The notes under the pieces: model-generated
The model's database searches: none
What the model was told of the DNA's origin: nothing
Seen by the model: only the letters and a program-made list of their open reading frames with translations
In this document: in pieces, positions 1 to 64,000 of the stretch
Position numbering within the stretch: the first letter of the stretch is position 1
Layout of the letters: each line of letters opens with the position of its first letter
Made by a program: the position numbers and the translations under genes
Source of the DNA: Rhizobium etli CFN 42
GTDB lineage: Bacteria > Pseudomonadota > Alphaproteobacteria > Rhizobiales > Rhizobiaceae
Assembly: GCF_000092045.1 (NCBI RefSeq)
Contig: NC_007761.1
Span: forward strand, 4,039,501 to 4,103,500
DNA length: 64,000 nt
Direction: 5' to 3'

Positions 1-711
1 AACGGGAGCATATACATTTGCCGCGTCAGACTTGGCAAACCAGATTTCCATGCGGTCGCTCTTGCTGAGATAGTCGATGTCCTTGCGACCCTTCTTGTAG
101 CCTGAGCGCGGCACGAAGCGAACGCCGCAGACGAGCGCCTTGCCTTTGAAGCCGTCGGTCTTGAAATCCTCGTCACCCTTCGGCGAGAGCACTAGATCCA
201 TGCGCGTCTCACCGTCGAAGATCGGCAGCGTCTGCGCGCAGATCTTGGTATCCCCGGTGAAGACCAGGCCGGAGATCGGATCAAGCACCGAACGCATGTC
301 GCCAGGCGTGACGTCGATCCAGTTCTTCGGCCGTTTCGGCGGCGGCGTCGTCGTCGCCGAGATGATGTTGCCATTGCGGTAGCTGACTTCGTAGACACGG
401 GCCTTCTTGCCGCTCTTGTAATAGAGCGAATACTTCAGCGCCTGCAGCCGATCATTGCGGACGACGCCGGTGACGCTGGTCTTTGCCGAGATCGTCTTGA
501 CGAGATCGGCAAGGCCGGCGGATTTGATATCGCCCGCAATCTTGTAAGAGTGATCGTCCTCGATCTGCGTCAGAAATGCCGCGCGCGCGATCGGCAGGCC
601 GGCAAGCGTCACCCGATAGATGGTCTGATGCTGGATTTCGGCCGCCGATGCCGGTATGGCAAGAAGTGCGGCGATGGCCGAAATGAAAACGCGTCTGCCC
701 GAATGAGCCAT
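1..711 (-). CDS. DUF3108 domain secreted protein (C-terminus cut by window edge)
   Basis: The frame is open from an ATG at 711 down to base 1, so the C-terminus lies outside the window (237 codons visible). The first ~23 residues are a signal peptide: a basic start, a hydrophobic ISAIAALLAIPA core and an ASAA cleavage region. The mature part reads as a DUF3108 protein, a family of periplasmic, probably beta-rich proteins of unknown function. It is divergent from rpmB with about 240 bp between them. Family assignment is from recognition of sequence character; no molecular function can be given. Confidence 0.75.
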   Translation of the reverse strand, partial: MAHSGRRVFISAIAALLAIPASAAEIQHQTIYRVTLAGLPIARAAFLTQIEDDHSYKIAGDIKSAGLADLVKTISAKTSVTGVVRNDRLQALKYSLYYKSGKKARVYEVSYRNGNIISATTTPPPKRPKNWIDVTPGDMRSVLDPISGLVFTGDTKICAQTLPIFDGETRMDLVLSPKGDEDFKTDGFKGKALVCGVRFVPRSGYKKGRKDIDYLSKSDRMEIWFAKSDAANVYAPV

Positions 712-827
712 GAGTGAAGCCTTGTCTTGCCGCGCGCCGGCAGCCCTGCCGAACGGTCTATACTCCTGCCTTGAAGCGAAGAAAACAGCAGCTTTTTGAC
801 GGAATTGCGGGAAAGGTCAAGGTTTGG

Positions 828-856
828 CTTGACGCGCTCAGCCTCTCTGACTATAG
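828..856 (+). promoter_or_regulatory. Housekeeping-type promoter of rpmB
   Basis: CTTGAC (828-833) and CTATAG (851-856) are separated by 17 bp, which closely matches the alphaproteobacterial sigma-70 consensus CTTGAC-N17-CTATAT. The site lies about 95 bp before the rpmB start and points toward it. It is the only strong candidate in the 712-951 intergenic region, which otherwise holds no gene. Confidence 0.6.
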
Positions 857-951
857 AACCGCAACTTTCCAATCATGCCTGTTGGATTGCGAGCCCGGTT
901 TTGCCGGGGACGGCAATTCGATGGGCCGAGAAAAACAAGAATAGGTGTTCA

Positions 952-1248
952 ATGTCCCGCGTGTGCGAATTGACCGGCAAGGCCGTCCTGACTGGTAACA
1001 ATGTCAGCCATGCCAACAACAAGACCAAGCGCCGGTTCCTGCCGAACCTGTGCCAGGTAACCCTGATTTCCGACGCTCTCAACCAGCGTTATCGTCTTCG
1101 CGTTTCGGCTGCGGCTCTTCGCTCCGTCGAACATCGTGGCGGCCTCGATGCCTTCCTGATCAAGGCAAGCGAAAACGAACTGTCGATGCGCGCGCGCCTG
1201 CTGCGCCGTCAGATTGTCAAGAAGACCGCCGAAGCCGCTGCTGCGTAA
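952..1248 (+). CDS. rpmB: 50S ribosomal protein L28
   Basis: 98 residues, the usual length of alphaproteobacterial L28. It starts [20 protein letters not shown], the typical L28 N-terminus, and contains the basic [10 protein letters not shown] segment. The ATG at 952 is chosen because the conserved N-terminus begins there, although the frame stays open upstream to 796. It is a structural protein of the large ribosomal subunit, transcribed alone from a consensus promoter and followed by a hairpin terminator candidate. Confidence 0.97.
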
Positions 1249-1273
1249 GCTTCTGCCCTCTTTCATACGGCTT

Positions 1274-1315
1274 CAAAAGGCTTGAACGGATAACACCGGA
1301 CAAGCCTTTTGCTTT
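1274..1315 (+). terminator. Hairpin terminator candidate after rpmB
   Basis: A perfect 11-bp inverted repeat (CAAAAGGCTTG at 1274-1284, CAAGCCTTTTG at 1301-1311) encloses a 16-nt loop and begins 26 nt after the rpmB stop. The T-run is weak (CCTTTTGCTTT), so termination may be partial. Confidence 0.55.
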
Positions 1316-1359
1316 GCCGGTTCAGCACTCCAACTGGTGGCATCACCCAGGATAAAAAA

Positions 1360-1995
1360 ATGCTGAAGACCCGCTATACGCTCGCCTATGTCGCACTGAT
1401 GACGCTTGTCGTCGTCGCCTCCAACTTCCTCGTCCAGTTTCCGCTGAACGCCGAAGTCGCGGGCATCAACTTGGCCGATATCCTGACCTGGGGCGCCTTC
1501 TCCTATCCAATCGCGTTCCTGATCACCGATCTGACCAACCGCCAGTTTGGCCCGCAGGCAGCCCGCAAGGTCGTTTTTGCCGGCTTCGTCGTCGGCGTGA
1601 CGCTGTCCTTCTTTACATCGGTGCCGCGCATCGCCACCGCCTCCGGCTCGGCCTATCTCGCCGGTCAATTGCTTGATATTGCTGTTTTCAACCGCCTTCG
1701 CCGCCAGGCATGGTGGCGCGCGCCGCTCTTGGGCTCGCTGATCGGCTCAGCGCTTGATACGGTGATGTTCTTTTCGCTTTCCTTCGCCGCGTTTTTCGTC
1801 TTCCTCGGCCCGAACGAGCCCTTTGCGTTGGAAGCGGCTCCCATCCTAGGCGTTTTCGCTGCCGAGGCGCCCCGCTGGATTTCCTGGGCGATCGGCGATT
1901 TCGCCGTCAAGATGATCGTCGGCCTTGTTATGCTGCTGCCCTATGGCGCGCTCATGAACGTGCTGCGGCCAATGCAGCCTGCCCGCGCCAGCTGA
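1360..1995 (+). CDS. Queuosine precursor transporter (YhhQ/VUT family, DUF165)
   Basis: 211 residues from the ATG at 1360, about the usual size for this integral membrane family. The protein begins MLKTRYTLAYVALMTLVVVASN and carries several hydrophobic segments, with the family-typical NFLVQFP and SYPIAFLITDLTNRQFGP regions around residues 20-65. YhhQ proteins import queuosine precursors (preQ0/preQ1) through the inner membrane for tRNA modification. The frame is open upstream to 1309, but the family N-terminus starts at 1360. No que gene is adjacent. Confidence 0.85.
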   Translation: MLKTRYTLAYVALMTLVVVASNFLVQFPLNAEVAGINLADILTWGAFSYPIAFLITDLTNRQFGPQAARKVVFAGFVVGVTLSFFTSVPRIATASGSAYLAGQLLDIAVFNRLRRQAWWRAPLLGSLIGSALDTVMFFSLSFAAFFVFLGPNEPFALEAAPILGVFAAEAPRWISWAIGDFAVKMIVGLVMLLPYGALMNVLRPMQPARAS

Positions 1996-2010
1996 ACACG
2001 CCGGAGAAGT

Positions 2011-2577
2011 TCACCGGCGCCGGCGGACCGCGCCAGCGGCGATGGCGGGGTGCAGCAGAACCTCCGTGAGCAGATTGTCGATGTCTCGCGACGAATCGAG
2101 CCGCAGCACCGGCACGGTCTGCGTTTCCAGCCATTCCTCATGCGCCGCGAGGCTGCGGCGCTCGGGGCCGGCGGTATCGTAGCTTGCTGCCCATTCCAGG
2201 AATTCTCCGCTTTTCACTTCCATGTCGCCGCCAGGCCCGATCCGGTGTCCGTATCGAGTCGCCTCGCGCGCACGGATTCGCGCCATGCGAAGCTCCGGCT
2301 CAATCCTGACGAACACAATCAGATCGTAGAGCCGCTCGAGCGGTCTTCCCCATTTCAGCGCCGATCCTGAAAGAATCCAGCCGCCGGGCCGCCGCGTCTC
2401 CTCGAGCAGCAGCCTTATGCGCTCGTCGGCATCCCGCGGTGTCGTGAACGGCGGATCAGTCGGCAGCCAAAAGAAATCATCGGTGTCGAGATGGGCGATA
2501 TCCAGCTTTTCGGCAAGCGCGCGACCGAGCGACGTGGTGCCGGAACCGGACGCACCCATCACATGAATATGCACCAT
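2011..2577 (-). CDS. P-loop nucleotide kinase-like protein (adenylate-kinase fold)
   Basis: 188 residues from the ATG at 2577, which is preceded by a good GGAGGA ribosome site. The N-terminus is a beta strand followed by a Walker A loop, GASGSGTTSL (residues ~7-16), then LDTDDFFWLPTDPPF, the acceptor-side motif of small ATP-dependent kinases. The frame is open upstream to 2634, but those residues fit no family. The substrate is unknown; this type is usually annotated as an AAA-family ATPase or adenylate-kinase-like protein. It is the last gene of the minus-strand run that includes cobS and cobT, which may be coincidental. Confidence 0.7.
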   Translation of the reverse strand: MVHIHVMGASGSGTTSLGRALAEKLDIAHLDTDDFFWLPTDPPFTTPRDADERIRLLLEETRRPGGWILSGSALKWGRPLERLYDLIVFVRIEPELRMARIRAREATRYGHRIGPGGDMEVKSGEFLEWAASYDTAGPERRSLAAHEEWLETQTVPVLRLDSSRDIDNLLTEVLLHPAIAAGAVRRRR

Positions 2578-2640
2578 GATTTTCCTCCGAAAACCGCCGC
2601 TTCTGCGATACCACCAGCGGGATAACCGAGGCATGTGATG

Positions 2641-3675
2641 TTAATCTGACGATCCGAGCAATTGCGGCTCTTCGGCGAGCCGGAATTCCAGCATCAGATT
2701 ACGCTGCAGAATGGAATGGTTGTCATCCGACACCAGAACGATATGGGTGGTGCCGTCGGCCGCCTGAAAAGCATCAAGACCTTCCATATTGTCGATCTGC
2801 GAACTGAAATTGCCTTCGAGCAGCAATTCGCCCTCGACCACGGCCCCGGGCCTGACATCGGCGCCCTTGATGCGGCGAAGGCGCATGCCGATGCCCTCGG
2901 CCATGTTGAAGCGGCGTTCGAGCAGCAGCAGGTCGCCGTTCGGCAGGAAGGTCCCGTCGGTGACGTCGAAACTCCCGTCCCGCGCCACCGCAAAACGCCC
3001 TTTCAGCGGCCCGCTGAGAATCGCCGCCACCCGGTTGCCCTCGCCGTCGAGGCCGCGCTCCGAGACCACAACCACACCGCCCTTGAGCGGGCTCGATGGG
3101 GGCGCAACAGCAATCGTCTCGATGCCGCGATTGTCCTTCAGCATCTTGCGCGGAATGAGGAGCGGAAGGGTGCCGATCGCCCGCGATTCGGCAAAGCCTG
3201 GATCGGGATAGATATCGACCCGATGATCTTGCTCGAAGGAGACCAGAATCCGGTCGCCGTCGAGCGCCAGGCCCTCGGCATCCATATATCCCTTGCCTTC
3301 CAAACTCAGGCCTGCACGGTTCTTCATCGGAATGATCTCGATATCCGAAAGGCCCGAGAGCTTGCCCTTGGCATCGCGCTCGATGCTGCCGGTCAGCCAC
3401 TGGCCGGTATCGAGCACGACCACGAAATGCCTCTGGTCCGGCCGAAAACGGATGGAGGAAAGCGAGCCGAACAGCGCCTTGCCGGAAACCATCTCCAGCC
3501 CGCCGAGAAATTCCAGCGATCCGAATTTCGTCTCCGAAGAGCCGATCCTGAACTCTGATATTTGCCGGCTAATGACCGACGCCTCGCCGCCGGCCCATGA
3601 GGGACAAGCGCCTGTTGCGATGCAAAGAGCAATCGACGCCGCATGGCAGAGGCGCTTGCCTGTCATTCCGGACAT
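2641..3675 (-). CDS. Secreted esterase-like activity of phytase family protein
   Basis: 344 residues. An N-terminal signal peptide (LCHAASIALCIATGACPSWA, residues ~9-28) directs export; a Cys sits inside it, but the context is not a clear lipobox. The rest is beta-rich and matches the phytase-like esterase domain family (beta-propeller fold), with segments such as DTGQWLTGSI, SLEGKGYMDAEGLAL and SDDNHSILQ. Enzymatic activity has been assumed for the family, not shown here. The gene starts 15 bp after the cobT stop on the same strand, so the two may be cotranscribed. ATGs at 3675 and 3666 are both possible. Confidence 0.75.
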   Translation of the reverse strand: MSGMTGKRLCHAASIALCIATGACPSWAGGEASVISRQISEFRIGSSETKFGSLEFLGGLEMVSGKALFGSLSSIRFRPDQRHFVVVLDTGQWLTGSIERDAKGKLSGLSDIEIIPMKNRAGLSLEGKGYMDAEGLALDGDRILVSFEQDHRVDIYPDPGFAESRAIGTLPLLIPRKMLKDNRGIETIAVAPPSSPLKGGVVVVSERGLDGEGNRVAAILSGPLKGRFAVARDGSFDVTDGTFLPNGDLLLLERRFNMAEGIGMRLRRIKGADVRPGAVVEGELLLEGNFSSQIDNMEGLDAFQAADGTTHIVLVSDDNHSILQRNLMLEFRLAEEPQLLGSSD

Positions 3676-3690
3676 TTCCCTGAAGCGGCG

Positions 3691-5592
3691 TCAGCCGGCA
3701 CGGCGCAGCCGGCCGCCGCGCGGCTGGGCGGATTGATCTTCGAAAAGCGAGGCAAGCTGCTCGGTCATCGCGCCGGCAAGCTCGTCGGCATCGACGATCG
3801 TCACGGCCCGGCGGTAGTAGCGCGTCACGTCGTGCCCGATCCCGATCGCCAGCAGTTCCACTGGTGAACGCGTCTCGATCCGTTCGATGACGGCGCGCAG
3901 ATGCCGCTCCAGATAATTGCCGGGATTGACCGACAGCGTCGAATCGTCCACCGGCGCCCCATCCGAGATCATCATCAGGATGCGGCGCTGTTCGCGGCGC
4001 GCAAGCAGGCGGTTATGCGCCCAGATCAGCGCCTCGCCGTCGATGTTTTCCTTCAGCAGGCCCTCGCGCATCATCAGCCCGAGATTGGCGCGCGCCCGCC
4101 GCCATGGCGCATCAGCTGATTTGTAGATGATGTGGCGCAGGTCGTTGAGCCGGCCCGGTGTCTGCGGCTTGCCGCCGGCAAGCCAGGTCTCACGCGCCTG
4201 CCCGCCTTTCCAGGCCTTTGTCGTAAAGCCGAGGATCTCGACCTTGACGCCGCAGCGCTCCAGCGTGCGGGCAAGAATGTCGGCGCAGGTGGCGGCAACC
4301 GTGATCGGTCGGCCGCGCATCGAGCCGGAATTGTCGATGAGGAGGGTGACGACCGTATCGCGGAACTGCGTGTCGCGCTCCATCTTGAAGGAGAGCGCCT
4401 GCATCGGATCGATGATGATGCGCTGCAGCCGGGCCGGATCGAGATAACCTTCCTCCAGGTCAAAATCCCAGGAGCGGTTCTGCTGCGCCATCAGACGGCG
4501 CTGCAGCCGGTTGGCAAGGCGGCCGACGGCGCCCTGCAGATGCGCCAGCTGCTTGTCGAGGAAGGCGCGCAGGCGCTCCAGCTCAGCGGCGTCGCAGAGC
4601 TCCTCGGCGGTGATGATCTCGTCGAACTCTTCGGTATAGACGTGATAATCGACCTTCTCGTTGAAATCGGCGAATGGCGTGTTCGGACGGCGGGTCTCGC
4701 CAGGCGTTTCCGAATCGTCCTCGCCCTCCTCCATCATGTCGTCGTCGGAGATTTCGGCGCCTTCGGTCTCGCCGTCTTCCATCTGCTCGTCGGAGACTTC
4801 GCTGTCCTCGACGGGCGCGGCATCGGTGCCGGCATCCTCGTCGACCTCGTCCTGATCCTGCTCGTCGCCGCTCGGCTGGTCTTCCTGCTCCGACTGATCG
4901 TCATTGTCGGCTTGGCTGTCGTCGTCGCCGTATTCCTCGGCCATCTCCATGGCCGACAGCATGTTGCGGATCACCTTGGCGAAGGCCTGCTGGTCATTGA
5001 TCGCGCCCGACAGGTTGTCGAGCTCGGAGCCCGCCTTGTCCTCGATGAAGCCGCGCCAGAGGTCGAGCACCTTGCCGGCGGAGGCCGGCGGGCGCTGGCC
5101 GGTCAGCTTCTCACGCACCATCATCGCGACGGCTTCGCCGATCGGTGCGTCTTCCTGGCGCTCGATGCCGGTGAAATTCGCCTTGGAATATTTCTCCTCG
5201 GTCATCGAGCGCAGGTTCGACGCCATGCCCTCCATGCGCAGCGCGCCGATCGATTCGACGCGCGCCTGCTCGACCGCGTCGAAGATCACCCGGGCGTCCG
5301 AGCCCTGCGGCGCCATCGTCGCATGCACCTTCTCGTCATGGCAGGCCAGCCGCAGCGCCATGGAATCGCCGAGCCCGCGGGTGACCGCCAGCTCATGCGC
5401 CGTCGGCCGCTTGGAAAGCTCCGGCAGGCGGATGCGCTCGCCGGTCATCCCCGGCCGTTCATTGGCGAAGGTTACCTCGACATCGCCGTCGCCGGCGACC
5501 GAGCGCACGCAGCCGGATATCGCCCGGCGCAGCGGCTCGACATCGACAGGCGCACCGGGCTTTGCTTTCGAATTGTCACCGCGAGCTGCCAT
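3691..5592 (-). CDS. cobT: Aerobic cobaltochelatase subunit CobT
   Basis: 633 residues, the normal length. CobT joins CobS in an AAA+ chaperone-like complex that works with CobN to insert cobalt into hydrogenobyrinic acid a,c-diamide in the aerobic cobalamin pathway. Visible parts are an N-terminal domain, a long Asp/Glu-rich linker (residues ~221-304), and a C-terminal von Willebrand A domain with the MIDAS motif DNSGSMRG at residue ~417. cobS lies 12 bp upstream, so the pair is one transcription unit. cobN is not in the window. Confidence 0.95.
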
Positions 5593-5604
5593 GATCGGTC
5601 GGTC

Positions 5605-6597
5605 TCAGGCTCCGAGAACGATGTTTGCGGCACTTTCCTTCAGCTCGACACCGAAGGCGCGCTGATAGTGCTCGGCCACCAGCGGGCGCTCCAGCTCGTC
5701 GCACTTGTTGAGGAAGGTGGTGCGGAAGGCAAAGGCGAGATCGCCGAAGATCTCCGCGTTTTCAGCCCAGGTGATGACCGTGCGCGGGCTCATGACGGTG
5801 GAGAGATCGCCGTTCATGAAGGCGGCACGCGTCAGGTCGGCAACCCGCACCATCTTCGACACGGTCTCACGGCCTTCTCTGTCCTTGCCGAAGCTCTTCA
5901 CCTTGGCGGCGACGATATTCACTTCGTGATCATGCGGCAGGTAGTTCAGCGTCGTGACGATCGACCAGCGGTCCATCTGCGCCTGGTTGATCTGCTGCGT
6001 GCCGTGATAAAGGCCCGTGGTATCACCGAGGCCGATCGTATTGGCGGTCGCAAACAGGCGGAAAGCCGGGTGCGGCCGGATGACGCGGCTCTGATCGAGC
6101 AGCGTCAGGCGGCCGGAGGATTCGAGCACGCGCTGGATGACGAACATCACGTCGGGACGGCCGGCATCATATTCGTCGAAGACGAGGGCGACATTGTGCT
6201 GATAGGCCCAGGGCAGGATACCGTCCTTGAATTCGGTGACCTGCAGCCCGTCCTTGACGACGATTGCGTCCTTGCCGACGAGATCGATACGGCTGACATG
6301 GCTGTCGAGGTTGATGCGCACGCAAGGCCAGTTAAGCCGTGCCGCCACCTGTTCGATATGCGAAGACTTGCCGGTGCCGTGATAGCCGGAGATCATCACG
6401 CGTCGGTTATGGGCAAAGCCTGCGAGAATGGCTAGCGTCGTGTCGCGGTCGAACAGATAGTCGGGATCGAGGTCCGGCACATAGGCGTCGCCCTTGCTGT
6501 AGGCGGGAACGCGGATGTCCGAATCGATGCCGAAGGTCTCGCGAACCGAAACGGTGGTGTCGGGCAGTTCAGATATATCCAGATCGATCTTGCTCAT
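5605..6597 (-). CDS. cobS: Aerobic cobaltochelatase subunit CobS (AAA+ ATPase)
   Basis: 330 residues. It is a MoxR/CobS type AAA+ ATPase with Walker [10 protein letters not shown] (residue ~72), Walker [11 protein letters not shown] (residue ~140) and a sensor-like FATANT. It powers cobalt insertion with CobT and CobN. Two ATGs occur in tandem (6600 and 6597); the second has better spacing from the GGAG at the ribosome site. The upstream gap is about 300 bp and shows no recognisable cobalamin riboswitch. Confidence 0.95.
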
Positions 6598-6902
6598 CAT
6601 GTCTCCAAGGCGGGTGATGCCACCCGGCCATACTGTCTCAGGCCATGTCGCAACCGTGACGCCGCGATTATCTCCGCGCCCGTCCAGGTCGGAACGTCGG
6701 CGATACTTCTCCGGGACTGAAACGAAACCTCGGCGGGATGATGACCGCTTGCGAGCATTCTTGAAAGAGTCCCGGACAAGAAACGCCGCGTCCGGAAGGT
6801 CGGCGGAGGCGATGGGTAAACACGCAAATAGGAGCCGCGTTTGCCTGCGGCCTCAGCCGATTTGGACCATACCCGATTGAAGCCTAAGAGCAAGGACGGG
6901 AA
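6598..6902. other. Intergenic region upstream of cobS
   Basis: About 305 bp between the dnaJ-like gene and cobS. I looked for a cobalamin riboswitch (B12 box) and a strong promoter and saw neither. Short open frames here have no ribosome site or recognisable product. It probably holds the cobS promoter, unidentified. Confidence 0.4.
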
Positions 6903-7520
6903 TTAACAAAAACCATTCTGCTTCAACAATTGATAGGCCTGGATGACGGCGCGGAAACGCTCCTCCGAGCCGCGGTCACCGCCATTGGCATCCGGATGGT
7001 GCTTCTTGACCAGTTCCTTGTAGCGGCTCTTGATCTCCGCCGACGTCGCATTGGTATGCAGCCCCATCGTATCGAAGGCCTTGCTTTCCAACGATTTCAG
7101 TTTGCGCGCCTGAGGAAACCGCGGCCCGCTGCCCTTGCCGCCTTCCTTGACGAAGCCGAAGGGATCACGAACGCGGGTATAGGCGCCGGAGCGGACTTCC
7201 GAATGCAGCGGACTGTCCTTCGCCGATTTGTTGACGCCGACGGTCCATGTCGGCCGGTGGCCGGTGATCGCCTCTTTCTGGTATCGGGCGATCTCGCCGT
7301 CCGAAAGACCGGAGAAATAGTTGTAACCCTTGTTGTATTCCTTGACGTGCTCGAAACAGAACAAAAAGAACTGGCCTTCCGCATTGCGTCCGACGGGGGC
7401 GCGATGCGAACCTTTCTTGTCGCAGCCGTCCCACTGGCAGGTAGGCGGTGCCTGCTCGGCCTCCTGCTCGCGTTTGCGGCGTGTTCGGATGCGGTCGAAG
7501 TATTTGGAATCAAGTCTCAT
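6903..7520 (-). CDS. J-domain protein (DnaJ-like, C-terminal J domain)
   Basis: 205 residues from the ATG at 7520 (MRLDSKYFDRIRTRRKREQE). The J domain is at the C-terminus (residues ~150-205) and contains the required HPD tripeptide (KKHHPDANGG), which stimulates DnaK ATPase. The N-terminal part has a CQWDGCDKKGSHRAP segment that could bind metal. Such short J proteins are common in Rhizobiales next to bolA and cobST; the client is unknown. The frame is open further upstream, but that stretch is antisense to bolA. Confidence 0.85.
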   Translation of the reverse strand: MRLDSKYFDRIRTRRKREQEAEQAPPTCQWDGCDKKGSHRAPVGRNAEGQFFLFCFEHVKEYNKGYNYFSGLSDGEIARYQKEAITGHRPTWTVGVNKSAKDSPLHSEVRSGAYTRVRDPFGFVKEGGKGSGPRFPQARKLKSLESKAFDTMGLHTNATSAEIKSRYKELVKKHHPDANGGDRGSEERFRAVIQAYQLLKQNGFC

Positions 7521-7622
7521 GGCGGCGCTGATTATGGGGCTGTCGGAAGGCGACAACAAGAATTGACAAATGGGAATGTTGCTGGCTTGGTGGGAACCCC
7601 TTTCGCGCAACAGCAAGACCGG

Positions 7623-7907
7623 ATGATGACTCTCAGGACCCGCATCGAAGAGAAACTTGTCGAAGCCTTCGCCCCCGAACGCCTGAGCGTCATCGACGAA
7701 AGCCATCTGCATGCCGGCCACCAGCCCGATATCACAGGCACCGGCGAAACCCACATGCGGGTGAGGATCGTTTCGGCGAAATTCGCCGGCCTGTCGCGGC
7801 TGGCCCGCCACCGGGCGATCACCGAACTGCTGAAGCCGGAACTCGATGCCGGCCTGCACGCGCTGGCCGTCGAACCGGCGGCACCCGGCGAGGCGACACG
7901 CTGGTAG
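7623..7907 (+). CDS. BolA family protein
   Basis: 94 residues from the first of two tandem ATGs (7623, 7626). It carries the BolA signature: SHLHAGH around residue 27, THMRVRIVSAKFAG, and the RHRAITELLKPEL helix. BolA proteins partner with monothiol glutaredoxins in Fe-S cluster and iron handling and can act as regulators. It is divergent from the J-domain gene with about 100 bp between the starts, an arrangement I recall from other rhizobia. Confidence 0.9.
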   Translation: MMTLRTRIEEKLVEAFAPERLSVIDESHLHAGHQPDITGTGETHMRVRIVSAKFAGLSRLARHRAITELLKPELDAGLHALAVEPAAPGEATRW

Positions 7908-7951
7908 AACCGCAGCTCATATAGGAACCGGTTGCCTTCGCGCCAAGCCGA

Positions 7952-9262
7952 TCAGGCCGGTTTTGTGCCGTCTTCCCCAGCCGGGCGGATGCGCAGCTTG
8001 GTGATGCGGTTCTTCTCCCGCTTCATGACGACGAAACGTTTGCCATAAAAGGTGAAGGCCTGGCGCTCTTCCGGAATGGTCATCGATTCATGGATGACGA
8101 GGCCGGCGATCGTCGTTGCCTCCTCGTCGGGCAGGTTCCAGTCGAGCGCACGGTTGAGGTCGCGGATCGGCACGCCGCCGTCGACGACGATGGAACCATC
8201 CGCCTCCTGGCGCACGCCTTGAATCTCGATGTCGTGCTCGTCGGAAATGTCGCCGACGATTTCCTCGAGAATATCCTCCAGCGTGACGATGCCCTGCACC
8301 TCGCCATATTCGTCGACGACGACGGCGAAATGCTGCTTGCGCCGCAGGAAGGCGTTGAGCTGGTCCTCGAGATTGGTGCTGTCCGGCACGAACCACGGCT
8401 TCTGCGCGATCTTCACGATGTCGAGATTCTGCGGCTCCATGTTCGGCTCGGCCAATGCCCGCAAGAGATCCTTGGCGTGGACGACGCCGATGATGTTGTC
8501 GATCGTGCCGCGCCACAGCGGCATGCGCGTATAGGGACTTTCGAGAATGGCGCGCACCACTGCCTCCGGCGGATCGTCGGCATTGATCGCCCGCATCTTG
8601 GTGCGGTGGACCATGATGTCGGAGAGTTCCAGCTGGCTGAGGTCGAGCACGCCGCCGAGGCGGTCGCGGTCGGCCTTCACCACCGATCCCTCGCGGTGCA
8701 GCAGATCGACGGCGCCGCGCAGCTCCTCATGCGCCGTCAGCATCGATACCTCCCGCGAAAGATTGATGCCGAACAGCGCCAGGATCTGCCGCACAACCGC
8801 ATTGACGAAGGAGGACACCGGGCCGACGGTGGCGACGAAGAGTCTGGTGGGAAATGCGACCGCAAGCGCGAAGCGTTCCGGCGCCGAGATCGCCCAGCTC
8901 TTCGGCAGCACTTCCGCGAAGATGACGAGGATGATGGTCATGGCGAGCGTCGCCAGCGCTACACCCGAACTGCCGAACAGCCCGAGAAATAGGCTAGTGG
9001 CGATCGAGGAGGAGAGGATGTTGGCAAGATTGTTGCCGATCAGCAGCGTACCGATCAGGCGGTCCCGCCGTTCGATCAGCTGCCGGACGAGGCCGGCCCG
9101 TTCGTCACCATTGACCTCAAGCGTATGAATGCGGCTGCGCGAAACGGCGGTGAGAGCAGTCTCCGTGCCGGAAAAGAAGGCGGACATCAGCACGAGCGCC
9201 GTGATCGAAAGGATCTCCGGCCAATAGACCGCGAGAAATGTCAGAGCGCCTTCGATCGTCAA
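7952..9262 (-). CDS. CNNM/CorC (HlyC-like) membrane protein with CBS pair
   Basis: 436 residues. The N-terminal ~180 form a DUF21/CNNM transmembrane domain (several hydrophobic stretches; AFFSGTETALTAVSRSR near residue 28). Two CBS repeats follow (LPLWRG..DNIIGVVHAKDLL and FAVVVDEYGEVQGIVTLEDI), then a C-terminal CorC_HlyC domain. The family is linked to Mg/Co efflux or Mg homeostasis; the hemolysin name is historical. The start overlaps the aroB stop by 4 bp (ATGA), which implies translational coupling to aroK-aroB. Confidence 0.9.
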   Translation of the reverse strand: MTIEGALTFLAVYWPEILSITALVLMSAFFSGTETALTAVSRSRIHTLEVNGDERAGLVRQLIERRDRLIGTLLIGNNLANILSSSIATSLFLGLFGSSGVALATLAMTIILVIFAEVLPKSWAISAPERFALAVAFPTRLFVATVGPVSSFVNAVVRQILALFGINLSREVSMLTAHEELRGAVDLLHREGSVVKADRDRLGGVLDLSQLELSDIMVHRTKMRAINADDPPEAVVRAILESPYTRMPLWRGTIDNIIGVVHAKDLLRALAEPNMEPQNLDIVKIAQKPWFVPDSTNLEDQLNAFLRRKQHFAVVVDEYGEVQGIVTLEDILEEIVGDISDEHDIEIQGVRQEADGSIVVDGGVPIRDLNRALDWNLPDEEATTIAGLVIHESMTIPEERQAFTFYGKRFVVMKREKNRITKLRIRPAGEDGTKPA

Positions 9263-10392
9263 GGATGTTTTTCCCGGAGAAAACTGAGCACTTCGGATGC
9301 CGGAACATCATCGGCGACGAAGGACTGACCGATGCCGCGCGTCAGGATGAAGGTGAGCTTGCCGCTCTTGACCTTCTTGTCCTGTGCGATCGCCTCCATC
9401 AGCACCTCGGCCGGCGGCAGCTCGCCCGCAATCTCGGACATGCGGGTCGGCAGGCCGACCTCCCGCAGGTGCCGCTCGACGCGGCGCGCATCGTCGGGGC
9501 TTGCAAGGTTCATCCGGGCGGAGAATTCATGCGCCAGCACCATGCCGATCGAAACGCCCTCACCATGCACCAGGCGGCGGCTGTCATAGGCGGTCGCCGC
9601 CTCTAGCGCGTGGCCGAATGTATGACCGAGATTGAGCAGCGCCCGCTGGCCGTTCTCCCGCTCGTCGGCCACGACGACATCGGCTTTCGCTTGGCAGCTG
9701 GCGGCGATGGCCTCGATGCGGGCCGAGCCGCCCGTAAACACCGACCTCCAGTTCGCTTCCAGCCAGGTGAAGAAATCCGGTTTGTCGATCAGCCCATACT
9801 TTGCGACCTCGGCGTAACCTGCGCGGAATTCCCGCTCGCTCAGTGTATTCAGCACATCCGTATCGGCTAGAACCAGGTCCGGCTGATGGAAGACGCCGAT
9901 CAGGTTCTTGCCGTGGCGGGGGGAATTGATGCCGGTCTTGCCGCCGACAGAGGAATCGACCTGCGACAATAGCGAAGTCGGCACTTGCACGAAGCGCACG
10001 CCGCGGCGGACGATCCCGGCCGCAAAGCCGGAGAGATCACCGATCACACCGCCGCCGAGCGCGATCACGCAGTCGTTGCGTTCGACGCGAGCTTCCAGCA
10101 CTTTGTCACAGACAGTAATGAGATGTTCGAAGCTCTTCGTTTTTTCACCGGCCGGCAGCACGACCTCGGCCGAGACGATGCCCGCCGCATCGAGGCTGGC
10201 AACGAGGGCGTCGAGATAGAGTGGAGCGACATTTTCGTCGGTGATGATGGCCGCCTTGCGGCCTTTGAGACGCGAGGCGATCTCAGTGCCGGCTCGCGCA
10301 ATCAGCCCCGGCCCGATCAGGATGTCGTAGGCGCGCTCGCCGAGCGGCACATGTACGGTCTGGACGGCGGAGGTGGAGCTTATCGCATTCAT
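9259..10392 (-). CDS. aroB: 3-dehydroquinate synthase
   Basis: 377 residues, usual length. It converts DAHP to 3-dehydroquinate, step two of the shikimate pathway, with NAD and a divalent metal. Hallmarks are GGGVIGDLSGFAAG and the substrate-site QVPTSLLSQVDSSVGGKTGIN around residues 110-155, and the metal-ligand LNLGHTFGHALE around residue 255. It overlaps aroK upstream and the CNNM gene downstream by 4 bp each. Confidence 0.97.
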   Translation of the reverse strand: MNAISSTSAVQTVHVPLGERAYDILIGPGLIARAGTEIASRLKGRKAAIITDENVAPLYLDALVASLDAAGIVSAEVVLPAGEKTKSFEHLITVCDKVLEARVERNDCVIALGGGVIGDLSGFAAGIVRRGVRFVQVPTSLLSQVDSSVGGKTGINSPRHGKNLIGVFHQPDLVLADTDVLNTLSEREFRAGYAEVAKYGLIDKPDFFTWLEANWRSVFTGGSARIEAIAASCQAKADVVVADERENGQRALLNLGHTFGHALEAATAYDSRRLVHGEGVSIGMVLAHEFSARMNLASPDDARRVERHLREVGLPTRMSEIAGELPPAEVLMEAIAQDKKVKSGKLTFILTRGIGQSFVADDVPASEVLSFLREKHP

Positions 10393-10988
10393 GACGCTGC
10401 ACTTTCTTTCTGTTCGACCACGGCCTTCAGCACCTCGTCTGCCATGATTTCCTTGCGCACATCGCGCGAGATTACGGTGAGGTCTGCCTGCGCATAGATC
10501 GGATAACGCGCGTTCATCAGATTTTCGAGGGTCTGCTTCGGATTTTCGGTCTTGAGCAGTGGCCGCGTGTCACGCTTATTGACCCGCTCCCAGAGCACGT
10601 CGAGGTCCGCCTTCAGCCAGATCGACAGCCCGCCCTTCTTGATATGCCTGCGCGTACGGCCATTGATGAAGGCGCCGCCGCCGGTGGAGACGACGCGTGG
10701 TCCGCTCTTGAGGAGCCGTTTCATCACCCGCGTTTCCAGCGCCCGGAACTCTTCCTCGCCATAGGCTGCGAAAAGTTCGGCGATCGTCATACGCGACACC
10801 CGCTCGATTTCATGATCGCTATCGATGAAGGGAATGCCGAGTTGGCTGGCGACGATGCGCCCGACGGAGGATTTCCCGGCGCCCATCAGCCCGACCAGAA
10901 CCAGATTACGCGAACCGAGCGCAGCGCGAGCTCTGTCTTTCAGGCTGTTAGCAACGGTCAGCAGTGGGTCACTCATCGGTCCATTCAC
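10389..10988 (-). CDS. aroK: Shikimate kinase
   Basis: 199 residues. It phosphorylates shikimate with ATP. Walker A GLMGAGKSSVG lies near residue 33, FIDSDHEIE binds shikimate, and the lid and GGGAF motif (STGGGAFING) is present. It is slightly longer than E. coli AroK because of an N-terminal extension; an alternative ATG at 10976 shortens it by 4 residues. First gene of the aroK-aroB-CNNM overlapping cluster. Confidence 0.96.
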   Translation of the reverse strand: MNGPMSDPLLTVANSLKDRARAALGSRNLVLVGLMGAGKSSVGRIVASQLGIPFIDSDHEIERVSRMTIAELFAAYGEEEFRALETRVMKRLLKSGPRVVSTGGGAFINGRTRRHIKKGGLSIWLKADLDVLWERVNKRDTRPLLKTENPKQTLENLMNARYPIYAQADLTVISRDVRKEIMADEVLKAVVEQKESAAS

Positions 10989-11124
10989 ACTTTGTTTGCA
11001 AACCGTATCGACAAATGCAGGTGGAGCGTCAAGTCGCGGACAAGGGAATCATGGCTTGAATAGCGCTTCTTGCACTTGCGAATACGCTTCTTATAACAGA
11101 AGCAGAGCATGAAGGAGTTGCCGG

Positions 11125-11301
11125 ATGCCGACCCTGTTCCGTTTCCTGTTCTTCTGCGCGATCCTCGCCGGGACGGTTTACGGAGCGATGTGGGCGCTCG
11201 TGACCTTCGTCGAGCCGCAGCAGCGCGACGTGACGATCCGTATTCCCTCCGAACGGGTCAACCCGCCGGCGACGGGCACGATCGACACGACCGGGAAGTG
11301 A
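11125..11301 (+). CDS. Small single-pass membrane protein
   Basis: 58 residues. The start is hydrophobic ([22 protein letters not shown], split here as one TM helix at residues ~5-26), followed by a short polar tail ending TIDTTGK. The stop lies 5 bp before the xerD start, so the two are likely cotranscribed. GC usage matches its neighbours. I recognise it as a conserved rhizobial hypothetical protein; function unknown. Confidence 0.65.
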
Positions 11302-11306
11302 GTGAG

Positions 11307-12260
11307 ATGATGGATCTAAGCCGCGTCCACGTGGAATCCTTCCTGGAAATGATGAGCGCCGAACGTGGCGCGGCCGCCAACACTCTGCAATCCTATGAGC
11401 GCGACCTCGATGACGTCAGGTCCTTCCTGAACGGCCGCAGCATTCGGCTGACCGAAGCCGCCTCCGCCGATCTGGCCGCCTATCTCGCCTCGCTCGCCCG
11501 CCAGGGCTTCAAGCCCTCCTCGCAGGCGCGCAGGCTTGCGGCCATGCGGCAGTTCTACAAGTTCCTCTATGCCGAGGGCCTGAGGACCGACGATCCCACA
11601 GGCGTCCTCGATGCGCCGAAGAAGGGGCGGCCACTGCCGAAGACGATGGGGGTCGAGGAGGTCGGCAGGCTTCTTTCCCAAGCGCAGACCGAGGCCGACG
11701 ATCCGGCCCCGGGTCAACTGCAGCGCCGGCGCATGCTGGCGCTCTTAGAACTGCTTTATGCCACCGGCATGCGCGTCAGCGAGCTCGTCTCACTCCCCGC
11801 CCGCGTGCTCGACCAAGAGGGCCGCTTCCTGATGATCCGCGGCAAGGGCAACAAGGAGCGCCTGGTGCCGTTATCGCATTCGGCGATTGCAGCGCTGAAA
11901 TCGTATGGGCGTCTGCTGGCCGCCGATGCCGCCGCGGCGAAGGAGCCGCAGGAAAGCCCCTGGCTGTTTCCGGCCGCCTCGAAGGAGGGATATCTGCCGC
12001 GTCAGGTTTTCGCCCGCGATCTCAAAAATCTTGCGATCCGCGCCGGCCTGACGCCGTCGCTGATCTCGCCGCATGTCATGCGCCACGCCTTCGCCAGCCA
12101 TCTGCTTGCCAACGGCGCCGATCTGCGCGTCGTGCAGGAACTCCTCGGCCATTCGGACATTTCGACCACACAGATCTACACGCATGTGCTCGAAGAGAGG
12201 CTGCAGCAGCTCGTCCAGATGCATCACCCCCTTGCCAAACAGGCGAAAAAGCACGAATAG
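11307..12260 (+). CDS. xerD: Tyrosine recombinase XerD
   Basis: 317 residues from the ATG at 11307. It acts with XerC at dif to resolve chromosome dimers. The N-terminal SAM-like core-binding domain covers residues ~5-95. The catalytic set is visible: Arg in TGMRVSEL, Lys in [12 protein letters not shown]-x-x-R in [12 protein letters not shown], His in LGHSDISTT and the nucleophile Tyr in QIYTHV. Length and motifs fit XerD and not a phage integrase, and no mobile-element genes flank it. Confidence 0.93.
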
Positions 12261-12322
12261 GACCGGCGACAAGGGGCGGAGCCAGGAAAACGCCCCGGGC
12301 ACAAGGAACGGAAACGCACCTC

Positions 12323-13276
12323 ATGCACAATTATCTCGACTTCGAAAAGCCGATCTCCGACCTCGAAGGCAAGATCATCGAGCTGAAGAAGCTCGCATCG
12401 GAAGACGAGAGCATCGACACCACCGATGAAATCGGCAGGCTGGAGGTTCGCGTCCGTGAGGCGATCGTCGAAATCTATTCCAAGCTCAATGCCTGGCAGA
12501 AGACGCAGGTTGCCCGCCATCCGCAGCGCCCGCACTTCGTCGATTACGCCAAGACGCTGTTCCAGGAATTCACGCCGCTGGCCGGCGATCGCAAGTTTTC
12601 CGAGGATGCTGCAATCCAGGCAGGCCTTGCCCGCTTCCGCGGTCAGCCGGTCGCCGTCATCGGTCAGGAAAAGGGCAACGACACCAAGTCCCGCCTGAAA
12701 CACAATTTCGGAAGCCCTCGCCCGGAAGGCTACCGCAAGGCGATCCGCATCCTTGAAATGGCCGACCGTTTCGGCCTGCCAGTGATTTCCCTGGTGGATA
12801 CGGCCGGCGCCTATCCTGGCGTCGGCGCCGAAGAGCGCGGCCAGGCCGAGGCGATCGCCCGCTCGACGGAAATGTGTCTCGGCGTCAAGGTTCCCCTCGT
12901 TTCCGTCGTCATCGGCGAAGGCGGCTCGGGCGGCGCAATCGCGATTGCCACCGGCAACAGGGTCTATATGCTCGAGCATTCGATCTACAGCGTCATTTCG
13001 CCGGAAGGGGCCGCCTCCATCCTCTGGCGCGATTCGACCCGCGCCCGGGAAGCGGCCACCAACATGAAGATCACCGCCGAAGACCTGAAATCGCTCGGCG
13101 TCATTGACGGCATCATTTCCGAGCCGCTCGGCGGCGCCCATCGTGATCCCGACAGCGTCATAGCCGCAACCGGCGATGTAATCGCCAATGCGCTCGGCGA
13201 AATGGCATCGCGTTCCGGCGAACAGCTGCGCAATGAGCGGCGTCAGAAATTCCTCAATATGGGCCGCAACCTCTAA
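12323..13276 (+). CDS. accA: Acetyl-CoA carboxylase carboxyltransferase subunit alpha
   Basis: 317 residues, the family length. With AccD it transfers carboxyl from carboxybiotin to acetyl-CoA in the first step of fatty acid synthesis. Recognised by LDFEKPI at the N-terminus, the glycine-rich [15 protein letters not shown] oxyanion region near residue 195, and [15 protein letters not shown]. It follows xerD by 62 bp on the same strand. accD is not nearby. Confidence 0.97.
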
Positions 13277-13472
13277 GACAAGTTGCGCCTTTCAGCGATT
13301 GGGGCCAAATCTTGGCCACATTGATATTATCTGTAACATTCGCGCTTGCGGGGATGTTCGGGGCACGTCATAGGCTGGTAAGGTTTTATAAAGTATAAGC
13401 CGCCTATGATTCCTTCCAGTGCCCGAACTCCATAGGCGGACCGGATCGCACTATCTTTATGGGCTAATTTGG

Positions 13473-14705
13473 ATGCGCATACGTCATTTTGCCTATGTTT
13501 CACTCATGGCGCTGGCTCTCGCCGGCTGCAACGACACGCTGGAAACCGCGCAGGTCGATCTCTCCAAGGTGAAGAACAAGGTCGAGCAGCCGCTCCCTCC
13601 CCATATCCTCAACGCCATGGCCGCCAAGGGCATGGACCGCAATTCGCCCATCATGATCCGCATCTTCAAGGAAGAAGGTGCAATGGAGATCTGGAAAGCG
13701 AAGACCGACAACCGTTTTGACAAGATCGCCGATTACAAGATCTGCGCCTGGTCCGGCCGCCTCGGTCCGAAGGTCAAGACCGGCGACAGGCAGGCGCCGG
13801 AAGGCTTCTACGAGCTGACACGCGCCAACCTGAACCCGAATTCCAAATATTATCTGGCGATCAACACCGGCTTCCCGAACCGCTACGACGCGGTGAACGG
13901 CCGCACCGGCTCCGATCTGATGATCCACGGCGCCTGCTCGTCCTCCGGCTGCTATTCGATGACCGACCAGCAGGTGCTGGAGATCTATGCCTTTGCCCGC
14001 GACGCCTTCAAGGGCGGCCAATCGACCGTGCAGCTGCAGGCCTTCCCCTTCCGCATGACGGCGGAAAACATGGTCAAGCATCGGCTTGACCCGAACTACG
14101 ACTTCTGGAAGATGCTGAAGGTCGGCTACGACAATTTCGAAGTGACGAAGCGGCCGCCCGAGGTGAACGTCTGCGAGAAGAAATATGTCTTCAACCAGCA
14201 GGCAACCGATGGCGGCGCCTTCAACGCCGCCGGCAAATGCCCTGCCATGTCGACGCCGCCGGCGCTGACGGCCGCCCTTGCCTCCTACGGCAAGACCTAT
14301 GACGCCGACTATGCTAAGGCGATGAGCAAATATGACGGCATGGCCTGGTACGACCCGTCCGAAGCCGAGCGCAAAGCCGTGGTCGCCAAGCTGCGCAAGG
14401 GCCGCGAACTCGCCTTCGCGCCGACCGGCACCTCTCTCGAAGCCGGCCGCATGGTCAAGGTCGCCGAACTCGAAGACCTGATGGCCAAGCGCACGACGCA
14501 GAGCCTCACCACCAACTCCGCGGCCGGCGCCACACCCGCAACGCCGGCCCAGCCGCAGGCAACGACCGTTGCCGCTGCGGCGCCTGCGGTCGTGCCGGTG
14601 CCGATGCAGAATCCGCTCGCCTATACCGCGCCCGCGCCCGAACCGCAGGAGACGGCAGAAGCCGCGGCAAAGAAGCCGTTCTGGAAATTCTGGGCGCGGA
14701 ACTGA
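13473..14705 (+). CDS. Murein L,D-transpeptidase family lipoprotein (YkuD/YafK-like)
   Basis: 410 residues from the ATG at 13473. The signal peptide ends in a lipobox (LALAGC), so a lipid-anchored envelope protein is expected. The catalytic motif HGACSSSGCYSM (residues ~150-161) has the His and Cys of the L,D-transpeptidase fold. The C-terminal ~90 residues are Ala/Pro-rich and end KKPFWKFWARN, a low-complexity tail. It probably forms or edits 3-3 crosslinks or attaches proteins to peptidoglycan. The upstream 196 bp (13277-13472) presumably contain its promoter. Confidence 0.85.
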   Translation: MRIRHFAYVSLMALALAGCNDTLETAQVDLSKVKNKVEQPLPPHILNAMAAKGMDRNSPIMIRIFKEEGAMEIWKAKTDNRFDKIADYKICAWSGRLGPKVKTGDRQAPEGFYELTRANLNPNSKYYLAINTGFPNRYDAVNGRTGSDLMIHGACSSSGCYSMTDQQVLEIYAFARDAFKGGQSTVQLQAFPFRMTAENMVKHRLDPNYDFWKMLKVGYDNFEVTKRPPEVNVCEKKYVFNQQATDGGAFNAAGKCPAMSTPPALTAALASYGKTYDADYAKAMSKYDGMAWYDPSEAERKAVVAKLRKGRELAFAPTGTSLEAGRMVKVAELEDLMAKRTTQSLTTNSAAGATPATPAQPQATTVAAAAPAVVPVPMQNPLAYTAPAPEPQETAEAAAKKPFWKFWARN

Positions 14706-14710
14706 ACGGC

Positions 14711-14935
14711 TTGAACCCCGTTCTCTACGATCTTCGCGGCCTGAAATGCCCACTCCCGGTGATGAAGACACGCAGGAAACTTGCCACCATGGCAAGCGGC
14801 GCGCTCATCCTCGTCGATACCAGCGATCCGATGGCGGTGATCGACATGCCGCATTTCTGCAATGAGGACGGCCACGAACTGGTCGAGACGGAAAAGACCG
14901 AGGGCGGTCATCGCTTCCTGATCCGCAAGCGGTAA
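14711..14935 (+). CDS. TusA-like sulfurtransferase
   Basis: 74 residues, starting at TTG (14711), only 5 bp after the preceding stop; no ATG precedes the conserved LRGLKCPLPVMKTR motif. TusA proteins carry persulfide on the Cys of the CPLP motif (Cys13 here) for tRNA thiolation or molybdopterin chemistry. The two-layer fold continues with DPMAVIDMPHFC. Likely cotranscribed with the L,D-transpeptidase gene. Confidence 0.88.
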   Translation: MNPVLYDLRGLKCPLPVMKTRRKLATMASGALILVDTSDPMAVIDMPHFCNEDGHELVETEKTEGGHRFLIRKR

Positions 14936-14958
14936 AACATGTCACCAGCGCATCGCCT

Positions 14959-14978
14959 GAAAATCCGACTCGATTTTC
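14959..14978. repeat. Short palindrome of the rhizobial intergenic repeat type
   Basis: GAAAATC (14959-14965) and GATTTTC (14972-14978) flank CGACTC in the 63-bp gap between two convergent genes. A GAAAATCnGACTCGATTTTC core recurs in rhizobial intergenic repeats as I remember them. It could also act as a weak bidirectional terminator. Confidence 0.4.
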
Positions 14979-14998
14979 GGATAGCGTGAGTGGCGCTT

Positions 14999-16162
14999 TT
15001 AGATTCGCAAACCGGGAATGGCGAGCGGATTGTCGGACAGTGCCTGACGATCCGGTGTGTCGATCCGCGGCTTGCCGAGGAAGGCGTCAAAGAGATCCTT
15101 CACGAAGGCCTCGGGTAGGTCCTTGGTGATCAGCACCATGCGCGTACGCCGGTCTTGCGGATTCGGCCACGCCGGCAGCCGCACCGGCGGGTGAAAGATG
15201 CTCTGGACGCCGTGCAGCACCAGCGGCCGTTCCGGCCGGTCGGAGACGGATACGATCGCCTTTATCCGCAGCAGCTTTTCGCCATGGGCCGAGCGCAGGA
15301 GATCGACGAACATCTCGAGCGCCATCGGATCGATCGGCTTCTCTTCGACGATGGAGAAAGACCGGATCGAGGCATCGTGACGATTGACGTCGTGCGGATC
15401 CTGAGCCGCATGGCTGTGGCCATGGTGATGGTGATCGCCATTGTGATCGTGATCGTGATCGTGGCCGTGATTGTGGTGATGCGCCTCATGCGCATCCTCG
15501 TCCTGCAGCCAGCGGCCGACATCGGCGATCTTCGTCCCCGGGTCGTAGAGACCGTTCACCAGGAGCGCGGCGCTGCCGGCCTCGGGTTCGTCGGCATCCA
15601 TCATCGCCGCGCGCGGATTGAGCGTCTGCAGGCGCCGTTCTAGCTCCGCCGTTGCGCCGGCCATTGATATCTTCGAGACGATCAGCCGGTCTGCGACCGC
15701 AGCCTGCTTGCGCGCTTCCTCGTGATTGTCGAGCGTCTGCAGCCCATTAACCGCATCGACGACCGTCACAACACCGTCGAGCTCGAAATTCGTGGCGATG
15801 ACCGGATTGCCCATGATCGCCTGCATGACGGGCGCGGGATCGGCAAGGCCGGTCGTTTCGATGACGACGCGCTTCACTGGTTTGACGCGACCCGTCTGCA
15901 CGGCGTCCATCAGGTTCGCCAGCGTATCCACAAGCTCGCCCCGCACCGTGCAGCAGAGGCAGCCATCGGACAATTCGATGATCGAATCGCCGGAACTTTC
16001 GACCAGCAGATGGTCGATGCCGACATCACCGAATTCATTGATGATGACAGCCGTATCCTTCATGTCGGGGTCTTTGAGGATGCGGTTCAAGAGCGTCGAT
16101 TTGCCGGCGCCGAGAAAGCCGGTCAGGATGGTGACCGGAATCCTGTCGTTAAACGCGCTCAT
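14999..16162 (-). CDS. CobW/COG0523 family GTP-binding metal chaperone
   Basis: 387 residues. G3E GTPase with Walker A GFLGAGKSTLL (residue ~15) and the metal-binding GCLCCTVRG (CxCC motif, residue ~68). A histidine-rich stretch near residues 225-262 (HHHNHGHDHDHDHN and following) should bind zinc or other divalent metals. The C-terminal CobW_C domain follows. The family delivers zinc or cobalt to client enzymes. Despite the name and the nearby cobST there is no operon link, and no Zur box was seen. Preceded by the DD-carboxypeptidase gene 32 bp upstream. Confidence 0.9.
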   Translation of the reverse strand: MSAFNDRIPVTILTGFLGAGKSTLLNRILKDPDMKDTAVIINEFGDVGIDHLLVESSGDSIIELSDGCLCCTVRGELVDTLANLMDAVQTGRVKPVKRVVIETTGLADPAPVMQAIMGNPVIATNFELDGVVTVVDAVNGLQTLDNHEEARKQAAVADRLIVSKISMAGATAELERRLQTLNPRAAMMDADEPEAGSAALLVNGLYDPGTKIADVGRWLQDEDAHEAHHHNHGHDHDHDHNGDHHHHGHSHAAQDPHDVNRHDASIRSFSIVEEKPIDPMALEMFVDLLRSAHGEKLLRIKAIVSVSDRPERPLVLHGVQSIFHPPVRLPAWPNPQDRRTRMVLITKDLPEAFVKDLFDAFLGKPRIDTPDRQALSDNPLAIPGLRI

Positions 16163-16194
16163 ATCTGCTTTTACCTTAAAAAGCCCATCTTGTT

Positions 16195-17328
16195 TTAAAA
16201 CGAGGTCGGGCGCCGCAGCGGCACCGGCACGTTGGCGATGCCTCCAGCCGTATCGCCGGTCGCCACCTTTTCCGGCTGCTGAGACGGCTGCGCATCCTGC
16301 CCCGGAATGAGGCCAGCGAAGACGAAGTGCGGGTCGTGGTCCATTTCCAGAATATAGGGCGAATGCACCTTCATGCGGCCGACCTCGTCTCGCGTTTCGC
16401 TGCGTATCTTGGCGCCCTTGGCGCTGCAGATATCGGCGGTGATGTCGGTCACCTGGTCTTGTCCCGGCCCGTAGGGCTTCAGCGAGCCGAGCGTGTCGCT
16501 GCCGGGAAACTGCGTCGTAAAGCCCTTCTGCAACAGGTTCGCCGTCGCATCGGCACGCGCCGCGAGACTGTCAGTGCCGAGCACCACGGAAACAAGCGTA
16601 CGGCCGTTGCGCGTCGCCGAACCGATCTGGTTGAAGCCCGAGGCACAGATGAAACCCGTCTTCATGCCGTCGGCGCCGGCGAAGCGGCCGATCAGCATAT
16701 TGAGGTTCGGCACGTTCTGCTGGCCGGTGGTGAAGCCCTCGAGCGCGAAATAGCTGGCATATTGCGGAAAGTCACGGCGCAACGCCACCGTCAGCACCGC
16801 CAAGTCGCGCGCCGTGGTATACTGGCCCTTTCCCGGCAGGCCGTTCGGATTGACGAAATGCGAATCCGTCATGCCGAGCTTCAGCGCCTCGCCATTCATC
16901 CGAGTCACGAAACCTTCCTGCGTACCGCCGACGGCTTCTGCGACCGCAACCGCAATGTCGTTGGCCGATTTCACCATCAGTATCTTCAAGGCACTGTCGA
17001 GCGTCAGCTTCTGGCCCGGCTTGAAATACATCTTTGCGGCCGGCTGCGCGGCGGCGCGTTTGCTGATGACGATGGGCGTATCGAGACTGATCTGACCGGC
17101 GCGGATCGCATCGAAGACGGTATAGACGGTCATCAGCTTGGTCAGCGAGGCCGGATACCACTTGCGGAAGGCTTCTTCGTGTTCGAGTACGCGGCCTGTC
17201 TGCACCTCGACGAGAATATGCGGATTCGCCTGAACAAGCGAAACAGAGGCAACAAAAGCGGCAGTCGCGGCAATCATGAAACGAAACGGCTGCATGGCGG
17301 CAAACAAACGGGAGTGGCTCGTCGACAC
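16195..17328 (-). CDS. D-alanyl-D-alanine carboxypeptidase (PBP5/DacA-like)
   Basis: 377 residues with a signal peptide near the N-terminus (MIAATAAFVASVSLVQA). Class A serine peptidase motifs are present: SLTKLM (SxxK, residue ~61), SAN (in MVKSANDIAV, residue ~116) and KTG (MKTGFICASG, residue ~212). It trims the terminal D-Ala of peptidoglycan stem peptides. I prefer the GTG at 17328 because AAGGA sits 6-7 nt before it; the first ATG (17295) lacks a ribosome site. The C-terminal tail is Pro-rich. Confidence 0.9.
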   Translation of the reverse strand: MSTSHSRLFAAMQPFRFMIAATAAFVASVSLVQANPHILVEVQTGRVLEHEEAFRKWYPASLTKLMTVYTVFDAIRAGQISLDTPIVISKRAAAQPAAKMYFKPGQKLTLDSALKILMVKSANDIAVAVAEAVGGTQEGFVTRMNGEALKLGMTDSHFVNPNGLPGKGQYTTARDLAVLTVALRRDFPQYASYFALEGFTTGQQNVPNLNMLIGRFAGADGMKTGFICASGFNQIGSATRNGRTLVSVVLGTDSLAARADATANLLQKGFTTQFPGSDTLGSLKPYGPGQDQVTDITADICSAKGAKIRSETRDEVGRMKVHSPYILEMDHDPHFVFAGLIPGQDAQPSQQPEKVATGDTAGGIANVPVPLRRPTSF

Positions 17329-17486
17329 GGTTCGTCCTTCAGATGTGCGGAAAATCTCGAAACCTTCATCTATCTAGCCTATATGGCTATGACATGGCAA
17401 AGGTCATTGACGAAGTAATTTGCGTAAGCCTCACACCCTTGTGAAGCGATGAACGATTGTCGGGATTTGATAACAGGAACGCCGAT

Positions 17487-18650
17487 ATGCCGATTTTGAA
17501 CAGAGCCGCCGAATTGCAGGACGAAGTCGCCGAATGGCGCCGTCATATCCACGCCCGGCCCGAGCTCCTTTTCGCGGTGGAAAATACGGCCGCTTTTGTC
17601 GCTGACAAGCTCAAGGAATTCGGCGTCGACGAGATCGTCACCGGCATCGGCCGCACCGGCGTCGTCGGCCTGGTCAAGGGCAAGGGCGAAGGCCGCCGGA
17701 CGATCGGCCTGCGCGCCGATATGGACGCGCTGCCGCTGACCGAGATATCAGGCAAGCCCTGGGCCTCGAAGACGCCGGGCAAGATGCATGCCTGCGGCCA
17801 TGACGGCCACACGGCGATGCTGCTCGGCGCCGCAAAATATCTGGCCGAGACCCGCAATTTCAACGGCAATATCGCCGTCATCTTCCAGCCCGCCGAAGAG
17901 GGCGGCGGCGGCGGCAACCTGATGGTCAAGGACGGCATGATGGAGCGCTTCGAGATCGAAGAAGTCTACGGCATGCACAATCTGCCGGGCCTGCCCATCG
18001 GCCAGTTCGCCACCCGCAAGGGCGCGATCATGGCGGCGACGGACGAGTTCACCGTCACCATCAAGGGTCGCGGCGGCCACGCCGCCCAGCCGCACCGGAC
18101 GATCGACCCGATCGCCATCGGCGCTCAGATCGTCGGCAACTTACAGATGATCGCTTCGCGCACCGCCGATCCGATCAGCTCGGTCGTCGTCTCGGTGACC
18201 AAGTTCAATGCCGGTTTCGCCCACAACGTCATTCCGAACGATGCGACCTTCGCAGGCACCGTCCGCACCCTGGACGACAAGATGCGCACGCTTGCCGAGA
18301 CGCGCTTCCGGCAGATCGTCGAGGGTGTGGTCGCAGCCCACGGTGCCGAAGCCGAGATCAGCTTCAACCGCAACTATCCCGTCACCGTCAATCATCCTGA
18401 TGAGACGGAGCACGCGGTCGCCACCGCCAGCGACATTGCCGGCGAGGACAACGTTAACGCCGAAATCGAGCCGATGATGGGCGGCGAGGATTTCTCCTAC
18501 ATGCTGAACGCGCGCCCCGGCGCCTTCATCTTCATCGGCAACGGCGACAGCGCCGGACTGCACAACCCGGCCTACGACTTCAACGACGAAGCCATCGCCC
18601 ACGGCATCTCCTATTGGGTCCGCCTCGCCGAACAGCGCTTGGGTCTCTGA
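17487..18650 (+). CDS. M20 family amidohydrolase (hippurate hydrolase-like)
   Basis: 387 residues from the ATG at 17487. Metal-ligand motifs of the M20D family are visible: ADMDALPL, HACGHDGHTAM (residues ~105-115), and EEGGGGG. A dimerisation domain lies near residues 185-300. It hydrolyses N-acyl or aryl amino acid amides; the substrate cannot be set from sequence. It is monocistronic and ends at a strong terminator just before a tRNA gene. Confidence 0.88.
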   Translation: MPILNRAAELQDEVAEWRRHIHARPELLFAVENTAAFVADKLKEFGVDEIVTGIGRTGVVGLVKGKGEGRRTIGLRADMDALPLTEISGKPWASKTPGKMHACGHDGHTAMLLGAAKYLAETRNFNGNIAVIFQPAEEGGGGGNLMVKDGMMERFEIEEVYGMHNLPGLPIGQFATRKGAIMAATDEFTVTIKGRGGHAAQPHRTIDPIAIGAQIVGNLQMIASRTADPISSVVVSVTKFNAGFAHNVIPNDATFAGTVRTLDDKMRTLAETRFRQIVEGVVAAHGAEAEISFNRNYPVTVNHPDETEHAVATASDIAGEDNVNAEIEPMMGGEDFSYMLNARPGAFIFIGNGDSAGLHNPAYDFNDEAIAHGISYWVRLAEQRLGL

Positions 18651-18660
18651 TGACAATTAA

Positions 18661-18685
18661 GGCTTGGCTTCGAGCCAAGCCTTTT
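18661..18685 (+). terminator. Intrinsic terminator of the M20 amidohydrolase gene
   Basis: A perfect 9-bp stem (GGCTTGGCT at 18661-18669, AGCCAAGCC at 18673-18681) with a TCG loop is followed by TTTT. It begins 11 nt past the stop codon. Confidence 0.85.
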
Positions 18686-18703
18686 GTATGCATGGCTGCA
18701 AGT

Positions 18704-18780
18704 GGTCCCGTAGCTCAGCAGGATAGAGCATCAGATTCCTAATCTGGGGGTCGCGCGTTCGAATCGCGCCGGGATCACCA
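18704..18780 (+). tRNA. tRNA-Arg (anticodon CCT)
   Basis: 77 nt. The acceptor stem GGTCCCG pairs with CGGGATC, followed by A and an encoded CCA end. The anticodon loop TTCCTAA gives CCT, which reads AGG (Arg). The T loop is GTTCGAATC. It lies alone between the amidohydrolase terminator and a palindromic element that begins 6 nt after the CCA. Confidence 0.96.
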
Positions 18781-18786
18781 GTTCAT

Positions 18787-19062
18787 CTAGAGCTTTTCCG
18801 GGTTAGATTGAAGCATTCTGTTGGCTCAAACGGAGTCGGATGGTCGACCGGCTGGCGCGCGTCGTAGCCCAGCTCTACGGCCAAGCCGGCCGGTCGATCA
18901 GTCCGGCCCGTTTCAGCCAACCCGAACGGCCGGGCATCTTTCCGCCAGGATCAGAGGCGATCGGCTCGGACGTACCTGGGGGTATGCCCATCGCCAATCG
19001 CCTCTGCCCTGACGAAAACCTGCTCCGGCAGAATGATTCAAGCTAACCCGGAAAAGCTCTAG
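18787..19062. repeat. 276-bp structured element with 34-bp terminal inverted repeats
   Basis: The ends (18787-18820 and 19029-19062) are inverted repeats matching at 32 of 34 positions; both contain CTAGAGCTTTTCCGGGTTAG or its complement. Inside are two more inverted repeats: 18842-18856 with 18885-18899 (13 of 15) and 18952-18961 with 18997-19006 (10 of 10). No ORF is convincing. It resembles a MITE or RIME-type nonautonomous element that would fold into a branched structure. The outer repeat is one I associate with rhizobial intergenic DNA. Confidence 0.75.
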
Positions 19063-19102
19063 CACGCTGAGCATGGAACCAGATCGCGCTTAGCAGCTGG
19101 TT

Positions 19103-19348
19103 TCATTCCTTGATAGGAATCCCCGCCTCGATCGCGGCCTCGATGAAAGCCTGCCGCGCCTCTTCCCGGCTTCGCTTGCCAGATATGACATCTGCGCATA
19201 CAGCGCAAGCACGATCCAGAGCGGGGCCCTCGTCCGTCGGCCAGTCTTCGACCAACGCCCATGTTGCAGCCTGGGTGGTCTGAATCACGACCCATTGATG
19301 CGGTCCTTCAAGGGCGATCGTCACCGGCTTTTTCCAGATGGTTTGCAT
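19103..19348 (-). CDS. DUF982 domain protein
   Basis: 81 residues from the ATG at 19348 (MQTIWKKPVTIAL). The pattern of a short strand, WALVEDWPTDEGPALDRA and then a basic helix is that of DUF982, a small protein family expanded in Rhizobium with many copies per genome. Function is unknown. The longer frame to 19492 runs antisense to the end of the next gene and is not used. Confidence 0.8.
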   Translation of the reverse strand: MQTIWKKPVTIALEGPHQWVVIQTTQAATWALVEDWPTDEGPALDRACAVCADVISGKRSREEARQAFIEAAIEAGIPIKE

Positions 19349-19439
19349 TGTTTTACCTGCCTTGCGTGCTGTGGGAGTGGTTAAAGCGACGGATCTCATT
19401 TTGTGAACCGGCACCGAACGCGCTGCCTCCTGTACCCGC

Positions 19440-19958
19440 TCACGGCGCCTGGCGATAGGCGCGTCGCCCGCGCACGACCCGCCGCGCTCCAAATCCCAGC
19501 AGCGCCGCCATCCCCCACCCGCCGATAAAGCCGATCACACCCCAGACAAGTCCTGCAAAATTGACGGGCACGCCCGGCACGAAGTCACGCCAGGTGTTGG
19601 CGAAAACCACATCATCCGCATTCCTCAGCAGCACAAAAGGCTTGGCGACGGGGGCGACGGTGCTGAGTTTCAATTGCTGCGACTGCAGCCTTTCATAACG
19701 GGTAATCGTGCTCTGCATGGAGACGCCGCGGTCGCGCAGGAAATCGTCGGGAGATTGCGCATAGGCGGCGAGCGCCTGCTGGCGATCGAGCTGGTGCGCG
19801 GCCGCCTGCCGGTTGAAGTCCTCGACGATGACGCGCAGTTCGTCCAGCGCGCCGCCGATCCGCTGGCGGTATTGCTGGGCAAATTCCGGCGCCTGCGAGA
19901 AAACCGTGCCGCCGGCAAGCCCGGCGACGATGGCGACTATTCTGGCAATCGGTCCCAT
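19440..19958 (-). CDS. DUF2937 family membrane protein
   Basis: 172 residues. A hydrophobic N-terminus (IARIVAIVAGLAGGTVFS) and a C-terminal membrane segment (FAGLVWGVIGFIGGWGMAALLGF, shown as one TM at ~139-161) flank a helical region of ~100 residues. The arrangement matches DUF2937, a family of uncharacterised inner-membrane proteins. It is transcribed toward the DUF982 gene with a gap of about 90 bp. Confidence 0.75.
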   Translation of the reverse strand: MGPIARIVAIVAGLAGGTVFSQAPEFAQQYRQRIGGALDELRVIVEDFNRQAAAHQLDRQQALAAYAQSPDDFLRDRGVSMQSTITRYERLQSQQLKLSTVAPVAKPFVLLRNADDVVFANTWRDFVPGVPVNFAGLVWGVIGFIGGWGMAALLGFGARRVVRGRRAYRQAP

Positions 19959-20088
19959 GATCGAAGCCTCCGGCTATCCATCTGCGCTAACGAGCCGGCG
20001 AGCCAAAGGTTTCTCTCTTCGATACAATCGGTAACGCTATGTGATTGAACCGGCAGCGCTTCCGGTGAGTTGAGCTCCTGACAAACAA

Positions 20089-20106
20089 GTTGCTCCCGTG
20101 AGCAAC
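20089..20106 (+). repeat. Hairpin in the leader of the small secreted protein gene
   Basis: GTTGCTC (20089-20095) and GAGCAAC (20100-20106) enclose CCGT, 19 nt before the ATG at 20126. It may affect translation or mRNA stability, or be an operator; the sequence alone does not decide. Confidence 0.35.
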
Positions 20107-20125
20107 TGAAAAAGAGAGGTTCGTC

Positions 20126-20389
20126 ATGAAACAGCTTATCCTCGCCTGCACGCTCGCCACAGCATCGGTCTTTTCGGCCATGCCGTCCCAGGCGGCAAGT
20201 GTGACCATCACCACGGATGATGCTCGCCCCTATTATCGCGATTCGGACCGCCCTTATTACCGCCACCACAGTCCCTATTATCGACACGATATGCGGCGGC
20301 GTTACGTTTCCCGCGACTGCTTCACCAAGACGGAAAGGATCCGCCGCCACGGTCATACGGTCATTAAAGAAACCCGAATCTGCCGATAA
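20126..20389 (+). CDS. Small secreted Tyr/Arg-rich protein
   Basis: 87 residues. A clear signal peptide (residues 1-23, ending PSQAA) precedes a mature part rich in Tyr, Arg and His with short repeated YYR.. units (PYYRDSDRPYYRHHSPYYRH). Two cysteines, in RDCFTK and the C-terminal TRICR, could form a disulfide. GAGAGG precedes the ATG at good distance, and a terminator follows. I do not recognise a domain; function unknown. Confidence 0.7.
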   Translation: MKQLILACTLATASVFSAMPSQAASVTITTDDARPYYRDSDRPYYRHHSPYYRHDMRRRYVSRDCFTKTERIRRHGHTVIKETRICR

Positions 20390-20395
20390 GGCAAA

Positions 20396-20424
20396 GCCCG
20401 GCCGATCCTTTCGGCCGGCGTTTT
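20396..20424 (+). terminator. Intrinsic terminator of the small secreted protein gene
   Basis: An 8-bp stem (CCGGCCGA at 20398-20405, TCGGCCGG at 20411-20418) with a TCCTT loop is followed by CGTTTT, just after the stop codon. Confidence 0.75.
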
Positions 20425-20493
20425 CATCTGGTCTCTCCCGCCAAGGAACTTCGCAAATCCAGCCGCGTTTAGGGCGAAATGGGAGTATTCGCC

Positions 20494-20646
20494 ATGCTTA
20501 TCAAGATGACCGCTCTGGCAATCGCCTATGTCGCGGTCTGCGCTCTGCTTCTCACCATCGCCTATGAATTGCAGCGGCCGGTGGCCACGGCAAAGACTGA
20601 TCGTCCGCCCGGCTCGTCCTTCCTCGTCGAGCGCTTCGCCGGCTGA
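20494..20646 (+). CDS. Small membrane protein
   Basis: 50 residues from the ATG at 20494, which has GGGAG 8 nt upstream; an in-frame ATG at 20479 lacks such a site. One hydrophobic helix (ALAIAYVAVCALLLTIAYEL, residues ~7-26) is followed by a polar tail ending FLVERFAG. It matches no family I can name. Low-scoring because of its size, but the ribosome site and TM segment support it. Confidence 0.5.
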   Translation: MLIKMTALAIAYVAVCALLLTIAYELQRPVATAKTDRPPGSSFLVERFAG

Positions 20647-20742
20647 TCAGCGCGCCCGAAAGGCCAACCTGTGAGAACGCCGCGGCGCGCGATTGTGCCA
20701 CGGCGTCGCGCTCCGGCCGATGACCGGAGCGCCTCCCGACCA

Positions 20743-21030
20743 TCAATGCGTGCCGTCCAGTGAAGACCCGCCAAGGAGGATCCGATTCTGCACGCTCTGC
20801 ACACCCTCGACAGCCTTGGCGACCGCCGTCGCCCGTTCGATCTCGCCAACGGTTCCGACCGTGCCGGTGAGCACGATCTTGTCCTTTTCCATCGTCACCT
20901 CGACATCGGACGCATCGATGCCGCCGGCAATCGCCAGCGCATTGGCGACGGCTGCCTCAAGCGACGCACGATTGGCAATTTCCGCCATTTCAGGCTCGAG
21001 CCCGTGAAATGTCTGCTCCTTGAAAACCAT
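20743..21030 (-). CDS. BON domain protein
   Basis: 95 residues from the ATG at 21030, preceded by GAGGAA. A BON domain (residues ~28-90) shows the usual alternation: ASLEAAVANALA helix, VEVTMEKDKIVLTGTV strands and EGVQSVQNRIL. There is no signal peptide, so this is a cytoplasmic BON protein. BON domains are thought to bind phospholipid or potassium or to serve stress functions; the role here is unknown. Confidence 0.8.
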   Translation of the reverse strand: MVFKEQTFHGLEPEMAEIANRASLEAAVANALAIAGGIDASDVEVTMEKDKIVLTGTVGTVGEIERATAVAKAVEGVQSVQNRILLGGSSLDGTH

Positions 21031-21092
21031 GATCCGTTCCTCTGTGAAACCTTCGAAAGAAACGCCCACCGGCAGGCTTTGGTTTCAGCGCA

Positions 21093-21743
21093 TTACCAGT
21101 TGAGGCGGTAGCGCAGGTTGACGCTGCCGGTTTCAGCTTCCGAAAGCGGATTCTTCATCGAGGCATCGAGATTGAGGTTCGGCAGGATCGTCTGGCTGAC
21201 GCCCACCGAACTGGAGAAGTCGCCGCTGGCATTGCTGATGCCGGCGCCGGCCGAAAGCGAGGTTCCTGTCCAGGGATGAATGAGTTTCAGCGCCTGCGAC
21301 GCCGTCACCGAGGCCTGCCGGCTTTCGACGGGGTCGTATCCGACGCTGAGGGAGCGGCTCGTTTGCATGTCGAGCGTATCCGACAGGATCCAGCTGCGGG
21401 AACGGCTGAGCGTTAGCACACCGCTGCCGCGCAGCGTATCGACGCTGACGCGCGCGCCTTGCTGTGATCGGCCCGCGGGCGTGACGGTCGCCCGGCTGAT
21501 GCGACCCCAGAGCATTGCCTGTTCGGAATCGGGCAGCGGCACGCCGCCTGTTGTCGCGGCCAGTGCGACGTCGGCGCCGGCGCTGGTTTCCCATTCCGCC
21601 GGCAGACGAAAACCCAACGTCGCCTTGTAAGACCGGTCCGAAAGCTTGGCAGGCGACCAGATCAAGAGGTCGTCCGCTTTTGCCGCCGCGGTGAGCGACA
21701 GCAGGATGGCGAAAAGAATGCAGGCTGTTTTGAATCTCGTCAT
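21093..21743 (-). CDS. Exported beta-rich protein of unknown function
   Basis: 216 residues with a signal peptide (TACILFAILLSLTAAAKA). The mature sequence has alternating strands rich in Ser, Thr and Gly and ends SVNLRYRLNW, with a terminal aromatic residue as in outer-membrane beta barrels. It may be a small barrel or periplasmic beta protein. I do not recognise a family. It follows the BON gene region on the same strand but starts upstream of it, so the two could be cotranscribed (62-bp gap). Confidence 0.6.
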   Translation of the reverse strand: MTRFKTACILFAILLSLTAAAKADDLLIWSPAKLSDRSYKATLGFRLPAEWETSAGADVALAATTGGVPLPDSEQAMLWGRISRATVTPAGRSQQGARVSVDTLRGSGVLTLSRSRSWILSDTLDMQTSRSLSVGYDPVESRQASVTASQALKLIHPWTGTSLSAGAGISNASGDFSSSVGVSQTILPNLNLDASMKNPLSEAETGSVNLRYRLNW

Positions 21744-22115
21744 GTGATCCGATCGTTTGACAAGGCTGCTCGCCGAACGGCACGGTACCGCACCAAAAGT
21801 GCCCCAGTGAACACGGACGGGCAGAGCGGCGAAGCGTCCGTCCCTATGTCATCCTCGATTTAGTGTTTGGCCAAAAAGGCCGGCGGCAGCCAAGTGCCTG
21901 TTTTCAACGGACGCCGCAGCGCCCATGGATACGCGGGCGACCATCAGCAGCCGCACGGGAATCACGATCCCCTCAGGGACCGTTCTAAGGATCACATCCC
22001 GCCGCCGCTCTGTAAACCCCGCGATGACTGAAATCTGCTGCACCGCACACTTGCCGCACCCTCTAAACACTAGTAGAGCCTGAGCTTAACGAGAGAAATT
22101 TTTCGCGAAATCCAT
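21744..22115. other. Intergenic region upstream of dxr
   Basis: About 370 bp between two divergent genes. A 73-codon minus-strand frame (21849-22070) has no ribosome site or recognisable product. No clear hairpin terminator or consensus promoter was found. It presumably holds promoters for both flanking genes. Confidence 0.4.
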
Positions 22116-23306
22116 ATGACGACCGGCAAAACCGCGCCGCGGCGCCTCAGCATCTTCGGTTCGACCGGCTCGATCGGCCGCAACACGCTCAATGTGATCG
22201 AACACCTGGGCGGGCGGGAAAACTTCGAAATTTCCGTGCTGACGGGCAACGGCAATGTCGAATTGCTCGCCCGGCAGGCAAGGTCGTCCGGCGCGCGACT
22301 GGCGGTGACAGCGAGTGACCGGCACTATGAATCGCTGAAGAGAGAGCTTTCCGGCAGCGGCATCGCGGTCGCCTCGGGAAAATCCGGTTTGATGGAAGCG
22401 GCCGACCGCGACGCCGACTGGGTGATGGCGGCTATCGTCGGCACTGCGGGTCTGGCGCCGACGCTCGCCGCTGCGCGCCGTGGCGCCGATATCGCCCTTG
22501 CCAACAAGGAATGCCTGGTCTCGGCCGGCGATCTCTTCATCAAGGCGATCCGTGAAGGCGGCGGCAGGCTGCTTCCCGTCGATAGCGAGCACAATGCAAT
22601 TTTCCAGGTGTTGGAAGAGAACCAGCGTCACGCCATCGAGCGCGTTATCCTGACGGCCTCGGGCGGTCCCTTCCGCAACGCTTCGCTGGAAGAGATGAAA
22701 CATGTGACGGCGGAAACCGCGCGCGCCCATCCGAACTGGTCGATGGGCTTGAAGATATCGATCGACAGCGCCTCGATGTTCAACAAGGCGCTGGAAATGA
22801 TTGAAGCCCGGCACCTTTTCAGCCTGAACCCCGATCAGATCGAAGTCATCTTTCATCCGCAGTCGATTATCCATTCCATGGTCGGCTATACCGATGGCTC
22901 GGTGCTGGCACAGCTCGGCGCGCCGGACATGCGCACCGCCATCGGGTATGCGCTCTCCTTCCCGCGCCGGCCGAAGCTGCCGGTCGAACGGCTGGATTTT
23001 GCCAAGCTGGCGCGGCTGGATTTCGAGGCGCCTGACGAAGTGCGTTTCCCGGCCTTGCGGCTGGCGCACCTCGCCATGACCCGCGGCGGTGTCCAGGGCG
23101 CGGTGCTGAACGGCGCCAAGGAAGTGGCGCTCGAAGCCTTCATCGAGGGGCGGCTCGCCTTCCTCGCCATGGCCGAGATCACCGAAAGGGTCATGGACGA
23201 TCTCGCCCACCTGCCGCCGGCTGCCGGCATGGACGATGTCTTCAGCGCCGACAGGCAGGCCCGGCAGCGGGCGGCCGAGCTGATGAAACTGGATCTCGTC
23301 GGGTGA
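22116..23306 (+). CDS. dxr: 1-deoxy-D-xylulose 5-phosphate reductoisomerase
   Basis: 396 residues. Converts DXP to MEP with NADPH, the committed step of the MEP isoprenoid pathway. NADPH-binding FGSTGSIGRNTLNVI lies near residue 13, the metal and substrate segments NKECLVSAG and PVDSEHNAIFQ at residues ~128-170, LTASGGPFR at ~180, and HPQSIIHSMVGY at ~247. It stands alone, with no other MEP genes in the window, and converges with the sugar ABC ATPase gene 18 bp downstream. Confidence 0.96.
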   Translation: MTTGKTAPRRLSIFGSTGSIGRNTLNVIEHLGGRENFEISVLTGNGNVELLARQARSSGARLAVTASDRHYESLKRELSGSGIAVASGKSGLMEAADRDADWVMAAIVGTAGLAPTLAAARRGADIALANKECLVSAGDLFIKAIREGGGRLLPVDSEHNAIFQVLEENQRHAIERVILTASGGPFRNASLEEMKHVTAETARAHPNWSMGLKISIDSASMFNKALEMIEARHLFSLNPDQIEVIFHPQSIIHSMVGYTDGSVLAQLGAPDMRTAIGYALSFPRRPKLPVERLDFAKLARLDFEAPDEVRFPALRLAHLAMTRGGVQGAVLNGAKEVALEAFIEGRLAFLAMAEITERVMDDLAHLPPAAGMDDVFSADRQARQRAAELMKLDLVG

Positions 23307-23324
23307 CGGTTCGCAAGGCTGGCG

Positions 23325-24410
23325 CTACCGCAGCCGATTGCCGCCCTCATCGAACAATCGGCAATTCGACGGCTCGAACTGCAGGCTGACCTGCTCGCCG
23401 GCTGCGATGCTCACCGGCGACCGGTGTTCGACGGTGAGCGACTGGCCATCGCCGAGCTGGCAGTAGAGATACTGCGTTCCGCCGAGATATTCCGAAAAAT
23501 CAACCCTGGCCGTCAGGCTGCCTGTGAGATCGGATGCCACCTTCAGATGCTCCGGCCGCAGACCGAGCGTCACGGCGGCGCCGGCCGGCCTGTCTGCCGC
23601 TGGCACGGCGCTTTCGACGCGCTCGCCGGCTACATCGACCAGCCCCCCTTCCCCCCACCGGGCACTCAGGAGATTCATCCTGGGCGAACCGATAAAGCCC
23701 GCCACGAAAGTATTCTCGGGATTCTCGTAGATTTCCCGCGGGGTTCCGGCCTGCTCGACGCGGCCGTCGCGCAGCACGACGATCTTGTCGGCGAGCGTCA
23801 TCGCCTCCGTTTGGTCGTGCGTCACATAAATCATCGTGTTGCCGAGTTCGCGATGGAGGCGGGCGATCTCGATACGCATGGAAACGCGCAGTTCCGCATC
23901 GAGATTGGACAGTGGTTCGTCGAACAGGAAGACATCGGGCTTGCGCACGATCGCCCGGCCGATCGCCACACGCTGCCGCTGGCCGCCGGAGAGCTGTCCG
24001 GGCCGTCGGTCGAGAAGATGATCGATCTTGAGGATCGCGGAGGCGGCTTTCACCCGCGTGTCGATCTCGGCGACGTTGGTGCGCGCCATCTTCAAGCCGA
24101 AGGCCAGATTGTCGCGCACGCTCATATGCGGGTAAAGCGCGTAGGACTGGAACACCATGGCGATGCCGCGCTCGGATGGGTCGAGATCGGTGACGATGCG
24201 CCCCTTGATCTCGATCTCGCCGTCGGTCACGTCCTCCAGGCCGGCGATCATGCGAAGCAGCGTCGATTTTCCGCAGCCGGAGGGGCCGACGAAGACGACG
24301 AATTCCCCCTCCTCGATCGTCAGATCGATCCCGTGAACCACCGGCAGACCGCCATAGCTTTTTTGCACGTCCTGAAGGACGACGCTCTTGTTGCCCATAC
24401 CGTTCGTCAT
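23325..24410 (-). CDS. Sugar ABC transporter ATP-binding protein (UgpC/MsmK-like)
   Basis: 361 residues. Walker A GPSGCGKSTLL (residue ~38), Q loop, signature LSGGQRQRVAIGRA (residue ~134), Walker B VFLFDEPLSNLD (~154), and a C-terminal TOBE/MalK-type regulatory domain (residues ~235-361). It energises uptake by the two permeases in the same operon. Last gene of the LacI-binding protein-permeases-GH127-ATPase operon, starting 10 bp after the GH127 stop. Confidence 0.93.
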   Translation of the reverse strand: MTNGMGNKSVVLQDVQKSYGGLPVVHGIDLTIEEGEFVVFVGPSGCGKSTLLRMIAGLEDVTDGEIEIKGRIVTDLDPSERGIAMVFQSYALYPHMSVRDNLAFGLKMARTNVAEIDTRVKAASAILKIDHLLDRRPGQLSGGQRQRVAIGRAIVRKPDVFLFDEPLSNLDAELRVSMRIEIARLHRELGNTMIYVTHDQTEAMTLADKIVVLRDGRVEQAGTPREIYENPENTFVAGFIGSPRMNLLSARWGEGGLVDVAGERVESAVPAADRPAGAAVTLGLRPEHLKVASDLTGSLTARVDFSEYLGGTQYLYCQLGDGQSLTVEHRSPVSIAAGEQVSLQFEPSNCRLFDEGGNRLR

Positions 24411-24420
24411 CCCAAACGAC

Positions 24421-26343
24421 CTACCTGCCCGACTGAACCCAGACGAGCATCTCTCCGGGCGTACGGTTATCCCAGAGATGATAGGGCACGAAGCGCGCCG
24501 TGGCGACCTGCCTTTCGGCGGGCGCCTTGCGATAGAGCGGCGTGCCCCAATTCAACGTCTCCTCGCGCTCGACCTTCAGATCGAGGGCGACGGCATCGTT
24601 GAGGTCCTTCAGCACGACGGTTTCGGCGGCCGGGAGTTCACGTGGCAGAATGATGGCGTTGAGATCCTGGCCATTATCCGTCGTCTCCACGCAGTAGACG
24701 AGTGGGCCGCGCATCAAGGCGACACGACCGGCGTCCTGCCGCACTTTCGGATTGGCATATTGCGGACGCAATGCCATCGGCAGGTCGAGCGCGACGCGGT
24801 CGCCGTGGGCCCACTCGCGCTCGATCCTGATATATCCGTCGCGAAGATGTGCGCCGAGCTCGACCCCCGTTCCGTTGACGCTGAGGCTCGCACCCTCAGC
24901 CCAGTCGGGAATGCGCAGCGAGAGCGCGAATTTAGCCGACTTCGCCAGCTTGGCGGTGAAGGCGACAGCGCCGTCCCACGGATAGTTGGTGGCCTGCTCC
25001 AGTTCCACTTCGGCGCCATTGGCAAGCTTCAGCCGCGCGGTGCTTTCGCCGTAGAGGTGCACGGCGATTTCATCATCGGCAACGGCATACATGTATGAGC
25101 CGATCGACGTCACCAGCCGCGCGATATTGGGCGGGCAGCACGGGCAATGGTGCCATTTCCACCGGTGGTGCTTGCCGGCGCTTTCCAGCGGATTGTCGTA
25201 GAAGAAGGTCTTACCGTCGGTGGAAAGGCCCGGCAGCGCGCCGTTATAGAGCGCCTGTTCCATGATGTCGGCATAGCGCCGGTCCGGCCCGCGACCCAGC
25301 ATGCGGCTTGCCCAGAAAACCAGGCCGACAGAAGCGCAGGTTTCCGCGTAAGCCGTGGCGTTGGGCAGATCGTAGTAATCGGTGAAGCCTTCATTGGAGG
25401 CGGCCGGTCCGATGCCGCCGGTGATGTACATCTGCTTGGTCGTCAGATCGTCCCAGAGCGTTTCCAGCGCCGCCGTCAGGCTGTCGTCCTTATATTCGGT
25501 GGCGATGTCGGCCATGCCGGAATAGAGGTACATGGCGCGCACGGCATGGCCGACGACCTTCTTCTGCTCGCGCACCGGCAGGTGCGCCTGCCCGTATTCA
25601 TAGGTCTTCTGATGGTAGTCGGAGAGGCTGCGGCCGTCGCGCACGGCCTCCGCCGTGAAGAAGTGCGGCTCTGTGCCGCGCTCGTCGATGAAGAATTTCG
25701 ACAGATCGAGATATTTTTTCTCACCCGTGACGCGGGCGAGCTTGACGAGCGCCAGCTCGATCTCCTCATGGCCGCAATAGCCCGGGATCTGGCCTTCGCC
25801 ATGGCCGAATACCTTGATCATGTAGTCGGCAAAGCGGCACATGATGTCGAGCAGCTTGCGCTTGCCGGTCGCCTGATAATAGGCAACGGCGGCTTCCATG
25901 AGATGGCCGGCGCAATAGAGCTCGTGGTGGTCGCGCAGGTTGGTCCAGCGACGGCTCGGCTCCACGCGCTGGAACCAGGCGTTCAGATAGCCGTCCTCGT
26001 CCTGCAGTTTCTCATACATGTCGATGATCTCGTCGGCCCGCGCTTCGAGCTTCGGGTTCGGCCGGCGATAAAGCGAATAGGCGATGGTCTCGATCGATTT
26101 GCCGAGGTCGGAATCCCAGAACATCTGGGTTGTCCCGCCCCAGGGCTGGATGGGAATGACGACGCCAGGGCTCGGCTGGCTGACGTCGATCGCTTTCAGC
26201 ATGCCGGCCTCGACGCAGCGGTCGAGCAGGGTCTCTGCGGTGGAATTGCAGACGGCATCCTGCCATTTGCCCCAGAACCCGCCGAGATCGACATCGGGAA
26301 CGGCGACGGGACGAAACTGGCGGTCGTTGCTTGACTTGGTCAT
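24421..26343 (-). CDS. GH127 family glycoside hydrolase (beta-L-arabinofuranosidase)
   Basis: 640 residues, the family length (COG3533/DUF1680). The characterised GH127 enzyme HypBA1 of Bifidobacterium uses a zinc-bound cysteine nucleophile; the matching elements here are ETC in AYAETCASVG (residues ~334-336) and the paired Cys of HHCPCCPPN (residues ~399-403). There is no signal peptide, so it acts in the cytoplasm on oligosaccharides imported by the ABC transporter encoded around it. Likely substrates are beta-L-arabinofuranosides from plant hydroxyproline-rich glycoproteins; other sugars are possible in this broad family. Confidence 0.88.
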   Translation of the reverse strand: MTKSSNDRQFRPVAVPDVDLGGFWGKWQDAVCNSTAETLLDRCVEAGMLKAIDVSQPSPGVVIPIQPWGGTTQMFWDSDLGKSIETIAYSLYRRPNPKLEARADEIIDMYEKLQDEDGYLNAWFQRVEPSRRWTNLRDHHELYCAGHLMEAAVAYYQATGKRKLLDIMCRFADYMIKVFGHGEGQIPGYCGHEEIELALVKLARVTGEKKYLDLSKFFIDERGTEPHFFTAEAVRDGRSLSDYHQKTYEYGQAHLPVREQKKVVGHAVRAMYLYSGMADIATEYKDDSLTAALETLWDDLTTKQMYITGGIGPAASNEGFTDYYDLPNATAYAETCASVGLVFWASRMLGRGPDRRYADIMEQALYNGALPGLSTDGKTFFYDNPLESAGKHHRWKWHHCPCCPPNIARLVTSIGSYMYAVADDEIAVHLYGESTARLKLANGAEVELEQATNYPWDGAVAFTAKLAKSAKFALSLRIPDWAEGASLSVNGTGVELGAHLRDGYIRIEREWAHGDRVALDLPMALRPQYANPKVRQDAGRVALMRGPLVYCVETTDNGQDLNAIILPRELPAAETVVLKDLNDAVALDLKVEREETLNWGTPLYRKAPAERQVATARFVPYHLWDNRTPGEMLVWVQSGR

Positions 26344-26362
26344 GGGCTCTACCTTCTTGGGA

Positions 26363-27226
26363 TCATTTCACCGCGCCGGCCATCAGCCCGCGCATGTAGT
26401 AGCGTTGCAGGAGCAGGAAGACGATCAGGCAGGGGATCGTCATGACGACGACACCGGCCTGCACCGCTCCCCAGTTGATGGCGCCGAGCCGACCGGCGCG
26501 CACCGCCGTCATCAGCACCGGCAGGGTGTATTTCTCATTGCTGGAGAGCAGTACGAGCGCGGCAAGAAACTCGTTCCAGGCGTTGAGGAAGGCAAAGATC
26601 GCGACCGTCGCGACGCCGGGCAGCACCAGCGGCAGCAGAACCCGCGCCAGCAGCCTCAGATCGCGCGCGCCGTCGATGCGCGCGGCCTCTTCGATTTCCT
26701 TCGGCACGGCGTCGAAGGCATTGCGCATCATGAACACGGAGAAAGGCAGCTGCAGCGTCACATAGACGAGCGTCAGCCCGAGCAGCGAATTGTTGAGGCC
26801 GAGTTTTGCCAGGATGATGAAGAGCGGCGTCAGGATCGACTGGAACGGAATCATCAGCGTGGCGATGATCAGCACGAAGAGCGCATTCTTCATCGGGAAG
26901 CGATAACGCGAGAAGCCATAGCCCGCGAGCAGGCTGACCAGAACGGTCAGCACCACGGTGGCGACCGACACCAACAGCGAATTGATCATGTGCTGCCAGA
27001 TGCCGGCGCCGAACGTATCGAGCAGCGCATAGGCATCGAAGCTGACCCCGGATGTCGGCCACGGCGGCAAGGGCGGCAGACTGGCTTCGGCACCCGGCCG
27101 GAAAGAGGCGAGCAGCGTGATCGCGAAGGGCGCCAGAAAGAAGATCGAAATGGCGATGCCGGTGAGATGATAGGCCGACTTCGTGCGGATGGCCTTCCGG
27201 GCGCGGCGTTGCCTTGACGTCGTCAT
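26363..27226 (-). CDS. Carbohydrate ABC transporter permease (MalG/UgpE-like)
   Basis: 287 residues with about six membrane helices. The cytoplasmic EAA motif is visible (EEAARIDGARDLRLL, residues ~175-189), the site that contacts the ATPase. It begins with a basic N-terminus (TTSRQRRARKAIRTKSAY). Its start overlaps the end of the partner permease by 4 bp, so translation is coupled. Membrane channel half of the sugar importer. Confidence 0.92.
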   Translation of the reverse strand: MTTSRQRRARKAIRTKSAYHLTGIAISIFFLAPFAITLLASFRPGAEASLPPLPPWPTSGVSFDAYALLDTFGAGIWQHMINSLLVSVATVVLTVLVSLLAGYGFSRYRFPMKNALFVLIIATLMIPFQSILTPLFIILAKLGLNNSLLGLTLVYVTLQLPFSVFMMRNAFDAVPKEIEEAARIDGARDLRLLARVLLPLVLPGVATVAIFAFLNAWNEFLAALVLLSSNEKYTLPVLMTAVRAGRLGAINWGAVQAGVVVMTIPCLIVFLLLQRYYMRGLMAGAVK

Positions 27227-28155
27227 GGACGCTCCTCCCCGACGCGAAGCAGCCAGAGCTGGACGATGCTGATGGCAACCAGGATGGAGAGAAGGGCGAT
27301 CGAAAGCGCTGCGCCATAACCGAGATTGAAGGACACGAAGGACTGGTTGAAGATGTAGTAGACCACCGAGATCATCTTGTTCTGCGGTCCGCCCGACGTC
27401 ATGATGTAGAACTGGTCGAAGGCCAGGATCGAGCCGGTGACGGAAACGATCAGCGCCAGCGCGATGGTCTTGCGCATCAGCGGCAGCGTCAGATGCCGGA
27501 AACGCTGCCAGCGGCCGGCGCCGTCGATGCGGGCAGCCTCCGTCAGCTCGGACGGAATGGCCTGCAGCCCGGTCAGGAGAATGATCATGGTGAAGCCGGC
27601 GATCTTCCAGACCACCATCACCACGATCGTCAGAAATGCCGTGTCGAAAGTCGCAAGCAGATTAGGGCTCTTCTCGACGAGACCGAGCGCTTTCAGGGCC
27701 GGGCCGATAAAGCCGCTGTCGACATTGGCGAGCCAGACCCAGAGCAGCGAGGCTGTGGCAAGGCCGACGACGACAGGCAGGAAGATGATCGTGCGGTAGG
27801 CGCTGACGAACTGCCGCTCCTTCTCGACGAAGATGGCGAGCGGAAAGGCGACGGCGAAGATCGCGACGGTGACGATAACGGTGTAACAGGCGGTAAAATT
27901 CAGCGCTGTCATGAAACGGCTGTCGTTGAACATGCGGAAATAATTGTTGAAGCCGATCCAGCGCGCGGCCCCCATCAGCGGCCAGTTGTGGAGGCTCATC
28001 CATCCCGTGAAGAGAACCGGCATGACGAAGAAGACGATCACCAGCGCCATGGCTGGCGCGATGTAGAGAGGGCCGCGCCAGTTCGATTTGCGCCGTCGCT
28101 TTCGCCGAGGCAATAGGGTGTTCGAACCGGAACCGGTCATCGAAACGCTCCGCAT
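27223..28155 (-). CDS. Sugar ABC transporter permease (MalF/UgpA-like)
   Basis: 310 residues with six or so hydrophobic helices and an EAA loop (LTEAARIDGAGRWQRF, residues ~210-225). The N-terminus is rich in basic residues (LLPRRKRRRKSNWRG). Pairs with the downstream permease to form the translocation pore. Separated from the binding-protein gene by 58 bp. Confidence 0.92.
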   Translation of the reverse strand: MRSVSMTGSGSNTLLPRRKRRRKSNWRGPLYIAPAMALVIVFFVMPVLFTGWMSLHNWPLMGAARWIGFNNYFRMFNDSRFMTALNFTACYTVIVTVAIFAVAFPLAIFVEKERQFVSAYRTIIFLPVVVGLATASLLWVWLANVDSGFIGPALKALGLVEKSPNLLATFDTAFLTIVVMVVWKIAGFTMIILLTGLQAIPSELTEAARIDGAGRWQRFRHLTLPLMRKTIALALIVSVTGSILAFDQFYIMTSGGPQNKMISVVYYIFNQSFVSFNLGYGAALSIALLSILVAISIVQLWLLRVGEERP

Positions 28156-28213
28156 CTGTCAGTTGGAATTGGCCGGGAAGCTGCCACCGCTCCCCGGCCG
28201 CGGCCCGGGAGAG

Positions 28214-29452
28214 TTATTGGCCGCTATCGATGATCGATTGCATTTCCGATTGGGCGCTCGAAAACGCGCCGTCGACATCGTCGCCGAAGATCGCAGCGTT
28301 GGTGAAGGTCGCCCACGGGCCGTTGGCGCTGTTGATCAGGTCGTTGAACTGCAGCGTATAGGGCGTCTTGGCGACGCTGATCGCCTTCAGACCGACCTGC
28401 ATGCGCGGATCGAGGCCTTCCAGCACCTTGTCGGCGATATCGCCGCGCGTCGGCAGGCTGCCATATTTCGCCATGACCTTCTGGCCGTCCATCGAATAGA
28501 TATATTCGAGGAACTCCTTCACCGCGTCGATCTTCTTCGTGCCCTTGGTTATGACGAAGTTGTCGCCGCCGGCGAATGACGACGGCTTCCCGTCGACGCC
28601 GGGGATCAGGGTCACGCCGAAATTGATCTCGGGATGCTGGGTTACCAACGTTCCGATCGCGAAGGCGCCGAGGCTCTGCTGTCCGATCTTGCCGTTGGTG
28701 AAGGTCAGGAAGTTAGTGCCGTTGTCGCTGGCGGCACCCGCCGGCACGAGGTCCTTCTTGACCATGTTGCGGTAGATATCGACGGCCTTGCGCATCTGAG
28801 GCGTATCGAGCGTCGCCGTCTTGCTGTCGGCCGACAGGATGTCGGCGCCCCCACCCCAGACGAGCGGCGTGAAGGTGAAGATCATGCAGCCGCCGCAGCC
28901 ACCGCCGGAGAAATAGAAGCCGTAGGTATCGTCACCCAGCGCGCGGATCTTCTCCGCATTGGCAGTGATTTCGTCCCAGCTCGCCGGCGCCTTTTCTGGG
29001 TCGAGACCGGCCTTCTTGTAGAGATCCTTGTTCCAGGCGAAGACCGACGTCTCGACCGAAAGCGGCAGACCGTAGATCTTGTCCTGATAGGTGCCGAGGC
29101 GGACATGCGAGGGCGACAGCGAATTGAAATAGGGAAGCGACTTCGCCCAGTCCGTCAGGTCTTCCAGCTGGCCGGCGGCAGCAAAGGCGGGGTTGTAGAT
29201 GAGATCCATAGAGAGCGCATCCGGCGCCTGCCCGCCGGCAATGGCCGTCGCATACTTCTGCACCAGTTCGGAGAACGGCACTTCGGTCATCACGACCTTG
29301 TTCTCATGGCTGGAATTATAGGCTTCGACCACCTTCTTGAAGGCGTCGCCGATGCCTGAGCGAACCCACATTTCGACGTTCTCGGCAGCAGAAGCAGCCG
29401 ACACCAGGCACAAGGTAGCGATGCCGGTCGCCGCCAATAGACGCTTGATCAT
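28214..29452 (-). CDS. Extracellular sugar-binding protein of ABC transporter
   Basis: 412 residues from the ATG at 29452, which has a GGGAGGA ribosome site; upstream in-frame codons back to 29509 precede it and are unlikely to be translated. A signal peptide (RLLAATGIATLCLVSAASAA) gives a periplasmic protein. The body matches the family 1 solute-binding proteins for oligosaccharides (VEMWVRSGIGDAFKKVVEAYN at the N-terminus, FAGGDNFVITKGTK near residue 285). Captures the sugar for the two permeases and ATPase of the same operon. Confidence 0.92.
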   Translation of the reverse strand: MIKRLLAATGIATLCLVSAASAAENVEMWVRSGIGDAFKKVVEAYNSSHENKVVMTEVPFSELVQKYATAIAGGQAPDALSMDLIYNPAFAAAGQLEDLTDWAKSLPYFNSLSPSHVRLGTYQDKIYGLPLSVETSVFAWNKDLYKKAGLDPEKAPASWDEITANAEKIRALGDDTYGFYFSGGGCGGCMIFTFTPLVWGGGADILSADSKTATLDTPQMRKAVDIYRNMVKKDLVPAGAASDNGTNFLTFTNGKIGQQSLGAFAIGTLVTQHPEINFGVTLIPGVDGKPSSFAGGDNFVITKGTKKIDAVKEFLEYIYSMDGQKVMAKYGSLPTRGDIADKVLEGLDPRMQVGLKAISVAKTPYTLQFNDLINSANGPWATFTNAAIFGDDVDGAFSSAQSEMQSIIDSGQ

Positions 29453-29509
29453 GACATTCCTCCCATTATGGCGCATCTCCTCGCGCCTTTGCTCATTCCC
29501 TATTCCCAA

Positions 29510-30529
29510 TCACTCGGGAGCCTTACCCCCGCACGACTGCCGGACGACAAGCCGGCAGGGCAATTTCCTCACTCCCGGCTCGACGGGCCGTCCTTCCGCA
29601 AGCGCCAGCACCGTCAAACCGGCCTGCCGCCCGAGCTCCTTCAGCTCCATATCCACCGTCGTCAGTGGCGGCCGCGTCTGGGCCGCAACAATCTCCCAAT
29701 TGTCGAAGCCGATCACCGAGACATCCTGCGGCACCTTGATGCCGCGCTCGCGCAAGGCATCCACCGCGCCGCGGGCGATCTGATCATTGCCGCAGAAGAT
29801 CGCATCCGGTTTTTCGCCAGACCTCTTCCAAAGCCGCTCGATCGCCTCATGCCCCCAACTTTCCGACCAGACGCCATAGAGCACCGGCTCGCAGTGACCC
29901 GCCACCTGATGATAGGCGCCGGCACGCTCCCGCACCGAAAAAAAGTCCTCCGGCCCGGTGACATGGGCAATCCGCCGCCGCCCTATCTTCGTCAGCCATT
30001 CGACGGCCAGTCTCGCGCCCTGTTCGTCGTCCGAACGGAAGGTGACGCTGTTCTGCGTCCCCTCCGTGAAGGCATAGACGACGGGCACATGCAAATTCGA
30101 AAGATCGACCGGCAGACGCCTGTCCAGCCGCTTTCCCGTCGCGATGATGCCGTCGACCTGCTTGTCCAGCATTGCATCAACATGGATCTGGGCGAGCGCC
30201 GGATCGTCTTCGATCGCACAGAGGAAAACCGAAACCCCGTGATCGACGAGGGCATCCGAAATACCCGCCATGACGGGCAGCGTGAAACGGCCGTAAGTGT
30301 CGTTCGTCAGCAGCCCGATGGTGAAGCTGCGCTTGCTGAGAAGACCTCTTGCCAGCGCGTTCGGCCGATAGCCGATTTCGCCGGCAATCCGCTTCACCCG
30401 CTCGCGCGTCTCCGCTCCCATTCGGCCGGTGTCGTTGAGTGCCTTCGACGCCGTCGAGATGCTCACGCCGGCAGCCGACGCGACCTCATGGATTGTGATC
30501 CTGCCTCTCTTTCCTCCCGATATGTTCAG
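29510..30529 (-). CDS. LacI family transcriptional regulator with CTG start
   Basis: 339 residues if initiated at CTG (30529-30527). The helix-turn-helix reads TIHEVASAAGVSISTASKAL; the only canonical start in frame is a GTG at 30466, inside it, which would destroy the DNA-binding domain. A TAG stop lies five codons before the CTG, and AAGGAGGAA is positioned just ahead of it. The rest is a periplasmic-binding-protein-like effector domain. First gene of the arabinofuranoside operon, so it likely represses its own operon through the palindromes upstream. Confidence 0.82.
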   Translation of the reverse strand: MNISGGKRGRITIHEVASAAGVSISTASKALNDTGRMGAETRERVKRIAGEIGYRPNALARGLLSKRSFTIGLLTNDTYGRFTLPVMAGISDALVDHGVSVFLCAIEDDPALAQIHVDAMLDKQVDGIIATGKRLDRRLPVDLSNLHVPVVYAFTEGTQNSVTFRSDDEQGARLAVEWLTKIGRRRIAHVTGPEDFFSVRERAGAYHQVAGHCEPVLYGVWSESWGHEAIERLWKRSGEKPDAIFCGNDQIARGAVDALRERGIKVPQDVSVIGFDNWEIVAAQTRPPLTTVDMELKELGRQAGLTVLALAEGRPVEPGVRKLPCRLVVRQSCGGKAPE

Positions 30530-30552
30530 GCCTTCCTCCTTCTAAATTGGCT

Positions 30553-30602
30553 TGAGAAAAGCTTTTACCAATCTCTCTGTCAAGTGAGAAAAGGTTTTCT
30601 CA
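30553..30602 (-). promoter_or_regulatory. Two LacI-type operator palindromes upstream of the sugar operon
   Basis: TGAGAAAAGGTTTTCTCA (30585-30602) is a perfect 8-bp inverted repeat around GG. TGAGAAAAGCTTTTACCA (30553-30570) shares the left half and the AAAAGCTTTT centre with a degenerate right arm. They are 32 bp apart centre to centre, about three helical turns, and lie 24-73 bp before the CTG start of the LacI gene. The layout suggests autorepression by cooperative LacI binding. Confidence 0.7.
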
Positions 30603-30720
30603 TGCAACTCGAGAGCGGAGCAGTGAGGAGAGGATTGTCAGGAAGGAAGACGTGGAAAAGGCCGATGCGAATTCAGGGACTGGATTGCAATGCGTCAGTC
30701 ATCGTAGAGCGACAGGGCAA

Positions 30721-30742
30721 AGCTGGTTAATCTTAACCAGCT
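30721..30742. repeat. Perfect 10-bp inverted repeat between hemA and the lacI promoter
   Basis: AGCTGGTTAA and TTAACCAGCT flank TC. The palindrome lies about 85 bp downstream of hemA and 190 bp upstream of the LacI start. It could be an operator or part of the hemA 3' end. It does not match the LacI operator pair. Confidence 0.5.
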
Positions 30743-30769
30743 GATAAGCGCGGAACGAACAATCTCCGT

Positions 30770-30792
30770 CAGAACCTCCGATGGAGGTTCTG
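30770..30792 (-). terminator. Hairpin downstream of hemA
   Basis: CAGAACCTCC (30770-30779) and GGAGGTTCTG (30783-30792) form a perfect 10-bp stem with a 3-nt loop, 36 nt past the hemA stop. There is no T-run on either strand, so it may stabilise or end the mRNA in a factor-dependent way. Confidence 0.45.
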
Positions 30793-30827
30793 ATTCGCGG
30801 ATTAGAACCCAAGCGATCGTTGAAAGA

Positions 30828-32042
30828 TCAGGCGACGTGCCTTGCCAGCGCGCAACGCGACCAGAGCGAATGCAGGGCGTCGACGAGATGGGCGATATCG
30901 GCGTCGGAATGCAGCGGTGTCGGGGTGATGCGCAGCCGTTCGGTTTTCTTCGGTACGGTGGGATAATTGATCGGCTGGACGTAGACGCCGCAATTGTCGA
31001 GCAGCAGATCGGAGATCCACTTGCATTTGGCCGCATCGCCAACCATCACCGGCACAATATGGCTGGGATTGTGCATATGCGGAATGCCGCGCTGGTCGAG
31101 CATGGCTCTGAGCTTGCGCACCCGGTCCTGGTGGCGGGCGCGCTCGAACTGACTGACCTTCAGATGCTGGATCGAGGCGACGGCGCCGGCTGCCAATGCG
31201 GGCGGCAGCGCCGTGGTGAAGATGAAGCCGGAGGCAAACGAGCGGATGAAGTCGCACAGCGCTGCCGACGCGGCGATATAGCCGCCCATCACTCCGAAGG
31301 CCTTGCCGAGCGTGCCTTCGATGACCGTCAGCCGATCCATCAGCCCCTCGCGCTCGGCAATGCCGCCGCCGCGCGGGCCGTACATGCCGACCGCATGCAC
31401 CTCGTCGAGATAGGTCATCGCGCCGTATTGGTCGGCGAGGTCGCAGATCTCCTTGATCGGAGCGATGTCGCCGTCCATCGAATAGACGCTCTCGAAGGCG
31501 ATCAGCTTCGGCGCCTTCGGATCGGCGGCTTTCAGCTTGGCTTCGAGATCGGCGACGTCATTATGTTTCCAGATCACTTTGTCGCATTTGGCATGACGGA
31601 TGCCCTCGATCATCGAGGCATGGTTGAGCGCATCGGAGAAGATGATCAGGCCGGGAATTTTCCCGCCGAGCGTGCCGAGTGAGGCCCAGTTGGAGACATA
31701 GCCTGACGTGAAGATCAGGGCTGCTTCCTTGCCGTGCAGATCGGCAAGCTCACGCTCGAGCAGGACGTGATAGTGGTTGGTGCCAGAAATATTCCGGGTG
31801 CCTCCCGCACCCGCGCCACAGTGGTCGATAGCGGCCTTCATCGCCTCGATCACCTTGGGGTTCTGGCCCATGCCGAGATAGTCGTTGGAGCACCAGACCG
31901 TGACGTCCTTTTCACCATCGGCCGTATGGCGCGTGGCGCGCGGAAAGTGGCCGCGCTGACGTTCGAGATCGGCAAAAACGCGGTAGCGGCCCTCGGCATG
32001 AAGCCCGTCCAGCTCGTTTTTGAAAAATGCTTCGAAATCCAT
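30828..32042 (-). CDS. hemA: 5-aminolevulinate synthase
   Basis: 404 residues from the second of two tandem ATGs (32045, 32042); the second has better spacing from GGAG. It condenses glycine with succinyl-CoA, using PLP, to make 5-aminolevulinate, the alphaproteobacterial entry to heme and B12. Visible: [26 protein letters not shown] (residue ~85), [15 protein letters not shown] (~215) and the PLP lysine in [14 protein letters not shown] (~245). Transcribed alone. Confidence 0.97.
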
Positions 32043-32370
32043 CATATGCTCCAGTATCACGCGGCCGTTCTTGCCGATCGGACGTCCGCGCGTCAATGCT
32101 TACCCTTTGGTTTAACATCAACTGCGGCAAAAGGCCCAGTTTTTTGAATGATTCCAGACAAAAAAATCCGTGCGCCACAATCAAGAGGGTCATGCGGCAA
32201 AAGCGCCCGAAATAGGCGCAAAACCCGCAAGGCGCACAACACCCCTTCAACGCAAAAAAATCCGGACAAGAGTGGACAACCCTTTCTTCCGACATAGTTT
32301 TCGAGCTAGCGTGCCAAAAAAACAATAGGGACGGCCTATGCCCATTGGGCGACAACCCAGGAGAAAAGAG
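32043..32370. other. Divergent intergenic region between hemA and a lipoprotein gene
   Basis: About 328 bp of fairly A-rich sequence with several A-runs. Holds promoters for hemA (minus) and the glycine-zipper lipoprotein (plus). I could not assign convincing -35/-10 pairs or an operator. Confidence 0.4.
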
Positions 32371-32628
32371 ATGAAAAAAGCTGTCATACTCGCATTGATC
32401 GGCCTGTCGGTCGCAAGCTGCACACCGACCCAGCAGGGCGCCGGCATCGGTGCTGCATCCGGCGCAGTCATTGGCGGTGCAGTCACCGGCAATGTCCGCG
32501 GCGCGGCGGTCGGTGCCGCCATCGGCGGCGTGTCGGGCGCCCTCATCGGCAGCGTCGCGGAACAGCCCGGCCAGTGCTACTATCGCGACCGCTATGGCCG
32601 CCGTTACATCGACGCTTGCCCGCGCTGA
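32371..32628 (+). CDS. Glycine-zipper small lipoprotein
   Basis: 85 residues from the ATG at 32371, preceded by GGAGAAAAGAG. The signal peptide ends in a lipobox (SVASC). The mature part is a GxxxG-rich glycine zipper (GAGIGAASGAVIGGAVTGN...) that could insert in or span a membrane, and a short tail with two Cys (GQCYYRDRYGRRYIDACPR, residues 67-85). Resembles the SlyB/17-kDa antigen type of outer-membrane lipoproteins. Ends at a strong terminator. Confidence 0.8.
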   Translation: MKKAVILALIGLSVASCTPTQQGAGIGAASGAVIGGAVTGNVRGAAVGAAIGGVSGALIGSVAEQPGQCYYRDRYGRRYIDACPR

Positions 32629-32654
32629 GGGCGCTGGCAAAACGCTAAAACAGG

Positions 32655-32684
32655 AAATCCCGGACACACATCCGGGATTTTTTG
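32655..32684 (+). terminator. Intrinsic terminator of the glycine-zipper lipoprotein gene
   Basis: A perfect 10-bp stem (AAATCCCGGA at 32655-32664, TCCGGGATTT at 32671-32680) with a CACACA loop and a run of six T in total at the end. Confidence 0.92.
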
Positions 32685-32796
32685 TACTAAATTAGCGCGT
32701 TGGCAATTTAAAATGGTACACCCTGCGCGATTTTGCCGCTAAGCTGTTCACGGCTGGGCAACGAAACTTCATTGAAGACCTAACCAAAAGCGGCGG

Positions 32797-34725
32797 ATGC
32801 GGATTAGAGGGACAAGTCCGAAAACAGGTACTGCGTATCGGCGAACAGGCACCATGATGGTGATCGCAGCGGCAGCTGCATTCTCACCGGTCCTGATCGG
32901 CGACGCTTACGCCTTCAAGCTTTTCGGCATCACCATTTTTGGCAAGGAAGAGGATGAAGGCGAGCAGGTGCCCGATCCCGTGCGCTATCACGTCGACCTC
33001 AAAACCGACACCGCCGATGCCGATCTCAAGGAAGCGCTGGAAAACAGCTCCCGCCTCGTCAGCGACCAGAAACAGCCCGTCTCCGGCGATCTCGGCGTCG
33101 TCGTCAAGGCGCGCGACGACCGCGAGCGACTGATCGCCACCCTGTATGAAAAGGCCCGCTACGGCGGCGTGGTGACGATCACCATCGATGGCAAGAACAT
33201 CGACGACCTGCCGCCCAATCCGACATTCGATCGCTCCGGGCCGATCCCCGTCACCGTCGACATCACGCCCGGTCCGGTCTTCAGAGTCAGGGAGGTGCAG
33301 TTCGGTGGCGACGCAGCAAGCCGCAACCCCGCCGATTACGATCTTGCCCCAGGCGCTGAGGCCGGTTCGCTCGCCATCATCAAGGCCGGCGACAAGATCG
33401 TCGAGCAGTTGAAAAGCGAAGGCCGGCCCTTTGCCAAATTGACCGAACGCAAAGTCGTCGCCGATCACCGGAGCGATACGGTCGACATCGTGCTTGCTGC
33501 CGAGGGCGGACCTGTCGCCCCGATCGGCGATGTCGGCGTCAACGGCGAAAAGACCGTCAAGCCCGCGTTCATCCAGCGTTATTCCCGGCTGAACAAGGGC
33601 GAAGCCTATTCTCCGGAGGCGCTGAAGAAGGCCGGCGAGCGCCTGCGCGCGCTCGGCGTCTTCTCAAGCGTCACCATTCACGAAGGCGATGCGCTGGCGC
33701 CGGACGGCACCTTGCCGATGACGATCGAGGTTTCCGAAGGCAAGCGGCGCTACTTCGGCGTCGGCGCCCAATACTCCACCACCGACGGCTTCGGCGTTCA
33801 GGGCTATTGGGGGCACCGCAACCTGTTCGGCGAAGCCGAGACGCTGCGGATCGAGGGATCTGTCTCGCGGCTCGGCGAAACCACCGATGTCGGCAGCCTC
33901 GATTATTCCGCCGGCATCCTCTTCACCAAGCCCGGCGCCTTCTTCCCGGCCGCCACGCTGAAGGCCGGCATCGTCGCCAAGACCCAGAATCCGGACCCAT
34001 ACAACGCGACACTCGTCACTGCCTCGCTCGGCCTTTCCTACGAATTGACGGATAAGGACACGGTGTCGGCGAGCGGCGAAATCAGCTGGGAGCGCGACGA
34101 TGACGCCTTCGGCGAGAACGATTACCTGACCTTCACCTTGCCGATCCAGTATGATCGCGACGCCCGCGACGACAAGTTCAACCCGACGCAGGGCTATCGC
34201 GCCACGGTTTCGGTAAAGCCCGGCTACGAGATCTTCGATTCGACGCCCTATGCAGCCTTCGAAGGCTCTCTCTCCGGCTACCTGCCGTCCGGCGCCGAGG
34301 ACCGCCTGGTGCTGGCCGGCAAAGTCGCCGCCGGCGTGCTGATCGGCGGCGGCGGGATCGAAGACATCCCCGCTACGCAGCGCTTCTTTGCCGGCGGCGG
34401 CGGTTCGGTGCGCGGATACAGCTATCAGGAAATCTCGCCTTACAACGATAATGGCGATGCCACCGGCGGCCGCTCCTATGTCACCGGTTCGCTGGAGGCG
34501 CGCATCAAGATCACCGATACGATCGGCCTCGTGCCCTTCATCGATGTCGGCACCGTATCGGACAGCACCTTTCCGGGTTTTTCCGATATCCGCGCCGGCG
34601 CCGGCGCGGGAATACGATATGCCACACCTTTCGGGCCGCTGCGGCTTGATTTTGCCGTGCCGCTGAACAAGTACGAAGATGGCACAGATTATGGAATTTA
34701 TGCCGGCATCGGCCAATCCTTCTAG
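32797..34725 (+). CDS. tamA: Autotransporter assembly complex outer-membrane protein TamA
   Basis: 642 residues. After a signal region (MMVIAAAAAFSPVLIGDAYA, residues ~20-39) come POTRA-type periplasmic repeats (residues ~60-330) and a C-terminal Omp85/BamA-type barrel (~340-642) with the conserved VRGYSYQEISP loop and a terminal GIGQSF strand ending in Phe. Forms the TAM complex with TamB, encoded 61 bp downstream, and helps insert outer-membrane proteins or move lipids. The ATG at 32797 places a long basic stretch before the hydrophobic core; 32854 is an alternative. Confidence 0.92.
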   Translation: MRIRGTSPKTGTAYRRTGTMMVIAAAAAFSPVLIGDAYAFKLFGITIFGKEEDEGEQVPDPVRYHVDLKTDTADADLKEALENSSRLVSDQKQPVSGDLGVVVKARDDRERLIATLYEKARYGGVVTITIDGKNIDDLPPNPTFDRSGPIPVTVDITPGPVFRVREVQFGGDAASRNPADYDLAPGAEAGSLAIIKAGDKIVEQLKSEGRPFAKLTERKVVADHRSDTVDIVLAAEGGPVAPIGDVGVNGEKTVKPAFIQRYSRLNKGEAYSPEALKKAGERLRALGVFSSVTIHEGDALAPDGTLPMTIEVSEGKRRYFGVGAQYSTTDGFGVQGYWGHRNLFGEAETLRIEGSVSRLGETTDVGSLDYSAGILFTKPGAFFPAATLKAGIVAKTQNPDPYNATLVTASLGLSYELTDKDTVSASGEISWERDDDAFGENDYLTFTLPIQYDRDARDDKFNPTQGYRATVSVKPGYEIFDSTPYAAFEGSLSGYLPSGAEDRLVLAGKVAAGVLIGGGGIEDIPATQRFFAGGGGSVRGYSYQEISPYNDNGDATGGRSYVTGSLEARIKITDTIGLVPFIDVGTVSDSTFPGFSDIRAGAGAGIRYATPFGPLRLDFAVPLNKYEDGTDYGIYAGIGQSF

Positions 34726-34786
34726 GATTGCCGATTCGGGTTCCTTCCGATCGATGGGCCGCATGAAAACGGGGTAGTCCGCGCCG

Positions 34787-37700
34787 ATGCAAACGCTGGC
34801 AAAAATCGTCAACTGGGTCGTGCGGGTCACCGGCTATGCCGTCGGCGCCATTTTGGTTCTCGCTGTCGCGGCACTTGCGATCTTCGGCTTCACCTCCTTT
34901 GGCGCCCGCATCGTCACCGAAAGGATCGCCTCCACCCTTTCCAACCGCGACATGACCATCGAGGTGCGCGAACCGGAAGGGCTATTGACCGGCGGGCTTC
35001 GCGCCGCCGAAATCTCCCTGTCCGACACGAGGGGTGTTTTTGCGGAAATTCACGGCGTGGCGATAGATTGGAATCCGCTGGCGCTGCTGACGGGAACATT
35101 CCACGCCAAGCGTTTCCAGATCGACACGATCAGCGTGCTGCGCAAGCCGGTGCGCACCCTGCCCTCCCGGCCCAACGCAGAAAATTCCGGTGGCTTCGCA
35201 CTTCCGGTCAAGGTCGATGTCGACCATATGGCCCTGCCCGATATCAAACTGGCCGAAGCTTTTGCCGGACGCGCTTTCGCGCTCGCCGCCGAAGGCAGCC
35301 TTTCGGCGGATGGCGACGGCGGCGAAGCGATGGTCAATGTCAGCCGCCACGCGGTTCCGGATGCGCGTCTAACTGCCGATATCGCCTACGCGCCCGCCGA
35401 GAACCGGCTGCGGCTGAAGGCGCAGCTTGCCGAGCCGAAGGGTGGGCTGTTGGCAGGCTTCCTCGGCCTGCCCGGCAATCCTGCCGTTAACATCGACCTC
35501 GACGGCCAAGGACCGATATCCAACTGGGCAGGCAAAATGCAGGCTGCACTCGACGGGCAACAGCGCGCTGCAATCGAGGGCCGGCACGCGATTAGCGCAG
35601 ACGGGCTGCACCATCTCGATCTCAAGGGTGGCGGTGACCTGAGCTCGCTTCTTCCCGCGGCATTCCGGCCGCTTTTCGCCGGCCAGACCAATATCGACGT
35701 CGCCGCCACTTTCGACGACCGTGGCAAGATCGATATCCAGACCGGCAATATCGCCACTGGCAGCGTCGTCATCGCCGCCTCGGGCGCGCTTGATCCGGCT
35801 GGCAACAACAGCCTGAACGCCAATCTGCTCGGCACATCCGGCCCCGTTGATTTCCGCTGGCCGCTCGCCGAGGGCGAAGCGCGCTTCCTGATATCAGGCC
35901 TCAACCTGGCTCTAACAGGCGACGCGCAGACCGCCCGACTGAGCCTCAGCGGCTCGCTCGACAGCGCCACCCTTCCGCAAGCCGATATCGGCAACGTCAA
36001 GCTGACGGCAAAGAGCGACGCCTTCAATCTTGCCGCCCGTTCCGGCAGCGTTCAGCTGCGCCTCGTTGCCGGCGATGCGACCTTTTCCGAACCGAACCTC
36101 AACCGCGCAGTCCAAGGCCCTATCACGATCGCCTCGCCGCTCCAGATTTCGCCGGGCGACATCGGCTTCAACGGCACCACCGTCGAAAGCGCCAATATCA
36201 ACGGCATTCTCAACGGCTCCTATCGGCTGGCGGACCGCGCGTTGACCGGCAATGTCAAGCTGAGCATCGAACCAGCGGCCCTGCCGGCCGCGGCGACGAG
36301 CAGGTTCGATCGGCCGATCTCGCTTGAAAGCCAGGTGACCGGCACTTTCCCGTCGAAATTCGCGCTGTCCAACCTCGTCCTGAAATCCGGCACGCTTGAA
36401 GCTGCCGGCAACGTCGCGATCGACGGCTCGATGTTGAACGCCGATCTTTCAGGTCGGCTGCCCGATATCGGCAAGCTGATGACGGGCGCGACCGGCGGAG
36501 CCGGTTACGCTCTGAGGGTCGGAGGCGAGCTGCCGGCGATCTCCGTAACGGCCAATATCAAGGCTCCCAGCCTGCAGATGGGCGATCGCATGGTCGCCAA
36601 CCTCAATATCGATCTGTCGGGTGTCGCCGATCCCAAGGCGCCGCAGGGGAAGTTTGCGGCCACCGGCACGATCGACGGACAGCCGATCGGCATCAACGGC
36701 GACATCCGTTCTGAGAACGGCAAGACAAGCATTCCCGGACTGACTGCCGATATCGGCGGCAACCGGCTGACCGGCAATCTGGAATTCTCACCCACGCTGG
36801 AGCCGACCGGCGCTCTGACCTTCGATTTTCCCAATATCGGCTTGCTCGCCGCACTCGGCGGCCAGAAAGCCGAAGGCGATCTCAAGGGTTACCTCGGCGT
36901 CGAGAGCGACAGCGGCAGGATCACGCTCAAGCTGCTTGCATCAGGCAACTCGATTCGTCGCGATACGCTTGCGATCATCAAGCCGGAAATAGACGTCACG
37001 ATCAGCGATCTCGGCGCGTTTGCGGCAAACGGGACCGTCAAGGCCGAGGCGCTGAATGCCGGGACCAACAGCCTTGCCACCCTCTCGCTCGGCTTTACCA
37101 AACAGCAAGATCATACCGACTTCGATCTCAATGCCGCCTATGACGGCAACCCGGTGCTGGCGGCCGGCAATATCGCGACAACGAGCGGCGCGATCGATCT
37201 GAACCTCGATCGCTTCTCGGCAAGCCCGCGCAATATCCCGATCGAGCTTGCCGCACCGACGCAGGTCACGGTCGCCAACGGCGTCGCCAATCTGAACGGG
37301 CTGACGCTGAAAACCGGCGCCGGTTCGGTCAGTGTTACCGGTTCGGCCGGCGAGACGCTGAAGCTGAATGCCGACATCCGCCACCTGCCGGCAGCACTCG
37401 CCAATGGTTTCGTGCCCACGCTTTCAGCCGGCGGCACGATCTCCGGAACCATCGCCGTCACGGGAACGCCGGCAGCACCGATCGCCGATTTCAAGCTTCA
37501 CTGGACGGATGCGACGACGGGCCAGACCAAGGACGCGGGCCTGATGCCGCTCGGCATCACCGCCGGCGGAAAATTCGCCGACAACAAGCTCGATTTCGCC
37601 ACGACGATCGGCAGCGACGACGGTCTCTCGCTCAAGGCCGCCGGCAAGGTCGGGCTTGCCGACCCAACGTCACCGGTGCTTGATATCGACGCCGATATCC

Positions 37701-40700
37701 TCAACCTGCCGGCCCGCATCGCCAATGGTTTCGTTGCCGATCTCGCCGCAGAAGGCGTGATAACGGGAAAAGCGACCGCCTCGGGCTCCCTTAAGGCGCC
37801 AACCGCCAATTTCGACCTCGTCTGGAAAAATGCTGCGACGAGCCACACGAAGCGTGCCGGCCTTGCGGGCCTTGAAGTGACGGCGTCCGGAAAATTCGCC
37901 GACAACAGACTAAATTTCGACGCTGCGGTCAGCGGCGCCGACAACCTATCACTGAAGGCCAGCGGCAATGTCGGCATCATCGGGACAACGATTGGTGAGG
38001 TCAAGGTCGACGCTATACTGGCCAATGCCCCCGCGGGCCTTGCAAACGGTTTCGTCCCCGATCTCGCGGCGGAAGGCACTGTGTCAGGAACGGTCTCTGC
38101 CAGCGGATCTCTTGCCGCTCCGACCGCCGATTTCGATCTCCATTGGCAAAATGCCGCCACGAGCCACACAAAGCGTGCCGGCCTTGCCGGCCTCGGCGTA
38201 AGGGCGTCCGGAAAGTTCGCCGACAACAAGCTTGATTTCGACGCTGCGGTCAGCGGCGCCGACAGCCTGTCGCTCAAGGCAAAAGGCAGTGTCGCCGTCA
38301 CCGGTACGACGATCGGCACCGCAAACGTCGATGCGACACTGGCAAATATCCCGGCGAGCATTGCCAACAGCTTCGTCACCGATCTCGCCGCCGAAGGCGC
38401 AGTCTCGGGAAGGGTCTCGGCGGCAGGCTCGCTTTCCGCGCCGACCGCCAATTTCGACCTCAATTGGCAAAACGCTGTAACGAGCCACACGAAGCGAGCC
38501 GGTCTTGCCCCTCTCGGCATCATGGCGTCGGGAAAATTCGCCGAACACAAACTGGATTTCAACGCGGCGGCCGTTGGCGATCAAGGCCTCTCGCTGAAGG
38601 CCGCGGGCAATGTCGCCCTCGCCGGCACGGCGATTGACAGCTTGAAGGTTGATGCCGAGATCGCCAAGCTCCCGGCCGCTCTCGCCAACGCTTTCGTTCC
38701 CAATCTGGCGGCCGGCGGCACGATATCAGGCACTATATCGGCGGCCGGCACACTCGCCGCGCCGAAGGCCGATTTCAAGCTCGATTGGACGGATGCCGCA
38801 ACCAGCCATACCCGAAGCGCTGATCTGTCCGACCTGGCGCTTGCCGCTTCGGGACATCTTGCTGACAATAGGCTTGATTTCGATGCCAATCTCGGCGGCA
38901 AGAACGGCCTCTCGCTGAAAGCCGCGGGCAATGTTGCGATAGAGGGCACCTCGGTCCGCAATCTTGACGTCAAGGCCGATCTCGCCAATCTGCCTGCGGG
39001 CCTTGCCAATGGCTTCGTTCCCGGCCTGGCGGCAGAGGGCACGGTATCGGGAACGGCTTCCGCCTCCGGCGCGCTGCCCCAACCCACCGTCGATTTCAAG
39101 CTCGATTGGAAAAACGCTGCAACCGCCCATACCAGGAGCAGTGGCCTGTCAAACCTGAGCGCCGCAGCATCCGGCAAGTTCGCCAATGACAGGATCGATT
39201 TCGATGCCAACCTAACCGGCAAGGACGGACTGCTGGCCAAGGCGACAGGCGGCGTGACGATCGCCGGAACGGCCATTCAGGATCTTTCAATCAATGCCGA
39301 TATCCCTGCCCTGCCGGCCAGTATCGCCAATGCCTTCGTTCCCGGCCTCGGTGCCGAGGGCACCCTTTCGGCAAGCGCCGTCACCTCAGGCACCTCGGCA
39401 GATCCGATCGTCGATTTTAAACTCGACTGGAAGGATGCTGCGACCAGCCATACGCGGGCTGTCGGCCTTTCCCGCCTCGCATTGGCGGCGACGGGAAAAT
39501 TCGCTGGCGACAGGCTCGATTTCAATGCGAATCTCAGCGGCGGTGGCATTGCCGTGAAAGCAGCCGGCAACCTCGCCATCGCAGGCACTTCGATCCAGTC
39601 GGTCGACGTTACGGCCAATGCCGAGAATGTTCCGGCCGGCATCGCCAACGGCTTTGTCCCCGGCCTTGCCGCCGAAGGCACGGTCTCGGCGACTGCAAAG
39701 GCTACCGGCGCGCTGTCGGCGCCCTCCGTCGACTTCAAGGTTGACTGGAAGAACGCCGCGACGAGCCAGACGAAAGGCGCCGGGCTCTCGCCTTTCACCA
39801 TCGGTGCATCAGGCAAACTTGCCGACAACAAGCTGACGGTCGACACCAGTCTCGCCGGTGACGCCGGCATGTCGCTGAAAGGCGGCGGCAGCGTAATGAT
39901 ATCCGGCGATCGCGCCCTCGACATGCGCTTCAACGGCAATCTCCCCTTCGCCGTGCTCGGCGCGCCGCTTGCCGAGCAGGGCTTCGTTGCCGAGGGCGTC
40001 GCCACAGTCGATCTCCGAATCGGCGGAACGGCCGCAGCGCCCGTCATCAACGGCACTGTCGCGACCAATAGCGCAAAGCTCGTCGACGTCCGGCGCAATC
40101 TTGCCGTCAACAATCTCGCAGCCACTGTGACCTTCAACGGCACGCAGGCCGTGATATCGCGCCTCAATGGCAATCTTGGCGGCGGCGGCACGATTTCGGC
40201 GAGCGGCACCATCGGCATTCAGCCGGCCGGCGGCTTTCCCGCCGACATTTCGATCAAGCTCGACAAGGCGGTCTATGTCGACGGAACGCTCGTCGTTTCG
40301 ACCGTCAACGGAACGCTGGGCTTGCGCGGGCCGATCATGACTGCGACGCTGAGTGGCAAGCTCCGCCTGGACAAGACCTCGATCACCGTCCCTGAAAAAT
40401 TGCCGACCTCGCTGCGTGAAATCGACATCCGGCATAAGAATGCGCCGCGGGCGGTGCTTGCGCAGCTGCGGGATGACGGCGAAAGGAAACCCGGCCAGAA
40501 ATCCTCCGTGATCACCCTCGATCTCGAAATCGACGCGCCCTCGCATATCTTCGCGCGCGGCCGCGGCATCGATGCCGAGCTCGGTGGCCGCGTGACGATC
40601 CGCGGAACGGCGGCAGCACCGATCGTGACCGGCGGTTTCACCATGCGCCGCGGTCGCCTGACGATTCTCAACCGTCGACTGGATTTTACCGACAAGAGCC

Positions 40701-41206
40701 GGATCACCTTTGCCGGCGACCTGACGCCGGCGCTCGATATGGAAGCGACCTCGACCTCCGGCTCGACGACGCTGACCGTCGACGTCGCGGGCCTCGCCAC
40801 CGATCCTTCGATCACCTTTTCCTCTTCGCCCCAGTTGCCGCAGGACGAGGTGCTGGCGCAGCTGATCTTCGGCCAGTCGATGTCGAAGCTCTCGCCGGTG
40901 CAGATCGCTCAGCTCGCCGACGCCGTCAGCCAGTTGGCCGGCAACCGCTCCACGTCGCTTTTCGAAGGCCTGCGCAATCAGCTCGGCGTCGACGATCTCG
41001 ACATCAGCACCGATGCCAAAGGCCAGACGAGCGTCAGCGTCGGCCGCTACCTCAACGATCGCACCTATTTCGAATTGCAGCAGGGCGGCTCGGCCGGCGC
41101 CAAGGCGATCATCAACCTCGATGTCGGCCGCGGCGTCAAACTGCGGGGTGCTGCCGGCGGCAACGGTGCGGGGGAAGCTGGCGTGGTCTACGAGCGGGAA
41201 TACTGA
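34787..41206 (+). CDS. tamB: Translocation and assembly module protein TamB
   Basis: 2139 residues, longer than E. coli TamB (about 1260). An N-terminal membrane anchor (residues ~18-40, AVGAILVLAVAALAIFGF) is followed by a very long beta-helical AsmA-like region and a C-terminal DUF490/TamB domain (~1800-2139) ending VVYEREY. It spans the periplasm as a hydrophobic groove that contacts TamA. The extra length comes from eight tandem repeats of about 106 residues at 863-1713. Likely cotranscribed with tamA. Confidence 0.92.
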   Translation: MQTLAKIVNWVVRVTGYAVGAILVLAVAALAIFGFTSFGARIVTERIASTLSNRDMTIEVREPEGLLTGGLRAAEISLSDTRGVFAEIHGVAIDWNPLALLTGTFHAKRFQIDTISVLRKPVRTLPSRPNAENSGGFALPVKVDVDHMALPDIKLAEAFAGRAFALAAEGSLSADGDGGEAMVNVSRHAVPDARLTADIAYAPAENRLRLKAQLAEPKGGLLAGFLGLPGNPAVNIDLDGQGPISNWAGKMQAALDGQQRAAIEGRHAISADGLHHLDLKGGGDLSSLLPAAFRPLFAGQTNIDVAATFDDRGKIDIQTGNIATGSVVIAASGALDPAGNNSLNANLLGTSGPVDFRWPLAEGEARFLISGLNLALTGDAQTARLSLSGSLDSATLPQADIGNVKLTAKSDAFNLAARSGSVQLRLVAGDATFSEPNLNRAVQGPITIASPLQISPGDIGFNGTTVESANINGILNGSYRLADRALTGNVKLSIEPAALPAAATSRFDRPISLESQVTGTFPSKFALSNLVLKSGTLEAAGNVAIDGSMLNADLSGRLPDIGKLMTGATGGAGYALRVGGELPAISVTANIKAPSLQMGDRMVANLNIDLSGVADPKAPQGKFAATGTIDGQPIGINGDIRSENGKTSIPGLTADIGGNRLTGNLEFSPTLEPTGALTFDFPNIGLLAALGGQKAEGDLKGYLGVESDSGRITLKLLASGNSIRRDTLAIIKPEIDVTISDLGAFAANGTVKAEALNAGTNSLATLSLGFTKQQDHTDFDLNAAYDGNPVLAAGNIATTSGAIDLNLDRFSASPRNIPIELAAPTQVTVANGVANLNGLTLKTGAGSVSVTGSAGETLKLNADIRHLPAALANGFVPTLSAGGTISGTIAVTGTPAAPIADFKLHWTDATTGQTKDAGLMPLGITAGGKFADNKLDFATTIGSDDGLSLKAAGKVGLADPTSPVLDIDADILNLPARIANGFVADLAAEGVITGKATASGSLKAPTANFDLVWKNAATSHTKRAGLAGLEVTASGKFADNRLNFDAAVSGADNLSLKASGNVGIIGTTIGEVKVDAILANAPAGLANGFVPDLAAEGTVSGTVSASGSLAAPTADFDLHWQNAATSHTKRAGLAGLGVRASGKFADNKLDFDAAVSGADSLSLKAKGSVAVTGTTIGTANVDATLANIPASIANSFVTDLAAEGAVSGRVSAAGSLSAPTANFDLNWQNAVTSHTKRAGLAPLGIMASGKFAEHKLDFNAAAVGDQGLSLKAAGNVALAGTAIDSLKVDAEIAKLPAALANAFVPNLAAGGTISGTISAAGTLAAPKADFKLDWTDAATSHTRSADLSDLALAASGHLADNRLDFDANLGGKNGLSLKAAGNVAIEGTSVRNLDVKADLANLPAGLANGFVPGLAAEGTVSGTASASGALPQPTVDFKLDWKNAATAHTRSSGLSNLSAAASGKFANDRIDFDANLTGKDGLLAKATGGVTIAGTAIQDLSINADIPALPASIANAFVPGLGAEGTLSASAVTSGTSADPIVDFKLDWKDAATSHTRAVGLSRLALAATGKFAGDRLDFNANLSGGGIAVKAAGNLAIAGTSIQSVDVTANAENVPAGIANGFVPGLAAEGTVSATAKATGALSAPSVDFKVDWKNAATSQTKGAGLSPFTIGASGKLADNKLTVDTSLAGDAGMSLKGGGSVMISGDRALDMRFNGNLPFAVLGAPLAEQGFVAEGVATVDLRIGGTAAAPVINGTVATNSAKLVDVRRNLAVNNLAATVTFNGTQAVISRLNGNLGGGGTISASGTIGIQPAGGFPADISIKLDKAVYVDGTLVVSTVNGTLGLRGPIMTATLSGKLRLDKTSITVPEKLPTSLREIDIRHKNAPRAVLAQLRDDGERKPGQKSSVITLDLEIDAPSHIFARGRGIDAELGGRVTIRGTAAAPIVTGGFTMRRGRLTILNRRLDFTDKSRITFAGDLTPALDMEATSTSGSTTLTVDVAGLATDPSITFSSSPQLPQDEVLAQLIFGQSMSKLSPVQIAQLADAVSQLAGNRSTSLFEGLRNQLGVDDLDISTDAKGQTSVSVGRYLNDRTYFELQQGGSAGAKAIINLDVGRGVKLRGAAGGNGAGEAGVVYEREY
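37373..39925 (+). repeat. Eight tandem ~320-bp repeats inside tamB
   Basis: Each unit of 105-107 codons begins with a D-A-x-L-A-N-x-P-A-x-L-A-N-G-F-V-P pattern, then AAEGTVSGT, DFKLDWKNAATSHTK, ASGKFADNKLDFDA and SLKAAGNVAIAGT. Eight copies run from codon ~863 to ~1713. Copies 2-4 are most alike, including NAATSHTKRAGLAGL, and point to recent duplication; copies 1 and 8 are more diverged. Confidence 0.9.
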
Positions 41207-41224
41207 GATAGAACTTAAAGCGGC

Positions 41225-41653
41225 TCAGAAACCCGTCTTGCTCGTCTTGAGCAGAATATTGGTTTCGGTCGAATTGATACCGTTGATCAGCCGGATGCGG
41301 CGTAGCGTCTCGTCGAAGGAAGCAAGGTCGCGATCCTCGAGTTCGGCGACGAAGTCCCATTTGCCGTTGGTGCTGTGGAGCGCGCGCACCTGGGGCAGGC
41401 CCCTCAATTGATCGGCCACCCTGTCGGCAAGCTTGCCGAGCACTTCGATCATGACGATGGCGCGCACGCCGGCGGAACGCGTTTCATGCCCGGTGCGGAT
41501 GGTGAAGCCGACGATGGTGCCGCTGGCGACCAACCGGTCGATACGCGCGGCAACCGTTGCCCGCGATGCTCCGGTCATCGCCGCCAGCGAGGAGACGGAA
41601 ATCCGGGCATTATGGCGCAGGGCGCTCAGAAGTTCTGTGTCAAGATCGTCCAT
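41225..41653 (-). CDS. Lrp/AsnC family transcriptional regulator
   Basis: 142 residues from the ATG at 41653 (MDDLDTELLSALRHNARIS); a GTG at 41662 would add three residues. N-terminal winged HTH (SVSSLAAMTGASRATVAARIDRL) and a C-terminal RAM/ligand domain (residues ~65-142). Divergent from arginase and ornithine aminotransferase genes with 131 bp between, so it is probably their arginine- or ornithine-responsive activator, as in other bacteria. Converges with tamB. Confidence 0.88.
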   Translation of the reverse strand: MDDLDTELLSALRHNARISVSSLAAMTGASRATVAARIDRLVASGTIVGFTIRTGHETRSAGVRAIVMIEVLGKLADRVADQLRGLPQVRALHSTNGKWDFVAELEDRDLASFDETLRRIRLINGINSTETNILLKTSKTGF

Positions 41654-41784
41654 GCTGATCACTTTGTCAGAAGTGCTTTATCAATCTGCGCAATCATAAT
41701 CCATTTCTGGCACTTTTCCATCTTTTTGCCGCCAGCCCTTTATCCCACTATCGGCCAAAACAGGCCTCAACACGGAGCCCTCGA

Positions 41785-42720
41785 ATGAATGTCCAATCGC
41801 GATCTGTCACCCTCATCGGCGCACCATTGGAAGAGGGCTCCGGCCGCAGAGGCGCTGCCATGGGCCCTGCGGCGCTGCGCATTGCCGGTGTCGACCAGAC
41901 GCTGATCGATCTCGGCCACGATGTCGCCGATAATGGCGATCTCGGTATCGTGCCGGCGATGGATCTGCCGAATCATCCGAAAGCCCACAATCTGAGGATC
42001 GTCGGCGCCTTCACCCGCGCGCTCGAAAGCAGCGTCCACGACGTCGCCGCCGCCGGCCGTTTTCCGCTCATTCTCGGCGGCGACCACAGCCTTTCCATGG
42101 GCAGCGTCTCCGGCATGGCCCGTTATGCCGCCAGCAAAGGCCGCCCACTCTTCGTGCTCTGGCTCGATGCCCATGCCGATTTCAACTCTCCGGCCACCTC
42201 GCCCTCCGGCAATATTCACGGCATGCCTGTCGCCTTCTTCTGCGGCGAGGCGGAGTTCGCCGAAATCCTGCCGAAGGACCGTCCCTTCGTCGATCCGAAA
42301 AATGTCTTCCAGGTCGGCATTCGTTCCGTCGATGCGCGCGAACGCGAGGAAATCCATGAACATGGCGTCAACGTCTTCGATATGCGCGCCATCGACGAGC
42401 AGGGCATCGGCGCCATCGTGCGGGACATTCTCGACGTCGTCGCCAAGGCGGACGGCCTGCTGCATGTCAGCCTCGATGTCGATTTCCTCGATCCCGAGAT
42501 TGCCCCCGGCGTCGGCACGACGGTGCCCGGCGGCGCGACGTTCCGCGAGGCGCATCTTGTCATGGAAATGCTGTCTGACAGCGGCCTTGTGTCGTCGCTC
42601 GATCTCGTCGAGCTCAATCCGTTTCTCGACGATCGCGGCAAGAGCGCCCGCATCCTGGTGGAGTTGACGGCAAGCCTCTTCGGCCGCCGCATCTTCGATC
42701 GTCCAACCCGTGCCGCATAG
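41785..42720 (+). CDS. rocF: Arginase
   Basis: 311 residues. Hydrolyses arginine to ornithine and urea with a binuclear Mn site. Ligand motifs are GGDHSLSMG (residue ~97), [11 protein letters not shown] (~125), and [14 protein letters not shown] (~230). The N-terminus [22 protein letters not shown] is typical of alphaproteobacterial arginases. First gene of the arginine catabolic pair; the ornithine aminotransferase start is 13 bp after its stop. Confidence 0.96.
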
Positions 42721-42733
42721 AGGGAGAACGGCC

Positions 42734-43933
42734 ATGAACACTTCGGAAAAACTGATCGCCACAGAACAGCGACTCGGCGCCAACAATTACAAGCCGCTCG
42801 ACGTGGTGCTGACGCGCGGCGAGGGCGTTCATGTCTGGGATACCGATGGCAACCGTTATCTTGATTGCCTTTCGGCCTATTCCGCCGTCAACCAGGGCCA
42901 TTGTCATCCAAAAATCCTTGCCGCCATGGTCGAGCAGGCGGGTAGGCTGACGCTCACCTCCCGCGCTTTCCGCAACGACCAGCTCGCCTATCTCTACGAA
43001 GAGCTTGCGGCGCTGACCGGCTCGCACAAGATCCTGCCGATGAATTCCGGCGCCGAAGCCGTGGAGACCGCCATCAAAGCAGTGCGCAAATGGGGATACG
43101 AGGTCAAGGGCGTGCCGGAAGGCCAGGCGGAGATCATCGTCTGCGCCGACAACTTCCACGGCCGGACGCTGAGCATCATCAGCTTCTCCACCGATCCCGA
43201 CGCTCGCACCGGCTTCGGCCCCTACACGCCAGGTTTCCGCACCATTCCCTTCGGCGACGCCGAGGCATTCGCGGCCGCGATCAACAGCAATACGGTGGCC
43301 GCCCTGATCGAGCCGATCCAAGGCGAAGCTGGTGTCATCATCCCGCCGGCCGGTTATTTCTCCCGCATCCGCGAGCTCTGCACGGCAAACAACGTCACTC
43401 TGATCCTCGACGAGATCCAGACCGGCCTCGGCCGCACCGGCAAGCTCTTGGCCGAAGAGCACGAAGGCATCGAGGCCGATGTGACGCTGATCGGCAAGGC
43501 ACTGTCCGGCGGCTTCTATCCTGTATCCGCCGTCCTTTCGAATTCCGAGGTGCTGGGTGTACTGAAGCCCGGCCAGCACGGCTCGACCTTCGGCGGCAAT
43601 CCGCTCGCCTGCGCGGTGGCGCGCACCGCGCTGAAGGTTCTCGTCGAAGAGGGCATGATCGAGAATGCCGCTGAGATGGGCGACTATTTCCTCGAAGGCC
43701 TGCGGTCGATCCGTTCAAACATCGTCAGGGACGTGCGCGGCCGCGGCCTGATGATGGCGATCGAGCTGGAGCCCGAAGCCGGCGGCGCGCGGCAATATTG
43801 CCATGCGCTGAAGGAGCGCGGCCTCCTTGCCAAGGACACCCATGACCATACGATTCGCCTCGCTCCGCCCCTGGTCATCACGAGAGAACAGGTGGATTGG
43901 GCGGTCTCACAGATCGAAAAGACCATAGGCTGA
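42734..43933 (+). CDS. rocD: Ornithine-oxo-acid transaminase
   Basis: 399 residues from the ATG at 42734, with AGGGAGAA before it. Converts ornithine to glutamate semialdehyde using PLP. Visible: [15 protein letters not shown] (residue ~45), [13 protein letters not shown] (~105), [14 protein letters not shown] (~226) and the PLP lysine in [16 protein letters not shown] (~255). Forms an arginine degradation unit with rocF and the divergent Lrp regulator. Confidence 0.96.
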
Positions 43934-44130
43934 AGTAAATCGCAGCTGAAAACCTTCGCAATGCCGCTCTCGATTTAGATTTGGGCAACACTCTTTCGCT
44001 AATGTCGTCGTAACCGTAACGATGCTTCGCTAAGTGCCAAGCCGTCGCGTGGTGTGAAGGCAAAGCTCGTCAGCGCCAATGGTGGCGCACCCGCTTCTGC
44101 TTTGGCTTACGACAGTTGGGAAGAATTCTA

Positions 44131-44607
44131 ATGGCCACGATCAATTCCACTAGCTTCAGCGGCGATACGCTCGAGATCATTGCCTTCCGCCTGCATGATC
44201 AGGAATTTTGCGTGAAGACCACGACCATCCGCGAAATCCGCGGCTGGGCGCCGTCGACACCGATCCCGCATGCCCCGGCCGATGTCATCGGCGTCATGAA
44301 CCTGCGCGGCTCGGTCATTCCGATTATCGATCTCGCCTACAAGCTCGGCATGAAGAGCACCGTCGCCAACGAGCGCAGCGCCATCGTCGTTGCCGAAGTT
44401 CACAGCATGGTCATCGGCATGCTGGTCGACCGCGTCTCGGATATCCTCACCATCTCCTCCAGCCAGGTCCAGCCGGTGCCCGAGGTGACCGCCTCTTTCG
44501 ACCGCGCCTATTGCGAAGGCATCATCGCGTCGGAAAACGGGATGATCTGCTTCCTGAACCTCTCCAAGATGTTCAAGGAAAACGAAACGGACGACCTGGC
44601 AGCCTGA
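44131..44607 (+). CDS. cheW: Chemotaxis coupling protein CheW
   Basis: 158 residues from the ATG at 44131 with GGGAAGAA before it. Single CheW domain (residues ~12-150): IAFRLHDQEFCVKTTTIREIR, GVMNLRGSVIPIIDL and VDRVSDIL are typical. Couples chemoreceptors to CheA. It is an orphan: no cheA, cheR or receptor gene is near, so it probably serves a cluster elsewhere. Ends at a strong terminator. Confidence 0.93.
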   Translation: MATINSTSFSGDTLEIIAFRLHDQEFCVKTTTIREIRGWAPSTPIPHAPADVIGVMNLRGSVIPIIDLAYKLGMKSTVANERSAIVVAEVHSMVIGMLVDRVSDILTISSSQVQPVPEVTASFDRAYCEGIIASENGMICFLNLSKMFKENETDDLAA

Positions 44608-44632
44608 TCCGCCAGTAGAATTCGCCGTCGAG

Positions 44633-44670
44633 AACCGCCCGTCCGGGCTCGCCCGTCCGGGCGGTTTTTT
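44633..44670 (+). terminator. Intrinsic terminator of cheW
   Basis: AACCGCCCG (44633-44641) pairs with CGGGCGGTT (44658-44666), followed by a T-run; a second short GC pairing lies inside the loop. It begins 26 nt past the cheW stop. Confidence 0.9.
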
Positions 44671-44887
44671 ATTTGCGCACGGCAGCCAATCTTCGGATGC
44701 GGCAATACATTCTTGACGCCATCTCCAGCGGACTCACCGGCGCGGCATCTGGTTTCACACGTCGTCAGGGGCACGGCGCTGCCGCGGCAAGCGCCGACAG
44801 CTGGGAGGAATTGATCTTCGAGCCTTTCCTATAAATCGATTCCGGGAATTACGCCGTAGGACCAAGATGAAGCGCGCCGACGATCGG

Positions 44888-45590
44888 TTATCCGAACAAC
44901 GCGAAGGTCGCCCGCAGCGTCACCCATACACCCCAGAGCAGCGGAATGCCGACGACTGCCCAGGCAAGCGCCGCCTTGGCATCGAGCCCGCCGGTACCGA
45001 TGCCGAAGGAACCTATCGGCCCGGCATTGACGGCCGCCGACTTCGCCTGCAGCGCTGCGACCTCGTCATCCCTCATGAACCACTTGTCCGGGAGCGGCCT
45101 CACAAGCGCATTGGCGATGAGGCCGAGTGCCAACATGCCGGCGAGGATATACATCGTGCCGGTATAGAGGGTCGGACCGGATTGGTGGTCATCGTGCTCT
45201 TGGCAGCAGGCGGCGTCCAGCCATCCGGGCGCCAGTCAACTGGCGGAATGCGGCAGCCGAAGGCGCCGCTCATCGTGAAGACGAAATAGATCGCCGCCAT
45301 GACGATGAAGGTCTGCCCAGACGCCGACCGAGGCATCGGTCTTGAAGGCATTCGTCAGCAGGTTGGCAAGAGGCGCACCGATCATCGCGCCGGCGCCGAA
45401 GCCCATGATCGTCATTCCGGTCGCCATGCCGCGCCGGTCGGGGAACCATTTGATCAGCGTCGAAACCGCGAGATGTAACCGAGGCCGAGACCTATGCCGC
45501 CGATGACGCCGGCGCCGAGCCACATCAGCCACAGCTGATGAGTGATGATGCCGACAGCGGCAAGCAGAATGCCGCCACACCAGCGCAGCA
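44888..45590 (-). pseudogene. Degraded MFS transporter of the oxalate/formate antiporter (OFA) type
   Basis: Three minus-strand frames carry consecutive pieces of one protein: [20 protein letters not shown] (~45480-45540), [33 protein letters not shown] (45350-45470), [19 protein letters not shown] with WRPDGWTPPAAK (~45190-45330), and TMYILAGMLALGLIANALVRPL (45060-45160) to the C-terminus. So there are at least three frameshifts. The N-terminal half and, to judge from remembered OFA proteins, an internal block after WTPPA are missing. It sits downstream of formate dehydrogenase on the same strand, consistent with a lost formate or oxalate carrier. Confidence 0.8.
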
Positions 45591-45703
45591 ACGCTATAAC
45601 GCTTCGATTTCCGCTTAGACCATATCTAAATCGATTTAAATTTTGAGGGCAGTGAATGTGAAAGGCAGCATGCTGCTGCCTCCGCAGGCATGAGCCAGTT
45701 GGA

Positions 45704-45949
45704 TTACCGGATCTGGTGTGTTTCCGCCGCCGGTTTGCGGATGAGGGGAGCGGCCTGCAGCACGAGGGCATCCAGGCCGTTTTCCTCCTTTTCGAGAATT
45801 TCGAACAAATGCCGGCGCATACGCGGCTCCCAGAATTTGTTGATATGATTGGCGACCCCCTCAGCGGCCTCGTTGGCCGGCTGGCTCTTGAAGAAGGTGG
45901 CGATCTGGTTTGCCATATAGACGAGTTTGGTCTTGGTATCATGCGACAT
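45704..45949 (-). CDS. fdsD: Formate dehydrogenase subunit delta
   Basis: 81 residues. Recognised by VYMANQIATFFKSQP and the VANHINKFWEPRMRRHLFE motif of the small FdsD family. FdsD is needed for active NAD-dependent formate dehydrogenase and is thought to act in cofactor insertion or assembly. Its start overlaps the end of fdhD by 11 bp. Last gene of the fds operon. Confidence 0.93.
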   Translation of the reverse strand: MSHDTKTKLVYMANQIATFFKSQPANEAAEGVANHINKFWEPRMRRHLFEILEKEENGLDALVLQAAPLIRKPAAETHQIR

Positions 45950-46763
45950 CGGCGATGCTTCCGGGCGAGATGCGGTGCGGGTGGGTGAAAATCTCGAAGT
46001 CCTCGCCGCGCACCAGGGCGACGAGCGTCATGCCGGCCTCTTCGGCCGCGCGAATGGCGAGAGCCGTCGGGGCTGAAATGGCGATAAGCACGGGGCTGCC
46101 GAGGATCGCTGCCTTCTGCACCATCTCGACCGAAAGCCGGCTGGTGACGACGACGGCGCCATCATCGCCGCTTTCGCCCGAGCCGATGACGGCGCCGCAG
46201 AGCTTGTCGAGCGCATTGTGCCGGCCGACATCTTCGCGCACGGCAACCAGACCTCTGCCGGGACGATAGAAGGCGGCGCCATGCACCGCCCGCGTCTCGC
46301 GATGCAGCGGCTGCGCCTCGTTCAGAAGCGAAACGGCGCGCACGATATCGGCATGCGAGAGTGACAGCGGTGATGTCGAGACATCCGGCACCGGCCGCAC
46401 CGCCTGTTCGATCGATTCGATGCCACAGAGCCCGCAGCCGACCGGCCCCGCCATGCTGCGGCGCCGCGCCCGCAGCCGATCGGCGACGTCGTCGACAAGG
46501 CTGACCTGCACGTCGATTCCCTGCTCGCCCGCAACGACCTCGATGGCCGATATCTCCGCCCGCTCGGTGATGATTCCTTCGGTCAGGCTGAAGCCGACGG
46601 CAAAGTCTTCGAGGTCGGCGGGCGTCGCCATCATCACCGCATGCGAGCTGCCACCATAGGAAAAGGCGATCGGCACTTCTTCCGGCACGATACGAGAGCC
46701 GCTGTGCATGAGGCCGTTGCGGCGGGCGGTTTTGGGGGCGTGAGCGGTGGTGGGGAAGGTCAT
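45939..46763 (-). CDS. fdhD: Formate dehydrogenase accessory sulfurtransferase FdhD
   Basis: 274 residues from the ATG at 46763. It passes sulfur from a cysteine desulfurase to the Mo-bisPGD cofactor of FdsA. The cysteine loop CGLCG (in VGCGLCGIES) holds the reactive cysteines; GRHNALDK (AVREDVGRHNALDKLCG) is the second family motif. Lies between fdsA and fdsD, the usual fds order. The frame is open upstream to 46862, but the first ATG with the family-like N-terminus is 46763. Confidence 0.93.
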   Translation of the reverse strand: MTFPTTAHAPKTARRNGLMHSGSRIVPEEVPIAFSYGGSSHAVMMATPADLEDFAVGFSLTEGIITERAEISAIEVVAGEQGIDVQVSLVDDVADRLRARRRSMAGPVGCGLCGIESIEQAVRPVPDVSTSPLSLSHADIVRAVSLLNEAQPLHRETRAVHGAAFYRPGRGLVAVREDVGRHNALDKLCGAVIGSGESGDDGAVVVTSRLSVEMVQKAAILGSPVLIAISAPTALAIRAAEEAGMTLVALVRGEDFEIFTHPHRISPGSIADVA

Positions 46764-46883
46764 GGTTTTCGCGCCCTCATCCCCCTTTGGGTACCGCCCG
46801 GGGTCGAGCCGCGGGTCTCGCCCCGTCCTTCGGACTGCAATGGGGAGAAACCTCGCCGACAACGCCGAACCGTCCCCCCATCG

Positions 46884-49763
46884 TCACTCCGCAGCCTCCA
46901 GCTTGCCGGCGATGCGGCGCGATTGCCGTGCCTGCTCGTCATATTCCATCTGCCAATCGCTCGGCCCGTTGGAAGGCGAAACCTGCACCGCCGTCACCTT
47001 GTATTCCGGGCAGTTCGTCGCCCAGTCGGAATAGTCGGTGGTGATGACGTTTACCTGCGTGTTGGGATGATGGAAGGTCGTATAGACGACGCCGGGCGCC
47101 ACACGATCGGTGATCAGCGCTCGGAGCGTCGTGTCGCCGGAGCGGCTCATGAGCTTCACCCAGTCGCCATCGCGGACGCCGCGCTGTTCGGCATCGTGCG
47201 GATGGATTTCCAGCCGGTCTTCCGCATGCCAGACGACATTTTCGGTCCGCCGCGTCTGCGCCCCGACATTGTACTGGCTGAGGATGCGGCCGGTGGTGAG
47301 CAGCAGCGGGAAGCGCGGACCGGTGCGCTCGTCGGTCGCCACATATTCGGTGCGGATGAACTTGCCCTTGCCGCGCACGAAGCCGTTGACATGCATGATC
47401 GGCGAGCCGAGCGGGTTCTTCTCGTTGCAGGGCCACTGCACCGAGCCCAGCTTATCGAGGTAATCGTAGGACACCAGGGCAAAACTCGGCGTCGTGGCGG
47501 CAATTTCGTCCATGATCTCCGACGGATGGCTATAATTCCAGTCGAGTCCCATGGCCTGAGCAAGCTTCTGTGTCACCTCCCAGTCGCCATAGCCGTTGCG
47601 CGGCGTCATCACCTTGCGTACGCGATTGATGCGGCGTTCGGCATTGGTGAAGGTGCCGTCCTTCTCGAGGAAGGTCGAGCCCGGCAGGAAGACATGGGCG
47701 TAATTGGCGGTCTCGTTGAGGAAGAGATCCTGCACGACCACGCATTCCATTGCCGCAAGGCCTGCTGCGACATGTTTGGTATCGGGATCGGACTGGAGGA
47801 TGTCCTCGCCCTGGACATAAAGGCCCTTGAAGGAACCGTCGACCGCCGCGTCCAGCATGTTGGGAATACGCAGGCCCGGCTCGTTGTTGATCTTCACGCC
47901 CCAGAGCTTTTCGAAGATATCGCGCGTCGCATCGTCGGAAATGTGCCGGTAGCCGGGCAGTTCGTGCGGGAAGGAGCCCATGTCGCAGGAGCCTTGCACG
48001 TTATTCTGGCCGCGCAACGGGTTCACGCCGACGCCGGGACGGCCGATATTGCCGGTCGCCATCGCCAGATTGGCAATGGCGATCACCGTGGTCGAACCCT
48101 GGCTGTGCTCGGTAACGCCGAGGCCGTAATAGATCGCGCCATTGCCGCCCTTGGCATAGAGCCTTGCTGCACCGCGCAGATCCGCCGCTGGCACGCCGGT
48201 AAATGCCTCGGTCTCTTCAGGGCTGTGCTGCAGTTCGGCGACGAAGGCGGCCCAATCCTCGAATTCCGACCAGTCGCAACGCTCGCGGATGAAGGTCTCA
48301 TCATAAAGCCCTTCGGTGACGATCACATGCGCCAGCGCCGTCATGACGGCGACATTGGTGCCGGGCTTCAGCGGCAGATGATATGAAGCCTCGACATGTG
48401 GCGACCGGACGATATCGGTACGGCGCGGATCGATGACGATAAGCTTGGCGCCCTGGCGCAGCCGCTTCTTCAGCCGCGAACCGAATACCGGATGGCCGTC
48501 GGTCGGATTGGCGCCGATGATGACGACGACATCGGAATGATCGACGCTGTCGAAATTCTGTGTGCCAGCCGAGGTGCCGAACGTCTGGCCGAGGCCGTAG
48601 CCGGTTGGCGAATGGCAGACGCGGGCGCATGTATCGACATTGTTATTGCCGAAACCGGCCCGGACCAGCTTCTGCACCAGATAGGTTTCCTCATTGGTAC
48701 AGCGAGAGGAGGTGATGCCGCCGATCGCGTCGCGGCCATATTGATACTGGATGCGGCGGAACTCCGACGCCACATGCGCGAACGCCTCGTCCCAGCTCAC
48801 CTCCCGCCAGGGGTCGCTGATCTTTTCGCGGATCATCGGGTTGAGGATGCGGTCCTTGTGAGTGGAATAACCGTAGGCGAAGCGGCCTTTGACGCAGGAA
48901 TGGCCGCGATTGGCCTGTCCGTCCTTCCACGGGACCATGCGCACCAGCTCCTCGCCGCGCATCTCCGCCTTGAAGGAGCAGCCGACGCCGCAATAGGCGC
49001 AGGTGGTGACGGCCGAATGTTCCGGCTGGCCGATCTCGATCACCGATTTCTCCGTCAGCGTCGCCGTCGGACAGGCCTGGACACAGGCGCCGCAGGAAAC
49101 GCATTCGGAATCCATGAAATTCTCATGCATGCCGGGTGACACACGGGAGCCGAAACCGCGCCCCTCGATCGTCAGCGCAAAAGTGCCCTGCACTTCCTCG
49201 CAGGCGCGCACGCAAAGCGAACAGACGATGCATTTGGAGGGATCGTAGGTGAAATAGGGATTGGACTCGTCCTTCGGCATCCATTTCAGATTGATGTCGC
49301 CGTTGCTGCGCGCCTTGACGTGATTGTCGCCCTCATAGCCGTAGCGCACGTCACGCAGGCCGACAGCGCCTGCCATGTCCTGCAACTGGCAATCGCCATT
49401 GGCAGCGCAGGTGAGACAGTCGAGCGGATGATCGGAAATGTAGAGCTCCATCACGCCGCGGCGGATATCCTTCAATCGTCCCGTCTGCGTGTGCACCACC
49501 ATGTTTGCCGCGACCGGCGTCGTGCAGGAGGCCGGCGTGCCAGGGCGGCCCTCGATCTCGACGAGACAGAGCCGGCAAGAGCCGAAGGCATCAACCATGT
49601 CGGTGGCGCAGAGCTTCGGCACCTCGATGCCGGCTTCCATTGAGGCGCGCATGATGGAGGTGCCTTCCGGCACGCTGATCTGCTGCCCATCAATGGTGAG
49701 CGTCACCATGGTTTCGGATTTCGAAGCGGGAGTGCCGTAGTCGATTTCATGGATGAGAGACAT
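46884..49763 (-). CDS. fdsA: NAD-dependent formate dehydrogenase subunit alpha
   Basis: 959 residues from the ATG at 49763. Catalytic Mo (or W) bisPGD subunit. In order: a 2Fe-2S domain (CRLCLVEIEG, residue ~54), the His-Cys region (HPLDCLTCAANGDCQLQ), ferredoxin-like 4Fe-4S pairs (CIVCSLCVRACEE and CVSCGACVQACP), the 4Fe-4S of the Mo domain (CAYCGVGC), and the Mo-ligand Cys in CARVCHSPTGYG (residue ~378). C-terminal molybdopterin-dinucleotide domain. Oxidises formate to CO2 and sends electrons to FdsB. Confidence 0.96.
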   Translation of the reverse strand: MSLIHEIDYGTPASKSETMVTLTIDGQQISVPEGTSIMRASMEAGIEVPKLCATDMVDAFGSCRLCLVEIEGRPGTPASCTTPVAANMVVHTQTGRLKDIRRGVMELYISDHPLDCLTCAANGDCQLQDMAGAVGLRDVRYGYEGDNHVKARSNGDINLKWMPKDESNPYFTYDPSKCIVCSLCVRACEEVQGTFALTIEGRGFGSRVSPGMHENFMDSECVSCGACVQACPTATLTEKSVIEIGQPEHSAVTTCAYCGVGCSFKAEMRGEELVRMVPWKDGQANRGHSCVKGRFAYGYSTHKDRILNPMIREKISDPWREVSWDEAFAHVASEFRRIQYQYGRDAIGGITSSRCTNEETYLVQKLVRAGFGNNNVDTCARVCHSPTGYGLGQTFGTSAGTQNFDSVDHSDVVVIIGANPTDGHPVFGSRLKKRLRQGAKLIVIDPRRTDIVRSPHVEASYHLPLKPGTNVAVMTALAHVIVTEGLYDETFIRERCDWSEFEDWAAFVAELQHSPEETEAFTGVPAADLRGAARLYAKGGNGAIYYGLGVTEHSQGSTTVIAIANLAMATGNIGRPGVGVNPLRGQNNVQGSCDMGSFPHELPGYRHISDDATRDIFEKLWGVKINNEPGLRIPNMLDAAVDGSFKGLYVQGEDILQSDPDTKHVAAGLAAMECVVVQDLFLNETANYAHVFLPGSTFLEKDGTFTNAERRINRVRKVMTPRNGYGDWEVTQKLAQAMGLDWNYSHPSEIMDEIAATTPSFALVSYDYLDKLGSVQWPCNEKNPLGSPIMHVNGFVRGKGKFIRTEYVATDERTGPRFPLLLTTGRILSQYNVGAQTRRTENVVWHAEDRLEIHPHDAEQRGVRDGDWVKLMSRSGDTTLRALITDRVAPGVVYTTFHHPNTQVNVITTDYSDWATNCPEYKVTAVQVSPSNGPSDWQMEYDEQARQSRRIAGKLEAAE

Positions 49764-49829
49764 GGTCGGCCTCCTGTAGGGAAATGGGATTGCGCAGGTC
49801 ACGGCATGCGGCTGCAGCTTGGAAGATCA

Positions 49830-51386
49830 TCACTCGGCAGCCTCCACGACCGGTGCCGGCACAAAATCTTCCGGGAAATGCGTCATAGCGCTCATCACGG
49901 GATAGGGCGTGAAACCGCCGAGCGCGCAGAGCGACCCGAATTTCATGGTATTGCAGAGATCGCCGAGCAACACCCGGTTCTTCTCCGGCTCAATGCCGCG
50001 CGCGATCTTGTCGACCGTTTCGACGCCGCGCGTCGAGCCGATGCGGCAGGGCGTGCACTTGCCGCAGCTTTCGACGGCGCAGAATTCCATGGCGAAACGC
50101 GCCTGCTTCAGCATGTCGGCCGTGTCGTCGAAGACGACAATGCCGGCGTGGCCGATGAGCCCGTCCTTGGCGGCAAAGGATTCGTAGTCAAAAGGCGTAT
50201 CGAACAGCGCCCGCGGGAAATAGGCGCCGAGTGGTCCGCCGACCTGCACGGCCTTGACCGGTCGGCCGGTCCTCGTGCCGCCACCGATCCTGTCGACGAT
50301 ATCGCCGAGTGAAAGGCCGAAGGCTGTTTCGTAGAGACCGCCATATCTGACATTGCCGGCGATCTGCAGCGGAATGGTGCCGCGCGAGCGGCCCATGCCG
50401 AAATCGCGGTAGAAGGCGGCGCCCCTTTCCATGATGACAGGCACCGAAGCCAGTGAGATCACATTGTTGATGACGGTCGGACAGTCGAATAGCCCCTTAT
50501 GCGCCGGCAGCGGCGGTTTGGCGCGCACAATGCCGCGCTTGCCCTCGAGACTATTCAAGAGGGCCGTTTCCTCGCCGCAGACATAAGCGCCGGCGCCGGT
50601 GCGCACCTCGATATCGAAGGCGCGGCCCGAGCCAAGCACCGACGGGCCTAGAATGCCGGCCTGCCGGGCGATGCCGATCGCCTCGCTCATCACCGCGATA
50701 GCATGAGGATATTCCGAACGGGTGTAGACGAACCCCTTCGTGGCGCCGGTCGCAAGCCCCGCAATCGCCATGCCCTCGATCAGCACGAAGGGATCGCCCT
50801 CCATGATCATCCTGTCGGCAAAGGTGCCGCTATCGCCCTCATCGGCATTGCAGACGATATATTTGCGTTCGCCGCTGGCATCGAGAACGGTTTTCCACTT
50901 GATGCCGGTGGGAAAACCGGCACCGCCGCGTCCGCGCAGGCCGGAATCCGTGACTTCCTTGACGATTTCGACAGGCGTCATCGAAACAGCCCGACGAAGG
51001 CCGGCAAGGCCGCCATGCGCCTCATAATCGCCAAGCGAAAGCGGGTCGGTGATGCCGCAGCGGGCGAAGGTCAGGCGGGTCTGTTCCTTCAGGAACGGGA
51101 GGTCTTCAACCTCCCCGAGACAGAGCGGGTGGCCGCCGCCGCTGAGCATTCCGGCGTCAAAAAGAGCAGGCACATCCATTGCTTTCACCGGCCCGTAGCC
51201 GATGCGCTTGCCGGTGACCTCGATTTCAACAAGCGGCTCCAGCCAGAACATTCCGCGCGAGCCGTTGCGCACGATCTCGGCATCGAGGCCGCGGGCGACG
51301 ATCTCCTGGGCAATCGCCTTTGCCACCTTTTCGGCCCCGAGCGCCAGCGCAGCGGCATCGCGCGGAACATATATCTTGACAGTCAT
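49830..51386 (-). CDS. fdsB: NAD-dependent formate dehydrogenase subunit beta
   Basis: 518 residues from the ATG at 51386. Diaphorase subunit related to NuoF: an N-terminal thioredoxin-like part, then the FMN/NAD site (GRGGAGFPTGIKW, residue ~167, and GAYVCGEETALLNSLEGKRG near residue 272) and a 4Fe-4S motif CGKCTPCRIG near residue 444. Passes electrons to NAD+. Overlaps fdsG by 4 bp. The frame is open upstream but in antisense of fdsG coding. Confidence 0.95.
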   Translation of the reverse strand: MTVKIYVPRDAAALALGAEKVAKAIAQEIVARGLDAEIVRNGSRGMFWLEPLVEIEVTGKRIGYGPVKAMDVPALFDAGMLSGGGHPLCLGEVEDLPFLKEQTRLTFARCGITDPLSLGDYEAHGGLAGLRRAVSMTPVEIVKEVTDSGLRGRGGAGFPTGIKWKTVLDASGERKYIVCNADEGDSGTFADRMIMEGDPFVLIEGMAIAGLATGATKGFVYTRSEYPHAIAVMSEAIGIARQAGILGPSVLGSGRAFDIEVRTGAGAYVCGEETALLNSLEGKRGIVRAKPPLPAHKGLFDCPTVINNVISLASVPVIMERGAAFYRDFGMGRSRGTIPLQIAGNVRYGGLYETAFGLSLGDIVDRIGGGTRTGRPVKAVQVGGPLGAYFPRALFDTPFDYESFAAKDGLIGHAGIVVFDDTADMLKQARFAMEFCAVESCGKCTPCRIGSTRGVETVDKIARGIEPEKNRVLLGDLCNTMKFGSLCALGGFTPYPVMSAMTHFPEDFVPAPVVEAAE

Positions 51387-51862
51387 CGGCGCGCCTCCGC
51401 AACGAGCTCCGTCGCGAGTTGATCGTCGAGCCGGCCATAAACCTCGCCGTCGAGCATTGCCGACGGGGCGCAGGCGCAGAGCCCGAGGCAATAGACCGCC
51501 TCCAGCGTCACGCTGCCGTCGAGCGTCGTCTGGTGAAAATCGATGCCGAGCAGCGCCTTGATGCGCTCAGCCAGCGCGTCGCCGCCCATCGACTGACAGG
51601 CCTCGGCGCGACAGAGCTTCAGCACATGCCGCCCGGCGGGGTGATCGCGATAATCGTGATAAAAGGTCATCACCCCATGCACTTCGGCGCGCGAGAGGTT
51701 CAGTTCCTCCGCGATCACGGGCAGGGCTTGCTGCGGCACATAGCCGAATTCCTGCTGAACTTGATGAAGAATGGGAAGCAGCGGCCCTTCAAGGGAGCGA
51801 AGGTCGGCGACAATGGAACGCGTGCGCGCTGCGATATCGCCTTCGGCGATATGAATGGTCAT
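51383..51862 (-). CDS. fdsG: NAD-dependent formate dehydrogenase subunit gamma
   Basis: 159 residues from the ATG at 51862. NuoE-like thioredoxin-fold [2Fe-2S] protein; ligands are in LCRAEACQSMGG (two Cys) and YCLGLCACAP (two of three Cys). First gene of the fds operon. LysR is encoded just upstream on the same strand and a palindromic site lies between. Confidence 0.95.
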   Translation of the reverse strand: MTIHIAEGDIAARTRSIVADLRSLEGPLLPILHQVQQEFGYVPQQALPVIAEELNLSRAEVHGVMTFYHDYRDHPAGRHVLKLCRAEACQSMGGDALAERIKALLGIDFHQTTLDGSVTLEAVYCLGLCACAPSAMLDGEVYGRLDDQLATELVAEARR

Positions 51863-51981
51863 AAGGCAGCCCTCCCAGCCGCTTGCTCGTTGCGGAATGG
51901 CGCTCTCCACCGGCATGAGGCCATCCCCTCATGCAGCATCTCAGGGAAGCCGGCGACGATCAATAAAGCTATCTCGTGGAT

Positions 51982-52000
51982 TGATAGGTTTTTTCTATCA
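51982..52000 (-). promoter_or_regulatory. LysR-type operator upstream of fdsG
   Basis: TGATAG (51982-51987), GTTTTTT, CTATCA (51995-52000): a perfect 6-bp inverted repeat with a 7-bp spacer, containing the ATAG-N7-CTAT pattern of LysR/OxyR-type sites. It overlaps the stop codon of the LysR gene. A half-site-like AAAGCTATC (51965-51973) lies nearer to fdsG. Probable binding site for the LysR protein encoded next door. Confidence 0.6.
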
Positions 52001-52891
52001 GAGCTCTTCATCCCGCACGAGCACGCGCGCTTCATGCAGCAAGGCCGACACGAGCGGCGTGAAGGGTTCGCGATAGGGCGCGACGAGGCCGACCAGATGG
52101 TGGGCCTCCGGCTCGACGATCGGAATCATGCGAATTTCTATTGGGAATCCGAATGATTTCGCGACGTTGCGCGGCATGATGCTTGCCCAGCGCCCGGTTC
52201 TGACATGCGAGAACAGCACGATCATCGAGTTGGATTCGAGAGTTGGATGTACGGTCGCGCCCGCTTCCGTCAGGTGCCGGTTGATGATGCGTCGGTTCTG
52301 CATGTCGGCGGTCAATAGACAAAGCCGAAGATCGCCGACCTCCTTCCAGGTCACGTTGTCGCGATCGGACAGCGGGCTGCCCGCAGCCGTGATCAGGTGA
52401 TAGCGCTCGGCGTAGAGGGGAACACTGGTGACACGTCCGAGCGGCTCATTTTCAAGATAGGTGATACCGGCATCGATCTCGAGATTTTCGAGCATGCTCA
52501 GCACCTGCAGCGAGTTCCGCGAGACGATCGAGAAGGTCACTCCCGGATGTCGTTCCTGAAAGGGCGTGGTGATGCGCGAAAGCATGGCGAGCGCGGTCGG
52601 AATGGCAGCGAGGCGGATGTGGCCGGAAAGACCACGGCGGGCGGCGCGCATCTCTTCCCGCATGGTGCGGGCATCGCCGACGATGCGCCGCGCCCATTCA
52701 AGCACGCGCTGCCCCTCCGGCGTCAGCCCCTGAAACCGCGAGCCGCGCTGCACCAGCATGACACCAAGCTGATCTTCAAGCTGCCGGATGGCGGCCGAGA
52801 GTGTCGGCTGGGAGATCCCGCACTCCTCCGCGGCACGGCCGAAATGCTTTTCGTTGGCAAGGGCGATGAAAAATTCCAGCTTGTCGATCAT
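51998..52891 (-). CDS. LysR family transcriptional regulator of the fds operon
   Basis: 297 residues. N-terminal winged HTH (FGRAAEECGISQPTLSAAIRQLEDQLG, residues ~17-43, quoted as two motifs EECGISQPTLS and RQLEDQLG) and a C-terminal effector-binding domain. Placed upstream of fdsG in the same direction with 135 bp between; such LysR proteins (FdsR) regulate formate dehydrogenase. It would probably sense formate; not shown by sequence. Confidence 0.85.
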   Translation of the reverse strand: MIDKLEFFIALANEKHFGRAAEECGISQPTLSAAIRQLEDQLGVMLVQRGSRFQGLTPEGQRVLEWARRIVGDARTMREEMRAARRGLSGHIRLAAIPTALAMLSRITTPFQERHPGVTFSIVSRNSLQVLSMLENLEIDAGITYLENEPLGRVTSVPLYAERYHLITAAGSPLSDRDNVTWKEVGDLRLCLLTADMQNRRIINRHLTEAGATVHPTLESNSMIVLFSHVRTGRWASIMPRNVAKSFGFPIEIRMIPIVEPEAHHLVGLVAPYREPFTPLVSALLHEARVLVRDEEL

Positions 52892-52968
52892 CCGGACTCC
52901 CGATCCGGCGCGAAATCATCCGGATCAGCCTATCTTCGACGCAGCAACTGTGCTCCGCAAGGGCGGTA

Positions 52969-53310
52969 CTAATTGTTTTCAGCAGCCGGAAAAAGATCGA
53001 ACAACGATTCAAGGAAGGCAAGCACGCTTGTATTGCCGATACGGTAATAGACCAGCCTACCCTGACGGCGCGTATTGACGAGGCCTTCAAGCCTCAAACG
53101 CGCGAGCTGCTGCGAGACCATTGCCTGCTGAATGCCGAGAATGTTTTCGATTTCACCCACCGTCCGCTCCTCGGTCGCGAGTATGCAAAGAATCAGAAGT
53201 CGGGTCTGGTGCGCCAGCGCCTTCAGCAGATTGCTGGCCTCACGAGCGTTTCCAGCAAGTTTGTGCAGTTCCTGACCGGACATTCCCGGCTCGGGCTTGG
53301 GCAAGGGCAT
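52969..53310 (-). CDS. ArsR/SmtB family transcriptional regulator (BigR/SqrR-like)
   Basis: 113 residues from the ATG at 53310. Winged HTH (VGEIENILGIQQAMVSQQLA, residues ~51-70) and a beta wing (RRQGRLVYYRI). There is one Cys, in RLLILCILA, at the position of the first redox Cys of SqrR/BigR sulfide sensors; the second Cys is missing. The frame is open upstream but with no sense. SDR and soxR genes precede it on the same strand. Confidence 0.82.
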   Translation of the reverse strand: MPLPKPEPGMSGQELHKLAGNAREASNLLKALAHQTRLLILCILATEERTVGEIENILGIQQAMVSQQLARLRLEGLVNTRRQGRLVYYRIGNTSVLAFLESLFDLFPAAENN

Positions 53311-53357
53311 TCGACATCTCGGAAGGGAAGCGAAAAGGCAGATCAGCACAATAGCAT

Positions 53358-53373
53358 ATTCGCACACGCGAAT
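53358..53373 (-). promoter_or_regulatory. Operator-like palindrome upstream of the ArsR gene
   Basis: ATTC-GCACACGC-GAAT, with perfect 6-bp arms ATTCGC/GCGAAT around ACAC. It lies 48-63 bp before the ArsR start. As I recall, ATTC-N8-GAAT is the binding pattern described for SqrR-type regulators, so autoregulation is likely. Confidence 0.5.
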
Positions 53374-53413
53374 TTGCCAAAAGTAATGAAATGTCAAAAA
53401 AGGTCTAACTAAA

Positions 53414-54238
53414 TCAGCAGATAAGCTGACCGCCATTGATCTCGAGGACCTGGCCGGTAATGTATCCGGAGAGGGAGGGTGCCGCCAGGAACAGATAGGC
53501 CGGAGCGCAATCCTCCGCTGTTCCCAGCCGCTGCAAGGGAATAGACTTTCTCGTTTGCTCCAGCTTTTCGCGGGAGGAATAGCGCTCATGGAAATCCGTC
53601 TCGATCGTTCCGGGCGAAACACAATTGACGCGGATGCCCTCCGGCGCGAGCTCGCGGGCAAGCGCCTTGGAATAGGTTGAAACGAAGGCTTTCGAGGCGG
53701 AGTAGATCGAAGAACCGGGACTGCCGCCGGTCAGCGCTGAAATTGAAACGGTGTTGACGATGGCAGCGCCTTCCGCCGCCTTCAATGCCGGCAGCAGCGC
53801 ACGCGTCAGCGCCACCACCGACGTCTGGTTCAAACGCACGATCGCCTCATAATCTGCGTCGGTGAGTGTGGCAGCCGGAAAACGGCCGAGCATGGTGCCG
53901 GCGTTATTGACGAGCACATGCACCTTGTCGAAGAAGGCGAGCGCATTTTCGGCAAATTGCGCAGCGCCGCCAGCGGCGGTGAAATCGGCGTGCAGCAGCA
54001 GCGCCCGCCTTTCGGATTCAGCCGTCAGCAGAAAATCCGGCAGGTCGCGTCCCGGCTTGCGTCCGGTATGGACGATCACCTTCGCGCCGCAGTCCAGGAA
54101 CTGCCGGGCCACTTCGAGGCCGATGCCCCGCCCGGCGCCAGTTACGATGACATTGCGATTTTCGAATAGTCTCGGATGGAACACGAAGCCGTCCTCCTCG
54201 CGGACAATGCCGCCTGTTGCGCCATTCGCCCTTAACAT
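53414..54238 (-). CDS. SDR family NAD(P)-dependent oxidoreductase
   Basis: 274 residues. Classical short-chain dehydrogenase: TGAGRGIG cofactor loop (residue ~33), NNAG motif (LVNNAGTMLG, ~113), catalytic Ser in SISALTGG and YSASKAF (Tyr-x3-Lys, ~178), and GIRVNCVSPGTIETD. Substrate unknown. It lies between soxR (70 bp upstream) and the ArsR gene on the same strand, so a redox-linked context is possible. Confidence 0.88.
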   Translation of the reverse strand: MLRANGATGGIVREEDGFVFHPRLFENRNVIVTGAGRGIGLEVARQFLDCGAKVIVHTGRKPGRDLPDFLLTAESERRALLLHADFTAAGGAAQFAENALAFFDKVHVLVNNAGTMLGRFPAATLTDADYEAIVRLNQTSVVALTRALLPALKAAEGAAIVNTVSISALTGGSPGSSIYSASKAFVSTYSKALARELAPEGIRVNCVSPGTIETDFHERYSSREKLEQTRKSIPLQRLGTAEDCAPAYLFLAAPSLSGYITGQVLEINGGQLIC

Positions 54239-54307
54239 ATGAGCGCGCCGGGCGAAAGAAAGGCGGCATCATCTTTCCGCGAGAGGCTAGCGCTCTTCCC
54301 CGAAAGC

Positions 54308-54778
54308 TCACACTTCGTTTTCGCTCTCCAGCAGCCGCGGGCCCGGCCCTTCCTCGCCGAGCCGATCGAAGGGATTGCGCAACGGACAGCTTTCGATCGA
54401 CAGGCAGCCGCAGCCGATGCAGCCGGTCAGACGGTCTCGCAGCAGGCTCAGCCGTCTGATTCGCGTGTCGAGTTCATCCTTCCAGCGCGCCGACAGCGTC
54501 TGCCAGTCGGCAACCGTCGGCGTGCGTCCCTGCGGCAGGGAGGCAAATGCCGTCTGGATTTCCGAAAGCGGAATGCCGACACGTTGCGCCACCTTGACGA
54601 TGCCGAGCCGGCGAAGAACATCGCGTCCGTAGCGCCGCTGGTTGCCGCGCGTGCGGATACTCGAGATCAGCCCCTTGGCCTCATAGAAATGCAGCGCCGA
54701 GACGGCAAGACCACTGCGTTGCGCCACTTCGCCGACCGTCAGAAGCCTGCCGAGCGGCGTTGCGGAAATCCTATTCAT
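54308..54778 (-). CDS. soxR: Redox-sensitive transcriptional activator SoxR
   Basis: 156 residues. MerR-family HTH at the N-terminus ([20 protein letters not shown]), a dimerisation helix, and the [2Fe-2S] motif [12 protein letters not shown] (CxxCxCxxxxxC, residues ~123-134). It senses redox-cycling compounds by oxidation of the cluster. The SoxR box lies just upstream of its start, but the matched promoter points away from soxR. Confidence 0.95.
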
Positions 54779-54784
54779 CGCCTA

Positions 54785-54815
54785 TTGACCTCAATATTAG
54801 TTGAGGTTTTATAAC
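54785..54815 (+). promoter_or_regulatory. SoxR-dependent promoter with SoxR box
   Basis: CCTCAATATTAGTTGAGG (54789-54806) is a perfect 6-bp-arm dyad of the SoxR-box type (CCTCAA...TTGAGG). It sits between TTGACC (54785-54790) and TATAAC (54810-54815), spaced 19 bp, the long spacing typical of MerR-family activated promoters. The promoter faces right, away from soxR; a transcript would begin near 54822. Confidence 0.82.
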
Positions 54816-54821
54816 CCCTCC

Positions 54822-55030
54822 TCCCCGCGCCGTAAAGCGCGAGGCGCAGGAAGGAACGACGGTGAGATCATCCGGTCGATGCAAGCTGAATTGATGGCAT
54901 GGGCGCTTGCCCGCCCCGCACTGATCGCCCCTGCCGATATTGCCGCTTAAAAGCAAGCGCTCGGGTTCCGTTCCCGGCAGGTACGGAACCTCGGAAAACA
55001 CCCGGACAGGACCTCGTCCGGGTGTTTTTT
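54822..55030 (+). ncRNA. Candidate SoxR-controlled short transcript
   Basis: A SoxR-box promoter lies at its left end and a strong terminator at its right, giving about 208 nt. No ordinary gene fits. The best ORFs are a 10-codon GTG frame at 54862-54894 behind AGGAAGGA, whose TGA overlaps an ATG in the 23-codon frame 54879-54950 (MQAELMAWALARPALIAPAD and three more). It may be a regulatory RNA, a micropeptide mRNA, or the remnant of a lost SoxR target. Inferred from the boundaries only. Confidence 0.5.
54995..55030 (+). terminator. Strong intrinsic terminator
   Basis: AAAACACCCGGA (54995-55006) pairs perfectly with TCCGGGTGTTTT (55017-55028) across a 10-nt loop, and six T end the stem. It ends the putative SoxR-controlled transcript and separates it from the TPP riboswitch 65 bp on. 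The A-run on the left could also make it work on the minus strand. Confidence 0.9.
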
Positions 55031-55094
55031 CATCTGCGATCCCTTTGCAATTTTGCGGTTGCGGCAAGAAAACCCCGATGATAGTTTTCGCCGA

Positions 55095-55190
55095 AATAAC
55101 AGGGGAGCTCCGTGTCGCCGGGGCTGAGATGCGAGGCGCAGGCCTCCGAACCCTTCTAAGCTGATCTGGGTAATGCCAGCGGAGCGAGGT
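55095..55190 (+). promoter_or_regulatory. TPP riboswitch (THI element)
   Basis: The conserved blocks are in order: GGGGAGCTCC (from 55102), GGCTGAGATG (55122-55131), ACCC (55150-55153) and CTGATCTGGGTAATGCCAGC (55161-55180), then GGAGCGAGG. Binds thiamine pyrophosphate. The closing 3' strand of the aptamer contains the GGAGCGAGG ribosome site of the ORF that starts at 55195, so TPP would block translation initiation directly with no separate expression platform. Controls the ABC transporter downstream. Confidence 0.93.
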
Positions 55191-55194
55191 CCAA

Positions 55195-55368
55195 ATGTAT
55201 TTCGGCGCACAAGTGTCACTCTACTCGACGTCCGGCAATTCCGCCGGCATTCCTATCGATGCCGTCGAGGCAATCGCCCCCAATCGCGGCAGGCTGCGCA
55301 TCGAGATCGATGTCCTCGACAGGTTTGCGGGGACGGCCCGACGAATGCCTGAAATCGAACGCCGATGA
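55195..55368 (+). pseudogene. Truncated YkoF-like thiamine/HMP-binding protein remnant
   Basis: A 57-codon frame directly behind the riboswitch. It begins MYFGAQVSLYSTSGNSAGI and continues DAVEAIAPNRGRLRIEIDVLD, similar to the first ~40 residues of YkoF-family proteins that bind thiamine or hydroxymethylpyrimidine and are about 200 residues long, as I recall them. The rest is missing. Its stop overlaps the permease start (ATGA), so the stub still serves as a translated leader coupling the riboswitch to the permease. It could be a functional leader peptide now. Confidence 0.6.
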
Positions 55369-56171
55369 CATCCCCACGACCATCGGATTCGCGCCTTGCG
55401 ACGCTCTATCTCGCCGTATACCGGGCAATGCCCGCCCTGCTCGCAGGCCTTGCCTTCCTGGCGGCATGGGAACTCTATGTCGATCTTTCCGGCATCAAAC
55501 CGTCCATTCTGCCGGCGCCTTCGCGCATCCTTGTCCAGGGCTGGCTGAACCGAGAGGGGCTGATGTCAAACACCTGGCCGACGCTCGGCGCGACACTCGG
55601 CGGTTTCGCTCTCTCGCTCGCCTTCGCCTTCGCCTCTTCGATCCTGATGGATTTCATGCCGTTCATGCGCCGGGCACTGCTGCCGATCTTCATTGCCAGT
55701 CAGACCCTGCCGCTAGTGGCGATCGCACCCCTCGTCGTTCTCTGGTTCGGTTTCGGCCTTTTGCCGAAGATATTGCTGGTGGCCCTCGTCACCTTCTTCC
55801 CGCTGCTCGTCGCCCTGCTTCAGGGCTATGAGGCGACCGATCGCGACATTGCCGAGCTCTTGAATTCGATGAAAGCGAGCCGCTGGCGCATTTTCCGCCT
55901 GGCGCGGTTTCCCTCGTCGCTGCCCTATTTCTTCGCCGGCCTCCGAATCTCGATCACCTATGCCGTCGTCGGCGCAATCTTTGCCGAATATGCCGGCGCT
56001 GCAAGCGGCCTCGGCATTTATATCCTCAACGCCAAGAACAATTTCCGTCCCGATCTCGTGCTCGCCGCCGTGATCGTCAGCGCTCTCTTGACGCTCTGCC
56101 TCTTCGCGCTGACGCTGGTTATCCAGCGTTTCGTCATGCCCTGGCAGCCATCCCAGGAGCGGCGCCGATGA
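55365..56171 (+). CDS. thiX: Thiamine-precursor ABC transporter permease (ThiX-like)
   Basis: 268 residues with about six membrane helices; family of NMT1/taurine-type ABC permeases. The EAA-type loop reads ELLNSMKASRWRIFRLARFP (residues ~163-182). Placed behind a TPP riboswitch and before an ATPase and an NMT1-type binding protein, so it probably imports a thiamine pyrimidine precursor such as formylaminopyrimidine or HMP. Overlaps the upstream stub and the downstream ATPase by 4 bp each. Confidence 0.87.
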   Translation: MTSPRPSDSRLATLYLAVYRAMPALLAGLAFLAAWELYVDLSGIKPSILPAPSRILVQGWLNREGLMSNTWPTLGATLGGFALSLAFAFASSILMDFMPFMRRALLPIFIASQTLPLVAIAPLVVLWFGFGLLPKILLVALVTFFPLLVALLQGYEATDRDIAELLNSMKASRWRIFRLARFPSSLPYFFAGLRISITYAVVGAIFAEYAGAASGLGIYILNAKNNFRPDLVLAAVIVSALLTLCLFALTLVIQRFVMPWQPSQERRR

Positions 56172-56980
56172 CCGGTCAGATGCTTGAGCTGCGCAACATC
56201 TCGAAATCCTTCGACGGCATGAAGGTTCTGGGCGGCATTTCACTCACCGTCGCAAACGGCGAGTTCGTCTCGATCGTCGGCCCATCCGGCTCCGGAAAAT
56301 CGACCGTGCTGAGACTGCTGACACAGGCGCTGCGGCCTGATTCCGGCGCCATGCTTTTCAACGGTGCAGCGCTGGAACAGACGCCGCATTCCTTTGCCTT
56401 CATGCCGCAACGCGATGCGCTGATGCCCTGGCGCCGGATCATCGATAATGCCGCGCTCGGCCTGGAAGTGAAGGGCATGAGTCGTCGGGCGGCCCGCGCC
56501 GCTGTCGCGCCCCTCTTCGAGCGGTTCGGCCTTGCCGGCTTCGAGCATCACTACCCCGCCTCTCTTTCCGGCGGCATGCGCCAGCGTGCTGCACTGCTGC
56601 GCACCGTCATCCAGAAGCAGGACATGCTGCTGCTCGACGAGCCTTTCGGCGCGCTCGATGCGCTGACCCGCACACAGATCCAGGAGTGGCTGCAAGGCAT
56701 GTGGACCGAACATCGCTGGACGGCGCTGCTAATCACGCACGATGTCCGCGAGGCCGTTTTCCTCTCCGATCGGATTTACGTGCTGTCTGCCCGCCCGGCC
56801 CGCGTCATCCGCGAATTCCGTGTCCCCCTGCCCCGCCCGAGAAGCATCGCCGATGTCGGCTCACCCGCGGCTCAGGCAATCGAGACTGAAATCCTGCAAA
56901 CCCTGCTGCATCCGCTAGAACAGGATGATATTAGGCCAGTCGGCCCAAAATCCGAATCCTGTTCCAATCTAAAGAGTTAG
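56168..56980 (+). CDS. thiZ: Thiamine-precursor ABC transporter ATP-binding protein (ThiZ-like)
   Basis: 270 residues. Walker A GPSGSGKSTVL (residue ~38), Q loop FMPQRDALMPW, signature LSGGMRQRAALLR (~135) and Walker B MLLLDEPFGALD (~154). The last ~20 residues (RPVGPKSESCSNLKS at the end) are encoded by the left half of a palindromic repeat, so the element has replaced the native C-terminus. Function as for the permease. Confidence 0.87.
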   Translation: MTGQMLELRNISKSFDGMKVLGGISLTVANGEFVSIVGPSGSGKSTVLRLLTQALRPDSGAMLFNGAALEQTPHSFAFMPQRDALMPWRRIIDNAALGLEVKGMSRRAARAAVAPLFERFGLAGFEHHYPASLSGGMRQRAALLRTVIQKQDMLLLDEPFGALDALTRTQIQEWLQGMWTEHRWTALLITHDVREAVFLSDRIYVLSARPARVIREFRVPLPRPRSIADVGSPAAQAIETEILQTLLHPLEQDDIRPVGPKSESCSNLKS

Positions 56981-57027
56981 AGCCTGATGTCGTTCGAAAA
57001 CCGGACTTTTCGGCGTCATGCTCTAAC
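56918..57027. repeat. RIME-like palindromic repeat at the 3' end of thiZ
   Basis: Two consecutive hairpins. The first has GAACAGGAT (56918-56926) and ATCCTGTTC (56956-56964); the second has GTTAGAGC (56976-56983) and GCTCTAAC (57020-57027), with GATGTCGTTCGAAAA and CTTTTCGGCGTCAT inside. The second matches the rhizobial RIME consensus as I remember it. It supplies the last codons and stop of thiZ. Confidence 0.75.
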
Positions 57028-57044
57028 GACCTGAGGAGGTCACC

Positions 57045-58055
57045 ATGCCGCTTCTCACCCGCCGCCAGACGATTCTCGCCGCCATCGCAACAAGCCTCGC
57101 CGGCCGCGCCGCCTTTGCCCAACCGGCCCCCGCCAAGGTTCGCATCGCGCTCGACTGGACGCCCAACACCAACCACATCGGCATCTACGTCGCCAAGGCG
57201 AAGGGCTTCTACACGGCCGCCGGCCTCGATGTCGAAATTCTACCCTTTACCGACACCAGCGCCGGCACGCTGGTGTCGAACGGGGTCGCCGATTTCGGCA
57301 TCAGCAGCGAGATCGAGGCACTGACCCAGCGGGCTGGCGGCGGTGACGTGAAGATGGTCTACGGCGTCGTCCAGACGGAAACCGCACGCCTGATCTTCAA
57401 GGGCGGGCGCGACGACATCAAGAGCCCCAGAGATCTCGACGGCAAGACCTATGGCGGCTTCGGCGGTACCTGGGAAAGCGCGCTGGTCTCGGCGATGATC
57501 CGCAATGACGGCGGCAAGGGCGACGTCAAGACCGTCACCCTCGGCACCTCCGCCTATGAGGCGCTGGACAATGGCTCGATTGATTTCACGCTGGAGATCT
57601 ACACCTGGGAGGGCATCGCCGCCGAGCTGGAGAACCGGAAGATCAGCCGCTTTCATTATTCCGATTACGGCATTCCCGACGAGCAGACGACGGTCATCGT
57701 TTCCAGCGACGCTTATCTCTCGGCCAGTCGAGAACACGCGCGCGCCTTCATCCAGGCCACACGTCAAGGCTATGTCTACTCCATCGACCATCCCGACGAA
57801 GCCTGCGACCTGCTGATATCAGGAAGCAACGGTGCGCTGATGAACACGGAACTGGTAAAAGCATCTCAGAAGGCGTTGATCGAAGGCCATTTCCTGAGAT
57901 CTGAGGCCGGGGTGATCGGCACCCTTGACCCGGCAAAGGCCGATGCCATCGGCGGCTTCCTGGTCGAGAACGGCATCCTCGTCGATGCGAATGGCGTCGT
58001 GCTCAAGGAGAAGCCGGATTTTTCCACCTATTATACCAACGAACTCCTCGGCTGA
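57045..58055 (+). CDS. thiY: NMT1/THI5-like substrate-binding protein (ThiY-like)
   Basis: 336 residues with a Tat-like or Sec signal (LTRRQTILAAIATSLAGRAA). The mature start KVRIALDWTPNTNHIGIYVA is the typical NMT1/THI5 domain. Binds a pyrimidine precursor (formylaminopyrimidine in characterised ThiY). A strong GGAGG ribosome site lies 5 nt before the ATG, which may compensate for the repeat between it and thiZ. Periplasmic. Confidence 0.9.
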   Translation: MPLLTRRQTILAAIATSLAGRAAFAQPAPAKVRIALDWTPNTNHIGIYVAKAKGFYTAAGLDVEILPFTDTSAGTLVSNGVADFGISSEIEALTQRAGGGDVKMVYGVVQTETARLIFKGGRDDIKSPRDLDGKTYGGFGGTWESALVSAMIRNDGGKGDVKTVTLGTSAYEALDNGSIDFTLEIYTWEGIAAELENRKISRFHYSDYGIPDEQTTVIVSSDAYLSASREHARAFIQATRQGYVYSIDHPDEACDLLISGSNGALMNTELVKASQKALIEGHFLRSEAGVIGTLDPAKADAIGGFLVENGILVDANGVVLKEKPDFSTYYTNELLG

Positions 58056-58142
58056 GCCCGCCCCGGCCTTGCCGACGCGGCCTTCCGCGGCAATGCTTCG
58101 GGCCTGGCGGTTCGAGCCGAATAGGGCAGGGCGGGGAACGAC

Positions 58143-59354
58143 ATGCGAGCACAAGACAGACTGGCCGGAGCCGACTTTCTGCGCGCGATTGCCTGCTTGT
58201 TGGTGCTCGCGCATCATCTCGCGCTCCGGCTGGATATGCGCAGAATTCCGGACGAATTGGCGGCGACGGCAAACGTCCTCCGCTTCGGCAATTTCGGCGT
58301 CGCCATCTTCTTCGTGCTCAGCGGCTTTCTGCTTGCCCGCCCCTTCTGGCACGCTCTCGACGCCGGCGGCGCCATGCCGAACCTTGGGCACTACGCCATC
58401 CGCAGGTTGGCACGCATTGCTCCGGGCTTCTGGTTCGCCGCCAGCGTCAGCTTCGTCCTCAGCCTGACACTGCTTGCCCTGCCGCTAACACCGGAACTCG
58501 TCGTCCGCTACGTCTCGGGACTACTGTTCATGAGCCAGTGGCATTGGCGCACGTTTTTTCCCGTCGAAGCCGATGGGCCGCTCTGGTCCATTCCCTTCGA
58601 GGTGACCAGCTATTTGCTCCTGCCGGTCGGCTTTTTCCTGCTGTTTCGCTTGCCGCTGCTGCGGCGACGTCCGTTCTTCGCCCGCGCCGCCTGGCTCGGC
58701 GTCGTTGCGGTCGTCCTTCTTGCCCATCTGGTGATCCTGAGGCTCTTTGCGCTCGACGATATCGGGCGTGGCTGGGCATATGGCCTGCAGGGCGGGGCGA
58801 AGGAATGGATGCCTAACTATAATCCGATCGGCTTCTTTGCCGTCTTCGCGCTCGGCGCGCTTGCCGCCGGCATCGAAGTGATGTTGCCGGCTAGACGCTC
58901 TCCCTGGTTCGATGCCGCAGCACTCCTGGCCCTTGCGATTGCCGGTTACCGCCTCCTCATATCCCCCGGTGGCTCGGCCGAAGGTTACGGCTGGCTTGAC
59001 ATCCCTTATGGATTTCCGGTCTTCCCACTGGCCGTCGCAACAACGCTCATTTCACTCAGCCATTCGCAGGGTCTGGGCAGGCTGCTTGATAACGCTCCTA
59101 TCCGCTACGTCGCCAAAATCTCCTTCGGCATTTACATCTGGCAGGAGATCATCCTGACATTGATCCAGAGACTCGCCCCCGGTTCGTTCGGGGCCGCCTC
59201 GGTGAATGTGGTCACCGGCTGGCTGCAATCCTGCACACTGACGGCGGCGCTGATTTTTCTGGTGGCAAGCCTCAGTTATTATCTGTTGGAACGACCGGCA
59301 ATCGACTTGGGTAACCGCCTGACATCGCGCCGCCTGATCGGGCTACTCCTTTAA
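58143..59354 (+). CDS. Acyltransferase 3 family membrane protein
   Basis: 403 residues with about ten hydrophobic segments. The N-terminal motif GADFLRAIACLLVLAHH (residues ~8-24) with a His, and FFVLSGFLLARPFW are typical of OafA/NodX/ExoZ-type O-acyltransferases. They acetylate or acylate surface polysaccharide or lipid. A sugar transferase follows, so it may modify an exopolysaccharide; that link is inferred. Confidence 0.85.
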   Translation: MRAQDRLAGADFLRAIACLLVLAHHLALRLDMRRIPDELAATANVLRFGNFGVAIFFVLSGFLLARPFWHALDAGGAMPNLGHYAIRRLARIAPGFWFAASVSFVLSLTLLALPLTPELVVRYVSGLLFMSQWHWRTFFPVEADGPLWSIPFEVTSYLLLPVGFFLLFRLPLLRRRPFFARAAWLGVVAVVLLAHLVILRLFALDDIGRGWAYGLQGGAKEWMPNYNPIGFFAVFALGALAAGIEVMLPARRSPWFDAAALLALAIAGYRLLISPGGSAEGYGWLDIPYGFPVFPLAVATTLISLSHSQGLGRLLDNAPIRYVAKISFGIYIWQEIILTLIQRLAPGSFGAASVNVVTGWLQSCTLTAALIFLVASLSYYLLERPAIDLGNRLTSRRLIGLLL

Positions 59355-59529
59355 AAGTATAATTTCGAATACCACTCAACTAGAGGCATTAGAGTTAACG
59401 CGAAGTACTCCCATTTTTGGCGTCTTTATGCTTACCGATTTCTTATTTATAACGATGACAAACCATACGTAAGCATGTATCTGTCTCCCCGCTGTTCAGT
59501 ATCGCATCTAAACTTCTGGGCTTTGAGTA

Positions 59530-60267
59530 ATGAATGCTTTTACTTCGAAGATAAGTTCACGCTTCGATTCGTCTCAGCGTCAGAACAAAATCCGGGCCCT
59601 GGTGGTAGCGAACTCCAACATTCGCCAGCCGGACAGCTATTCCGGCGTCGAAGGGAAGGCGGCTCTGCGATTGGCCGTAAAGCGGCTGATCGACATCGTC
59701 ATCTCGGCCAGCGCTCTCCTCGTGCTGGCGCCGCTTTTCCTGGCAATCGCTCTTTTCATCAAACTCGACGATGGCGGCCCCGTTTTCTTCCGTCAGATCC
59801 GTTGGGGCCTGAACGGCCGGAAGATCACCGTCTTCAAGTTCCGCTCGATGCACACCGACGCTTGCGATCCCAGCGGCATCCAGCAAACCGTCAAGGGCGA
59901 CAGGCGGGTGACCGGCATCGGCGCTCTGCTCCGCAGGACCAACATTGATGAGCTGCCGCAGCTTCTAAACGTCCTCAGGGGCGACATGTCCCTGGTCGGT
60001 CCGCGCTGCCATGCCATCAACATGCGCGCGGCCGGCAGGCTCTACGAAGAATTGGTGCCGAACTACCACCATCGCCACATCATGCGCCCCGGCATCACCG
60101 GCCTCGCGCAGACACGCGGCTGGCGCGGACCGACGGCGCGCCCGCTGCAAGCCCGGGCTCGCATCGCCTGCGATATCTATTATGTCAGGAATTTCAGCCT
60201 GCTGCTCGATCTGAAAATTCTGTTCAAAACGCTGGTCATCGAGTTGCGCGGCGGCACCGGCTTCTAG
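59530..60267 (+). CDS. Polyprenyl-phosphate sugar-1-phosphate transferase (ExoY-like)
   Basis: 245 residues. Membrane anchor (VISASALLVLAPLFLAIALF, residues ~56-75) and cytoplasmic bacterial sugar transferase domain with the hallmarks KFRSMH, RRTNIDELPQLLNV, GDMSLVGPRCH and PGITGLAQ. Transfers the first sugar phosphate to undecaprenyl phosphate in polysaccharide synthesis. It stands apart from an eps cluster in this window. A-T rich DNA (59355-59529) precedes it and presumably holds the promoter. Confidence 0.88.
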   Translation: MNAFTSKISSRFDSSQRQNKIRALVVANSNIRQPDSYSGVEGKAALRLAVKRLIDIVISASALLVLAPLFLAIALFIKLDDGGPVFFRQIRWGLNGRKITVFKFRSMHTDACDPSGIQQTVKGDRRVTGIGALLRRTNIDELPQLLNVLRGDMSLVGPRCHAINMRAAGRLYEELVPNYHHRHIMRPGITGLAQTRGWRGPTARPLQARARIACDIYYVRNFSLLLDLKILFKTLVIELRGGTGF

Positions 60268-60573
60268 TGAGAGTCTGCCCGGTTCAAAGCATCGCGCGCA
60301 AAGATGTGCGGCCACGAAAACGACTGCGCAAAACAAAGCGCTAAAGCGCGAGAGGCGAATCTGAAAGATCGCGACATGCTTCAGCACATCGACCCAAATC
60401 AGAAAACACTATCGGTTTATTAAGGGCCGCAGCGCCTTTGCGCGCCTTGGAGATGGACGGCGCGGCAAGTGTGGCCTCTTCGTTATAAGCCGGGCAAAAA
60501 CGGCTTTGAACGCCTGCTCTTTCTTTCAAGCTCTTCGATGATGTCGCTTCGACCTTGGCTCGAAGACAACAAA
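60268..60573. other. Intergenic region between the sugar transferase and the atp operon
   Basis: About 300 bp between convergent genes. No convincing ORF or RNA gene was found. The right end is followed by the atp operon terminator. Confidence 0.4.
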
Positions 60574-60603
60574 ACAAAAAAGCGGCCTTCGAGGGCCGCC
60601 TTT
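60574..60603 (-). terminator. Intrinsic terminator of the atp operon
   Basis: On the minus strand, GCGGCC and GGCCGC (60582-60587 and 60594-60599) form a stem with a short loop, followed by a T-run (the A-run at 60575-60581 on the plus strand). It lies about 20 nt past the atpC stop. Confidence 0.88.
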
Positions 60604-60623
60604 CATTGATGCTGTCGGTGTGG

Positions 60624-61031
60624 TCAATCCTGCTGGACGATGCCACGAAGATGCGTCAGTTCCATGATGAAGTGCTCGAGCCTCGACTTGTGCTCATGCA
60701 GCTCGGCATGTTCGAGCTCCTTGCGGGCAGCCTCGATGCGGCGGGTCAGTTCGTCCTTATGGAGTTCCTCGACCGGAACGGCGGATTCGGCCAGCAGCGT
60801 GCAGCCCGTCGGCAGAATATCGGCAAAACCGCCGAATACCACATAGTCCTGCTTCTTGCCGGAAGCCGAACGCACGCTCACCACGCCCGGCTTGATTGTC
60901 GTCATTGTCGGCGCGTGGTTCGCCATGACGGTCATCTCACCCTCGGTCGCCGGAACGACAACCTCCGTCACCATCTCCGACAGCAGCAGACGCTCCGGCG
61001 AAACGAGCTCAAAGTTGAAATTGTCAGCCAT
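60624..61031 (-). CDS. atpC: ATP synthase F1 subunit epsilon
   Basis: 135 residues, normal length. N-terminal beta sandwich (FNFELVSPERLLLS, TEGEMTVMANHAPTMTTIKPG, cited as two parts) and C-terminal helical hairpin. Central-stalk subunit that couples and inhibits F1. Its ATG shares an A with the TGA of the small upstream gene (TGATG). Confidence 0.96.
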   Translation of the reverse strand: MADNFNFELVSPERLLLSEMVTEVVVPATEGEMTVMANHAPTMTTIKPGVVSVRSASGKKQDYVVFGGFADILPTGCTLLAESAVPVEELHKDELTRRIEAARKELEHAELHEHKSRLEHFIMELTHLRGIVQQD

Positions 61032-61269
61032 CAGTGACTTACCTTCTCGGCTATGGCTTTTGCATCTTGCAAATTTGTCCCGCAGAACGGGCAGTGCAGT
61101 ATGGCCTGGTCGAGATATCCGAGGCCCTCCTCGGTCTGAACCAGTCCGACAACCATCATCAGCACGCCATTATCGGCACGATAGACAGTTGGCGCGGCCG
61201 GTTCCGGAAGTTCTGCCACGACCCCGTTGAGGGAGTCGCAGCAGAATATCTCGTCCTGGGCGTCGCTCA

Positions 61270-61270
<1 letters not shown>
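61031..61270 (-). CDS. Small CPxCG protein nested between atpD and atpC
   Basis: 79 residues from the ATG at 61270. It has an N-terminal Cys pair (EIFCCDSLNG) and a C-terminal HCPFCGTNLQ, a layout that could bind zinc. It joins its neighbours by TGATG overlaps at both ends, so translation is coupled to ATP synthase subunits. I recall such a small hypothetical protein here in other rhizobia but know of no function. Confidence 0.75.
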
Positions 61271-63604
<2,334 letters not shown>

Positions 63605-63630
63605 CCGTTGTCCGTCCTAACCTAGGCCGA

Positions 63631-64000
63631 TTACTGGAAAGACTTGGCGAAGCTATCGAGAGCAGCCGTAAGCTTGCCCTTGGTATCGTCGCTGATAGCC
63701 TTTTCCGTGCGGATTGCGTCGAGGATGGCGGAGCCTTCCGAGCGCAGATAGGACAACAGGCCCTGTTCGAACTTGCCGACCTGTGCGACCGGCAGCTTGT
63801 CGAGATAGCCGTTGACGCCGGCGAAGATCACAGCGACCTGCTCTTCCGTCTTCAGCGGCGAGAACTGCGGCTGCTTCAGGAGTTCCGTCAGGCGTGCACC
63901 GCGGTTCAGCAGGCGCTGCGTCGCAGCGTCGAGGTCCGAACCGAACTGGGCGAAGGCGGCCATTTCGCGGTACTGGGCGAGTTCGCCCTTGATCGAGCCG
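63631..64000 (-). CDS. atpA: ATP synthase F1 subunit alpha (C-terminal part only)
   Basis: The last ~122 residues are visible; the gene continues past the window edge. The C-terminal helical domain reads [20 protein letters not shown] and [20 protein letters not shown], the alpha-subunit signature; it ends SFAKSFQ. Non-catalytic nucleotide-binding subunit of F1. Confidence 0.95.

Follow-up and report, generated by a model that had tools for sequence, protein, structure and literature searches.

The window, a 64,000-nucleotide stretch of Rhizobium etli CFN 42 DNA, carries on its minus strand a gene that is certainly soxR (Table 1). Its product scores 224.6 bits against NCBIfam TIGR01950 (cut-off 116.9), matches the SoxR of PDB 2zhg with E=1.1e-60 and has the SoxR cysteine pattern. 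Divergently from this gene runs a promoter in which a perfect SoxR box, CCTCAATATTAGTTGAGG, lies between -35 and -10 elements separated by a 19-bp spacer. This arrangement, pointing away from soxR, had been proposed in an earlier sequence-only reading and is confirmed by the letters at 54785-54815; a perfect box, a 19-bp spacer and a position adjoining soxR are what a promoter of the SoxR regulon should show. The same reading placed a terminator with a 12-bp stem at 54995-55030. The terminator is there and folds as a 14-pair stem at about 54994-55029. Likewise, its statement that no normal gene lies in between stands: the plus-strand ORF at 54801-54950, which contains the 23 codons listed in Table 1, matches nothing in Pfam or NCBIfam at E 0.001, and a reductase gene found here in relatives is absent. 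The interval holds other small ORFs, including a minus-strand one of 98 codons; the profile search covered the ORF at 54801-54950.

Table 1. Features at the soxR locus, in window positions
Feature	Positions	Strand	Basis
soxR, redox-sensing MerR-family activator	54308..54778	-	TIGR01950, PDB 2zhg; divergent from the promoter-hairpin-terminator unit
-35 element TTGACC	54785..54790	+	sequence; TTGACC in 29/29 reductase-less loci
SoxR box CCTCAATATTAGTTGAGG	54789..54806		perfect; promoter pattern in 103/148 genus genomes
-10 element TATAAC	54810..54815	+	19-bp spacer to -35
Predicted SoxR-dependent transcript, ~209 nt	54822..55030	+	start inferred 7 nt past the -10 element; contig positions 4094322-4094530
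Remnant of deleted FMN-reductase gene	54848..54950	+	comparison and alignment with gene-bearing loci
23-codon ORF, not a conserved micropeptide	54879..54950	+	alignment with L029; ORF list of 29 reductase-less loci
Conserved RNA hairpin	54962..54993	+	covariation, core searches, covariance model
Intrinsic terminator	54994..55030	+	14-pair stem, U-tract in 3' arm
TPP riboswitch	55091..55204		starts ~60 nt past the terminator

A simple promoter and terminator scanner listed neither element of the window, because its rules accept spacers of 16-18 bp only and want a T-run after the stem, whereas the U-tract here lies in the 3' arm. The sequence CCTCAANNNNNNTTGAGG occurs at only two places in the whole 6,530,228-base genome (7 contigs; reversed control 0). 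Apart from this box, the genome has just one perfect SoxR box (L113, G000:C2:3095769-3095786). It precedes a small protein that falls short of the threshold for the ABM monooxygenase family (PF03992, 22.3 bits against a cut-off of 23.1), and a MATE exporter lies nearby on the opposite strand. SoxR-regulated monooxygenases are known from other organisms (PMC4146615). A second SoxR-like protein, 49% identical, is encoded on another contig of the window genome (G000:C7:625893-626306).

The deleted reductase gene

A SoxR protein search returned at least 80 named loci, the 26 best of which (L029-L054) were compared with the window. Behind the promoter, 18 of these 26 (L035-L043, L046-L054) carry a gene of about 191 codons, which looks truncated in L042. 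Its product is an NADPH-dependent FMN reductase (the L038 protein scores 129.6 bits against PF03358), which often ends in Ala-Ala-stop. The gene is absent, as in the window, from six loci (L029-L034), namely those of R. esperanzae, R. phaseoli, Rhizobium sp. CCGE 510, R. hidalgonense, R. sophoriradicis and R. croatiense; R. tibeticum (L044) and R. cauense (L045) lack both the reductase and the hairpin described below. No PF03358 coding sequence is left in the window interval, and the best paralogue elsewhere in the window genome is only 38% identical.

Judged by alignment with gene-bearing loci, the window interval is the remnant of a deleted SoxR-target reductase gene, so that the sequence-only reading was right to name a decayed target among its alternatives. 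On the 5' side, the old ribosome-binding region AGGAAGGAACGACG is kept and the start codon is gone; on the 3' side, the codons GCC GAT ATT GCC GCT TAA (ADIAA stop) are those of the old C-terminus. The 23-codon ORF ends in this C-terminus because the window keeps the last codons of the gene. By BLAST against reference reductase loci, the window's own interval gave no match; matches to the C-terminal end came from the intervals of four clade mates, G116, G382, G445 and G090. Deletion breakpoints differ among reductase-less loci. In G100 an internal deletion, clean and apparently recent, has fused the initial 59 nt of leader and start to what is position 543 in the G098 reference; in G076, whose predicted RNA is 99 nt long, 40 nt are left between the -10 element and the hairpin core; and in G119 and G454 the start and stop of the old gene are kept in one frame.

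Two minor elements were seen in these intervals. Reductase leaders of L046-L054 often contain GCTCC...CGTAAAG...GGAGC, possibly a hairpin that hides the ribosome-binding site, and CGTAAAG is kept in 26 of 29 reductase-less intervals. In some leguminosarum-type genomes (L036, L039, L176), the hairpin is set apart from the reductase end by an inserted palindromic element, ATAATCCTTTCCGAAAA...TTTTCGGGGTTAT.

The hairpin: structure and distribution

Between the remnant and the terminator lies a hairpin that the sequence-only reading had missed and that is the most conserved part of the predicted transcribed unit. Its 16-nt core, GTTCCCGGCAGGTACG (54970-54985), encloses a nearly invariant closed loop of 11 nt, U-Y-C-Y-G-G-C-A-G-G-U (UUCCCGGCAGGU in the window). 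The core pattern C-G-T-T-Y-C-Y-G-G-C-A-G-G-T-R-C-G, with complementary flanks and ahead of a terminator, follows the reductase gene in 18 of 18 named loci, and the six without that gene (L029-L034) have the pattern too. Folding of the window's 84-nt 3' module gives -42.5 kcal/mol, with a z-score of -5.56. The stability of the hairpin by itself is nothing out of the ordinary (z -1.57), and that of the full 214 nt is only modestly unusual (z -2.05).

Covariation was assessed in 83 distinct hairpin sequences from 110 loci, with identical rows merged and with G015 (core shifted by one), G003 (contig end) and G042 left out. Base pairing was found in 88.0% of 1162 cells, at most 49.4% with slid partners, and 136 cells had changes on both sides; neither value was reached in any of 500 shuffles, nor was the covariation score of 0.396 (0.202 in shuffles). 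Two other measures stand out less: 11 of 500 shuffles had at least as many pairs with a double change (10 of 14), and 40 of 500 at least as many further pair types (27). The four outermost pairs (columns 5-8) are unpaired in 11-37 of the 83 sequences. Since G-U cells on the plus strand number 131, against 28 A-C cells, which would be G-U on the other strand, an RNA read in the direction of the SoxR promoter is supported.

The second stem is found in 109 of 110 loci, the remaining one being cut by a contig end. The U-rich tail of the terminator is good in the window and weak in many genomes; by our own rule, 15 of the 29 reductase-less loci and 25 of the 80 others have a T-rich tail, and termination and Hfq binding are therefore uncertain in many species. 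Our own covariance model (R1) scores 54.6 bits at 54956-55000, with the window among its training sequences. An Rfam scan of the window gave no match at the gathering score; RF00106 RNAI (54935-55030, 27.1 bits, E 0.0031, gathering 47) was treated as a chance hit, and a weak match to HgcC, also below gathering, was discarded.

The distribution of the unit was followed in 148 genomes of the genus, one per species and unevenly sampled. Searched alone, the core gave 101 matches in 100 genomes (reversed control 6), and the SoxR promoter pattern was found in 103 (control 0). In all 110 genomes of the union, promoter and hairpin are both present and in the right order: in the 10 promoter-only genomes the core is shifted or carries one or two changes, and in the seven core-only genomes the promoter carries a change. 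G042, with one change in the box, also has both, which brings the count to 111 of 111 loci. This retention count covers loci that still have promoter or core; loci without both enter through the SoxR search only. Reductase sequence is present at 82 of these loci and absent from 29, as called by motif and length rather than by gene-by-gene intactness; G075, which the motif rule had scored as reductase-less, proved reductase-bearing when its sequence was read. The hairpin normally occurs once per genome, and a repeat element was rejected on the same counts (101 core matches in 100 genomes, the extra match, in G439, not being SoxR-linked). With six matches in the reversed control of 148 genomes, an occasional stray match of the core is expected.

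SoxR-like proteins (E 1e-20 or better) are encoded in at least 127 of the 148 genomes. Among the matches listed, nine genomes have an orthologous soxR (78-82% identity) and neither strict pattern; one is G042, and the other eight (L267-L274) have kept the SoxR box and lost the TTGA of the -35 element, the reductase and the hairpin. The ORF next door in these eight reads as atpC, and a larger deletion has apparently taken place there. They provide a useful contrast: the outward promoter decays where only the soxR side is left, but not where the hairpin is left. Four other genomes among the matches listed (G437, G113, G052 and G043) encode a SoxR of 59-60% identity and have a perfect box and TTGACC, with other -10 sequences, other genes and no hairpin.

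In 297 family genomes, the core pattern was found in 12 (reversed controls 4), of which four are SoxR-linked genus members and eight have no SoxR box in the fetched stretch. The covariance model found nine: the same four (53-56 bits) and five weak ones (24-32 bits, no SoxR box). By pattern or covariance model, no SoxR-linked hairpin was thus seen outside the genus in these 297 genomes. A hairpin motif scan of 54 non-core soxR loci was likewise negative, as was the covariance model in 16 of them; reductase motifs beside soxR were present in 11 of the 54, including Sinorhizobium, Ensifer and Chelativorans. Taken with the four perfect-box genomes, these reductases without a hairpin indicate that SoxR promoters as such need no hairpin.

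Three loci show changes in soxR itself. At G049:C29:162205-165500 (L247, L257, L280), soxR has gone and promoter and hairpin are kept, with a SoxR-like protein of 62% identity encoded on another contig. In G055:C6 the soxR match has an in-frame TAA, and in G432:C1 it covers residues 1-87 only; reductase and hairpin are present in both.

Interpretation and rival explanations

On a soxR tree of 108 genomes, 28 of them reductase-less (leaving out G049, which has no soxR at the locus, G441, with soxR below 300 nt, and G042), the reductase label changes state eight times (8-9 in bootstrap trees), and at least six changes are forced by well supported branches. Shuffled labels needed 25.0 changes on average, and none of 500 shuffles was as low. 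G050 stands alone among reductase-less genomes on the tropici side. The tree alone cannot tell loss from gain; loss is favoured because remnants of the reductase are seen and reductase motifs occur at 11 of the 54 other soxR loci.

What remains after the gene has gone is far from uniform in its rate of change. In the 29 reductase-less loci, where promoter and core are 69-294 nt apart and the predicted RNAs are 99-324 nt long, the 16-nt core has a mean pairwise difference per site of 0.017 and the 11 promoter-flank sites one of 0.0125, compared with 0.284 in the leader and, in soxR, 0.247 at third and 0.054 at first and second positions. For four reductase-less clades with 22 genomes in all, minimum-spanning and hence approximate counts give 0 changes in the core, where 24.3 would be expected at the rate of soxR third positions (P=2.7e-11), and 2 in the 13-nt promoter flank, where 19.8 would be. 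This constraint is not a search artefact, because the core-independent promoter search found all these genomes but G005. The sequence-only reading had counted poor conservation between box and terminator in close relatives against its proposal and had called for an alignment: the middle of the interval is indeed poorly kept, and the 23-codon frame with it, whereas the promoter and the hairpin structure are conserved.

The coding sequence was lost repeatedly, yet all 29 loci without it have retained promoter, hairpin and second stem, and the core has not drifted since; this is best explained by selection on the RNA. We consider it likely that the unit specifies a structured non-coding RNA that SoxR induces and that, once the 3' UTR of the reductase mRNA, is now free-standing. 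Redox-cycling stress would oxidise SoxR and so activate the promoter, and polymerase would then make a stable transcript of about 209 nt ending at the U-rich terminator. The functional part would be the 3' module, with its covarying hairpin and loop followed by the terminator. This module would have begun as the 3' UTR of an FMN-reductase mRNA under SoxR control, a place that it still holds in most of the Rhizobium genomes that have it; in the window lineage and several others, deletion of the coding sequence would have turned the promoter-hairpin-terminator unit into a free-standing small RNA. Of the alternatives that the sequence-only reading offered, a small RNA thus fits what is left, a conserved structured RNA unit presumably transcribed from this promoter (111 of 111 loci, covariation, core constraint).

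Such an RNA may act through its loop, the obvious contact site. Base-pairing in trans would be its most likely mode of action, with a protein as a possible alternative partner. Pairing with mRNAs is a usual role of such loops. A crude target search with the 12-nt complement of the loop in seven genomes gave 106 sites, which take in the opposite strand of the unit itself, and the reversed control gave 34; no candidate emerged from the 30 inspected, many of which lie inside long ORFs, with nothing conserved near starts and one ambiguous case.

It is unlikely that only a decayed target is present and that promoter, hairpin and terminator are leftovers not yet lost. Reductase remnants are certainly visible, and the clean deletion in G100 looks recent. 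In the window's own 13-genome clade, however, 59 of 125 soxR third positions vary and the 23-nt leader changes about as fast, with the core unchanged, and at least six independent changes have all spared the same parts; on the rates of core and third positions in reductase-less clades, pure debris is rejected. Quite unlikely, too, is a 3' module that serves only as an insulator or terminator shielding the downstream TPP-riboswitch operon from the SoxR promoter. The proximity of the riboswitch and the near-universal second stem would suit this. However, terminators do not need a nearly invariant loop, the conserved core belongs to the hairpin that precedes the terminator, conservation extends to the outward promoter, and the tropici-type and related loci L046-L054 have the hairpin with no TPP marker found in the 1800 nt read.

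The position of the hairpin after the reductase stop codon in named loci with the gene could point to a cis element of the reductase mRNA, acting on stability or translation, or to a site for a protein that only protects the 3' end, with no free-standing function; several leaders could also pair GCTCC with the ribosome-binding site. We regard this as very unlikely, the hairpin being nearly unchanged after the mRNA lost its coding sequence. That the short ORF encodes a redox-induced micropeptide, as the sequence-only reading also entertained, is barely credible. ORFs of 18-29 codons do end before the hairpin in G000, G092, G100, G116, G119 and G454, two of which (G119, G454) have the single-frame start and stop of the old gene. 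Yet both ATG and stop of the window frame are lost in R. esperanzae (L029), whose soxR is 97% identical, at nine of the 29 reductase-less loci the stretch from promoter to hairpin is free of ATG-started ORFs of at least 10 codons, and in some others the frames merely run through the hairpin. A micropeptide gene, with neither start, frame nor stop conserved, is accordingly rejected.

For the genus as a whole, we lean towards the broader reading that the selected product of the soxR-adjacent promoter is an RNA and not, or not only, an enzyme; the coding part of this RNA family would be dispensable and excised at least six times, with free-standing small RNA genes born repeatedly from one mRNA. 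Small RNAs derived from 3' UTRs are an established bacterial class, and the window shares with them a conserved structured 3' module ahead of a terminator that in relatives belongs to a stress-type mRNA; the difference is that in 29 genomes the coding part has gone and the same promoter would feed the RNA directly. To our knowledge, the known direct targets of SoxR are protein genes. The oxidoreductase and monooxygenase targets of the S. coelicolor regulon, as given in PMC4146615, resemble the window in having a SoxR box with a promoter and, ancestrally, an oxidoreductase product, but the window's product would not be a protein, and its 3' hairpin is absent, by motif, from the 54 non-core soxR loci. 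Pos19 of Rhodobacter sphaeroides, described in PMC5036791 as a redox-stress sRNA of 219 nt that depends on RpoE, is a stress-type RNA of similar length from another alphaproteobacterium; its regulator is RpoE rather than SoxR, and induction of the window RNA is predicted from its promoter.

No SoxR-driven RNA of Rhizobium is named in the titles and abstract openings of the open-access journal papers searched. The main text of the R. etli tiling-array paper (PMC2881028) does not contain soxR; its 89 ncRNAs are listed in supplements, and the unit's transcript may possibly have been detected among them. A term search of PMC4167512 gave no occurrence of soxR, superoxide or sRNA.

If the preferred reading of a free-standing SoxR-induced RNA holds, an RNA that outlives repeated loss of its ORF would add an RNA arm to the SoxR regulon. 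It would also provide a natural replicate series for small RNA genes arising from mRNAs, with the same promoter, the same hairpin, at least six independent changes and ORF-bearing sister species as controls. R. etli-type bean symbionts are genetically tractable, and nodulation involves redox stress.

Beyond the terminator, the TPP riboswitch is followed by an ABC transporter with an NMT1/THI5-like binding protein. Behind the riboswitch, at 55195-55368, the window has a 57-aa ORF with no Pfam match, and the corresponding place in L030 and L031 holds a 210-aa frame (PF07615 YKOF in L030); the short ORF is apparently a second decayed gene beside the unit.
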